45,699 nt of DNA from contig NZ_SSWX01000004.1 of the NCBI RefSeq assembly GCF_004803635.1, positions 179,641 to 225,339 on the forward strand, in the 5' to 3' direction. Each line of letters opens with the position of its first letter. The first letter of the stretch is position 1. A program made the position numbers and the translations under genes. This document shows positions 1 through 45,699 of the stretch, piece by piece. The notes beneath the pieces were generated by a model. That model was given only the letters and a program-made list of their open reading frames with translations, was not told the DNA's origin and did no database searches. The stretch comes from Lampropedia aestuarii (GTDB taxonomy: Bacteria; Pseudomonadota; Gammaproteobacteria; Burkholderiales; Burkholderiaceae_C).

Positions 1-142
1 CGGGATTTTTGCTTGCATGACCGTGCTGTGCGCCGGCCCTCTTGCCAAAGCACTGCGCTCACAATCGATGTGCACGCCAGCTTGCCCTCACCGCTTCCGC
101 TCAGGTTCGCCCTCTTTCATTGCAAGACACTAGGAGCCAACC
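1..142. other. Left-edge intergenic stretch
   Basis: No gene can be supported here. One plus-strand frame is open from base 2 to a TAG at 131-133, but its translation resembles no family and could only be the tail of a gene outside the window. An AGGAG motif at 132-136 lies just before the ATG at 143 and serves the first TenA gene. No TPP-riboswitch-like core is visible, although TenA genes are often under such control. Confidence 0.4.
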
Positions 143-811
143 ATGACCGATGCCGCATCTTCGACTGCCCAGCGCTTTACTGAGCAATTACGCCAAGCCA
201 ATCTGACCCAGTGGGAGCAGGCCGTCGGACACCGCTTTGTGCAAGAGCTGTTCACAGGCACGGTGCCTGATGCAGTGATGAAGCAGTACCTGATTCAGGA
301 CCACCGTTTTCTGGACAGCTTCCTGACCTTGCTGGGCGGTGCAATTGCCACCGCCGACACGTTTGAAGCGCGCCTGCGCTTTGGCCGTTTTGCCGGCATG
401 GTGTCTGGTGATGAAAACACCTATTTTTTGCGCGCCTTTGAAGCCTTGGGCGTGACTGAAGCGCAGCGCCAGCAAACACCGGACGCCACATCCACCAAGG
501 GCTTCTCAGCGATCATGCGCGAAGCCGCTGCCAGCCGCGACTACACGGCGATTCTGGCAGTGCTCAATGTGGCCGAATGGCTCTACCAAGACTGGGCCAC
601 GCGTGCACCGGCACAATTGCCAGAGAGCTTTGTCTATACCGAGTGGGTGACGTTGCACGACAACCCGTTCTTCAATGAATTCGTGGCATTCCTGCGCAGC
701 GAACTCGACCGTGTGGGTCCTGGCAATGCAGCGCTGGCGCATGATTTTTTCCAACGTGCGATTGGTCTTGAGCTGGCGTTTTTCGACCAAGCCTACCAAG
801 TAGCAGCTTAA
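143..811 (+). CDS. TenA-family protein, cysteine-less (TenA_E type)
   Basis: A 222-residue all-helical TenA/thiaminase-II-family protein. Seen: the family aspartate in YLIQDHRF (D53), the motif NVAEWLY where the classical catalytic cysteine would sit (E145 occupies the region), and a C-terminal glutamate (about E210). Family knowledge: TenA_C enzymes hydrolyse aminopyrimidines released from degraded thiamine using a cysteine; TenA_E members lack it, carry a glutamate there, and are thought to act on related pyrimidine salvage intermediates. The start is set by AGGAG seven bases upstream. It is followed after 16 bases by a second TenA gene, so the two are probably co-transcribed. The exact substrate is not deducible. 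Confidence 0.85.
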   Translation: MTDAASSTAQRFTEQLRQANLTQWEQAVGHRFVQELFTGTVPDAVMKQYLIQDHRFLDSFLTLLGGAIATADTFEARLRFGRFAGMVSGDENTYFLRAFEALGVTEAQRQQTPDATSTKGFSAIMREAAASRDYTAILAVLNVAEWLYQDWATRAPAQLPESFVYTEWVTLHDNPFFNEFVAFLRSELDRVGPGNAALAHDFFQRAIGLELAFFDQAYQVAA

Positions 812-827
812 AGAAAAGGTACCTTTT

Positions 828-1508
828 ATGGCCGATACCACCCCATTTTTTGACCGCCTCAAAGCCGCTGCCCAGACCGAATGGCAAAGCTATGTGGACC
901 ACGACTTTATCCGCCAAATGGAGGCAGGCACGCTGCCCCAGGCGGTGTTTCGCCAGTACCTGGAGCAGGATTATTTATTCCTGATTCAATATGCACGCGC
1001 CTATGCGCTGGCAATTTATAAAAGCCCGCAGCTCTCAGACATGCATACCATCCAAGCGGGGTTGAACACCATCTTGGGCGAGATGCATTTGCATGTGCGG
1101 CTGTGCCAGCGTTGGGGCCTGAGCCAAGCCGATTTAGAGGCTGCGCCCGAGCACTCGGCAACAATTGCCTATACCCGCTATGTGCTGGACTGCGGCCAGC
1201 GCGGCGATCTGCTCGATTTGCTGATTGCGCTCTCGCCCTGCTTGATGGGCTACGCCGAAATTGGCTTGCGCTTGGCTCCAGCTGTAGCCGCCAACCCTGA
1301 TCACCCGTACCGCGAATGGATCAGCGAATACGCCAGCGCCGGGTTTCAAGAAGCCGCGCGCCATTCGGCCTTGCACCTGCACCAGTTGGCCGAACGGGTG
1401 ATGGCACCTGCGCGCTGGGCCGACGCCGTGGCGATTTTCGCCAAGGCCTCCAGACTAGAGGCCGATTTTTGGCAAATGGGCCTGGATTTAGGCCAAACGA
1501 GAGTCTAA
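828..1508 (+). CDS. tenA: TenA-family aminopyrimidine aminohydrolase (TenA_C type)
   Basis: A 226-residue TenA-family protein that keeps the cysteine-type active site: YLEQDYLF with D48, SPCLMGYAEIG with C138, and a C-terminal EADFW with E211. Such enzymes hydrolyse 4-amino-5-aminomethyl-2-methylpyrimidine to the hydroxymethyl form for thiamine salvage, and also cleave thiamine itself. It sits directly behind a cysteine-less paralogue with only 16 bases between them, so the products may handle successive or alternative pyrimidine breakdown products. The gene converges on the TPM-domain gene, 22 bases away, with no obvious terminator between. No other thiamine gene is in the window. Confidence 0.88.
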   Translation: MADTTPFFDRLKAAAQTEWQSYVDHDFIRQMEAGTLPQAVFRQYLEQDYLFLIQYARAYALAIYKSPQLSDMHTIQAGLNTILGEMHLHVRLCQRWGLSQADLEAAPEHSATIAYTRYVLDCGQRGDLLDLLIALSPCLMGYAEIGLRLAPAVAANPDHPYREWISEYASAGFQEAARHSALHLHQLAERVMAPARWADAVAIFAKASRLEADFWQMGLDLGQTRV

Positions 1509-1530
1509 ACGCAGGCCTTGAATCGGCGAC

Positions 1531-2097
1531 TCAATCCCATGCGCCAGGCAGATCGGGCACCTCATTGCCCAAACCTGCCGGCGCATCGGCTGCACGCGGG
1601 AAATGCAGGCGCAGCAAAGCGCTGACTTCGGCAATGGCCAGTTGCAAGCCCAGGGCCACCTGGCCTGTTTGCAGCAACTGGCCTAGTTTGTCGGCAATCG
1701 CCGCCCAATCGGCCTCGTGCGTGCAAGCCAGCACGCCGCGGTCCGCAACGATTTCAATGGCGTGTTCAGCTTCCAACAGGTAAATCAGCACGCCGTTGTT
1801 GAACTCGGTGTCCCACACGCCCAATTTACCAAACAACACGACGGCGCGCTCACGTGCGGTTTGGTCAGCGAGCACGTAATGGCCAGGCAGCTCACGCTCG
1901 ACGTAGACGGCAATTTGGCCTTGGTGCTGCGCTTCGCTGGCAATAATTTGTGCCGCCAGCTCCTGTTGCATCGCGGCCTGCATCAGGCGCGGCTGAGTCA
2001 GTGCGTACCAGCGCTGGCCGATACGGCGCTGCCAGCGCTGCAGCCAGGTGCGTTGTGCCCGGCCCTGGGATGCTTGCTTGTGACTTGGCTCTACCAT
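1531..2097 (-). CDS. Small TPM-domain protein
   Basis: A 188-residue protein with one TPM (Tuberous/photosystem II Psb32-like) domain, about residues 45-150, of the same family as the larger protein encoded just upstream. It has no signal peptide and no clear membrane segment, so it is probably cytoplasmic or peripheral. The ATG lies inside the end of the upstream TPM gene: start at 2097, upstream stop at 2091-2093. The two reading frames overlap by 7 bases and are probably translationally coupled. A longer open frame continues upstream but runs antisense-like through the glycine-rich tail of the neighbour and is unlikely to be used. LemA-TPM-TPM clusters are widespread in proteobacteria; the biochemical role is not established. 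Confidence 0.85.
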   Translation of the reverse strand: MVEPSHKQASQGRAQRTWLQRWQRRIGQRWYALTQPRLMQAAMQQELAAQIIASEAQHQGQIAVYVERELPGHYVLADQTARERAVVLFGKLGVWDTEFNNGVLIYLLEAEHAIEIVADRGVLACTHEADWAAIADKLGQLLQTGQVALGLQLAIAEVSALLRLHFPRAADAPAGLGNEVPDLPGAWD

Positions 2098-3050
2098 TTG
2101 CCCGATGCGCCCCCACCGCCAAAGCTGCCGCCACCACCAGAGCGAAAGCCGCCGCCAGAGGAGCGGCCCGAAGAGCTGCCCGAGCTCCAGCCCCCTGACC
2201 TGCCCGAGCGGCCCGAGCCGCCCGAGCTGATTCCGCCGCCGCCTGATGCGCATAGCGCAATAAAGGCAGCCACCGCAGCAAACACCAGCGCTTGCAGCCA
2301 AGACCCCGTGGTGAAAAACGTGCCCACGCCCACACCGCTGCCAATCAGCAGCATCGTCAAAGGCCGCCCAATGGCCCGTGCCAACAAAGAGCACACCACC
2401 GGCACGGCAAAAAACAGGATCGGGAACAAATTGTCGAGCGTGCTGGACCAGCCACTATTGTCAGGCGTGGCAGGCGCCACTGGCGCGGGTGCAGGCAGGC
2501 TTTCATCGCCAGCGAGCCGCGCTTCAATCGCAGTCAGCCCGGCTTCAATCGCCGCAGCAAAATCGCCACTGCGCAGCTGCGGCACGACGATGTTTTGAAT
2601 GATGCGGCCAGCCACAATATCGGGAATCGTGCCTTCCAGGCCACGCGCAACCTCCAAACGCAGGCTGCGGTCGTTTTTGGCGATGATGAAAAGCAAGCCA
2701 TCACCAGCGTCTTTGCGGCCAATTTTCCAGCTGCTGGCAACGCGGTTGGCATAGGCCGCGATGTCTTCAGGCGCCGTGCTATTGACCATCAGCACCACCA
2801 CCTGCGAGCCATACTGGCGCTCAATCGCTTCGAGCTTGGCGGTAATTTGCTGGCGCTGCGCAGGCGACAGCGTGCCGGTCTGGTCCATCAGCTGGGCAGT
2901 CAAAGCCGGCACCGGAGGCAGGCCTTTTTGTGCCCAGCCCAAACTGCCAAGCACAACCAGCAAGAGGCCCAGGCAGAGGCTACGCCAACTGGCCCAGCTC
3001 TGGCCTGTCAGCGCCAGAGCTGGCCGCTGGCCACGCAAGTTCAACGCCAT
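2091..3050 (-). CDS. TPM-domain membrane protein (YgcG-like)
   Basis: A 319-residue protein with an N-terminal signal/anchor (LGLLLVVLGSLGWAQ), a TPM domain (about residues 45-165, including ERQYGSQVVVLMV and DGLLFIIAKNDRSLRLEVARG), further hydrophobic segments around residues 210-265, and a glycine/serine-rich C-terminal tail ending GGGASGKW. This is the classic architecture of YgcG-type TPM proteins: an exported domain, a membrane anchor and a flexible Gly-rich end. I start at the ATG at 3050, which has GAGAGGGG upstream, rather than the in-frame TTG at 3065. LemA lies 15 bases upstream and the second TPM gene overlaps its end, so the three form one operon. The function of LemA/TPM pairs at the envelope is unresolved. 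Confidence 0.9.
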   Translation of the reverse strand: MALNLRGQRPALALTGQSWASWRSLCLGLLLVVLGSLGWAQKGLPPVPALTAQLMDQTGTLSPAQRQQITAKLEAIERQYGSQVVVLMVNSTAPEDIAAYANRVASSWKIGRKDAGDGLLFIIAKNDRSLRLEVARGLEGTIPDIVAGRIIQNIVVPQLRSGDFAAAIEAGLTAIEARLAGDESLPAPAPVAPATPDNSGWSSTLDNLFPILFFAVPVVCSLLARAIGRPLTMLLIGSGVGVGTFFTTGSWLQALVFAAVAAFIALCASGGGGISSGGSGRSGRSGGWSSGSSSGRSSGGGFRSGGGGSFGGGGASGKW

Positions 3051-3065
3051 CACAGCCCCTCTCAA

Positions 3066-3689
3066 TCAGCGGTTGGCTGGACGACCTTCGGTCGCGGTAT
3101 TGGCCGGCATGCCAATGCGCGGGGCGGTGGAGATTTCCGCCTCATTGGCCACAGTGAAGGCCGGCTTTTCTTGGTAGCCCATGACCATGCCAGTCAGGTT
3201 CGTGGGGAAGCTGCGGCGCAGCACGTTGTATTCCTGCACGGTTTGGATGTACTGGTTGCGCGCAACCGTGATGCGGTTTTCCGTGCCTTCCAGGCTCACG
3301 GCCAAGTCTCTGAAAGCCTGGTTGGCCTGCAATTGCGGATAGGCTTCAGCCACTGCCATCAGGCGCGACAAGGCACCGCCCAGTTGGCTTTGGGCCTGCT
3401 GGTAAGCGGCCAAGGCCTCGGGATTGTTCAAGGTCTCAGGCGTGACCTGGATCGAGGTGGCCTTGGCTCTGGCCTCGATCACGTCCGTGAGGGTATTGCG
3501 CTCAAAATTGGCTTGCCGCTCAACCACCGCCTCCAGGTTGGGGATCAAGTCGGCGCGGCGCTGGTATTGGTTGACGACCTCGCTCCAGGCAGCCTTGGAT
3601 TTTTCATCCAGGCGCTGGTAGTCGTTATAACCACAGCCGCTGAGCGCCAGCGCCAAACCCAGCGCCACCAACCATCCAAAACGTCGCAT
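3066..3689 (-). CDS. lemA: LemA family lipoprotein
   Basis: A 207-residue LemA-family protein. The N-terminus is a lipoprotein signal with lipobox LSGC (C19), so it is probably acylated and membrane-anchored. The LemA domain follows, with the conserved YNDYQRLDEKSKAAWSEVVNQYQRR...LIPNLE pattern and long helices. The ATG at 3689 has AGGAG seven bases upstream and gives a sensible signal peptide; an in-frame upstream start would add seven unneeded residues. It is the first gene of an operon with two TPM-domain genes. LemA proteins are common partners of TPM proteins, but their biochemical role is not known. Confidence 0.92.
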   Translation of the reverse strand: MRRFGWLVALGLALALSGCGYNDYQRLDEKSKAAWSEVVNQYQRRADLIPNLEAVVERQANFERNTLTDVIEARAKATSIQVTPETLNNPEALAAYQQAQSQLGGALSRLMAVAEAYPQLQANQAFRDLAVSLEGTENRITVARNQYIQTVQEYNVLRRSFPTNLTGMVMGYQEKPAFTVANEAEISTAPRIGMPANTATEGRPANR

Positions 3690-3755
3690 GTATTTCTCCT
3701 GTTTGCCCACATCAATGGAGCAAATCCTACCGCAAGCAGCGGTTGCTGCTGTGAA

Positions 3756-4694
3756 TTATTGACGCTCCAGCACCAGCAATGGGTCGATGCGCACATCAAA
3801 CCAGTTCATGCCCCAGTGCAGATGCGGCCCTGTCACTCGCCCAGTGGCGCCGACGGCAGCAATCTCCTGGCCCTGTTCAACCCGGTCGCCGACTTTGACA
3901 TCAATGCGCGAGAGGTGCAGAAAATTCGAGCTGATGCCAAAACCGTGGTCAAGCAGCAAGGTACCACCTGTCAAGTACAGGTTCGGGTTCGCAAAGGTGA
4001 CGATGCCAGCCGCTGGCGCCTTCACGGCCGTACCGGTAGGCGCGGCAATGTCCATGCCCGAGTGACCAGCCGGGCTGGGCTGGCCGTTATAGACACGTGC
4101 ATTGCCAAAACGGCCACTGATGCGGCCCTGCACCGGCCAGATGAATTTTTGCGCAAAATCGGCGCGGTCATCATCGCGGCTGCGCGCAGCCGTCACCTGC
4201 GCTTGCTCACGCTTGATGCGCTCGGCAATCTCGCCTTTAGGGCTGGCGGTTTGCGGCGGCACGCCATTGACACGCTCGACCGGCCAGTCACGCGCCGTCA
4301 CCTGCACTTGGGCCGTGTGCTGAACACCATCGGGCGTACGAATCTGCACCACCGCGGGGCCGGCCTCATTGCGCCCCACGCCAAACACCACCGTGCCATA
4401 GCCGGTCGTGCGCAACGTGCGGTCGCCATAACGCACCTGGCTGCCTGGTGGCACCCGGCCAATCACCATCGAGCCTTGTTGCACGCTGGACGGAAACACG
4501 ATTGGCGCCTGGGCAACACTGGCTTGCGCTTGCGCCCGGCTTGGTAGGGTGAGAAACACCGCCGCGACGGCCACACTCAGCCCTAAACCCAGACCGGCCA
4601 ATAAATGGCATGCAGCAGGCATGCCATTTGCTTGCCCCTGGGCAGCAACTTTACATTGCTTCTGCGCGCCAACAGGAATGATTTTGCGTATCAT
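3756..4694 (-). CDS. M23 family metallopeptidase (LytM-type)
   Basis: A 312-residue exported zinc peptidase. A long basic N-terminus precedes a membrane/signal segment (about residues 30-56, ending SRAQA). A middle beta-rich region follows, then a complete M23 domain near residues 185-310. Zinc and catalytic residues are visible: GHSGMD (H211, D215), NFLHLSR (H260) and GPHLHWG (H291, H293). These enzymes cut peptide cross-bridges in peptidoglycan or activate amidases; because all ligands are intact this one is probably active. The start is uncertain: the ATG at 4694 has no good ribosome site, and an ATG at 4622 would still leave the signal segment. The 5' end overlaps nothing but is close to the divergent Bug gene. 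Confidence 0.88.
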   Translation of the reverse strand: MIRKIIPVGAQKQCKVAAQGQANGMPAACHLLAGLGLGLSVAVAAVFLTLPSRAQAQASVAQAPIVFPSSVQQGSMVIGRVPPGSQVRYGDRTLRTTGYGTVVFGVGRNEAGPAVVQIRTPDGVQHTAQVQVTARDWPVERVNGVPPQTASPKGEIAERIKREQAQVTAARSRDDDRADFAQKFIWPVQGRISGRFGNARVYNGQPSPAGHSGMDIAAPTGTAVKAPAAGIVTFANPNLYLTGGTLLLDHGFGISSNFLHLSRIDVKVGDRVEQGQEIAAVGATGRVTGPHLHWGMNWFDVRIDPLLVLERQ

Positions 4695-4739
4695 TTATTT
4701 ACATTCATTCAAAATCCAACCACCAGGAGTCTTTGCCTC

Positions 4740-5870
4740 ATGTTTATCAGTGCAGACCAGCAGATGCGGCCCTTTGCTTGCCGCACGCACCGTTTGGGCA
4801 ACGACTCCGCTTGGTCTGCGAGTGTATTGCATCAGACCAAGGCCCTTGTAGCCGATAGGGCGACTAGCAAGGCCGCTGCCTCTTTGGACTGCTGCTTATT
4901 GGCAGTGGCGGCAGTGACCATGTTCAATGCCCCCGCCTATGCACAGTCCGAAGCCAGCGAGGCGGCCCGGACTTTTCCGAACAAGACCATCACCTTGCTG
5001 GTCAATGGCGGGCCAGGTTCATTGCCTGATATTTTTGCGCGCCCTTTGGCTGACAACCTGCGCCAAAGCCTGGGCCAAACGGTGGTCGTCGACAACCGCC
5101 CCGGTGCAGGCGGCATGGTGGCGATGCAACAGCTCAAAGACGCCAAGGCCGACGGCCATACGTTGGCCATCATCACCAATGCCCATGCGGTCTGGAATCC
5201 TTATGTCTTCCCGCACCTGACATACAGTCCCAGCGCGGACCTGAAGCCCGTCAGCCCGATTGCTATTTTGCCAATGGCGCTGGTGGTCAACCCGCAGCTA
5301 GGCGTTCACAGCGTGCCAGAGCTGGTGGCCAAGGCCAAGGCTGAGCCTGGCAAGCTCAACTACGCCAGCTCAGGCAATGGCAGCCCACCCCATGTGCTGT
5401 TCGAAGTCTGGCGCAACCAAGCCGGTTTAGAGGTCGAGCACATTCCCTTTAAAACCGGCCCTGATGCGCTGACCTCGACGGTCGCAGGCGACACGCAGGT
5501 CTATTTTGCAGGCACAGCCTTGGTCGAGGCGATGGTGCGCGACAACAAGCTCAAAGTGCTGGCCGTTAGCCCCTGCGTCAATAGCAGTACTTTCGCTGCG
5601 GCACCGACCATGGAGCAAGCTGGCTTTCCTGGTTATGAGAGTGCCGTGTGGTTGGGGGTGGTAGCGCCGGCCGACACCTCCGATGTGGTGGTCAATACGC
5701 TCAACACCGCAATTGCCAAGGCGCTGGCCAATCCGCGCTTTGCATCGATCATGCAAGCCAATGGCTCAATTCCTTTGCATGAAAGCGCCAGCGACTTTGC
5801 CCATCGCATCGACCACGAACGCCAGACTTGGGGACCTCAGATTGAGCGCATCGGCATTCGCCCCAATTAA
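4740..5870 (+). CDS. Bug/TctC-family tripartite tricarboxylate receptor-like protein
   Basis: A 376-residue periplasmic solute-binding protein of the Bug (TctC) family that is greatly expanded in Burkholderiales. The start at 4740 has AGGAG upstream. The N-region is unusually long, with an export segment ending in AYAQ near residue 67; the ATG at 4764 is an alternative. The mature part has typical Bug motifs: FPNKTITLLVNGGPGS, VVVDNRPGAGG, PGKLNYASSGNGSPPH and HIPFKTGPDALT. Bug proteins bind small carboxylates and related compounds and often act without a dedicated transporter. No TctA/TctB membrane partner and no catabolic gene lies nearby, so the ligand cannot be named. Confidence 0.88.
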   Translation: MFISADQQMRPFACRTHRLGNDSAWSASVLHQTKALVADRATSKAAASLDCCLLAVAAVTMFNAPAYAQSEASEAARTFPNKTITLLVNGGPGSLPDIFARPLADNLRQSLGQTVVVDNRPGAGGMVAMQQLKDAKADGHTLAIITNAHAVWNPYVFPHLTYSPSADLKPVSPIAILPMALVVNPQLGVHSVPELVAKAKAEPGKLNYASSGNGSPPHVLFEVWRNQAGLEVEHIPFKTGPDALTSTVAGDTQVYFAGTALVEAMVRDNKLKVLAVSPCVNSSTFAAAPTMEQAGFPGYESAVWLGVVAPADTSDVVVNTLNTAIAKALANPRFASIMQANGSIPLHESASDFAHRIDHERQTWGPQIERIGIRPN

Positions 5871-6067
5871 TTTTTTTACCAGTTCACGCTAAGATGGGAC
5901 TCGTGGATGCGCTGGTGATGCGCCGGGGCTTTGCCTAGCCGACCAATGTCACACTACCGTCACAAACTCATGCTTTGATGCTGGCCTGCGTGATTGAGCC
6001 GCGTGCCCCAAAGCCCGCCGCGCTTCCTCTACCATCACCATCTCAAAGAACCTCGGATTCGTGCTTC

Positions 6068-6073
6068 TACAAT
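6068..6073 (+). promoter_or_regulatory. Possible -10 element for the gsp operon
   Basis: TACAAT lies 24 bases before the gspL start, in a short intergenic region (5871-6096) otherwise without features. No convincing -35 hexamer is at the right distance. It is the best sigma-70-like match ahead of gspL. Confidence 0.3.
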
Positions 6074-6096
6074 AGCGGGCATTCCCGAAAGCGCAC

Positions 6097-7344
6097 ATGC
6101 CCTTCTTATTCATTGAAGTTCCCTCTCGCAGCACCGATGCCAACGGTCCGCTGGCGTTTGCCCAAAGCGTCGACGGCCAAACCCTCAGCCATGGCGGCAG
6201 CAGCAGCGCCGCCTTGCTTCCCAAACCTGGCAAAGGCACGGTCGTCACCTTGGTATTGCCCGTGCAAGAGGTCTCTTGGCACCGGGTGGTACTGCCGGCG
6301 ATGTCGCTCAAAGACCGGCCACGCGTGCGCGCCGTGTTGCAGGGCTTGCTTGAAGACCAGTTGCTAGAAGACCCTGGCAATCTGCATTTGGCGCTCGCGC
6401 CTGACGCCGTGGCAGGCCAGGCATGCTGGGTTGCGGCCTGCCGCACCAGCTATTTACAGCACTGGCTGCAGGTCTTGGCCAACCAGGGTTTGGTGGTGCA
6501 GCGCATCACACCCGCGTTTTGCCCCAGCAGTGCTGATGCCCCCACCAGCTGGTTTGCGATTGGCTCCGAAGAAGCGCCCTGGCTGGTCATCACCGGCGCC
6601 AGTGTGCAAGACTCACTCAACCCGGTTTTGGCACTGCCATTGAGCGCCAACCTGCAGTCCCTGGATGCCGTGGCCTATGCCGCGCCAGATACACCCTTGC
6701 TGGCCGAGCCCGCGGTCTACCAGCTGGCCCAGCAACGCCTGGGCCGCTCGGCCGAACTCACACAAACCAGCCAGCGCCTGCTGCTGGCTGGCCAAAGTGA
6801 ATGGAACCTGGCGCAATTCCAATTTGCCAATACCAACCGCGACAAACTCGCCCAGGGCGCCAGCGCCAGCGTGCAAGCCTTGCTGCGCGCGCCGCAGTGG
6901 CGCTGGCTGCGCTGGGGCTTGGCCGCATTCGTCGCGCTCAATATCATTGGTTTGAATGCCTGGGCCTGGCAAGCCAAACAAGCGCTGGCTGCGCAGCGCG
7001 CGCAGATCAATACCTTGTTCACCACCACGTTTCCGCAAGTGCCTGTCGTAGTCGATGCGCCACTGCAAATGCGCCAGCAACTACAACGCCTGCAGCAAGC
7101 CAGCGGCAGCCTGACCCCGGCCTCATTCGATGTGCTGGCAGCGCAGGTGGGCAGCCGGCTGCCGACGGCGGTGCAACCCACCGAAATCCGCTATGACGAT
7201 GCCCGCCTGAGCCTGCTGGGCCTGGCGCCCGACCAAGCCGCAGTGACCGAGTGGCAAGGCACGCTGCAATCGCAGGGCATTCTCTCGCATTGGGAAGACG
7301 GCGCGCTCATTCTTGAGTCGGCCAATCCCCAGCTCATCCCCTAA
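6097..7344 (+). CDS. gspL: Type II secretion system protein GspL
   Basis: A 415-residue inner-membrane assembly-platform protein. The N-terminal two-thirds form the cytoplasmic actin-like domain that docks on the GspE ATPase. One transmembrane segment follows at about residues 268-290 (WGLAAFVALNIIGLNAWAWQ), then a small periplasmic ferredoxin-like domain. Its identity rests on this architecture, its length and its position before gspM, gspN, gspD and gspE. It is the first gsp gene of the cluster; the pseudopilin genes that commonly precede gspL are not here, and the upstream gene is the unrelated Bug receptor. Confidence 0.88.
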   Translation: MPFLFIEVPSRSTDANGPLAFAQSVDGQTLSHGGSSSAALLPKPGKGTVVTLVLPVQEVSWHRVVLPAMSLKDRPRVRAVLQGLLEDQLLEDPGNLHLALAPDAVAGQACWVAACRTSYLQHWLQVLANQGLVVQRITPAFCPSSADAPTSWFAIGSEEAPWLVITGASVQDSLNPVLALPLSANLQSLDAVAYAAPDTPLLAEPAVYQLAQQRLGRSAELTQTSQRLLLAGQSEWNLAQFQFANTNRDKLAQGASASVQALLRAPQWRWLRWGLAAFVALNIIGLNAWAWQAKQALAAQRAQINTLFTTTFPQVPVVVDAPLQMRQQLQRLQQASGSLTPASFDVLAAQVGSRLPTAVQPTEIRYDDARLSLLGLAPDQAAVTEWQGTLQSQGILSHWEDGALILESANPQLIP

Positions 7345-7378
7345 GGCAGGCGCAGTACAGGCCCTCTTCTTTTTCAGC

Positions 7379-7957
7379 ATGAACGCACGACATTCTCCTC
7401 CTTCTTCTTGGCGCGCCGCGCAAGCGCAGCTCAGTGCCAAGTGGCAGAGCCTGCAAAAACGCGAACGCACGCTGGTCGCAATCGCAACCAGCGTGGTACT
7501 GCTGGCTGTGGTCTGGCTGGTGGCGATTGCGCCGGCTTGGCGCGTCTATACCAGCTATGCCAGCAGCAGCCAGGCGCTGGAGCGCCAGGTGCAACAAATG
7601 CAGGCGATGCGCCAATACGCGCTGCAAATGCAAGCCGAGCTGGCCAGCAGCACGGCGGGCGGCGCGGCCTCGCCCACGGCCATGGCCAAAGCGATTGAGA
7701 CCAGTGCGCAGCGTTTGCTCGACACCAAAACCCCGATTCCCCTGGTCGGCGACCGCGTGACGGTGCGCTTTCAAAACGTCGCTGCACCGCAGTTATTGCA
7801 ATGGTTGCAGCAAGTGCGTGAAAGTACCAGAGCCCAAGCCGCGCAAGTACAGCTCAGCCGCGCAGCCAATGGTGGCACGCCAGCAGCAGGCGCGGCCAAC
7901 ACCGCCTTGTGGAGCGGCCAGGTGGTGCTGGCTTTGCCAATCGATGCCGCCCGTTAA
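7379..7957 (+). CDS. gspM: Type II secretion system protein GspM
   Basis: A 192-residue bitopic inner-membrane protein: a short basic cytoplasmic N-terminus, one transmembrane helix (about residues 37-57, LVAIATSVVLLAVVWLVAIAP), then a periplasmic coiled coil and ferredoxin-like domain. GspM partners GspL in the assembly platform. I use the ATG at 7379; an in-frame TTG at 7313 would overlap gspL and has no advantage. The ribosome-binding site is poor, so translation may depend on gspL being translated. Length and order fit the family. Confidence 0.85.
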   Translation: MNARHSPPSSWRAAQAQLSAKWQSLQKRERTLVAIATSVVLLAVVWLVAIAPAWRVYTSYASSSQALERQVQQMQAMRQYALQMQAELASSTAGGAASPTAMAKAIETSAQRLLDTKTPIPLVGDRVTVRFQNVAAPQLLQWLQQVRESTRAQAAQVQLSRAANGGTPAAGAANTALWSGQVVLALPIDAAR

Positions 7958-8020
7958 GCCCATGCGGATCAGCCAATTCCAGCCTCTTTGCTGCAGCCAC
8001 AGACGCTGCATGCTAGCGCT

Positions 8021-8851
8021 ATGAAGATTTATCTTGGACGACGTGGCAGCGACCAGCCCGCCACCCAACGCCGCCAGCGCACGCCACAGCCACGCATGGG
8101 CCGCTGGGCTGTGCTGGGGGCGGTGATCGGCCTGTTGGTTGCAACGCTGTGGTTTGCGCCAGCGCGCTGGCTGGTCTCAGGCATTGCCTGGGCCAGCCAA
8201 GGCCAAGTGCAGCTGCTGTCTGCCCAAGGCTCGGTCTGGAGTGGCTCCGCCCTGGTCAGCTTGACCGGCGGGCGCAATAGCCGCGACCAAATGGCCCTGC
8301 CTGGGCGCATGCAATGGCGTATTCGCCCGGCTTGGCTGGGCGCGAATGTGGACATCTTGCCCGATTGCTGTGCCAGCCAGCCAGCTCAAGTGCAGCTGCG
8401 GCTGGGCTGGCAGCGCGTTGACGTAGCTGTCAACCAGCACCAAAGCCAATGGCCGGCGAGCTTGCTGCAGGGCCTGGGTGCGCCTTGGAATACACTGCAG
8501 CTCGATGGGCAACTGTCATTGAAATTCGACCATTACCGCCTGCAGTGGGTGCAAGGACGCACCACAATGCAAGGCTCGATTGAGGCGGCCTTGCGCAACA
8601 CCAGCTCGCGCTTGACCACAATTCGCCCAATGGGAAGCTATCGACTTATCATGCAGGGCGGTGACAGGGTAGAGCTTGAATTGAAAACGGAGCAAGGCCC
8701 CCTGCTTTTGACCGGCCAAGGCCAGTGGCAAGGCCAGCATTTGCGCTTTCATGGCGAAGCTACTGCAGCGCCGGAACATTTACCCGCTTTATCGAACTTA
8801 CTCAGTCTGCTGGGTCGCCGGCAGGGTGATCGCGCTATCTTGAGTCTATAA
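8021..8851 (+). CDS. gspN: Type II secretion system protein GspN
   Basis: A 276-residue protein with a basic N-terminus, one transmembrane helix (about residues 25-48, WAVLGAVIGLLVATLWFAPA) and a beta-rich periplasmic region with the LSAQGSVWSGSA motif typical of GspN. GspN is found in a subset of type II systems, including many Burkholderiales, and its exact role is not settled. The ATG at 8021 is preferred over an upstream in-frame TTG. It lies between gspM and gspD in the expected order. Confidence 0.85.
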   Translation: MKIYLGRRGSDQPATQRRQRTPQPRMGRWAVLGAVIGLLVATLWFAPARWLVSGIAWASQGQVQLLSAQGSVWSGSALVSLTGGRNSRDQMALPGRMQWRIRPAWLGANVDILPDCCASQPAQVQLRLGWQRVDVAVNQHQSQWPASLLQGLGAPWNTLQLDGQLSLKFDHYRLQWVQGRTTMQGSIEAALRNTSSRLTTIRPMGSYRLIMQGGDRVELELKTEQGPLLLTGQGQWQGQHLRFHGEATAAPEHLPALSNLLSLLGRRQGDRAILSL

Positions 8852-8885
8852 CCTGGTGACTCCCTAGTCACTGCTGATTGCTTGC

Positions 8886-11366
8886 ATGTTTTTTCCAGAT
8901 TCGAACTCATCCATGCCAATGTCTGTCCCGCTCCCACGCCAGCGTCGCTCAAGGGCCGCTGGCCCAGCCACTGCAGCATGGCGGCCCATGCTGGCCAATA
9001 CCGCACTGGCAGCGCTGTTGCTGGTGCAGGCCAGCAGTGGTGCAGCGATCGCACAACCTGCGCAGAACAGCGCCCCTAACCCTTCCAGTGTGCAGCGCGG
9101 TGAGCCCATTACACTGAACTTCGAGAATGCCGAAATCGAAGCCGTGGCCCGCACTATGGCCACCATCACCGGGCGCAACGTAGTGGTGGATCCGCGTGTG
9201 CGCGGCACGATCAACCTGGTCACAGAAGGTCCGGTCTCGCCCCAAAGCGCGTTTGACCAATTCCTCGTCGCGTTGCGCCTGCAAGGCTTTACGATGGTCG
9301 AGGCTGCAGGCCTGTACAAAGTCCTGCCCGAGGCCGATGCCAAGCTGCAAAGCGGCAGTGTGTATGTGTCTGAAGGCGCCTTCCCCAAAAGAGCGCCGCA
9401 AGGCGGGCAGATTGTCACGCAGATTTTTCGCCTCAACTACGAAAACGCGTCCAACCTGATTCCCACATTGCGCCCACTGATTAGTCCCAATAACACCATC
9501 AACGTCAACCCAGCGACGAACTCGCTGGTCATCACCGACTACGCCGACAACCTCGCGCGCATGGCCAAGATCATTGCGGCACTGGACGTCTCAGAGGCCA
9601 GCGACATCGAGATCATTCCGCTGCATTACGCGATTGCCAGCGAAATCGTGCCCTTGCTCACTCGCTTGGTGGGCGGTGACAACTCGGCCGTTGGTGCTGC
9701 CGCTCCTGGCGGCAATGCTGGACAAGCGGCTAGCGGCCAAAGCTTTCGCACGACAATCCTGGCCGATGTACGTAGCAATGCCGTCATAGTGCGCGCGGCC
9801 AACCCGGCCAGAGTGTCGCAAATTCGCAGCCTGGTCAGCCAACTCGACCGCGCCCCTGCGCCTGGCAGCTCGTCCGAGTTTGGCAATATGCATGTGGTGT
9901 TCTTAAAGAACGCCAATGCCACGCAACTGGCGCAGACATTGCGCGCGGCGATTGCAGCAGGCAATATTGGCAGCGGTGCTGCTGGCGCGGGTGCCGGCGG
10001 CATAGGCACTGGCAGCACGGGCATCAGCACGAGTACCAGCAGCTTCGGCAATGACAGCAGCAGCACAGGTAACAGCAGTGGCCTGAGTTCTTCTGGCAGC
10101 AATTTTGGTGAATCCAGCGGCGACCTGGGCCAAGTCCAAGCACCATCGACTGGCGGCATTATCCAAGCAGACCCATCAACCAACTCCTTGATCATCACTG
10201 CACCGGATGCTTTGTACCGGCAATTGCGCCCGGTCATCGACAAGCTCGACAGCCGCCGTGCTCAAGTGCTGATTGAAAGCATGGTGGTAGAGGTGCGCGC
10301 CGATAAGGCCGCCGAGTTCGGCATTCAATGGCAAGCAGGCTTTGGCAATAGCGGCAGCTCCAATGTCGGGGCGATTGGCACCAATTACTCAGGCACAGGC
10401 AACATTATTGACCTGGCAATCTCAGCGGCAGCATTGGCCAGTGGCAAGCCCTTGCCTCCTGGCGTCAGCGCTCCTAGCTCCAGCTCGATTGGCAACGGCA
10501 TCAATTTTGGCGCCGCTCACAATTACGGCGGCACCTTTGTGCTGGGATTTTTAGCGCGCTTCTTAGAAGGCACTGGTGATGCCAACGTCTTGTCCACACC
10601 CAATATTTTGACGCTGGACAATGAAGAGGCGCGGATCTTAATTGGCTCCAACGTGCCATTTCCAACCGGCCAGTACACCGGCAATAACTCCTTGAATGGC
10701 AGCGTCAACCCATTCACGACCATCGAGCGTCAGGATGTCGGTATATCTTTGCGTGTGAAGCCACAAATCAATGAGCACGGCTCGGTCAAGCTGGCCGTAG
10801 TGCAAGAGGTATCGGATGTGGTTGCTGGCACGCTCAATAGTACCAATGGCCCAACGACCTCCAAACGCCTGATTGAGACCAATGTACTGGTCGATGACGG
10901 GGGCATCATTGTGCTGGGCGGCTTGCTGGAAGACCGCTACGCACAAAACCAGGAAAAAGTGCCACTGTTAGGCGATATTCCGCTGCTGGGCAACGCGTTT
11001 CGCAGCGAAAGTCGCTCGCGTGAAAAGGTCAATTTGATGGTGTTTCTACGCCCGACCGTGGTCTACGACGCCGCTGGCACCGACGCCTTGGCGATGGAGC
11101 GCTACAACATGATGCGTCAAGACCAGGGCACTGTGCAGCCAGGCCGCCACTTGCTGCTTGACAGTGTACCTAGCGCGCCACAATTGCCCGAACTCTCGCG
11201 TGCAGCACTGTCTGACAAAGAACGCCAAGCCAACAGCAAACGCCGCCGCCCGCCACTGGCCGAGCTCTCGCGCTACCCTCAAGAAGAACGCACTAGATGG
11301 GGCAATAGCGGTGTCGATGCCAGCGATTTGCGCACCGGCGAGTCCTCCGGCTGGGTAGAGAACTGA
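8886..11366 (+). CDS. gspD: Type II secretion system secretin GspD
   Basis: An 826-residue outer-membrane secretin. A signal sequence ends near residue 57 (AIA/QPAQ). It is followed by N0-N3 ring domains (for example ITLNFENAEIEAVARTMATITGRNVVVDP for N0) and a C-terminal secretin domain with the signature region VPFPTGQYTG and GGIIVLGGLLEDR. Within N3 there is a glycine/serine-rich low-complexity insert at about residues 355-420. About 100 polar residues follow the secretin core. The N-terminus has two possible ATGs (8886, 8919). The stop overlaps the start of gspE by one base. Confidence 0.94.
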   Translation: MFFPDSNSSMPMSVPLPRQRRSRAAGPATAAWRPMLANTALAALLLVQASSGAAIAQPAQNSAPNPSSVQRGEPITLNFENAEIEAVARTMATITGRNVVVDPRVRGTINLVTEGPVSPQSAFDQFLVALRLQGFTMVEAAGLYKVLPEADAKLQSGSVYVSEGAFPKRAPQGGQIVTQIFRLNYENASNLIPTLRPLISPNNTINVNPATNSLVITDYADNLARMAKIIAALDVSEASDIEIIPLHYAIASEIVPLLTRLVGGDNSAVGAAAPGGNAGQAASGQSFRTTILADVRSNAVIVRAANPARVSQIRSLVSQLDRAPAPGSSSEFGNMHVVFLKNANATQLAQTLRAAIAAGNIGSGAAGAGAGGIGTGSTGISTSTSSFGNDSSSTGNSSGLSSSGSNFGESSGDLGQVQAPSTGGIIQADPSTNSLIITAPDALYRQLRPVIDKLDSRRAQVLIESMVVEVRADKAAEFGIQWQAGFGNSGSSNVGAIGTNYSGTGNIIDLAISAAALASGKPLPPGVSAPSSSSIGNGINFGAAHNYGGTFVLGFLARFLEGTGDANVLSTPNILTLDNEEARILIGSNVPFPTGQYTGNNSLNGSVNPFTTIERQDVGISLRVKPQINEHGSVKLAVVQEVSDVVAGTLNSTNGPTTSKRLIETNVLVDDGGIIVLGGLLEDRYAQNQEKVPLLGDIPLLGNAFRSESRSREKVNLMVFLRPTVVYDAAGTDALAMERYNMMRQDQGTVQPGRHLLLDSVPSAPQLPELSRAALSDKERQANSKRRRPPLAELSRYPQEERTRWGNSGVDASDLRTGESSGWVEN

Positions 11367-12763
11367 TGGCATCTGTGCATTACCCTCTGCCTTATGCGTT
11401 CTCGCGCACCGCCCAGTTGCTGCTTGAGGACGATGGCGCCAAGCTGACCCTCTGGCATGGCCCTGTGCCCAATGCCAGCGCATTGAGCGAGGTACTGCGC
11501 AACTTCGAGGTGCAGGAGACCCAGATACTGGATGCGCCCTCCTTGGCGCAGCGCATCAGCACTGCGTATTCAGGCGGTGATTCCAGCGCCGCGCTGGTGG
11601 TCAGCGAGGTCGAGGGCGTCGCTGATCTGACGCGCATGATGCAAGAGCTGCCTGCCGTGGAAGACTTACTGGAATCGGCCGATGATGCGCCCATCATCCG
11701 CATGCTGAACGCCTTGCTGACCCAAGCGGCCAGAGATGGTGCCAGCGATATCCATATTGAGCCGTACGAGCGCCACTCCAGCGTGCGTCTGCGGGTGGAT
11801 GGCAGCTTGCGCGAGATTGTGCAGCCCAACCGGGCTTTGCACAGCGCCTTGATTTCGCGCCTGAAAATCATGGCTGATTTGGACATTGCCGAAAAACGCC
11901 TGCCACAAGATGGCCGCATTGCGCTGCGTTTGGGCACGCGGGCAATCGATGTGCGTGTCTCTACCCTGCCCAGTGCACATGGCGAGCGTGCCGTATTGCG
12001 TTTGCTGGATAAAAGCGAAGGGCGGCTGAGCCTTGAAGCTGTTGGCATGCAAGGTGCGACCTTGCAGCGCTTTGACAAGCTGATTCACCAGCCCCACGGC
12101 ATCTTGCTGGTCACAGGGCCTACCGGTTCTGGCAAGACCACCACCTTGTATGCGGCGCTGCACCGTCTGGATGCACGCCAGCAAAACATCATGACGGTGG
12201 AGGACCCGATCGAATACGAGCTCTCAGGCGTGGGCCAAACCCAGGTCAACAGCAAGATCGATTTGAGCTTTGCCACTGCTTTACGGGCCATTTTGCGCCA
12301 AGACCCCGATGTCATCATGATTGGTGAGATTCGCGACTTTGAAACCGCCCAAATCGCCATTCAAGCCTCGCTCACCGGCCACTTGGTATTAGCCACGCTG
12401 CACACCAATGACGCCTCCAGCGCCGTCACGCGTTTGGTTGACATGGGAGTGGAGCCATTCTTGCTGTCCTCGTCCTTGCTCGGCGTGCTGGCCCAGCGCT
12501 TGGTGCGCAAATACTGCAAGCACTGTGGTGGCCAGGGGTGCGAGAGCTGCAACCAGAATGGCTACCAAGGCCGTACCGGCGTGTTTGAAATGCTGGTGGT
12601 CGACGATGCGATTCGTGAAGACATCCACAGTGGCGCGCCGGAGTCGGTGATTCGAGAACATGCGCTGGCCGGGGGCATGCATTTGATGCGCGAAGACGGC
12701 GAGCGTTTGGTTGAGGCCAAGATCACCAGCCTCGAAGAGATTGTGCGCGTCACCCGCGATTAG
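11366..12763 (+). CDS. gspE: Type II secretion system ATPase GspE
   Basis: A 465-residue AAA-type secretion ATPase that powers pseudopilus assembly. Seen: Walker A GPTGSGKTTT (from G251), the Asp box and Walker B (DPDVIMIGEIRD), a His box (ATLHTND), and the C-terminal GRTGVFE segment. The zinc-type cysteines are C384, C387, C392 and C395, that is C-x2-C-x4-C-x2-C. In most GspE proteins the two CxxC pairs are separated by about 30 residues, so this loop is strongly shortened. The ATG overlaps the gspD stop by one base. gspF, usually adjacent, is not in the window. Confidence 0.93.
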   Translation: MASVHYPLPYAFSRTAQLLLEDDGAKLTLWHGPVPNASALSEVLRNFEVQETQILDAPSLAQRISTAYSGGDSSAALVVSEVEGVADLTRMMQELPAVEDLLESADDAPIIRMLNALLTQAARDGASDIHIEPYERHSSVRLRVDGSLREIVQPNRALHSALISRLKIMADLDIAEKRLPQDGRIALRLGTRAIDVRVSTLPSAHGERAVLRLLDKSEGRLSLEAVGMQGATLQRFDKLIHQPHGILLVTGPTGSGKTTTLYAALHRLDARQQNIMTVEDPIEYELSGVGQTQVNSKIDLSFATALRAILRQDPDVIMIGEIRDFETAQIAIQASLTGHLVLATLHTNDASSAVTRLVDMGVEPFLLSSSLLGVLAQRLVRKYCKHCGGQGCESCNQNGYQGRTGVFEMLVVDDAIREDIHSGAPESVIREHALAGGMHLMREDGERLVEAKITSLEEIVRVTRD

Positions 12764-12828
12764 CCTGGCGCATACCAGGCTTGCGTCTTGATTAATCGAC
12801 GTGGTGCCACCCAACAGCCAAGCCCCCA

Positions 12829-12864
12829 AACAACAACACCGACGCATGCGTCGGTGTTGTTGTT
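12829..12864. terminator. Perfect palindrome between gspE and mucD
   Basis: Two perfect 18-base arms (AACAACAACACCGACGCA and its complement) meet with no spacer, between the convergent 3' ends of gspE and mucD. The flanking GTTGTTGTT gives a weak U-rich end on both strands. It is most likely a bidirectional terminator. Confidence 0.7.
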
Positions 12865-12890
12865 AACAAGCCAAAGGCTTATTTCTCAGC

Positions 12891-14477
12891 TTACTTCTCA
12901 GGGCGAATCAACACGTATTGTGCAAAGTCGTCACGGTGAACCAAGACGCTGACTGGGCGTTTGGCATTGGACTTGGCCATTGCATCGTTGAAAGCCTTGA
13001 CGTCCAAGACTTCGCGCTGGCCCACCGCCAAGATCACGTCACCGGCTCGAATACCCGCCTGTGCGGCAGCGCCTTCAACGCTCACCACACGCACACCGCC
13101 TCGCACGCCCAAGCTTTTGGCGTCAGCCTCTGACACAGCTTGCACGGCTAAACCGAATTCATTGGCCTTGGCTTGCTCCTGTGCAGCGCCTCCTTCAGCA
13201 CCACCTTTGGCATCAGCAGCTTGCGTGCCATCGTCTGGAATCTCTTCGACCACAATGGGCACATCGATGCTCTTGCCATGGCGGAACACTTGCAAAGTGC
13301 CTTTGCTGCCTGGCGTGGTACTGCCCACCAAACGGGGCAAATCAGAGACGCTCTCCAGCACCTTGCCATTAAAGCCTGTGATGATGTCTCCCGCTTGAAT
13401 ACCAGCCTTGGCTGCAGGCGAATCTCGCTCCACAGACGAGACCAAGGCACCGTTGTTGCGGCGCTCTAAGCCCAGCGACTCGGCCACATCAGGGTTAACG
13501 GGACCGATGCGCACACCAATGCGGCCACGCACAACGCGGCCCTTGTCTTTGAGTTGGTCGCTGACCTTGATGGCCTCATCAATCGGAATGGCGAAGGAAA
13601 TGCCCATGAAGCCGCCAGAGCGTGAATAGATCTGGCTGTTGATCCCCACGACTTCACCATTCATGTTCAACAGCGGGCCACCGGAGTTGCCAGGGTTGAC
13701 GGCGACATCGGTTTGAATGAAAGGCAAATAGCTGCCGGTATCGCGCTGCTTGGCGCTGACAATACCCGCTGTGACCGTATTTTCCAGACCAAACGGCGAG
13801 CCAATGGCCATCACCCAACCACCGACCTTGAGTTGGTCGACGTTGCCAATTTTGACAGGCGACAAATCATCTGCCTCAATCTTGATCAAGGCCACATCGG
13901 TGCGCTCATCCGAGCCAATCACTTTGGCATTGAATTCCCTGCGATCCGTCAAAGTCACGATCACATCTTCAGCGCCAGCGACCACGTGGTGGTTCGTCAA
14001 AATATAGCCGTCTTTACTCAGAATAAAGCCCGAGCCAACACCGCTGGGAACGGTGCGTGACTGAGGCTCCGCTGGCGCATTGCCAGGCCCCTGATGCTGA
14101 CGCGGAACTCCTGGTACAGGCAGACCAAACTGACGGAAAAACTCCATCATCTCTTCATCCATTGCGCCACCACGATTGCGCCCCCCACGCTGGGTCACAC
14201 GCTCGGTGGTTCGGATATTGACCACCGAGGGGCCGACATGCTCGACCAATTCGGTGAAGTCCGGCAAACCTTTGACTATCGGCTGCGCCGCTGGCGTAGC
14301 ATTGGCCGGGCCAATAGTGGCGGTGGCGATTGCGTTACCGGACTGCGCTTGGCTGTCCGAAGGGGAAAGAGCCACGACACCCACACCTGCCAAAGCCAAA
14401 GCCGCAGCACTCGCAGTTAACCATTGACGCGCATGCAATGGAGTCTTGTTCGCCATTGTTAAATCCTTCTTCTTCAT
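12891..14477 (-). CDS. mucD: DegP/DegQ/MucD-type periplasmic serine endoprotease
   Basis: A 528-residue HtrA-family protease. A signal segment (about residues 17-46) is followed by a trypsin-like domain with catalytic triad H164 (TNHHVVAGA), D194 (TDVALIKI) and S265 (NPGNSGGPLLN), then two PDZ domains (about 300-390 and 440-525). It degrades or chaperones misfolded envelope proteins. The start at 14477 (MKKKD) has AGGA upstream; 14456 (MANKT) also has AAGGA and is equally possible. It belongs to the sigma-E module but is separated from rseA by a terminator (14657-14681), and a sigma-E-like promoter lies at 14553-14580. No rseB gene is between them. Confidence 0.92.
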   Translation of the reverse strand: MKKKDLTMANKTPLHARQWLTASAAALALAGVGVVALSPSDSQAQSGNAIATATIGPANATPAAQPIVKGLPDFTELVEHVGPSVVNIRTTERVTQRGGRNRGGAMDEEMMEFFRQFGLPVPGVPRQHQGPGNAPAEPQSRTVPSGVGSGFILSKDGYILTNHHVVAGAEDVIVTLTDRREFNAKVIGSDERTDVALIKIEADDLSPVKIGNVDQLKVGGWVMAIGSPFGLENTVTAGIVSAKQRDTGSYLPFIQTDVAVNPGNSGGPLLNMNGEVVGINSQIYSRSGGFMGISFAIPIDEAIKVSDQLKDKGRVVRGRIGVRIGPVNPDVAESLGLERRNNGALVSSVERDSPAAKAGIQAGDIITGFNGKVLESVSDLPRLVGSTTPGSKGTLQVFRHGKSIDVPIVVEEIPDDGTQAADAKGGAEGGAAQEQAKANEFGLAVQAVSEADAKSLGVRGGVRVVSVEGAAAQAGIRAGDVILAVGQREVLDVKAFNDAMAKSNAKRPVSVLVHRDDFAQYVLIRPEK

Positions 14478-14552
14478 CACATCATTCCTAGTTTGAGTCT
14501 TACCAATCATGGTCGATCGATGTTTGTTTCTCGCTTTTTTAGCAATTGCTCG

Positions 14553-14580
14553 TAAGAAGCCGAAAGCACAAATTTGTTCC
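14553..14580 (-). promoter_or_regulatory. Candidate sigma-E promoter of mucD
   Basis: On the minus strand GGAACAA is followed after exactly 16 bases by TCTTA. This resembles the enterobacterial sigma-E consensus (GGAACTT, 16 bp, TCTGA). It lies about 75 bases before the mucD start and downstream of the rseA terminator, where a separate mucD promoter is needed. Predicted from pattern only. Confidence 0.45.
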
Positions 14581-14656
14581 CTGCATAACACACAACTTGC
14601 CAAATATTTTACTCACGTGATTTTTTTCATGGCGTTGTTGCATGATTCAAACGTAA

Positions 14657-14681
14657 AAGAGCCTGGTGGTACCAGGCTCTT
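14657..14681 (-). terminator. Intrinsic terminator after rseA
   Basis: AAGAGCCTGG and CCAGGCTCTT form a perfect 10-bp stem around a 5-base loop. On the minus strand the stem is followed by a run of four T. A second strong hairpin (14700-14728, 11 bp with one bulge) lies between it and the rseA stop. Together they should end rpoE-rseA transcription before mucD. Confidence 0.75.
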
Positions 14682-14742
14682 GTTGATGCATCGATTGCTG
14701 CGATGCCCGCTCTATGCAGCGGCATCGCGCTGCCGCTTCGGC

Positions 14743-15552
14743 TCAATGGCTAATCACACCATTGACACTGGCATTGCGAACAAAGGGACCAGGACTTTGC
14801 ATGGCCACTGAGCTGCCGTACTGGCGATTCAAAATCTCATCGAGTTTAGGGTCACGGATCACAATGCCAGTCACACCATCGGTATCGCGACTAAAGGTTG
14901 GAGTCGCGGCACGATTGGCCACCGCCAGCACACTGCGTGAGGGCAATACCTCTTGCACGGCCTCAGGGACAGCAGCAGCGTCTTGAGCAGCGGCCGCCAA
15001 CACCGCAGGCACTTCTGCGTTGGAGGCCAGCTGCATTGACTGGCCTTGGCTGCGGCCTGACAAATCTGCCACCGTATTCCACCCAATCGCAGCCACCGCC
15101 GCCAGGGACGCAAAACCAGCTACCATTTTCCAGCGGAACACCGAGGCATTGGCCGCTTTGCCATGCGTTGCGACTTCGACTGGCGACACCACAGGAGCTG
15201 GCTGCAGAAACTCATTCACGCTCGACTGCGGTGTGCTTTGCATTTGCTCAACCGCCAATCGCTCACGGAAAGCATATAAAAAGGCCATGCTATTGTTGGC
15301 CGCCGGATTCAGCTCTGGCACACGCATGCTCTGACCGACGACATGGTATTGCTCCCAGACTTGGTAGACCTGCGCGGACAAGCCCGTTTGTGCCTCATGG
15401 GCGTCCCAGTGCTGCATGAGCTGCTCAAACTCGTGCTCTGACAATTCACCATCGGCCAGAGCAGACAACAGCACGTTGATATTGTCTGTTCCGTCTTGCA
15501 AGCCGGCAGCTCCCTGAAGGGAGGATGTAGAAGAGAGATGCTGCGTCTGCAT
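14743..15552 (-). CDS. rseA: Sigma-E factor negative regulatory protein (RseA/MucA-like)
   Basis: A 269-residue anti-sigma factor. The N-terminal cytoplasmic domain carries the RseA pattern LLSALADGELSEHEFEQLM (about residues 28-46). One transmembrane helix lies near residues 142-158, and a periplasmic region of about 110 residues follows. It should hold RpoE inactive at the membrane until regulated proteolysis releases it. The start at 15552 has GAGG six bases upstream. It lies about 100 bases behind rpoE, in the expected order. The periplasmic part would normally bind RseB, but no rseB follows; two hairpins and mucD come next. Confidence 0.85.
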   Translation of the reverse strand: MQTQHLSSTSSLQGAAGLQDGTDNINVLLSALADGELSEHEFEQLMQHWDAHEAQTGLSAQVYQVWEQYHVVGQSMRVPELNPAANNSMAFLYAFRERLAVEQMQSTPQSSVNEFLQPAPVVSPVEVATHGKAANASVFRWKMVAGFASLAAVAAIGWNTVADLSGRSQGQSMQLASNAEVPAVLAAAAQDAAAVPEAVQEVLPSRSVLAVANRAATPTFSRDTDGVTGIVIRDPKLDEILNRQYGSSVAMQSPGPFVRNASVNGVISH

Positions 15553-15653
15553 AATAAACCTCAAATGTGCTTGCGAAACTCCTAGCAAGAAGTCACGTCA
15601 ATTTCAATCACCAATATGGACTCAAAAGGGCTGCCGCAGCAGCTCACGAACGT

Positions 15654-16283
15654 TTACCAACGTTTGCCTGTGCGCTTTTCCAGCAAAGGCTTAACCCGTG
15701 CAGAGATGGCCTCGCGTGCACGAAAAATGCGAGATCGCACAGTGCCGATTGGACAATCCATGGCTTCAGCAATCGCCTCATAACTGAGGCCATCGATCTC
15801 ACGCAATGTAACGGCTTGCCTTAAATCCTCAGGCAAATCTTCCATGGCCGCATTGACGGCCTGCGCCACTTCTTTGGCTGCTAATACTGTTTCGGGTGTT
15901 TCCTCTGAAGTAAGTTCCATTAAATTTGTAGAATTTTCGTCATCGTCATCCCGACTCCGCAGTGCACTTTCCGAAATAGTCGGATTGCGCTTCATGTCGC
16001 TCAGCGTCTTCTTCGCGGTGTTGACTGCAATCCGATATAGCCATGTATAGAACTGCGCGTCGCCACGAAATTGGTGCAGAGCCCGATAAGCACGGATAAA
16101 GGTTTCCTGTGCAATGTCTTCGACTATGTCGCTATCGCGCACCATGCGCCCAATCAAACGTTCGATTCGCCGTTGGTATTTGACCACCAACAGCTCAAAC
16201 GCTCTTTGTTCACCCGCCAAAGTACGCTCTACAAGACGCAAATCGCTTTGATCGTCCGGATTTGCCTGAGTTGTATCTGTCAT
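15654..16283 (-). CDS. rpoE: RNA polymerase sigma factor RpoE (AlgU-type ECF sigma)
   Basis: A 209-residue group IV sigma factor. Region 2 includes AFELLVVKYQRRIERLIGRMV and DIAQETFIRAYRALHQFRG. Region 4 includes LPEDLRQAVTLREIDGLSYEAIAEAMDCPIGTVRSRIFRAR. This is the envelope-stress sigma factor. The ATG at 16283 is chosen because the longer frame has a low-quality extension. The anti-sigma gene follows. Upstream there is a 286-base gap with a possible autoregulatory promoter at 16505-16532. Confidence 0.93.
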   Translation of the reverse strand: MTDTTQANPDDQSDLRLVERTLAGEQRAFELLVVKYQRRIERLIGRMVRDSDIVEDIAQETFIRAYRALHQFRGDAQFYTWLYRIAVNTAKKTLSDMKRNPTISESALRSRDDDDENSTNLMELTSEETPETVLAAKEVAQAVNAAMEDLPEDLRQAVTLREIDGLSYEAIAEAMDCPIGTVRSRIFRAREAISARVKPLLEKRTGKRW

Positions 16284-16504
16284 GCGAAATATCGTTGTTG
16301 TTGTAAGCAGCTCGCTACACCCACCACACATGGATGTGCACCACTGGCCAATGCTTTATTGGAATTCAAAAAGATCTGTCAGCTCAGGCTGATGCATCAA
16401 CTGAGAGGTACTTTACACAAGTTCATGCTTTGGTCTGACAGCAGCCTTGGGCGATTGGCTTTCAGTCCAGCAGCAAAGAATACGTGGAATTTGCCCTAAC
16501 AGTG

Positions 16505-16532
16505 TTGGATATCAAAATCCTTAAACAGTTCT
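16505..16532 (-). promoter_or_regulatory. Weak candidate sigma-E promoter of rpoE
   Basis: AGAACTG, 16 bases, then TCCAA on the minus strand: the same spacing as the mucD and small-RNA candidates but a poorer match. It would give a leader of about 215 bases before rpoE. A separate TGAACTT at 16419-16425 has no TCnnA at the right distance. Confidence 0.25.
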
Positions 16533-16569
16533 GCAAGCAATAGTACAGGAAAGCGCAAACACGCGGAAT

Positions 16570-17064
16570 TTAGTGCTGCGATCGCTGCCTCCAATACAGC
16601 ACAGCACGCCGTATATCACCCCACAGCTCTGGGGACATGCGCTGCTCAAGCCATAACCAATGCACGCGCGGCTGCTGCGCGCCTTGTGCTGTCTGTGGCT
16701 GCATCCATTGCAGGCGCAGTACAAGAAACGATTGACCATCCCAGACACAATCGAGTGTATGAACATGGCTGGCTTGTGGTGGCTGCCCTGCTGCATCTTG
16801 CCATGCCCATCCATGGCGCTGCCATTGCAAGCGCCCGCTCGCAGAACATTGCCATTGCCTGAACGCATGAACACTGGCAAGCGCCCATACACACGTGGCC
16901 GCTACTGACACCATGCGCTGCCAAACAAATCCAGTTGGCCACACAGACCAGCTCCAGCAGACAATCACAAGCGCCGCAGCCAAGCAAACAACAGCCACAA
17001 AAAACCCCGCTCTCACGCTGCGTGAGACGGGGAATTGGAAGGCAGTTGGCGTGTCATGCAGCAT
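16570..17064 (-). CDS. Small membrane protein between fabF and rpoE (YgfX-like?)
   Basis: A 164-residue protein with two hydrophobic helices near the N-terminus (about residues 20-40 and 48-66), followed by a soluble, tryptophan-rich C-terminal part. I do not recognise it with certainty; the layout of two helices plus a small beta-rich tail resembles YgfX/CptA-like proteins, and a small gene of this type is common between fabF and rpoE in Burkholderiales. The ATG at 17064 has no ribosome site. The first codons contain a complete intrinsic terminator (17003-17034). Alternative GTG starts inside or just after that hairpin would skip it, and the first helix would still be kept. Confidence 0.6.
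   Translation of the reverse strand: MLHDTPTAFQFPVSRSVRAGFFVAVVCLAAALVIVCWSWSVWPTGFVWQRMVSVAATCVWALASVHAFRQWQCSASGRLQWQRHGWAWQDAAGQPPQASHVHTLDCVWDGQSFLVLRLQWMQPQTAQGAQQPRVHWLWLEQRMSPELWGDIRRAVLYWRQRSQH
17003..17034 (-). terminator. fabF terminator inside the 5' end of the next gene
   Basis: On the minus strand CCCCGTCTCACG, a CAG loop and CGTGAGAGCGGGG form a long GC-rich stem with one bulged base, directly followed by TTTTTT. It lies about 105 bases after the fabF stop, within the annotated beginning of the small membrane protein gene. Confidence 0.75.
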
Positions 17065-17139
17065 GGGCTATACCCAGCATGCAAACGCGCCCATGGCCCG
17101 TGCCCGAATAACAAAGCACGGTCTATGGGCCATACAGGC

Positions 17140-18384
17140 TTAAACGCGCTTGAACACCAAAGTGCCGTTGGTGCCGCCGAAACCGAAGTTGTTTTTCACA
17201 GCAACATCGAGCTTCGCATCACGGGCGGTGTTGGCGCAGTAGTCCAGATCACATTCAGGATCGGGATTGTGCAAGTTGATCGTGGGCGGAATTTTCTGGT
17301 CGTAGAGCGCCATCACAGTGAAGACGCTCTCCAAACCACCCGCGCCACCGAGCAAGTGACCGGTCATCGACTTGGTCGAGCTCACCACGATGTTCTTGGC
17401 GTGGTCACCCAAAGCGGCCTTGATGGCATTGCTTTCGTTGACATCGCCCAGTGGCGTGGAGGTGCCGTGCGCGTTGAGGTAATTGACCTGATCGGCATTG
17501 ACGCCGGCATTGCGCAATGCGTTGAGCATTGAGCGGCGTGGGCCATCAATATTCGGAGCAGTGATGTGGCTGGCATCGGCACTCATGCCAAAACCGGCCA
17601 ATTCGGCATAAATGCGCGCACCACGTGCTTTGGCGTGTTCGTACTCTTCGAGCACCATCACACCTGCGCCTTCGCCCAGCACAAATCCATCGCGGTCTCT
17701 GTCCCATGGACGGGAAGCGGCCTCTGGATCGTCGTTGCGTGTGGACAATGCCTTCATCGCAGCGAAGCCACCAACGCCCAATGGGCATACGGTTGATTCG
17801 GCGCCACCGGCAAGGATCACATCCGCATCACCGTACTCAATCAGACGTCCGGCTTCACCAATGCTGTGCAGGCCTGTTGTACAGGCTGTCACCAGCGACA
17901 GGTTCGGACCTTTGAGGCCCAGACGGATCGAGACTTGACCAGCCACCAGGTTGATGATGGTCGATGGGACAAAGAATGGAGAAATGCGGCGTGCGCCACG
18001 ATTCATGAATTCGCCGTGATTGGATTCAATCAGTGGCAAGCCCCCAATGCCTGAGCCGATGACTACGCCGCAGCGCTCAGCCAACTCTTCGGAGAGTGCG
18101 TCTTTGGCCGGCAAACCTGCGTCAGCGTATGCCTGGTGTGCAGCAACGATACCGTAATGGATAAAGGTATCCATGGAGCGTGCTTCTTTGGCATTGATAT
18201 ATGGGCTGATATCAAGGTTTCTCACTTCTCCGGCAATCTTGGCGGAGAAATCAGAAACATCAAATCTTGTGATCGGGCCAATCCCTGACTTTCCAGCCAA
18301 GACATTGGACCAAGCCTCAGATACGGTATTGCCGACAGGACTGACACATCCCAGACCTGTGACAACGACTCTGCGTCGACTCAT
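17140..18384 (-). CDS. fabF: 3-oxoacyl-[ACP] synthase II FabF
   Basis: A 414-residue condensing enzyme (E. coli FabF has 413 residues) that elongates acyl-ACP with malonyl-ACP. The Cys-His-His triad is present: C168 in TACTTG, H306 in [11 protein letters not shown] and H343 in [10 protein letters not shown]. The ATG at 18384 gives the standard N-terminus [10 protein letters not shown]. It lies 91 bases behind acpP at the end of the fatty acid synthesis cluster and is followed by an intrinsic terminator. Confidence 0.97.
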
Positions 18385-18475
18385 GCGGTGCAATCTTTCA
18401 ATTGTAAATAGCGCCGCTCACATCGGAGATGGCGCCGAAGAAGAGGCGCAGCTGCTGCCTAGGACAGGCAACCAA

Positions 18476-18715
18476 TCAGGCCTTGTGGTTGGAATTGGCG
18501 TAATCAATGGCAGCTTGGACGGTCGTGATTTTCTCAGCGTCCTCGTCTGGAATTTCGATTTCAAATTCGTCTTCCAATGCCATGACCAGTTCCACGGTGT
18601 CCAGGGAATCCGCGCCCAGATCAGTCACGAATGACTTTTCATTGGTCACCTGGGACTCTTCAACGCCCAGCTGCTCTGCAATGATTTTCTTAACGCGTGC
18701 TTCGATATCGCTCAT
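18476..18715 (-). CDS. acpP: Acyl carrier protein AcpP
   Basis: A 79-residue acidic four-helix protein with the phosphopantetheine attachment site [10 protein letters not shown] (S37). It carries growing acyl chains as thioesters for FabD, FabH, FabG and FabF, all encoded around it. The sequence is near-canonical, and the gene lies between fabG and fabF as in most proteobacteria. The 179-base gap to fabG may hold its own promoter, as is common for this highly expressed gene; I cannot point to a clear one. Confidence 0.98.
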
Positions 18716-18894
18716 GTATGGTCCCTCTGAGGGTAGTCAATGAACCCGGAATTTTAGTCGCTCTCACAGCACTTGTGAGAAAAACTGACCGCCCGGGCAA
18801 TGCGGCATAGGGTTATAGCAGCTCAAAAGCCACCGATGAACACACAGAATTGCAGGCCATATCGTGGCACGGCCATGCAAGCCCATGGTGTACT

Positions 18895-19626
18895 TTACAT
18901 CAACATGCCACCGTTGACGTGTAATTCCTGTCCTGTGACATACCCTGCACCGGCCGAAGCCAAGTACACAGTCGCCGCAGCGATATCCTCTGGAGCCCCT
19001 AGGCGGCCCAAAGGAATTTGGGTTTTCAAAGCGGCGTGCTGGGCCTCTGGCAGCGCCTCTGTCATGTCCGTAGCAATAAAGCCAGGGGCAATGCAGTTGA
19101 CGGTAATACCACGGCTGCCGAGCTCACGCGCCAAGGCGCGTGTCATGCCAGCCACTCCGGCTTTGGCCGCTGCGTAATTGGCCTGGCCTGCGTTGCCCAT
19201 TGCACCGACCACGCTGGTGATGCTGATGATGCGGCCATAACGCTGCTTCATCATCGGCTTGATCGCGGCGCGGCTGATACGAAAAACGGCATTGAGGTTG
19301 GTGTCCAGCACCGCATCCCAATCGTCGTCCTTCATGCGCATGGCCAAGGTATCGCGGGTAATGCCTGCATTGTTGACCAGCACGTGCAAGGCGCCATGCT
19401 CTTTAACGATGCTCTCGATCAAGGCTTCACCTGCGCCAACATCGTTCACATTCAGCACCGCGCCTTTGGAGGCTCCGCCCAATGCAGCAGTGATTTTTTC
19501 CGCGCCCGCTTCAGTCGTGGCAGTACCGATTACGGTATAGCCTTGCGCGGTCAATTCTTTGGCAATCGCAGCGCCAATGCCGCGGGAGGCGCCGGTGACC
19601 AGCGCAATCTGGGTGCTTGTTGTCAT
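18895..19626 (-). CDS. fabG: 3-oxoacyl-[ACP] reductase FabG
   Basis: A 243-residue short-chain dehydrogenase that reduces 3-oxoacyl-ACP with NADPH. Seen: nucleotide motif TGASRGIG (11-18), NNAG (85-88), and catalytic S138, Y151 and K155 (YAAAK). Its ATG overlaps the fabD stop as ATGA, so the two are translationally coupled. Length and order are standard. Confidence 0.97.
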   Translation of the reverse strand: MTTSTQIALVTGASRGIGAAIAKELTAQGYTVIGTATTEAGAEKITAALGGASKGAVLNVNDVGAGEALIESIVKEHGALHVLVNNAGITRDTLAMRMKDDDWDAVLDTNLNAVFRISRAAIKPMMKQRYGRIISITSVVGAMGNAGQANYAAAKAGVAGMTRALARELGSRGITVNCIAPGFIATDMTEALPEAQHAALKTQIPLGRLGAPEDIAAATVYLASAGAGYVTGQELHVNGGMLM

Positions 19627-20576
19627 GCCAGTAATTCCTTGGTTGCTTGCAAAGAAGCTAAATCATAAATAGAGGCTGCTTCCAGCTGCGCTGCAATGCG
19701 TTTGGTCATGCCCGCCAGGACTTTGCCAGGACCGCATTCGACCACATGGGTGACGCCTTGTTGCTGCATGGCTTGCACGCACTCGACCCAACGCACCGGG
19801 CCAAAGGCTTGGCGGTACAGTGCATCGCGAATAGCGGCAGGCTCTTGCTGCACCAACACGTCGATGTTGTTGATCACCGGGATCTGTGGCGCAGCCAAAT
19901 CCAAAGCTTCGAGTGCCACACGCAGTTTTTCTGCAGCTGGCTTCATCAAGCTGGAATGGAATGGCGCCGAGACGGGCAATGGCAACACGCGCTTGGCACC
20001 TGCCGCTTTCAGCTCAGTGGCAGCAGTTTCCACGCCCAATTTGGTGCCGGCAATCACGGTTTGACCTGGGTCGTTGAAGTTCACGGCTTCGACCACCTCT
20101 TGTGTGCCTTGGGCACGCAATTGCTCGGTGACTTGCACACAAATGGCTTTGACCTGCTCAGCCGGCAAGGCCAGCACAGCGGCCATTGCACCGACACCCA
20201 CCGGCACGGCTTCTTGCATCGCAGCTGCGCGCAAGCGCACCAATGGCGCGGCTTGGGCCAGTGTCAACACACCCGCGGCAACCAGTGCCGAATACTCGCC
20301 CAGCGAGTGACCGGCCAAGGCCACGGGCTGGGTGCCCACTTCGGCTTGCCAGACACGCCATGCGGCCACACCAGCGACCAGCATCACAGGCTGGGTGTTG
20401 GTGGTCAGCGCCAGGGCTTCTTTCGGGCCTTCATGAATCAATTTCGCCACGTCTTCGTGCAAAGCGTCTGAAGCTTCTTGCAGGGTCTGCACCACCACAG
20501 GGTGCTGCTCCCACGCATCCAACATGCCCACGGATTGCGAGCCTTGGCCTGGAAAAACAAAAGCAAATGTCGTCAT
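19623..20576 (-). CDS. fabD: Malonyl-CoA:ACP transacylase FabD
   Basis: A 317-residue transacylase that loads malonyl groups onto ACP. Seen: GQGSQ oxyanion motif near the N-terminus, nucleophile S91 in GHSLGE, catalytic H207 in PVSAPFHSSL, and the late GPGKVLAGM segment. It lies between fabH (54-base gap) and fabG (4-base overlap). Confidence 0.97.
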   Translation of the reverse strand: MTTFAFVFPGQGSQSVGMLDAWEQHPVVVQTLQEASDALHEDVAKLIHEGPKEALALTTNTQPVMLVAGVAAWRVWQAEVGTQPVALAGHSLGEYSALVAAGVLTLAQAAPLVRLRAAAMQEAVPVGVGAMAAVLALPAEQVKAICVQVTEQLRAQGTQEVVEAVNFNDPGQTVIAGTKLGVETAATELKAAGAKRVLPLPVSAPFHSSLMKPAAEKLRVALEALDLAAPQIPVINNIDVLVQQEPAAIRDALYRQAFGPVRWVECVQAMQQQGVTHVVECGPGKVLAGMTKRIAAQLEAASIYDLASLQATKELLA

Positions 20577-20630
20577 GATTGTGATTAGTGATTGAGAGAT
20601 CGAGCGGCATTGCCCATGCCACGCGGCAAA

Positions 20631-21608
20631 TTACATTTGCACGACCACGGCGCCCCAGGTGAAGCCGCCGCCCACGCCTTCCATCAAGACGCGTTGACCT
20701 GGTTGAATTTGGCCATTGCGCACCGCATGGTCCAGCGCCAGCGGAATCGACGCGGCCGAGGTATTGCCATGCTGATCGACGGTCACGACCACGCGCTCGG
20801 CAGGCACATGCAATTTGCGCGCCGTGCTCTGCATGATGCGGATATTAGCCTGGTGTGGCACCAGCCAATCGATGTCCTCCAACTGCAGCCCGGCTTTTTC
20901 CAAAGCAGCACGCGCGGCCTTGTCGAGCAGGCCAACGGCGAGTTTAAAGACCGCCTGGCCATCCATTTTCAAAGTAGGATCACCGATGATCTCACCGCCA
21001 TACACGTTGCCCGGCACACACAGAATGTCGCGGTAGCGGCCATCGGCATGGATATCGCTGGACAGCACGCCTGGTGTCTCAGAAGCCTCCAAGACCACGG
21101 CGCCCGCACCGTCACCGAACAACACGCAGGTGGTTCTGTCCTTGAAGTTCAAAATGCGGCTAAATACTTCAGCGCCAACGACCAAGGCCGTTTTGGCAGT
21201 ACCGGCACGGATCATCGCATCGGCCACGGTCAGCGCATAAATAAAGCCACTGCAAACCGCCTGCACATCAAATGCTGGGCAGCCGTGCACGCCCAGCTTG
21301 TTTTGCAAAATGGTTGCCGTCGATGGAAACACCATATCGGGCGTCGAGGTCGCAACAATGATCAAGTCAATGTCTTGCGCCTGCTTGCCTGCGGCTTCGA
21401 GCGCGCGCGTTGCCGCATGCAAACCCAGCTCGCTGCTTGGCACATCACGTTCGGCAAAATGGCGCGCATGGATACCGGTGCGCTCCACAATCCATTGGTC
21501 TGATGTCTCCACGCCTTCTTTGGCCAATTGCGCAGCCAAAGTCTGGTTGTCTACCTTGTTAGGCGGCAAATAACTGCCAGTACCTGTTATTTTTGAATAG
21601 ATTTGCAT
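20631..21608 (-). CDS. fabH: 3-oxoacyl-[ACP] synthase III FabH
   Basis: A 325-residue initiating condensing enzyme joining acetyl-CoA and malonyl-ACP. The catalytic residues are C119 (QAVCSGF), H252 (PHQANIRIM) and N282 (HGNTSAAS). The C-terminus [13 protein letters not shown] is typical. It is downstream of plsX with a 96-base gap. Confidence 0.97.
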
Positions 21609-21704
21609 AGGGAAAGCGATCCATCAATCATTTGATGCGCATGCAGAGCCACTGCCCGCATAAGCCCATCAAAATCCAGTAGCCCGATGGAGTCGTCATG
21701 CCAA

Positions 21705-22739
21705 TCAGAACAACACGCTGGCTTGTTGCACACGCGTTTGTATTTTCTGCAGCAACTGATTCTCTGACGCATCCACCGCCTTCATCAACGCGCACTCAAA
21801 CGCCAGTTGATCAGCAGAGCCATGGCTTTTAAACACCAGCCCACGCAGACCAAGCAGCGCAGCACCATTGTGGCGGCGGTGGTCCAGGCGCTTTTTGAAG
21901 GCATTCAAGACAGGCATGGCAGCAATCGCGGCCAGCTTGGTCAAGGCATTGCGCGAGAACTCTTCCTTAAGGACGTTGGAGACCATGGAAGCGAGCCCTT
22001 CAGAGGCCTTGAGCGTGACGTTGCCAACGAATCCATCGCACACGACGATATCCGTTGTGCCTTTGAAGATGTCATTGCCCTCGACATTGCCAAAGTAGTT
22101 GATCAAGGATTTTTGACCTGCCTCGCGCAGCAGTTCTGCAGCGCGCTTGATCATCTCATTACCCTTGATCGCCTCAGAGCCAATATTGAGCAGACCCACT
22201 GTTGGGTTGTCACGTGCCTTCAGCGCCATATCCAGCGCTGAGCCGAGCACGGCGAACTGCAGCAGATGGTGCTCAGTGCAATCGACATTGGCCCCCAGAT
22301 CCAGCACTGTGGTGGCACCGCCAGTCACATTGGGCATTGGGTAGGCAATTGCAGGGCGCTCAATACCATCCATGGTTTTGAGCACATAGCGCGCAATGGC
22401 CATCAAAGCACCGGTATTGCCAGCAGAGACTGCTGCTTGCGCGCGCCCGGCCTTCACGGCCTCAATGGTCAAACGCATCGACGACTGCTTCTTATGGCGC
22501 ATCGCCACTTCGACAGGATCATCCATCGCCACCACTTCGTCAGTGTGGACGATTTCAACGCGCTCATGACTGGCCGCAGATTGCAAGGCATCCTGATGCC
22601 CCACCAACAGCATGCGCAAATGGGCATGCTTGCCAAGCAAACTCAAACAAGCTGGCACCGTGACCTGAGGCCCGGCATCCCCGCCCATGCAGTCGACGGC
22701 AATCGTAATAGCAGTGTTTGACAAAGTGTCAGACTTCAC
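21705..22739 (-). CDS. plsX: Phosphate acyltransferase PlsX
   Basis: A 344-residue enzyme that converts acyl-ACP to acyl-phosphate for phospholipid synthesis with PlsY. The N-terminal [11 protein letters not shown] motif, [10 protein letters not shown], and [10 protein letters not shown] are diagnostic. It links the fatty acid genes downstream with the rpmF/yceD genes upstream, the usual order. The gap to rpmF is 118 bases. Confidence 0.95.
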
Positions 22740-22857
22740 TTGTGCGCCAGCGCGACCTCAAGCACGCAAAGCTGCCAGCACACTGCCAGCAGGCTCTGCA
22801 CGCCCGTTCATGGCCGCAGCGCCGTGCAATAGCTGCAGGCGCTGGCACGCGTCAAAC

Positions 22858-23043
22858 TTAAACTTCAGCAGATTTGTTTTTCAACACGCGACGGCCACGG
22901 TAGAAGCCATCTGGAGTGATGTGGTGACGCAGGTGCACTTCACCTGTGGTGGACTCAATCGCAATGCCTGGAGTTGTCAAGGCATTGTGTGAACGGTGCA
23001 TGCCACGCTTGGATGGCGATTTTTTGTTTTGCTGAACTGCCAT
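22858..23043 (-). CDS. rpmF: 50S ribosomal protein L32
   Basis: A 61-residue basic protein starting [19 protein letters not shown], a textbook L32 N-terminus. This form lacks the cysteine pairs of zinc-binding L32. The longer open frame upstream is not needed: the ATG at 23043 has GGAG upstream. It sits between yceD and plsX, as in most proteobacteria. Confidence 0.97.
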
Positions 23044-23311
23044 GATGGGCTCCTGAAAGTCAAATGCGCAGGATAACAATCTGCGCCACAATAAAAAATT
23101 CTCAGTTGAATTCACCAAATCTACGCCATTCAATGGACAAACTGGCAAATACAACAACGCAAAGGCATCAAAAACGCTGCCGGCTAGCCGCCCCAAAAGC
23201 TAAGCTACAAGCCAAAAATGCAGGGCTCTTTTTGCGCAAAAGCTAACGATTATATGCCATGCATGGCAAAACATGCAATAGCCAGCACACCAAAGCGCTG
23301 ATCAGCACCCA
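23044..23311. other. Gap between yceD and rpmF
   Basis: These 268 bases hold no supported gene. A small plus-strand frame (23064-23246) looks like chance. The stretch includes the perfect palindromes TTTTGCGCAAAA (23230-23241) and TGCCATGCATGGCA (23255-23268). yceD and rpmF are usually close together, so a separate rpmF promoter is likely in here. Confidence 0.4.
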
Positions 23312-23887
23312 TTAATCCGCTTTTTCGCCACCTTTTGCCAGCCGCGTGACCGCCAGCTCAGCCAGCTTGGCAAACGGATTGGGCCTGCCGCTGCGTGTGA
23401 GCGTAAAGTCTGGCGTGCGCGCTTGCAGCACCACCGGTGGCTGGCAGTCTTCATGCATCACCACCGATGGCAGAGCCATCAGCAAATCATCCTCTACCAG
23501 ACGCAGCACATTCAGGGGCTCTTCCAAAGACATCACATCTTCGAGTGCCTCCTCGTCTTCCTTATCGGCCTCTTCTTCAGTCGCAACAAAGCGAAACCAT
23601 TGGCTGGTTTCGACGGCCACATCCACTGGCTGCAAACAACGCTGGCATTGCATGGGCAGCTCGACTTGGGCCTCGCACAATAGCCACGGCACATCGCCTG
23701 TCGCTGCATCACTGCGCATCACGCCCGCCGCACGCCAATCGACCTCGATGCGGCTTGCCTCAGTGCCTGCAGCGGCCTCCAGGGCCAAACGCGGCATCTC
23801 AGCCAAAGTCATGGACTGCTCAATCACGCCCTGCGCTTTGGCAAAGGCCAGTACATCCAAACGCTCAAATTGGTATTTTTTTTCCAT
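23312..23887 (-). CDS. yceD: YceD family protein (DUF177)
   Basis: A 191-residue protein of the YceD/DUF177 family, linked with 23S rRNA or ribosome maturation in bacteria and chloroplasts. Seen: a CQRC motif in MQCQRCLQPVD, an acidic central stretch (EEEADKEDEEALEDV), and the C-terminal RPNPFAKLAEL motif typical of the family. The ATG at 23887 is preferred to an upstream TTG. It is the first gene of the rpmF-plsX-fab cluster, as is usual. Confidence 0.92.
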   Translation of the reverse strand: MEKKYQFERLDVLAFAKAQGVIEQSMTLAEMPRLALEAAAGTEASRIEVDWRAAGVMRSDAATGDVPWLLCEAQVELPMQCQRCLQPVDVAVETSQWFRFVATEEEADKEDEEALEDVMSLEEPLNVLRLVEDDLLMALPSVVMHEDCQPPVVLQARTPDFTLTRSGRPNPFAKLAELAVTRLAKGGEKAD

Positions 23888-23963
23888 ATATCGAATCAAC
23901 CGTTTTCTTCATGCCCAAGAACAGGCTCTGTGCAGCCTCTTGATTGTTTGCGCGCCCGCCAGT

Positions 23964-25031
23964 TTAGTCAAACAAGTCTGTCGCTTTTGACTGCGGCGGC
24001 ATCAAACCAAAATGCCGATAGGCTGCTGCCGTGGCAATGCGCCCGCGTGGTGTACGCTGCAAAAAGCCTTGCTGAATCAAATAGGGCTCGATCACGTCTT
24101 CGATCGTATCGCGCTCCTCACCAATGCTGGCAGCGACGTTGTCCAAGCCGACCGGGCCACCGTCAAAACGGTGCAACACTGCCTCCAACAATTTGCGGTC
24201 CATGACATCAAAACCGACAGGATCTACATCCAATAGCGCCAGTGCTTTTTGTGCCATCTGCAGCGTAATGCGGCCATCGCCCTTGACATCCGCATAGTCC
24301 CTGATGCGGCGCAACAAGCGATTGGCAATACGCGGCGTGCCGCGTGAGCGCTTGGCCACTTCAAGGCTGGCATCGGCATCAATGGGCGCCGCCAACAAGC
24401 CCGCACTGCGCGTCACAATCAATGCCAGCTCTTCAGGCGAATAAAACTCCAGCCGCGCGACAATGCCGAAACGGTCGCGCAGCGGGTTGGTCAGCATGCC
24501 GGCACGGGTGGTCGCGCCCACCAAGGTAAAGGGCTGCAAATCGAGTTTGATCGAACGCGCTGCAGGCCCTTCACCGATCATGATGTCGATCTGGTAATCC
24601 TCCAGCGCCGGATACAGAATCTCCTCGACCACCGGCGACAAGCGGTGGATCTCATCGATAAACAACACATCGTTGCGCTCCAGATTGGTGAGCAAGGCTG
24701 CCAAATCACGCGGCTTCTCGAGCACCGGACCGCTGGTTTGGCGCAGGTTCACGCCCAACTCGGTGGCAACAATATGCGAGAGCGTTGTTTTGCCAAGGCC
24801 TGGCGGGCCAAACAGCAATACATGGTCAAGCGCCTCGCCGCGCTTGCGCGCCGCGCCAATAAAGATCTCCAACTGCTCCCTGGCCTTGGCCTGCCCGACA
24901 TATTCTTGCAGGGCTTTGGGGCGCAGCGCCCGCTCCAACGCCTCTTCTCTTGACGAGGTGGCATCCGCGCTCATCACGCGCGGTGGCGGTGCTGGCACAT
25001 CAGTTGCCCAGCTATCGGTATGAATGCTCAT
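23964..25031 (-). CDS. ruvB: Holliday junction branch migration helicase RuvB
   Basis: A 355-residue AAA+ motor. Walker A is GPPGLGKTT (75-83), Walker B is LFIDEIHRL (123-131), and sensor/arginine regions [15 protein letters not shown] and [13 protein letters not shown] are present, with the C-terminal winged helix. It works with RuvA and RuvC, which are not in this window. The ATG at 25031 gives MSIHTDSW; the longer frame adds 13 unlikely residues. About 180 bases separate it from the terminator of the candidate small RNA upstream, so it probably has its own promoter. Confidence 0.96.
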
Positions 25032-25214
25032 GCAATTGGCAAAGAGAAGAACGCGCTCGCTCACACGCAAATCAAGGGTAAATCATAGCGCCCCACGCTA
25101 CACAGTCAGAGCGCCACTCTCAGCGGGGCATTTTGCCACGCGATCATCCGCTGCGTTGAACAGACGAGCAAGATCCAAGATATAAGGGTCTGTGCAGCGC
25201 CTTCTCTAGGGCAC

Positions 25215-25246
25215 AAAAAAAACGCGCTATCGACACCGATGCGCGC
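25215..25246 (-). terminator. Intrinsic terminator of the candidate small RNA
   Basis: On the minus strand CGCGCATCG, a GTGT loop and CGATAGCGCG form a 9-bp stem with one bulged A, followed by eight T (25215-25222). It is one of the strongest intrinsic terminators in the window. It is about 380 bases beyond metK, so it more likely ends a separate transcript. Confidence 0.8.
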
Positions 25247-25389
25247 AGGATGAGAAGCAAAAAGAAAAGGCTGCGAGGCTACCTAGGGTGAAGATAGAGA
25301 GTGAGGGAGGAGAAGCACCCAAGGAGTCGTCAATCAGGCATGGCCTAAAAGCCTCGCAACCGAAAATTCATGTATTTCTCAAATACAGT
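25215..25389 (-). ncRNA. Candidate small RNA between metK and ruvB
   Basis: A non-coding unit on the minus strand with a promoter-like pattern, internal structure and a terminator. From a start near 25389 it would have: a 5' hairpin TGTATTT-GAG-AAATACA; a 12-bp stem (25350-25361 with 25269-25280, one G-U pair); inside it a small AGGC/GCCT hairpin (25336-25346) and a GGGTG/CACCC stem (25286-25290 with 25316-25320) closing a 25-base loop that is 23/25 pyrimidine and includes UCUCCUCCCU; then U-rich sequence and a terminator. The loop is complementary to Shine-Dalgarno sequences. I recognise no known RNA family. No ORF overlaps it. Length is about 175 bases. Confidence 0.6.
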
Positions 25390-25392
25390 GGG

Positions 25393-25420
25393 TATGACAG
25401 CCATGCATCCCAAAAGTTCA
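25393..25420 (-). promoter_or_regulatory. Candidate sigma-E promoter of the small RNA
   Basis: TGAACTT, exactly 16 bases, then TCATA on the minus strand: a full GAACTT -35 core and the conserved TC of a sigma-E -10. The -35 overlaps an inverted repeat AAAAGTT-CACC-AACTTTT (plus strand, 25412-25429), which could be an operator or a remnant hairpin. Confidence 0.45.
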
Positions 25421-25623
25421 CCAACTTTTAACAGACAAAGCGTTTCATTAGCATCCAATTGTTTCTTGTCGCTTATGCTAACAAAACACCCTGATTTTCA
25501 ATCATTTTATTCAGAATAGCCCTGCTGTCAAAAGCTCGAAAACCATGATTGCCTGCAGTCAAGTCGCGTGAAATGTAACTTTTCTGGACTGCGCCTGCGC
25601 GCAGCCCAAATTGGCGGTGATGC
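25421..25623. other. Intergenic sequence between small-RNA promoter and metK end
   Basis: AT-rich relative to its surroundings; no ORF of note. It contains short palindromic pieces such as TGCGCCTGCGCGCA just after the metK stop (around 25590-25603), which could help end metK transcription. I see no classical U-tract terminator. Confidence 0.35.
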
Positions 25624-26811
25624 TCAGTCCTTCAAGCCTGCCGCAGCACGCAACAACTGCGCTTTGTCTGTCGCCTCCCAAGTGAATTCAGGCTCGTCAC
25701 GGCCGAAGTGGCCATAGGCGGCTGTTTTCTCATAGATCGGACGGCGCAAATCCAGCATCTCAATGATGCCGCGTGGACGCAAATCAAAATGCTGCTGCAC
25801 CAATTGTGCAATTTGCTCGTCAGGAATCACGCCCGTGCCTTCGGTATAGACAGTGATGTTGATCGGCTTGGCCACACCAATGGCGTAAGAGAGCTGAATC
25901 TGCGCTTGTCTGGCCAGGCCAGCAGCCACAATGTTCTTGGCCACATAACGCGCTGCGTATGCCGCAGAGCGGTCCACTTTGGTTGGGTCCTTACCACTGA
26001 AAGCACCGCCGCCGTGCGGGCAAGCGCCACCATAGGTATCAACAATGATTTTTCGCCCTGTCAGACCGGCATCGCCTTGCGGCCCGCCAATCACAAAACG
26101 GCCAGTCGGGTTCACCAAATACTTGGTGTTTTGCAGCCATTCTTTTGGCAATACCGGCTTGATGATCTCTTCAACCACTGCCTCAATGAAGCTGGACTTG
26201 AGTTTGGTCGCGGATTCGCTTTGGTCAGGGCTGTGTTGCGTGGACAGCACCACCGTGTCCACGCTGTGGGGTTTGCCGTCCACGTAGCGCAAGGTCACTT
26301 GGCTTTTGGCATCAGGACGTAAAAATGGCAACCGTCCATCACGGCGCAATTGGCTTTGGCGTTCGACCAAGCGGTGCGCGTAATAGATCGCAGCAGGCAT
26401 CAATTCCGGGGTTTCATCGCAGGCATAGCCAAACATCAAACCCTGATCGCCCGCGCCAATATTGAGCTCGTCGTCACTGGCTCGGTCAACGCCTTGGGCA
26501 ATTTCCTGGCTTTGCTTGTCATAGGCCACCAACACCGCACAGCCTTTGTAGTCGATACCGTACTCGGTATTGTCGTAACCAATGCGCTTGATGGTGTCAC
26601 GCGCAACTTGGATATAGTCCACCGTGCCGCCGGAGGTGATCTCGCCGGCCAAAACGACCAAACCCGTATTTGTTAAAGTTTCTGCCGCAACGCGGCTCAT
26701 GGGGTCCTGGCGAAGCAAGGCATCTAAAATAGCGTCCGAGATCTGGTCGGCCACCTTGTCTGGATGCCCCTCAGAAACGGATTCCGAAGTGAATAAATAA
26801 TCGTTAGCCAC
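25624..26811 (-). CDS. metK: S-adenosylmethionine synthetase MetK
   Basis: A 395-residue enzyme making SAM from methionine and ATP. Seen: [13 protein letters not shown] (H16), [26 protein letters not shown] and [16 protein letters not shown], all diagnostic. The start codon is GTG at 26811, with a strong AAGGAG about ten bases upstream. A complementary arm upstream can pair with this ribosome site. Two lipid A acyltransferase genes are divergent from it. Confidence 0.97.
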
Positions 26812-26816
26812 GAAAA

Positions 26817-26880
26817 AAAGCTCCTTCCATTAAGTACTGTTTAGAGGCGTTGCCCGAAACCACCTAACAAAAGAAGCTCT
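26817..26880 (-). promoter_or_regulatory. metK leader with Shine-Dalgarno-sequestering arm
   Basis: On the minus strand AGAGCTTCTT (26871-26880) can pair over 10 positions (two G-U) with AAGGAGCTTT (26817-26826), which contains the metK ribosome site. The 44 bases between include GGTTTCGGGCAACGCC and an imperfect TTAG/CTAA stem. This could be a translational switch; it matches no SAM riboswitch class I can recall. Confidence 0.35.
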
Positions 26881-26969
26881 GGCGAACGCTTTAGCAGATA
26901 TGTTTAGAGTCGCCCTGCAAGTTGCTCTTTAACTCAGCGACTGTAGCCAAATTCTATCCCTTTTCACCA

Positions 26970-27851
26970 ATGTTCTTAATACTGCGTTTTTTTTCTGTGT
27001 TTCCCAGTGCCTTGCTGCAAGCGCTGGGAGGGCTGCTCGGCTGGCTTGTCTTTCTCCTCTCGCCCACGTACCGTAAACGCTTCATCAACAACGCCAAGCA
27101 AGCAGGCTTTACATTTGCCCAAGTACGCCCAGCCATTGGCCACGCCGGTCGCATGGTTGCAGAACTCCCCAAGGTCTGGTGTGGCCCTGCCGTGCACGTG
27201 GATATGGACCAGGCCACGCGCGAACTGCTTGACCGTGCCTCTCAATCGCAGCAAGGCGTGTTGTTCATCACACCGCATATGGGCTGTTTTGAGCTGGCCT
27301 CACAAACTGTTGCGCAGTATTGGGGTGATGCGCGTGGGCCTTTAACCGTACTGTACCGTCCTGCACGCCAACCGGCTTTGGCCAAAATGCTCAAATCGGT
27401 GCGCAATCGCAATGGCCAAGAAGCCGTCCCGACCGATATGAGCGGCGTGCGCGCCATGCTCAAAAGTCTGCGTAATGGTGGCTCGGTGGGTATGCTGCCA
27501 GACCAGGTGCCGCCTTGGGGCATGGGCGAGTGGGCACCTTTTTTCGGCAAACCAGCCTACACCATGACGATTGCAGCACGCATGATTGCACAAACCAAAC
27601 CGCAAGTCATCATGGCACGCTGTGAGCGCAAAGCAATTGGTCAAGGCTATCAACTCTATCTACAGGTATTAGAGCTCGATCCCACAGCAGGGCAACGCGA
27701 GTTGATCCATCTGATCAACCACGCAGTCGAAGAGCAAATACGCACTTGCCCGGAACAATATATGTGGGGATATGGCCGCTACAAAGTCCCCAGAGGAATG
27801 CCGCAAAATTACCCCCACCCCAAAAGCCTGGCAGATTTAGAGTCTTCCTGA
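26970..27851 (+). CDS. Lipid A biosynthesis acyltransferase (LpxL/LpxM family), copy 1
   Basis: A 293-residue inner-membrane acyltransferase that adds secondary acyl chains to the lipid A precursor. The catalytic HX4E motif is H103-E108 in ITPHMGCFELAS. An N-terminal hydrophobic anchor spans about residues 3-30, and the block GSVGMLPDQVPPWGMG is typical of the family. The ATG at 26970 is chosen over an upstream TTG. Its paralogue follows after 459 bases. Which of the two adds the first and which the second secondary chain cannot be decided from sequence alone. Confidence 0.9.
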   Translation: MFLILRFFSVFPSALLQALGGLLGWLVFLLSPTYRKRFINNAKQAGFTFAQVRPAIGHAGRMVAELPKVWCGPAVHVDMDQATRELLDRASQSQQGVLFITPHMGCFELASQTVAQYWGDARGPLTVLYRPARQPALAKMLKSVRNRNGQEAVPTDMSGVRAMLKSLRNGGSVGMLPDQVPPWGMGEWAPFFGKPAYTMTIAARMIAQTKPQVIMARCERKAIGQGYQLYLQVLELDPTAGQRELIHLINHAVEEQIRTCPEQYMWGYGRYKVPRGMPQNYPHPKSLADLESS

Positions 27852-28310
27852 CTGCTTGCCCAAGACAGCTGTAGCAGCCCATATGTCTGCATGCGCAAAA
27901 TGGGCAGCGCCGCCATGCGCTTTTTGCGTCTTACAGCTTCTTTTGGTGTTGAGGTTCGCAGTCCCTCTGTTTGAAAACCCCTCGCTGGACATTTAACCCG
28001 ACTGCGGGTTGTGCCGCTTCTGCTTTTGGGCTGCAACACAGCCTGCGTCGAGACGAGGTGCAGGCTCTGAACGCTGGTATCCGCGATGCAATGCCGCGGC
28101 CAATACCTGCCCTGCAAAGCCTTTTCGTGATTAATTCCCTCATAAAACGCTCTTTGTTCAGTCTTGAAACAGACAAAGTGCGTAGTTTGGTTCAAAATCC
28201 CGGCCACACACAATTGGCCTGCGCTGCAATGCATACTTGTGCGTTGCGTGTTGCGCACCGCTGCCTCTGTCCCAACTGTTCACTTACCTCTCAAATACTC
28301 GAAAGCTCGG
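27852..28310. other. 459-base region between the two acyltransferase genes
   Basis: No supported gene, although frames are open on both strands (minus 27809-28258, plus 27971 onward). Near the left end GCGC...ATGG / CCAT-GCGC followed by TTTTT (about 27893-27925) may terminate the first acyltransferase. At 28002-28017 there is a hairpin AACCCG-ACTG-CGGGTT. The long gap between paralogues that are often adjacent suggests inserted or repetitive sequence, but no element ends are visible. Confidence 0.35.
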
Positions 28311-29192
28311 ATGGCTGCCCACAAACTGACCGGACGTGCAGTCATTGCGCTGATGCACGGGTTGGCGCTACTGCCTTTGCCACTGTTACGCGGCCTTGGC
28401 TCTTTGCTTGGCAAAATACTATTCAAAACTGCCAAGCCAAGACGCGAAATCGCCTTGACAAACTTGCGCCTGTGCTTTCCTGAGCTAGACGAAGCCACGC
28501 GCGAGCAGTGGGCGCAGCAAACTTTCATTTATTTCTGCCAAACATGGCTGGACCGCAGCTGGCTGTGGACCTCAAAGCCTGAAAAAATCAACAAACGCCT
28601 GCGCCTGACAGGCGCGCTGCAAGAGCTCGACAATCCAAGCCCCATGATTTTGCTCGCGCCTCACTTTTATGGTTTGGACGCAGCCGGCGTGGCTATGGCG
28701 CTGGGCAGTACACGCACTGCCGTCAGCATCTACACCAAGCAGCCCAACCCCGTCCTCGATGCCTGGATCAAGGAGCGCCGGGCGCGTTTTGGAGAGGTGC
28801 TGCTATTCAATCGTGCCGAGGGATTGCGCCCCATCATCAAAGCTTTGCGCGCAGGCGGCGGCCTGTTTTTATTGCCAGACATGAACTTTGGCGAACGTGA
28901 GTCCATTTTTGTGCCCTTTTTCGGCATACAGGCTGCCACCGTCTCGTCCTTGTCACGCTTTGCCGAAATGGGCCATGCAAGAGTTGTGCCTTTGCTGTCA
29001 CGGGTGACCAAAAACGGCTATGAAATTGAACTGCTGCCGCACTGGCAGGACTTCCCGACAGACGATGTGGTGCACGACACAACCCGCATGAGCCAAGAGG
29101 TCGAAGCATGGATTCGCACCATGCCCACCCAATATTTTTGGGTGCACAAGCGCTTCAAATCACGCCCACCGGGTGAGCCGCCGATTTATTAA
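28311..29192 (+). CDS. Lipid A biosynthesis acyltransferase (LpxL/LpxM family), copy 2
   Basis: A 293-residue paralogue of the preceding acyltransferase, with HX4D as H118-D123 in APHFYGLDAAG, the family block GGGLFLLPDMNFGERESIFVPFFG (about residues 180-205), and a C-terminal MPTQYFWVHKRFKSRP motif. An N-terminal hydrophobic helix anchors it. The ATG at 28311 is taken; the upstream frame extension is not protein-like. It converges on glnE 16 bases away, with no visible terminator. Confidence 0.9.
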   Translation: MAAHKLTGRAVIALMHGLALLPLPLLRGLGSLLGKILFKTAKPRREIALTNLRLCFPELDEATREQWAQQTFIYFCQTWLDRSWLWTSKPEKINKRLRLTGALQELDNPSPMILLAPHFYGLDAAGVAMALGSTRTAVSIYTKQPNPVLDAWIKERRARFGEVLLFNRAEGLRPIIKALRAGGGLFLLPDMNFGERESIFVPFFGIQAATVSSLSRFAEMGHARVVPLLSRVTKNGYEIELLPHWQDFPTDDVVHDTTRMSQEVEAWIRTMPTQYFWVHKRFKSRPPGEPPIY

Positions 29193-29208
29193 AGGCCTGC
29201 GCCTGGAT

Positions 29209-31950
29209 TCAGCTGTGCTCTAGCGCAGCCCACAGCGCCAAACCCGCTTCTTTCAATGCATTTGCCTGCGCCATCGCAATTTGGCCATTGTCTTCATTCA
29301 AACGGGCAATGTGCTGCAGGCGCCGCATTTCACGGTACGCATCGGCGGCCGCCGTACCCACACCGTCTGGCAGCAATTGCAGCTCTTGCGCAATGCGCAA
29401 GAGCGCAATGTTGCCCGCATTGCGCAGCAGCTCAGGATGCGCACCTGAATAGGCCAAGACCAAGAACTGCGTGGCAAATTCAATGTCGATCATGCCACCC
29501 GGACTGTGTTTGAGATCAAAACGATCGGGCGCGACCGCATGCGCCTGGCGCATGCGCACACGCATAGCCCAGATTTCTTGCCTGAGTGCCGCCTTATCAC
29601 GCGGCGCTTGAATCACCGCCTCGCGCACTTTGTCGAACTGGGCGCGCAAATGCTCAGAACCCATGACAAAACGTGCCCGTGTCATCGCTTGGTGCTCCCA
29701 GGTCCAGGCCGTATTACTGCCGCGTTGCTGTTGGTAGTCGGCATAGGCCTTGAAGCTGGTCACCAGCAAGCCGGAATTGCCATTGGGGCGCAGGGCGGTA
29801 TCAATTTCGTACAAGTCGCCCTCGGCCGTTTTGGCTGTCAACCAAGTGATCAGCTTGCGCACCAGGCTGGCATAGACCTCGGGGGCATCGTCATGGTCGT
29901 CATCATAGACAAAGACAATATCCAGGTCGCTGCCGTAACCGAGCTCTTTGCCACCCAGCTTGCCATAGCCAATGATGGCAAATTCAGGCAATTCACGATG
30001 GCGCTTGCGCAAGCGCGACCAGCACCACTGGGTCGTTGTGAGCAAAATCGTATCGGCCAGGGCGCTCAAATCATCGGCAACGTCTTCAACGCTGATTTTT
30101 CTCTCCACATCACGTGCCAAGGTGCGAAAGGTCTCGGCATGCTGGCCACGGCGCAGCACATTCATCAAGTTTTCGTCATCGTCCTCACGGGTGTGGTTCA
30201 AGGCCTCGTAGCGCAGCGTCAACTCCTCAGCAAACGCCAGGGCGTCAAAGCGCTCATACAGCATGCTGCCGCTGGCGAGCTCATCGACCACACCTGGGTG
30301 TCTGCGCATATAGCGCAAAGGCCATTTTGTCGCACCGAGCAAATTAAGCAAGCGAGAGAAGATCGCAGGCCGCTCAATCAACAGCGCAAAATAGCTGTCA
30401 CGCCCCAGCAAAGACTCCATCCATTCACAAAAACCCGTTGCGGAGGCCTCTGAAATTTCGTCTCGACCCAACTTCTGCGCCGTGGTATGTAACAGCGTCA
30501 AAACACGCGCCATCGCATCCTCGCGCAGCGCCTGAAAGCGTGTCAGCTCGGGCCACTTGTCCAGTTTTTCGACCATCGCAGGCGGCACTTGCTCAAGCAG
30601 CTTCTCAAACGACGCGGGGTGCGAGGGCGATTTGCTGCACTTGCCTTTGTGGCAGGTGGGGCTTTTTGAGCTGCCCAGCAAGGCATCAAATTCTTGCGCT
30701 ACCAATTCACGGTGCTGGTCCAAGGCACGCAAAAAACCACACACATCGTCAAACTGCATGGTCAGGGCAATCCAGTGCAAATCCTCGTCTGCCGTCGGCA
30801 GCACATGGGTTTGCTGGTCATCCAAGTATTGAATACGGTGCTCGGTCTGGCGCAAAAAAACGTACGCATCGTGCAATTTTTGTGCAGTGGCCTCCGGCAT
30901 CAAGTCCGCCCTTGCCAGACGGCTCAAAGCCTCTAATGTGGGCCGGCAACGCAGCTCAGGGAAGTTGCCGCCCCGCACAACTTGCAGCAACTGCACGGTG
31001 AATTCAATTTCTCGAATGCCGCCACGCGAAATTTTCACGTCATTGGCCCGCTCCGGGCGGCCTGCACAACGGATATTGGCGTGTTCACGAATTTGGCGGT
31101 GCAAATCACGCAGCGCATCAAACACCGAATAATCCAGATAACGGCGAAACACAAACGGCAGCACGGCCTCGCGCAATTTCTGCACGTTGCTGCTGCGCAC
31201 CACAGCCGCAGGTGCAACCACACGGCTCTTGAGCCAGGCAAAGCGCTCCCACTCCCGGCCATGCATTAAGAAGTACTGGTTGAGCGCTCCCAGCGAGATC
31301 GCAGCAGGCCCAGACTTGCCATGGGGTCGCAGCGCCAAATCCATGCGAAATACAAAGCCATGCTCGGTGGTGTCACCCACAACCACTTGGATATGCCGCA
31401 CCAGTTGCGCAAAATACTCTTGGTTGCTGACAATGCCTCGGCCTGAAGCATTGCCGCTGGTCTCACCGTCGCTCTCGAACACATAAATGAGGTCAATGTC
31501 GCTTGAGACGTTGAGCTCTCTGGCGCCCAGCTTGCCCATGCCAATCACCCAGAACTGCACTGGCTGGCCCTGTTCGTCAAGCGGCGCGCCATAGCGCTGC
31601 TGCAATTGTGCATGGCCGTGTGCACAGGCCTGGTCCAACGCCAGCTCAGCCAGCTCGGTCATGGCCAGAGTTACCTCTTGCATCGGAACAAACAGCTGCA
31701 CATCGCGCTCAATCAGGCGACTCATCACCAGTTGCCGCAAAATCCTCAGCGCCGCGCTCAGCCCATGCTGCAAGAGCAAGGCTTGCAACGCCTGCTCCAT
31801 CGATGCCCGGTTAACGGCCCCCTCTGGCAGCAAAGCCAGCTCATCAGCATAGCGACGCTGTACGCGCTGGTAATAGCGTGAATACTCAGCCGCATGCACC
31901 CAAGTCCGGTCAAACGAACTATCAGAACATTCTGTAGAAGAGGACAACAT
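29209..31950 (-). CDS. glnE: Bifunctional glutamine synthetase adenylyltransferase/deadenylase GlnE
   Basis: A 913-residue enzyme controlling glutamine synthetase by adding and removing AMP. Two nucleotidyltransferase modules are visible: the N-terminal deadenylylase site GMGKLGARELNVSSDIDLIYVFE and the C-terminal adenylylase site GYGKLGGKELGYGSDLDIVFVYDDD. Each is followed by helical regions, and the linker includes RDSYFALLIERPAIFSRLLNLLG. The ATG at 31950 gives the usual family length (about 900-950); the 104-residue upstream extension is unlikely. It is divergent from yhdP. Confidence 0.96.
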   Translation of the reverse strand: MLSSSTECSDSSFDRTWVHAAEYSRYYQRVQRRYADELALLPEGAVNRASMEQALQALLLQHGLSAALRILRQLVMSRLIERDVQLFVPMQEVTLAMTELAELALDQACAHGHAQLQQRYGAPLDEQGQPVQFWVIGMGKLGARELNVSSDIDLIYVFESDGETSGNASGRGIVSNQEYFAQLVRHIQVVVGDTTEHGFVFRMDLALRPHGKSGPAAISLGALNQYFLMHGREWERFAWLKSRVVAPAAVVRSSNVQKLREAVLPFVFRRYLDYSVFDALRDLHRQIREHANIRCAGRPERANDVKISRGGIREIEFTVQLLQVVRGGNFPELRCRPTLEALSRLARADLMPEATAQKLHDAYVFLRQTEHRIQYLDDQQTHVLPTADEDLHWIALTMQFDDVCGFLRALDQHRELVAQEFDALLGSSKSPTCHKGKCSKSPSHPASFEKLLEQVPPAMVEKLDKWPELTRFQALREDAMARVLTLLHTTAQKLGRDEISEASATGFCEWMESLLGRDSYFALLIERPAIFSRLLNLLGATKWPLRYMRRHPGVVDELASGSMLYERFDALAFAEELTLRYEALNHTREDDDENLMNVLRRGQHAETFRTLARDVERKISVEDVADDLSALADTILLTTTQWCWSRLRKRHRELPEFAIIGYGKLGGKELGYGSDLDIVFVYDDDHDDAPEVYASLVRKLITWLTAKTAEGDLYEIDTALRPNGNSGLLVTSFKAYADYQQQRGSNTAWTWEHQAMTRARFVMGSEHLRAQFDKVREAVIQAPRDKAALRQEIWAMRVRMRQAHAVAPDRFDLKHSPGGMIDIEFATQFLVLAYSGAHPELLRNAGNIALLRIAQELQLLPDGVGTAAADAYREMRRLQHIARLNEDNGQIAMAQANALKEAGLALWAALEHS

Positions 31951-32414
31951 CTTGCAGGGCCAACACAAAGCAGTAAAAGGAAACTTTCCCGACTCCAATG
32001 AGCCAAAGCCCATCATGCCTCTAGCCAGGGCCTGGTGCCTGTGGCCAAATACAAGGAAGAATCGCGTAATCATTGATTTTGTCGCAGTCACGCACACCAT
32101 GGAATGCGCGCTAACGATACCCAACCTAAAGAAACGGTTAAGAACCTGTTTGCGATCTTGTCGCAGACCGCGTTGGCATTGCCTTGGCACTCGGCCTTGG
32201 CTGCAAGGCCGGCTCGGGCTGTGGCGATCGCTATGGGTGCGCGCAGTTGCGCAGTCACACACAAAGGCGTCTACAGCTCCATTAAGAGAATGGCAATAAC
32301 CCCCACGCTCCTGACACTTTATTTGTCACCAATTGGTTACCACCGCAGGACAGTGACACATATTGCGCGCTGCGCTGCGCAAGACGGCTGTCTGCACAAG
32401 GATAATGGTGCGTG
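31951..32414. other. Divergent glnE-yhdP intergenic region
   Basis: 464 bases without a supported gene. It should hold the promoters of both genes, but none is clear enough to mark. It contains one copy of a dispersed repeat (32140-32171). Confidence 0.4.
32140..32171 (+). repeat. Dispersed 32-nt intergenic repeat, copy 1
   Basis: AAGAACCTGTTTGCGATCTT and the next 12 bases match the copy at 40274-40305 at 27 of 32 positions. Both copies are followed at a short distance by CTTGGCTGC (here in GGCCTTGGCTGCAAGGCC). Both lie in divergent intergenic regions. Confidence 0.55.
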
Positions 32415-35400
32415 ATGCCTTCATCCCAGCTCACCGCCCCACCACAGACACACCGCCCTATTCGCACGGCCCTGCGATGGCTGTGGCGCCTTGTCTTGGC
32501 GCTGGTGATCTTGGTCCTCATCTGCATCGGGGTGTTGTACGCCTGGGTAGTGCCACGACTGGACGAGTGGCGTCCCGAATTGGTTGCGTATTTGCAGCAA
32601 AAGACCGGACTAGAGATTCAGATCGAGGCCTTGCAAGCCAGCCATAGCCCCAATGGCTTGCCGGTGCTTGAAATTCAGAACGCCCGCATCACTCGTGCCC
32701 AGGCACCATGGCAGGTCTCAATGGCCAAAGCCCAGTTGGGCTTGTCTTGGCAGTTGCTGCGCGGCCAGCCACTGGGCAATATCCTGATTGATCAGCCGCA
32801 GCTGCAATGGCGCGGCGCACTCGACCAAGCAGCGCCAGCAAGTGCCACCCCCACAAGCACCAACGCCCCCACAGCGGACCACGCTGCTCTGGCTCAAACG
32901 TGGCAATGGCTGCTCGAACAGCCCTCGATTCGCATCGCCAACGGCAGCGTGCAATGGCACAGCACAAGCCCCTCTCCCACCGAGTCCACCCAAGAAACAG
33001 AATCCAGTTGGCAAATTAGCCAGATAGATCTTGAGCTGAGCTACTCCCCACTACGCGACCTCCACCGGCTGGAGCTGCAAATGCAAGCACCGCAGTTGAT
33101 GGCCGCACCAGTGGAGCTGCAACTGGAGGGCCAGGACTGGGGGCGTTGGGCCGAAGGCTGGCCTGCCTTGTCTAGCGCCTCAGGCAGCTGGCGTTTGAAG
33201 CTGGAGCAGCTGGATCTGGCCGCCCTCTCTCAACTGCTAGTGCAGTTCCCAACGCTGCAAGCTTGGCCAACAATCCAACAAGGCTTGCTGAGCCTGCGCT
33301 CACAAGGCCAACTCACAAATGGCGACCTACGTCCAGCCACATTTGAGATCGATGCAGACAAGCTGCTGTGGCCATTGAACGAGCAGACCCCTCTGGAGTT
33401 GACGCAAATGCGCTTAGCTGGCTCGCTGCAAACGCAAGGCCTCAGCCCAGTTTCAGCTCTGCCACGAACGCGCTGGCAACTCGAACTGCAACCGAGCCAA
33501 TTCAAGACTGGCACAAGCACGTGGCGCAGTGAAGCGCTGCAGTTGGCACTCACCAGCGCCGCACGGCCCAGCCACACCGGAACAAAGGCACAGCCTGGTA
33601 TGGCTTGGCCCGAGCAAGGCATAGAGGTGCTCGCCGCCTCCCTGACCAGTCCAGGCTTGGATCTGGGTGCCCTCAGCGCACTACTGCAAGCCAGTTTTGG
33701 CAGCACCTCAGCAGCGCCACAAGAGGCGAACCTAGAAGACAATGTAGCCGCAAGCACTTGGCCCATGGCCACCGCGCAGCGGCTCGGTCAATGGCAGCAA
33801 CAGTTGGCCAACTGGCAACCATCAGGCCAATTGCAAGACATTCACATCGGCTGGCAAGCCCCTGAGAAGCCCGCCCAAGAGCGCGATGCAGCAGCTGGCC
33901 CAACTTGGCCATGGACTGTCTCGGCCCGCTTGAAGCAACTGAGTATCGGCGCGGCTCATACATCCACCAGCAATACGACAGCTGTGCCATTGGGCATCCA
34001 CAACCTCAGTGGCCAAATCGACAGTAGCCCGGCAGGCGGCAGCGCTGCGCTGCAAATCGACAACGGCAGCGTGCAACTGCCGACCGTTTTTGACGCAGGC
34101 CCAATCGAGATTGACCGCTTGCGCACCGAACTGCAATGGACGCTGGCCCAGGATGGCGGTGTTGCCGTCAAGATCGAGCTACCAGAACTGGCCACCCCAG
34201 ATGCGGCAGGTTCGGCCACCATCTTGTGGCGCACGTCCAGCCCGGCCGAAATCCAAACCCTCACAGAGCAAACAGGCCGGCCTGCCCATGCATTGCCCGG
34301 CTTTTTGGACTTGAATGCCGAATTGGCACGTGCTGACGCAACAGCCGTCTGGCGTTACCTGCCCCACAGCATTCCAGCTGATGTACGCCATTATGTGCAA
34401 GAGGCCATTCTGGGCGGGCGGGCCAAACGCGCAGAATTTGAGGTGCGTGGTGATCTGACGCACTTCCCGTTTGATGCGCGCGCGCGTGACCCAGCCACGC
34501 AGCGCTACCCCGCCACAGCCGCTGAGCCGGGCAAGACCCCAGCCAGCAACCAGACTGAAGCAGCCACACCGCCGCGCGAATTGTTTCGCATCAGTGCCGA
34601 CTTAGAGCAAGTCCAGTTTCGTTATGTGCCCCATTACCTGTTGGGATCTGTCACACCCGCACTGAGCTGGCCTGATTTGCAGGGCGTCAATGCGCGTCTG
34701 GAATTTATTGGCAACCGCATGGACCTGGCCGTGCAATCGGCACAATTGCAAGCTGCTCCCAAGGTGCGGGTGAGCAACGGCAAGGCTTGGATTGATGACT
34801 TGATGCATGCGCAAGTGGGCGTAGATGTGCGCGCCGCTGGGCCGCTGGCCGATCAACTGCGGGTTCTAAGCAGCACCCCGGTAGCGCGTATGACCGACCA
34901 TGCAATGGACAACTTGCAAGGCACAGGCAATGCCGCATTCCGCCTGCAGCTGGACATTCCGCTGGAGTCCGCACAAGCCAATCAGATACAGGTGACTGGT
35001 GATGTGCAACTCAAGGACAACGCACTGCAATGGTGGCCCCAGGTGCCAAGGCTCAGCGCTGTACAAGGCCGTGTGCGCTTTACCGACAAGGGCTTTGCAG
35101 CCAATGGCATTCAAGCCCAGGCTTTGGGCGGACCGGTCACGCTGGATGTGGCCATGGCAGACCACGTCAACGGCGCGCCCACACAAGTGCGCATCGACGC
35201 GCAAGGCCAATTGAGTGCACAAGGCCTGCAGCAATATGCCCAGCAAGCACTGGGCAGCGCACGCGCCGACCAATGGCTGGCCGCGCTGAGTGGCCAAACC
35301 AATTACACGCTGCAAGTCAACACGATTGGCCAGCGGCCTTTTGTCTCGTTTGACAGCTCCTTGCAAGGCTTGGCCAGCAGCTTGCCCTACCCATTGGACA

Positions 35401-37055
35401 AAGCAGCCGATGCAGCACAACCACTGCGCCTGAGCCATAGCAGCCCTGACAGCACCGGTCTTGAGCAGATTCAACTCACACTGGGCGAGCGCATCGATGC
35501 ACGCTACCAATTGCGCGCAGCACCAGCGGCAAGCGACCCACAAGCTGCCGACTCAAGGCAACCACAGTCCACCACTGTGGCCACTCCCGAGCTGGCCGTG
35601 CTGTCCGGTCAGCTCCTGATCGGCCAATTCAGTGCAGATGAAAAACGCCTGCCTGGCTTTATCCCCAACACCTTCGCCGCTGCACCAGGAGACACCCGAG
35701 TGCAGGCCATTGTCGCAAAAGACCAGTGGGATGCTGCCGAGTGGCTGCCTTGGCTGATGCAAGCGCAGAGCACGCAGACCAAGCATGCAGCAGCCTCACC
35801 CGACAGCGACAGCCAGAGCTGGATCGAGCAACTCATGCCCGACGTGTGGTATGGCCACTTTGATCTGCTGCAATGGGGCAAGCTGCGCCTGCACGATGCA
35901 CAAATCCAAGCCTATCAAGGCATTAGCAGCAATGCCTCAATTTGGACCACGCATTTCAAAGCCACTGAAACGCAAGGCACATTGGAATACCACCCCCAGT
36001 ATTTAGAGGGCACCGGCTTGCTGCGGGGCAATATCGACTACTTAGAGCTGCCGGCCCATTTCGGCCAGGACGATGCACAAGCCCCTGGCGCTGCAGCCGA
36101 GGCAGACACGCCCCCGGCCCTGGAAGGGCTGGACACCACAGATACGCAGGCCGAGTCCTCAGCGCTTGCGAATGTGCGCCATCTGCCTACGGTGGACATT
36201 GAAATCGGCCGGCTATTGTTTGCCAACCGCGACTGGGGCAAAGTGGCCATGCAAGCCATGAACCGTGTCGTCAATGGCCATCCCAGCGAATGGATCATCA
36301 ACTACTTGACCATTGAAGTGCCTGAAGCACGTTTGACGGCCAAAGGCAGTTGGCAGGACGTGCGGACCCACAATGGCATCTACCACCTGCTGAGCGGGCG
36401 CAAAAAAATGGACATGCAATTCACGCTGGAGATGCTCGATGCAGGCCGCTTGCTCGCACGCATGGGCATGCCCGGTGTGCTCTCCGCAGGCAATGGCAAG
36501 CTCAATGGCCGACTGTCCTGGCACGGCTCGCCATTGCACTTGGATATTCCATCCCTGAATGGTGACTTCAGCCTGGATGTCGCCAAAGGCCAGTTCCTCA
36601 AAGTCAATGCGGGCGCTGGCAGGCTGCTGGGCGTAATGAGCTTGCAGGCGCTGCCCAGAAGGCTGACACTGGACTTTCGCGATATCTTCAGCGAAGGCTT
36701 TGCGTTTGATTTTGTGCGCGGCGACATCCATTTGGCGACCGGTGTCGCCTCGACCAATAATTTGCAAATGAAAGGCGTGAATGCGGGTGTCGTACTCGAA
36801 GGCAGCGCCAACATCCTGCAGGAAACCCAAAACATCACCGCCGTGGTCGTGCCAGAGCTGGATGCGATGACCGCCTCTTTAGTGGCCACGGCCATCAACC
36901 CCGCCATTGGCGCTGGCACGTTCCTGGCACAGTTTTTCTTCAGCAAGCCACTGGCAGAAGCCGCGGCCCAAGAGTTTCTTATCAGAGGCTCCTGGAGTGA
37001 CCCGATTGTGGAGCGCAGCTCCACGCGGGCCGCCAAGCCCGCAGCGCTGGAATAA
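32415..37055 (+). CDS. yhdP: YhdP family AsmA-like protein
   Basis: A 1546-residue envelope protein with one N-terminal transmembrane helix (about residues 20-45, LWRLVLALVILVLICIGVLY) and a very long periplasmic beta-rich body. A DUF3971-type region lies in the middle, and an AsmA-like C-terminal region contains GRLLGVMSLQALPRRLTLDF. YhdP-family proteins act with TamB and YdbH as bridges for phospholipid transport to the outer membrane. E. coli YhdP has about 1266 residues; the extra length is spread through hydrophilic, alanine/glutamine-rich stretches. The start is ATG at 32415 (a GTG precedes it). It ends at a strong terminator facing the OmpA-like gene. Confidence 0.9.
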   Translation: MPSSQLTAPPQTHRPIRTALRWLWRLVLALVILVLICIGVLYAWVVPRLDEWRPELVAYLQQKTGLEIQIEALQASHSPNGLPVLEIQNARITRAQAPWQVSMAKAQLGLSWQLLRGQPLGNILIDQPQLQWRGALDQAAPASATPTSTNAPTADHAALAQTWQWLLEQPSIRIANGSVQWHSTSPSPTESTQETESSWQISQIDLELSYSPLRDLHRLELQMQAPQLMAAPVELQLEGQDWGRWAEGWPALSSASGSWRLKLEQLDLAALSQLLVQFPTLQAWPTIQQGLLSLRSQGQLTNGDLRPATFEIDADKLLWPLNEQTPLELTQMRLAGSLQTQGLSPVSALPRTRWQLELQPSQFKTGTSTWRSEALQLALTSAARPSHTGTKAQPGMAWPEQGIEVLAASLTSPGLDLGALSALLQASFGSTSAAPQEANLEDNVAASTWPMATAQRLGQWQQQLANWQPSGQLQDIHIGWQAPEKPAQERDAAAGPTWPWTVSARLKQLSIGAAHTSTSNTTAVPLGIHNLSGQIDSSPAGGSAALQIDNGSVQLPTVFDAGPIEIDRLRTELQWTLAQDGGVAVKIELPELATPDAAGSATILWRTSSPAEIQTLTEQTGRPAHALPGFLDLNAELARADATAVWRYLPHSIPADVRHYVQEAILGGRAKRAEFEVRGDLTHFPFDARARDPATQRYPATAAEPGKTPASNQTEAATPPRELFRISADLEQVQFRYVPHYLLGSVTPALSWPDLQGVNARLEFIGNRMDLAVQSAQLQAAPKVRVSNGKAWIDDLMHAQVGVDVRAAGPLADQLRVLSSTPVARMTDHAMDNLQGTGNAAFRLQLDIPLESAQANQIQVTGDVQLKDNALQWWPQVPRLSAVQGRVRFTDKGFAANGIQAQALGGPVTLDVAMADHVNGAPTQVRIDAQGQLSAQGLQQYAQQALGSARADQWLAALSGQTNYTLQVNTIGQRPFVSFDSSLQGLASSLPYPLDKAADAAQPLRLSHSSPDSTGLEQIQLTLGERIDARYQLRAAPAASDPQAADSRQPQSTTVATPELAVLSGQLLIGQFSADEKRLPGFIPNTFAAAPGDTRVQAIVAKDQWDAAEWLPWLMQAQSTQTKHAAASPDSDSQSWIEQLMPDVWYGHFDLLQWGKLRLHDAQIQAYQGISSNASIWTTHFKATETQGTLEYHPQYLEGTGLLRGNIDYLELPAHFGQDDAQAPGAAAEADTPPALEGLDTTDTQAESSALANVRHLPTVDIEIGRLLFANRDWGKVAMQAMNRVVNGHPSEWIINYLTIEVPEARLTAKGSWQDVRTHNGIYHLLSGRKKMDMQFTLEMLDAGRLLARMGMPGVLSAGNGKLNGRLSWHGSPLHLDIPSLNGDFSLDVAKGQFLKVNAGAGRLLGVMSLQALPRRLTLDFRDIFSEGFAFDFVRGDIHLATGVASTNNLQMKGVNAGVVLEGSANILQETQNITAVVVPELDAMTASLVATAINPAIGAGTFLAQFFFSKPLAEAAAQEFLIRGSWSDPIVERSSTRAAKPAALE

Positions 37056-37136
37056 CAACTGGGCGTAACAAGTGGCCTAAAGCAAGCGGCTCACAGCGCC
37101 GCCCAAGGGCTGTGCAAGGGGCTATGCAAGGTACAA

Positions 37137-37162
37137 AAAAACCTGCCAAAAGGCAGGTTTTT
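37137..37162. terminator. Bidirectional terminator between yhdP and OmpA-like gene
   Basis: AAAAACCTGCC and GGCAGGTTTTT form a perfect 11-bp stem around an AAAA loop, giving U-tracts on both strands between two convergent genes. Confidence 0.9.
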
Positions 37163-37194
37163 GACGGTCAGCGCCAGCACAATGCCGTCACCGC

Positions 37195-37872
37195 TTAACG
37201 CGCTTGTGACGGCTCGCCAACGAAAATTTCCACTCGGCGATTGCGTGCACGCCCATCGGCCGTGGCATTGCTGGCCACCGGCTGGTAAGAGCCACGGCCA
37301 TCAATTTGAATGCGGCTGGCATTCACCCCGCGAGAGGCCAGGTACTGGCGTGTACTGGCTGCGCGGTTCACAGACAGCGGATTATTAATCGCATCGGTGC
37401 CAGTATTGTCAGTGTGGCCAACGATCACCACATCGGTATTTGGGTTGTTGCGCAAGCTATTGGCAAACTGGTCAAGCAGCGGCGCGAACTGCGATTTGAT
37501 GTCGGAGCGACCTGTATCAAACGAAATATCGCTTGGAATATCCAGCTTCAAGCGGTTGTCTTGGGTTTGTGTGACCACCACGCCGCTGCTGGCCATCGCA
37601 TTTTCCATATCGGCTTTTTGGCGCTCCATGCGCTGTGACCACACATAACCGCCCAGTCCACCCAAGGTCGCGCCGATGGCTGCACCTTTGCCATCACCGG
37701 CGATCGCACCAATAACCGCACCAGCTGCAGTGCCCACGCCCACGCCTGTGGCCGTACTGCGCTGCGATTCGCTCATATTGGCACAACCCGCAAGCGCAAA
37801 CACTGACGCTGCTGTCAGCAGCAGCAATGGGCGTTGCAACTTGCTCAAACGCTTAGAAGTTAAAAATGCCAT
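37195..37872 (-). CDS. OmpA-family lipoprotein (YiaD-like)
   Basis: A 225-residue outer-membrane lipoprotein. The signal ends with lipobox LAGC (C30). A glycine-zipper segment follows (GVGVGTAAGAVIGAIAGDGKG and onward, about residues 43-75), then an OmpA C-terminal peptidoglycan-binding domain with GHTDNTGTD and SVNRAASTRQYLASRGV. This combination is that of YiaD-type proteins, which tie the outer membrane to the wall. A strong site AGGAG stands nine bases before the ATG. Upstream are a short hairpin GAGTC-GCTA-GACTC in the leader and a perfect DnaA-box-like sequence. Confidence 0.93.
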   Translation of the reverse strand: MAFLTSKRLSKLQRPLLLLTAASVFALAGCANMSESQRSTATGVGVGTAAGAVIGAIAGDGKGAAIGATLGGLGGYVWSQRMERQKADMENAMASSGVVVTQTQDNRLKLDIPSDISFDTGRSDIKSQFAPLLDQFANSLRNNPNTDVVIVGHTDNTGTDAINNPLSVNRAASTRQYLASRGVNASRIQIDGRGSYQPVASNATADGRARNRRVEIFVGEPSQAR

Positions 37873-37945
37873 CTTGGTTCTCCTTTTTGAGTCTAGCGAC
37901 TCGTAACAAGTTTTCTCTCAGTCAATCCATTGCACATAGATTACG

Positions 37946-37963
37946 ATCCACAAGTGTGGATAA
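37946..37963 (-). promoter_or_regulatory. DnaA-box-like inverted repeat
   Basis: The minus strand reads TTATCCACA (37955-37963), a perfect match to the DnaA box TTATNCACA, as one arm of ATCCACA-AG-TGTGGAT. It lies about 80 bases before the OmpA-like gene. Confidence 0.35.
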
Positions 37964-38132
37964 TGCCATGCGAGAGCAACGCAGGCTACAGCAAAGACAA
38001 CACTGGCGTGTGTCAATCCTGCCACCGCAGCACTGCAAGCGCAACCACGGCATCTCAACGCACCAGCCATGCAAACCGTTGTCAGCAAAGCAGCCAGCAG
38101 CGGCGTTGTAGAGCAGACGTTTTGGCTTGAGG

Positions 38133-38160
38133 CCCTTAGAACGTGTTTACGTTCTAAGGG
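38133..38160. repeat. Perfect 12-bp inverted repeat
   Basis: CCCTTAGAACGT, a GTTT loop, then ACGTTCTAAGGG. No U-tract follows on either strand, so it is not a usual terminator. The core AGAACGTGTTT is shared with the dispersed repeat at 40274, and TTAGAACGTG recurs at 44035-44044. Confidence 0.6.
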
Positions 38161-38336
38161 AAATTCAGCACAACTGCCTGTTGCAGTCTGAGCGCGGTCT
38201 CAAGCGATCTGCTGTACCAACCACGTTTTATCTGATCTTGTGAATTTTGAAACAAATGCCCGGTGCCACCTAAGGCCAGAAACCTTGAGGATCTGCAACA
38301 CTGGCATGATTAAAGCACTTAGTCTTTTTTGAAAAC

Positions 38337-39509
38337 ATGTCCCACTCTTTGATCCGCTGCGCACTGGCTGTCTTTGCCGCCGCATTCATCGCCGCTTGCT
38401 CTAGTCCCCCCCAGTCTCCCAGCACGGACGTACCTGACAATGGCGCCATCGTCACCCCCAGTGCGCTGCCAGTCTTGATGCCGCATCCGATTGGGCCGAG
38501 TTTCCAGCGCGAAAATGCGCTATGGACACCTGTGCCTTGGAGTGATTTACCAGGCTTTGAACAAGACGATCTCACCGATGCTTGGCACGCCTGGTTGCTC
38601 AGCTGTGAAAAACCCCATCCCAGCTGGCGCAAAGTCTGCACAGAAGTCGCGGGCCTGCAAATTGCTGACGATGCGACCCGCCGCGCCTGGATGCGCCGGG
38701 CCCTGCAGCCCTATCTGGTCCGCTCCACAGCGGGCAAGGACATTGGCATGCTGACCTCCTACTACGAGCCGGTCATGGATGGCAAGCGCCAACCAGTCGA
38801 TGGCTTTAACGTGCCGCTGTTTGCGATGCCATCTGGTTACTCTGGTCAAGGCACATGGTTTAGCCGCGAGCAGATTGAATCGGGCCACCCCAGTGCTGCC
38901 ACGGCCTTGCGCGGCAAAGAAATTGCCTGGCTCAACGATCCTGTCGATGCGATGGTCTTGCATATCCAGGGCTCTGGCCGGGTCAACCTGCAAGAGCCTG
39001 ACGGCAGCGTGCGCCAGGTGCGCGTGGCCTATGCCGCAACCAACAACCACCCGTACAAAAGCATTGGCCGCTGGCTGCTCGATCGACGCCTGATCCGCGA
39101 TGCCAGCTGGCCAGGCATCAAAGCCTGGGTCGATGCCAACCCGGCGCGCGTCAAGGAGATGCTGTGGAGCAATCCGCGCTATGTCTTTTTCAAAGAAGAA
39201 GCGATTGCCCCACAAGACCAGAATGTCGGCCCGCGTGGCGCGCAAGGCGTACCGCTGACACCAGGGCGCTCCATTGCGGTAGACCGCCGCAGCATTCCTT
39301 ACGGCACGCCGGTGTGGATGATGACTGCAGGGCCGACTTTGAATGTGCAAAAGCTGGTGCTGGCGCAAGACACCGGCAGCGCGATCATTGGCGCGGTACG
39401 GGCTGACTATTTTGCGGGCTGGGGCCATGAAGCCGGTGATCTGGCTGGCCGCGTCAAACAAGATTTGTATTTGTGGACGTTCTGGCCTAAAGGGGCGGCG
39501 CTGCCATAA
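38337..39509 (+). CDS. mltA: Membrane-bound lytic murein transglycosylase A
   Basis: A 390-residue lipoprotein with lipobox IAAC (C21). The MltA domain includes MLTSYYEPVMDGKR, and the C-terminal 3D (double-psi barrel) region includes VLAQDTGSAIIGAVRADYFAGWG with the family's key aspartates. It cuts glycan strands of peptidoglycan to give 1,6-anhydro ends. The sequence is full length. It is separated from apt by about 120 bases and converges on it. Confidence 0.95.
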   Translation: MSHSLIRCALAVFAAAFIAACSSPPQSPSTDVPDNGAIVTPSALPVLMPHPIGPSFQRENALWTPVPWSDLPGFEQDDLTDAWHAWLLSCEKPHPSWRKVCTEVAGLQIADDATRRAWMRRALQPYLVRSTAGKDIGMLTSYYEPVMDGKRQPVDGFNVPLFAMPSGYSGQGTWFSREQIESGHPSAATALRGKEIAWLNDPVDAMVLHIQGSGRVNLQEPDGSVRQVRVAYAATNNHPYKSIGRWLLDRRLIRDASWPGIKAWVDANPARVKEMLWSNPRYVFFKEEAIAPQDQNVGPRGAQGVPLTPGRSIAVDRRSIPYGTPVWMMTAGPTLNVQKLVLAQDTGSAIIGAVRADYFAGWGHEAGDLAGRVKQDLYLWTFWPKGAALP

Positions 39510-39617
39510 AGCCCTCAGCGCAGTGTGACGCTGCGCTCATCGACAGGCCAAATTTGACCTTCGGTCATCGCCGTATTGGCAACCAATGACAATGAGGGCA
39601 ATGCCTCACCTTTGAGT

Positions 39618-39648
39618 GGCCTTCAGTGGCCCTCAGTGGCCCTCAAAA
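39618..39648. repeat. Three tandem 10-bp repeats over the apt stop codon
   Basis: On the minus strand GAGGGCCACT, GAGGGCCACT and GAAGGCCACT follow each other, and the apt TGA (39633-39635) is formed at the junction of the first two units. Gain or loss of a unit would leave the protein end unchanged. Confidence 0.8.
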
Positions 39649-40199
39649 TCCACCAAGGTCAGCAACGGTTTGCCCAATGCTTTGAGTCGCGCGGAACCTC
39701 CGAGCTCAGGCAAATCGACTATCACGGCGCACTCCGTCACCACGGCACCCAAGCGCTCGAGCAATTTGACCCCGGCAATCATCGTGCCACCGGTGGCGAT
39801 CAAGTCGTCAATCAACAGTACGCGTTGGCCGCGTGTGACCGCATCGGTGTGCAATTCCACGGTAGCACTGCCGTATTCCAACTCGTACGTTTCTTGCACG
39901 GTGGTAAAGGGCAGTTTGCCTTTTTTGCGAATCGGCACAAAGCCTACGTTCAGCTCATAAGCCACCACTGCTCCAATAATGAAGCCGCGTGCATCCAAGC
40001 CTGCAACCACGTCTGGGCGCAATGTCGGATCCATGTAGTGGTGCACAAAGGCATCGATCAAGACGCGAAAAACTTGTGGATTTTGCAGCAGTGGCGTGAT
40101 GTCACGAAATTGCACGCCTGCGCTGGGCCAATCAGCCACAGTGCGGATATGCTCGCGCAAAAATTCAGAAACATTCAATGCGCTAGACGGTGTGGGCAT
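39633..40199 (-). CDS. apt: Adenine phosphoribosyltransferase
   Basis: A 188-residue purine salvage enzyme converting adenine and PRPP to AMP. Seen: [16 protein letters not shown] near the N-terminus, [24 protein letters not shown], and the PRPP loop [13 protein letters not shown] (127-139). I take the ATG at 40199; another in-frame ATG at 40235 would add 12 residues, and neither has a good ribosome site. The longer frame above that is not protein-like. It is divergent from the dehydrogenase gene, with a dispersed repeat between. Confidence 0.94.
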
Positions 40200-40273
40200 G
40201 GCAAATGTGATGAAAACGGCAGAGATAGTCGCCATGGCAACGCATGGCCAGATGCCGATAGTGTAAAGTGGCA

Positions 40274-40305
40274 AAGAACGTGTTTGCGGTCTTTTCACAG
40301 ACTGC
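40274..40305 (+). repeat. Dispersed 32-nt intergenic repeat, copy 2
   Basis: AAGAACGTGTTTGCGGTCTT and the next 12 bases match the copy at 32140-32171 at 27 of 32 positions, again followed by CTTGGCTGC (40313-40321). It lies between divergent apt and the dehydrogenase gene. Confidence 0.55.
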
Positions 40306-40452
40306 TCTCTACGCTTGGCTGCGCAAAAGCGCAAGGAGACAATTGAGATGTGTCTTCCATAAGGCGGCGCCATGGGCGGTCTGCGCGTGCGCATGCACGG
40401 CAAAGTCCCTGAGCGAGACCTTGTTGTTTTTAATTTCAACACCCACCCAATC

Positions 40453-41301
40453 ATGAGTATTCACACAGTCGGAGTCATTGGCGCAGGCACTATGGGCAAT
40501 GGCATTGCCCAAGCGGTTGCAGGTGCAGGTCTGCAAGCAATCCTGATCGATATTTCTGAGGCCGCCGTCAGCAAGGGCATCAGCACCGTCAGCGGCAGCT
40601 TGGACCGCCTGGTCAAAAAAGAAAAAATCAGCGAGAGTGACAAAGCCGATATCCTGGGCCGCATCAAAGGCTCGACCGATTACGCCGACCTGCAAGCAGC
40701 GGACCTGGTCATTGAAGCGGCCACCGAGAACTACGATTTGAAAATCAAAATTCTCAAGCAAATCGAAGCCGCAGTGAAGCCAGGCACGATCTTGGCGTCC
40801 AACACCTCGTCCATCTCGATCACCAAACTGGCTGCGCAAACCGCGCGTCCAGAGAACTTCATCGGCATGCACTTCTTCAACCCAGTGCCGCTGATGGCCT
40901 TGGTCGAAGTGATTCGGGGCCTGCAAACCAGCGATGCGACCAACGACACCGTCGCTGAGCTGGCGCAAAAACTCTCCAAAACACCTGTTCCCGTCAAAAA
41001 CGCCCCTGGCTTTGTCGTCAACCGCATTCTGGTGCCCATGATCAACGAGGCCTTTTTTGTGCTGGCCGAAGGCGTGGCCGAGGCCGAAGCGATTGATGAG
41101 GCGATGAAACTGGGAGCCAACCACCCGATTGGGCCGCTGGCACTGGCGGACCTGATTGGTCTGGATGTCTGCCTGGCCGTGATGGAGGTGTACTTGGAAG
41201 AGTTTGGCGACAGCAAATACCGCCCAGCGCCGCTATTGCGTGAGTTGGTAGCAGCAGGCTATTTGGGCCGCAAAACCAAACGCGGCGTTTACGCGTATTA
41301 A
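40453..41301 (+). CDS. 3-hydroxybutyryl-CoA dehydrogenase
   Basis: A 282-residue NAD(P)-dependent 3-hydroxyacyl-CoA dehydrogenase. The Rossmann motif [11 protein letters not shown] is at residues 10-20; [12 protein letters not shown] carries the catalytic histidine; [19 protein letters not shown] and [18 protein letters not shown] are family blocks. Such enzymes interconvert acetoacetyl-CoA and 3-hydroxybutyryl-CoA in butyrate, PHB or phenylacetate metabolism. No pathway neighbours are present, so the exact role is open. The ATG at 40453 gives the standard length. Confidence 0.93.
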
Positions 41302-41404
41302 GCATCCAGCGTGCGTTCAGCAAGGCTGCAACGCACAGATGCTCCACGTACAGGGCTGGATTGCACGTGCGCCGTGCTGCCTGCGGCCTGTTGACGGATA
41401 ATAG

Positions 41405-41441
41405 ACGGCTGCATGGCTCAAATGGGCAATAATGCAGCCGT
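41405..41441 (+). terminator. Probable terminator after the dehydrogenase gene
   Basis: ACGGCTGCAT and ATGCAGCCGT form a perfect 10-bp stem around a 17-base loop, followed by TTGCCTTTG. It is about 100 bases beyond the stop. The U-tract is weak, so it may instead be a regulatory hairpin ahead of purC. Confidence 0.5.
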
Positions 41442-41552
41442 TTGCCTTTGTCACTCCGGCAGGGTCGGGGCATTGGCCTTGTGTGCGCATGCTCAATGCG
41501 CCTGTATACCGCGCCTGTATGGGCGCATATTTGATTAGTGTTTCTCATCTCC

Positions 41553-42464
41553 ATGACCTCTGCTCTGCACACCTCTTCTATCTCTTCGCTGCCGCTGCTG
41601 GCACGCGGTAAAGTTCGCGATAACTACGCCGTAGGCGATGACCGCATCCTGATGGTGGCCAGCGATCGTATTTCTGCATTCGACGTCATCATGGGTGAGC
41701 CAATTCCTGGCAAAGGCGTTTTGCTCACGCAAATGGCCTTGTTCTGGTTTGACAAGCTGGGCGGCATTTGCCCCAACCACCTGACTGGCGACGCGCCAGA
41801 GTCGGCCGTTTCCAGCGCTGAAGAGAAAGCGCAAATCCAAGGCCGCTCAATGCTGGTCAAACGCCTCAAGCCCATTGCGATTGAAGCCGTGGTGCGAGGC
41901 TATTTGGCAGGCAGCGGTTGGAAGGAATACCAAGAAAGCCAATCGGTTTGCGGCGTCCCCCTGCCTGCGGGTTTGAGCAATGCTGCGCGTTTGCCAGAGC
42001 CAATCTACACGCCTGCAGCCAAGGCAGAAGTGGGTGAGCATGACGAGAACATCAGCTTTGAGAAAACCGTCGAAATCGTCGGCCCAGAATTGGCCAACCA
42101 GATTCGCGAAATCAGCATTGCACTGTACAAAAAAGCCGCCGAATTTGCCCAAACCAAAGGCATGATCATTGCCGACACCAAGTTTGAATTTGGTCTGGAT
42201 GCCGACGGCACCTTGACACTGATGGACGAGGTTCTGACCCCCGACAGCTCACGCTACTGGCCGATTGAAGGCTATGAAGCGGCCTTCCGTGCCGGCGACA
42301 ACCCTCCGAGCTATGACAAGCAGTTTGTGCGCGACTGGTTAGAGCAAGTGCGTATCAACGGCCAGCCTTGGGGCAAAACGCCACCAGCACCGCGCCTGCC
42401 GCGTGAAGTGATCGACAATACCGCAGCCAAATACCGTGAGGCACTCGAGCGCCTGCAAGGCTAA
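41553..42464 (+). CDS. purC: Phosphoribosylaminoimidazole-succinocarboxamide synthase
   Basis: A 303-residue SAICAR synthetase, an ATP-dependent step of purine synthesis. Seen: [31 protein letters not shown] near the N-terminus, [21 protein letters not shown], and the metal-binding DTKFEFGLD with [15 protein letters not shown]. The ATG at 41553 is chosen over one 15 bases upstream. No other pur gene is adjacent. Confidence 0.96.
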
Positions 42465-42535
42465 GCCTAGGACAACATAGTCTGCTCGCCTGCGGCGCAG
42501 CGCGGCTTTAGCGGCAGCCCTCAGACTTCACACAC

Positions 42536-42564
42536 AAGGCAGATGTTCAGCATCTGCCTTTTGC
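42536..42564 (+). terminator. purC terminator
   Basis: AAGGCAGATG, loop TTCAG, CATCTGCCTT, then TTGCTTT: a perfect 10-bp stem between the convergent ends of purC and yaeQ. Confidence 0.8.
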
Positions 42565-42613
42565 TTTACATGGCCGTTATCAATCACACAACTACCTTGC
42601 TGTGCCCAGACGC

Positions 42614-43162
42614 TCAGTCCTGCGCACGCAATGTGGAAAGTGTCACAGCCACATCGCCTTGCGCACTATTGATATAGACCGTGCCATCTTGCACATTGAA
42701 GTTCAGTTCCATGCTTCTTTGCGCCAATTGGGCAAGCGCTTGGCTCTCTTGCACATCCACGGACAGCACATGTAAATTGCGCGCCTTGGCGACTTTAGAC
42801 TCCACCGCTTTCCACCACATACTTTGGGTACGGCCATAGGCATAGATCCAGACTTGGCCGGCCTTGCCACAGGCTTTGAGGATGCGCCGCTCTTCAGGCA
42901 GGCCCAGCTCAATCCACATATCAATTGCGCCAGTCAGGTCTTTTTCCCATAGCGCAGGCTCTTCCACATCGCTCAAGCCTTTCGTCAGTGCCAGCCGTTC
43001 ATCGGCATTGGCGTGCAAAGCAAATGCCAGCAAACGCAACATCAGGCGCTCATCGGTTTCGGACGGATGCTTGGCCACCGTCAGCTGGTGGCTGCCATAG
43101 TAATGGCGGTCGTTGTCTGCGATATGCAGATGTGCTTTATAAATGGTGGCATTCAAAGCCAT
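42614..43162 (-). CDS. yaeQ: YaeQ family protein
   Basis: A 182-residue protein of the YaeQ family (PD-(D/E)XK-like nuclease fold by structure). It starts MALNATIYKAHLHIADNDRHYY and contains LPEERRILKACGKAGQVWIYAYGR, both characteristic. Historically described as an RfaH-suppressor in E. coli, its biochemical function remains unclear. The start at 43162 is the family start. It follows the quinone reductase gene at a 118-base distance. Confidence 0.93.
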   Translation of the reverse strand: MALNATIYKAHLHIADNDRHYYGSHQLTVAKHPSETDERLMLRLLAFALHANADERLALTKGLSDVEEPALWEKDLTGAIDMWIELGLPEERRILKACGKAGQVWIYAYGRTQSMWWKAVESKVAKARNLHVLSVDVQESQALAQLAQRSMELNFNVQDGTVYINSAQGDVAVTLSTLRAQD

Positions 43163-43280
43163 GGGTCGCGTTTCTTTCAATCAAGGGGCCAAGGTCTGCA
43201 TATGGACATGCCAGACACAAGGCCAAGAGTGTATTGCTTATCACAGGACCTGCCCCAAGAAGCTGCGCGCAATAACCGCA

Positions 43281-43859
43281 TTAGCCATTGCGTCCCAAGC
43301 GCTGGGCCTTGGCAAGCCAGTTGGCCTTTTTCGCTTCATCGGCATACCGTACCGGGCTAAAGGTAGTGATTTTCTTCACCTTGATGCCGGTGAACTCCAA
43401 AATCGTACGGCGGGTTTGGTTGTGTCCTGGCGCGCGATTGATCAGCCGGTAATACCACGGCGGCGTGTCCATCGTAACCAGCAATTGCGCCGTCTTACCC
43501 TTGAGCAATTTATCCCAAAATGGTGAATTTTTACGGTATTGATAAGCAAAACCTGGCAAAAATACACGATCAAAAAACCCTTTAAGAATCGCTGGCATGC
43601 CGCCCCACCAGGTGGGGTAGACCAGCACGATGTGATTGGCCCAGGTCATCGACTCTTGGGCCTGCAACAAGTCCGGCTCCAATGGCTGCACTTGGCGGTA
43701 GCCGTGGTGCAAGATGGGATCAAAGTCTAAACTCCCTACTTCCAGGCAGCGTACTTCGCGCCCTGCCGATTGCGCGCCAGCCACATAGGCCTTAGCCAAA
43801 CTGGCGCACAAACTATCGCCTGCTGGGTGGCCCAAAATCACCAATACGCGCTCACCCAT
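43281..43859 (-). CDS. Flavodoxin-fold NAD(P)H-quinone oxidoreductase
   Basis: A 192-residue protein of the KefF/MdaB/NQO1-like family. Seen: ILGHPAGDSLCASLAKAY (phosphate-binding loop region for FMN/FAD), VYPTWWGGMPAILKGFFDRVF (typical isoalloxazine-side motif), and a C-terminal TRRTILEFTGIK. It is likely to reduce quinones by two electrons and be cytoplasmic. The start has AAGGGAGA upstream. The substrate cannot be deduced. Confidence 0.88.
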   Translation of the reverse strand: MGERVLVILGHPAGDSLCASLAKAYVAGAQSAGREVRCLEVGSLDFDPILHHGYRQVQPLEPDLLQAQESMTWANHIVLVYPTWWGGMPAILKGFFDRVFLPGFAYQYRKNSPFWDKLLKGKTAQLLVTMDTPPWYYRLINRAPGHNQTRRTILEFTGIKVKKITTFSPVRYADEAKKANWLAKAQRLGRNG

Positions 43860-43954
43860 AGATTCTCCCTTTGATCTTTGTATAAACCCACTATCTTAGA
43901 ACAAGCTGCAAAACGCTTCACCAGAAGCCGAAAATCGAATGGCAGATGTGACAA

Positions 43955-43979
43955 CGCCACCGGCGGTACACCGGTGGCG
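43955..43979 (-). terminator. Probable gabD terminator
   Basis: CGCCACCGG and CCGGTGGCG form a 9-bp GC-rich stem around a 7-base loop, about 90 bases beyond the gabD stop; on the minus strand TTGTC follows, a weak U-tract. Confidence 0.55.
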
Positions 43980-44067
43980 CTTTGTATGCATTATTCACAG
44001 ATTGGGTCAGCGCCCATCACACGAGCCTACCCGCTTAGAACGTGATCAAGCACATAAACCTGCCCTA

Positions 44068-45510
44068 TTAAATACCAGTGACCGCAACAGCCTTGCTGAT
44101 CAAATGCTCTTCCAAAGCCTCATGACCGCCTTCGGTACCCAAGCCAGAATCTTTCACACCACCGAACGGGAATTCAGCCGATGGGGTGGCAGGCTGGTTG
44201 ATCCACAACATGCCAGTTTCAACCTGCTCTGCCAAGGTGTGAACATTCTTAAATGAACGCGTGAACGCGTAAGCCGAGAGACCAAAGCTCAAACGGTTGG
44301 CTTCCTGGATGGCTTCATCCAGCTGTTTGAAGCTGCGCAGGCCAGCAATCGGGCCAAACGGCTCTTCATTGAACAGCATCGAATCCTTGGCCGGATCAAC
44401 CACCAAGGTTGGGGCAAAAAAGTTGCCAACCTCGCCAACTCGGTGGCCACCAGTGACGATATCACCCCCTTTGGTTTTGACATCGGCAATGATTTTCTCC
44501 ATGGCAAACAAGCGGCGTTCGTTGGCCAGAGGGCCAATCTTGGTCTCTGCTGCCAAGCCATCACCCACCTTCAGACTTTCTGAGTAGCTGACATAGGCGT
44601 CCTGGAAGGCTTTGGTTAAAGACTCGTGCACCAAAAAGCGTGTGGGTGCGATACAGATTTGACCAGCATTGCGGTATTTGGCCATGCCAATGGCTTTGAC
44701 AGCCTGTTCAACATCGGCATCTTCTGCGACGATCACCGGGGCATGCCCGCCCAGTTCCATCACCACTTTCTTCATGTGCTCGCCAGCTTTGGCTGCCAAT
44801 TGCTTACCCACAGGCGTAGAGCCAGTGAACGTGACAAAACGAATCACTGGGCTGGTGATCAGGTACTCGGAAATTTCGGCAGGGTCACCATAAACCAAAC
44901 CGATCACACCCTCAGGAATGCCTGCATCGACAAAGCATTGCAGGAACGCTGCTGGCGATGCGGGGGTCTCTTCAGGTGCTTTACAGAGGAACGAGCAGCC
45001 TGTTGCCAATGCAGGCCCCAGTTTGCGTGTGACTTGGTTAAGTGGGAAGTTCCAAGGTGTGAACGCAGCCACTGGACCAATGGGCTGCTTGATCACCATT
45101 TGGTGGCTGGCAAGATTGCCGCCTGGCACGATGCGGCCATAAACACGGCGGCCTTCATCAGCAAACCACTCCGTCATATTCGCGCAATTGAGCACTTCAG
45201 CCTTGGCTTCTGCAACTGGTTTGCCTTGCTCAATCGTCATGATCGTCGCGATCTCATCGGCACGTTGGCGCAGCAGCGCTGCGGCCTCGCGCATGATCCG
45301 TTGACGCTCGACCACTGAGGTCCTACGCCATACCTCAAAGCCTTTTTGCGCAGCGGCCAGCGCAGCATCCAAATCCTGTTTGTTTGCATGGGCAACCTTA
45401 CCCACCGCTTTGCCTGTGGCCGGGTTGATCACATCGATCGTGCGACCATCGGCTGCATCGTGCCATGTGTTATTGATTAATAAGCGGGTATCTGGATACT
45501 GCAAGGCCAT
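44068..45510 (-). CDS. gabD: NAD(P)-dependent succinate-semialdehyde dehydrogenase family protein
   Basis: A 480-residue aldehyde dehydrogenase. Seen: N154 in [14 protein letters not shown]252 in [11 protein letters not shown], catalytic C286 in [12 protein letters not shown], and the GabD-like C-terminal [16 protein letters not shown]. It probably oxidises succinate semialdehyde to succinate, but close relatives act on glutarate or 2-oxoglutarate semialdehyde. No GABA transaminase gene is adjacent in the window, so the assignment stays at family level. Confidence 0.85.
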
Positions 45511-45670
45511 GTCTCGTTCCTGTTAATAAAAGAAATAGCTTTGACTTTAACCGCTAAGTCGAATCTGTGCACTCAAAGAATGTGAAATCTGAAACCAACT
45601 AGGTTTTTGACATCAGATTAATAATTTGCCTGCTAGCAGTCGATCAAATTAGCAATCGATCGCGCAAAGC

Positions 45671-45699
45671 AAAACCCCCTGGCCGAATGGCACAGGGGG
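45671..45699 (-). terminator. Terminator of a minus-strand gene beyond the window
   Basis: CCCCCTG at 45675-45681 and CAGGGGG at 45693-45699 form a 7-bp stem with further GCC/GGC pairing; on the minus strand TTTTGC follows. It would end a gene lying to the right of the window. Confidence 0.7.

Follow-up and report, generated by a model that had tools for sequence, protein, structure and literature searches.

MicA and RybB are the sigma-E small RNAs (sRNAs) of enterobacteria, and the Rhodobacter sRNAs CcsR1-4 carry CUCCUCCC in their loops. Control by an envelope-stress sigma factor, with targets regulated after transcription, is described for the enterobacterial sigma-E sRNAs (PMC1804206) and for Pseudomonas ErsA, which depends on sigma-22 (PMC7565897), in the portions of these papers that are available. 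CcsR1-4 are stress-sigma-controlled sRNAs of the photo-oxidative response (PMC7074977, PMC8307010); as far as the accessible text describes them, they share a transcript with ccaF1, and RNase E releases them from its 3′ UTR. In Bordetella, CT_433 and CT_521 are Hfq-dependent, C/T-rich sRNAs whose RIL-seq targets share a Shine-Dalgarno (SD)-like motif, according to the available sections of that study (PMC12235514), and CT_433/S17 is related to Rfam family RF02278.

The window analyzed here, 45,699 nt of Lampropedia aestuarii DNA, encodes on its minus strand at about 25388 to 25215 a structured RNA with covarying stems. The RNA lies between metK (25624 to 26811) and ruvB (23964 to 25070), both also on the minus strand and named from NCBIfam, and all parts given below are on that strand. 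The predicted sRNA is ∼174 nt long (25215 to 25388), its start placed from the promoter and its end from a T run. An earlier note on this DNA had proposed a sigma-E-controlled sRNA with an anti-SD loop at this position, and several of its parts are present as claimed: the promoter pattern, consisting of TGAACTT at −35 (25414 to 25420; the commonest form in relatives is GGAACTT), a 16-nt spacer, and TCATA at −10 (25393 to 25397); a 25-nt loop with 23 pyrimidines (CUUCUCCUCCCUCACUCUCUAUCUU, 25291 to 25315) and the anti-SD core CUCCUCC; and an intrinsic terminator hairpin with eight T (25215 to 25246, T run 25222 to 25215). A U-rich tract 3′ of the closing stem (25258 to 25268) may be an Hfq site or a first terminator. 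A sigma-70-like TTGACA-16-TAAAAT scoring 11 of 12 also lies farther upstream on the same strand (25531 to 25504) and could add a longer transcript.

The sRNA folds at −56.7 kcal/mol compared with −42.7 ± 3.9 in 200 dinucleotide shuffles (z = −3.57), none of which was as stable. Its minimum-energy fold contains a 12-bp closing stem (5′ arm 25350 to 25361, 3′ arm 25269 to 25280) around two inner hairpins, the first at 25334 to 25348 and the second, which presents the pyrimidine loop, at 25282 to 25324; covariation backs the closing stem and the second hairpin. This is the stem drawn in the earlier note, although its innermost (12th) pair is unsupported, being formed by just 7 of the 97 distinct sequences. 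The 5′ hairpin, TGTATTT-GAG-AAATACA (25371 to 25387), likewise exists in the window, but it folds weakly by itself (26 of 200 shuffles are equally stable) and is not conserved: among five relatives, two have nothing in this region (L002, L008), one almost nothing (L005), and two other hairpins (L003, L007).

Conservation was seen in two alignments. With a 221-base query, blastn found matches in 11 of 60 genomes, our own counted, and GCTTCTCCTCCCTC is identical in all 11 loci; when these were aligned with MAFFT, which is not fitted to structure, 10 of 22 pairs had changed on both sides. A larger alignment (A2) of 98 loci with 97 distinct sequences was fitted to our covariance model R1; its 60 added loci were hand-picked, about one per genus, from the listed R1 matches, leaving out weaker and unlisted ones. 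In A2, double-change cells number 307 compared with 53.7 ± 13.4 in shuffles and 9 to 46 with partners slid, 92.9% of cells are paired compared with 38 to 49% with partners slid, and some double change occurs in all 22 modelled pairs. These counts lean toward the structure because A2 was fitted to R1, and the MAFFT result is therefore the safer witness; the two alignments agree. The covariation check that had been called for on the closing stem thus shows a stem that covaries, with its innermost pair unsupported, and the proposal of an sRNA gene is supported by the covariation and by the matches among relatives. The promoter pattern alone is not rare; it is this conservation that makes the finding significant.

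The RNA family is largely confined to the Comamonadaceae-type family. R1 matched 197 of 299 genomes of that family (182 of the 267 of good quality), spanning 102 of its 141 genera, with one match per genome among the matches listed; of 250 genomes drawn from the whole order, it matched six, all from the same family. With E allowed up to 0.1, a broader model, R2, matched 17 of 399 genomes. Eleven of these belong to the same family, which is represented by 12 genomes among those listed; of the remaining six, G442 alone is convincing (E = 2.8e-11). One genome with the full RNA (G250) also carries a second, partial match (L452; G250:C39:2942-2985, 26.4 bits) that is a copy of the loop hairpin and matches without the closing stem. 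An exact pattern run over named-species genomes gave 98 stretches, with names known for the 80 listed. Listed genera include Acidovorax, Paracidovorax, Comamonas, Delftia, Lampropedia, Corticibacter, Vandammella, Allofranklinella, Simplicispira, Diaphorobacter, Alicycliphilus, and Giesbergeria, among others. All but one of these 80 listed loci match R2 (79), including one record labelled Pantoea and one labelled Gammaproteobacteria; the locus without a match (L162, Thermogemmatispora) was taken as a chance match to the pattern. A search of a plasmid collection for the RNA gave no match.

Comparison with described RNAs yielded likeness of kind rather than a shared family. The check for a known element proposed in the earlier note found no Rfam family at gathering score at the RNA in the window, and in 20 related loci only a tRNA matched, nothing at the RNA. 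A permissive Rfam search at the locus, with E up to 5, gave nothing convincing: RF02278 (Betaproteobacteria toxic sRNA/S17) was rejected as the identity, having no match there, as was the alphaproteobacterial suhB/mmgR family (RF00519), whose weak match over the terminator and part of the U/C-rich stretch reached 16 bits (E = 1.4) against a gathering score of 41. An RF02278 match over the cut-off does occur in our own genome on another contig (C75:87160-87224). R2 in turn scores weakly on RF02278 loci, 20.6 bits at best, and the alignment at one of them (L106) covers a terminator-like hairpin and not the loop. Some RF02278 matches elsewhere lie within ∼2 kb of Porin_4 genes (G012:C1:4040039-4041705, G013:C1:3179926-3181877, G011:C8:217136-218889).

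The RNA described here resembles Bordetella CT_433/S17 and CT_521 in being betaproteobacterial, with a C/T-rich conserved segment complementary to SD-like motifs, as those RNAs are portrayed in the available text (PMC12235514, PMC11722255); for CT_521, the likeness rests on description and not on sequence. It differs from S17, which, in the accessible account, uses a sigma-A promoter, whereas the present sRNA has an ECF-type site. With CcsR1-4, likened by description from partial texts, it would share stress-sigma control, but those RNAs come from the ccaF1 3′ UTR. With MicA, RybB, and ErsA, it would share envelope-stress sigma control and posttranscriptional targets; unlike them, it exposes an anti-SD loop as its seed, has no Rfam match, and shows no significant porin preference. 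A literature search for the motif strings found no bacterial sRNA paper, as judged by titles and the beginnings of abstracts in a collection whose coverage excludes most subscription journals. Since homology to the named families was either not found or not assignable, we regard this as a new RNA family whose functional kind is already known.

Across the family, the region upstream of the RNA carries a conserved promoter-like site. We scored GGAACTT-N15-18-TCTRA (maximum 12) in the stretch 40 to 115 nt before the core of the 98 loci. Scores of at least 10 were reached in 59 of 98 loci compared with none of the 98 downstream and one of the 98 reverse-complement controls, and GGAACTT occurs exactly in 47 of 98 loci and in none of either set of 98 controls. 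A looser −35 pattern is found in 82 of 98 loci (controls, 7 and 15 of 98), and 16 of 98 have no −35-like element in this stretch. When the best site anywhere in 200 nt was taken, 64 of 98 loci scored at least 10, five of them, including the window's own, outside the expected stretch. The promoter site in the window scores 9, a level that the two control sets attain in 4 and 19 of 98 cases, so that taken by itself this site is weak evidence, and the family as a whole carries more weight. Likewise, GAACTT-N15-17-TCNNA has one match in the window (0.64 expected) and 35 in the whole genome compared with 69 for a reversed control; there is no enrichment, and the bare pattern therefore proves nothing.

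The surroundings of these genomic matches point toward a sigma-E-like factor. We inspected 30 of the 35 places and, in a split made after looking, separated those with G or T before GAACTT from those with A or C: leaving the sRNA aside, 6 of 12 in the former group lie at most ∼240 bases upstream of lptA, dsbB, rpoH, lolA, rlpA (our name for the gene of a lipoprotein with a lytic-transglycolase domain), and dsbA, while 1 of 17 in the latter adjoins a periplasmic-type (rotamase) gene. Judged by the enterobacterial regulon, these six genes form a sigma-E-like set. The window also encodes RpoE, at 15654 to 16331 (TIGR02939 over cut-off), 9 kb from the sRNA; the segment 12891 to 16331 holds rpoE together with a gene for a Do-family (DegP/HtrA-type) protease. 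We surveyed 30 rpoE loci, three of which run off a contig end and may be wrongly placed. In the 15 from the Comamonadaceae-type family, the 420 bases examined contain no site scoring at least 10, and autoregulation of rpoE there was rejected; of the 15 from the order's other families, 4 are preceded by a similar site, TGAACTT or GGAACTT-N16/17-TCTnT (L259, L261, L266, L267). An ECF/sigma-E-type promoter thus appears to precede the sRNA, and motif sharing suggests RpoE as its sigma factor. Of the sigma-E control claimed earlier, the conserved promoter type stands, but the sigma factor is an assignment by motif, and the family's own rpoE has no good site.

No part of the RNA varies less than the pyrimidine loop, in agreement with the anti-SD loop of the earlier note: CUCCUCC is present in 96 of 98 loops, and pyrimidine content is at least 85% in all 98. 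An unpaired, conserved CCUCC-type seed, the mark of anti-SD trans-acting sRNAs, is found in all 98 loops within stems that covary, and a loop core that hardly changes while the stem sequences vary is the pattern expected of a seed. Target predictions are less distinct. Among 321 sampled gene starts, 47 have at least six contiguous bases complementary to the loop (reversed-loop control, 32) and 8 have at least seven (control, 11), so complementarity is not clearly above the control; nor do the 10 porin starts of our genome pair significantly better than the 321 genes (P = 0.10). The earlier note had named lemA and an OmpA-like lipoprotein as targets, and AGGAGAA does precede both starts, but since pairing at gene starts is not clearly better than in the control, these two pairings have no special standing. 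Near-full-length complements of the loop occur at 35 places in eight genomes, eight of them the sRNA itself; none of the 30 inspected, which include those eight, was judged convincing at a gene start. These weak results for gene starts, porins, and single targets make a broad, weak effect likelier than one dedicated target. A dissimilar RNA-like element in a genome of another family (G680; L449:1501-1613) has CUCUCCUCCCUCCCUCC in its loop, a long enclosing stem, and a U run, and lies near open frames resembling an aminotransferase and a malic enzyme; it is a possible case of convergence.

The position between metK and ruvB, correctly given for the window in the earlier note, is local and lineage specific. 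Among nine loci of the same genus, metK adjoins the RNA in four and ruvB in two. The commonest neighborhood over the 98 loci is instead an oxidative/lipid operon, with an amine-oxidase-like gene downstream on the same strand in 44 and DUF1365 in 43; glutathione peroxidase lies upstream in 38. PurB is downstream in 36 other loci, and 18 show neither PurB nor amine oxidase within the 1.5 to 2 kb examined. The annotation of one such region (L293) lists amine oxidase, CMAS, chalcone-isomerase-like, MFS_2, and short-chain dehydrogenase genes, and that of another (L296) DUF1365, DUF3833, and a B12-binding MerR regulator. The RpoE regulon of the Rhodobacter sphaeroides singlet-oxygen response includes RSP_1087-1091 and cfaS, and the amine-oxidase/DUF1365 gene set resembles these members by description, not by sequence, as they appear in the available part of the source (PMC7074977).

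We consider it probable that the locus encodes a free-standing sRNA of ∼170 nt, under an RpoE-type ECF sigma factor, that acts in trans via its anti-SD loop. An ECF sigma factor, most likely RpoE (sigma-E), would transcribe it from GGAACTT-N16/17-TCnnn when the cell meets envelope or oxidative stress; the covarying stems would hold the 21- to 30-nt pyrimidine loop open, and the CUCCUCC core would pair with the SD sequences of many mRNAs and lower their translation. Hfq probably acts on the U-rich tail, in keeping with the U-rich tract seen there. Where the RNA stands directly before the amine-oxidase gene, a cis role is possible, and the RNA could be a 5′ leader, an attenuator or sensor, of the amine-oxidase/DUF1365/cyclopropane-synthase operon, its other copies being relics. 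The amine-oxidase gene downstream on the same strand in 44 of 98 loci, its estimated start ∼12 to 130 nt after the RNA core, favors such a leader, as does the outgroup G442, of another family, where the same scaffold, without CUCCUCC in its loop, is flanked by glutathione peroxidase and amine oxidase. We nevertheless think it unlikely, given that no amine oxidase was found beside the RNA in 54 of 98 loci, the window's group among them, and that these keep the loop and stems. Six or more T in the nine bases 3′ of the stem occur in 65 of 98 loci; a second, separate intrinsic terminator is present in 26 of 98 (2.2 in shuffles), including three loci that lie before the operon (L067, L089, L099), which again speaks against a leader. 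Still less can be said for reading the element as a chance hairpin or as the 3′ end of the metK mRNA: it does lie downstream of metK on the same strand, but conservation refutes this reading, the covarying RNA being kept in the five of nine same-genus loci where metK was not found within 1.5 kb, and we give it next to no weight.

The trans-acting reading leaves both the role of the loop and the sigma factor to be weighed. A loop that served as a decoy or sponge for a protein or other RNAs, rather than as antisense to SD sites, would fit the lack of clear complementarity at gene starts and of any dedicated target; we hold it to be quite improbable, as the most constant part, CCUCC in all 98 loops, is precisely the anti-SD core, and the C/T-rich sRNAs of Bordetella have SD-like target motifs in the portion of the report available (PMC12235514). 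That the same sRNA is driven by a sigma factor other than RpoE, or by sigma-70 with an activator, is a possibility of some substance, though not our expectation; it overlaps the favored explanation in all but the sigma factor. TTAC recurs at −24 to −26 (27 occurrences in 82 sequences upstream of A2 loci) and, less often, ∼10 bp farther upstream of the −35 element, resembling the direct repeat of a response regulator; its fixed distance suggests an activator site. The window also has TTGACA-16-TAAAAT, and the family's rpoE has no such site of its own. GGAACTT-N16/17-TCTA was rejected as a wide regulon in three relatives, where it is almost private to the sRNA (three of six places). On the other side, the motif is of ECF type and resembles the site before rpoE in 4 of 15 other-family loci, and a DUF3619-linked ECF factor, suggested by one site in our genome, was rejected, since no site of its own is conserved across 30 loci.

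Returning to the free-standing sRNA, its origin may lie in the operon that so often follows it: the RNA would have begun as a leader of the amine-oxidase operon and become independent later. Quite tentatively, we suggest that a photo-oxidative lipid operon had this RNA as its leader, a state that the outgroup G442, whose loop lacks the anti-SD core, would still display; that in an ancestor of the Comamonadaceae the leader acquired a loop able to block ribosome sites and turned into a free global brake on translation, linking sigma-E to singlet-oxygen defence; and that, among Acidovorax, Comamonas, and Lampropedia relatives, it was retained after the operon had gone from its neighborhood.

Comamonadaceae occur widely in soil, in water, and in waste treatment, and our literature search, with most subscription journals outside its coverage, found no described sigma-E sRNA for them. 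The RNA reported here is present in about two-thirds of the family genomes searched with R1 and comes with a covariance model and a promoter that can be used at once. The two main settings in which it occurs make it a case for studying how a leader may become a trans-acting regulator, and the way in which Comamonadaceae cut translation under envelope stress becomes directly testable.
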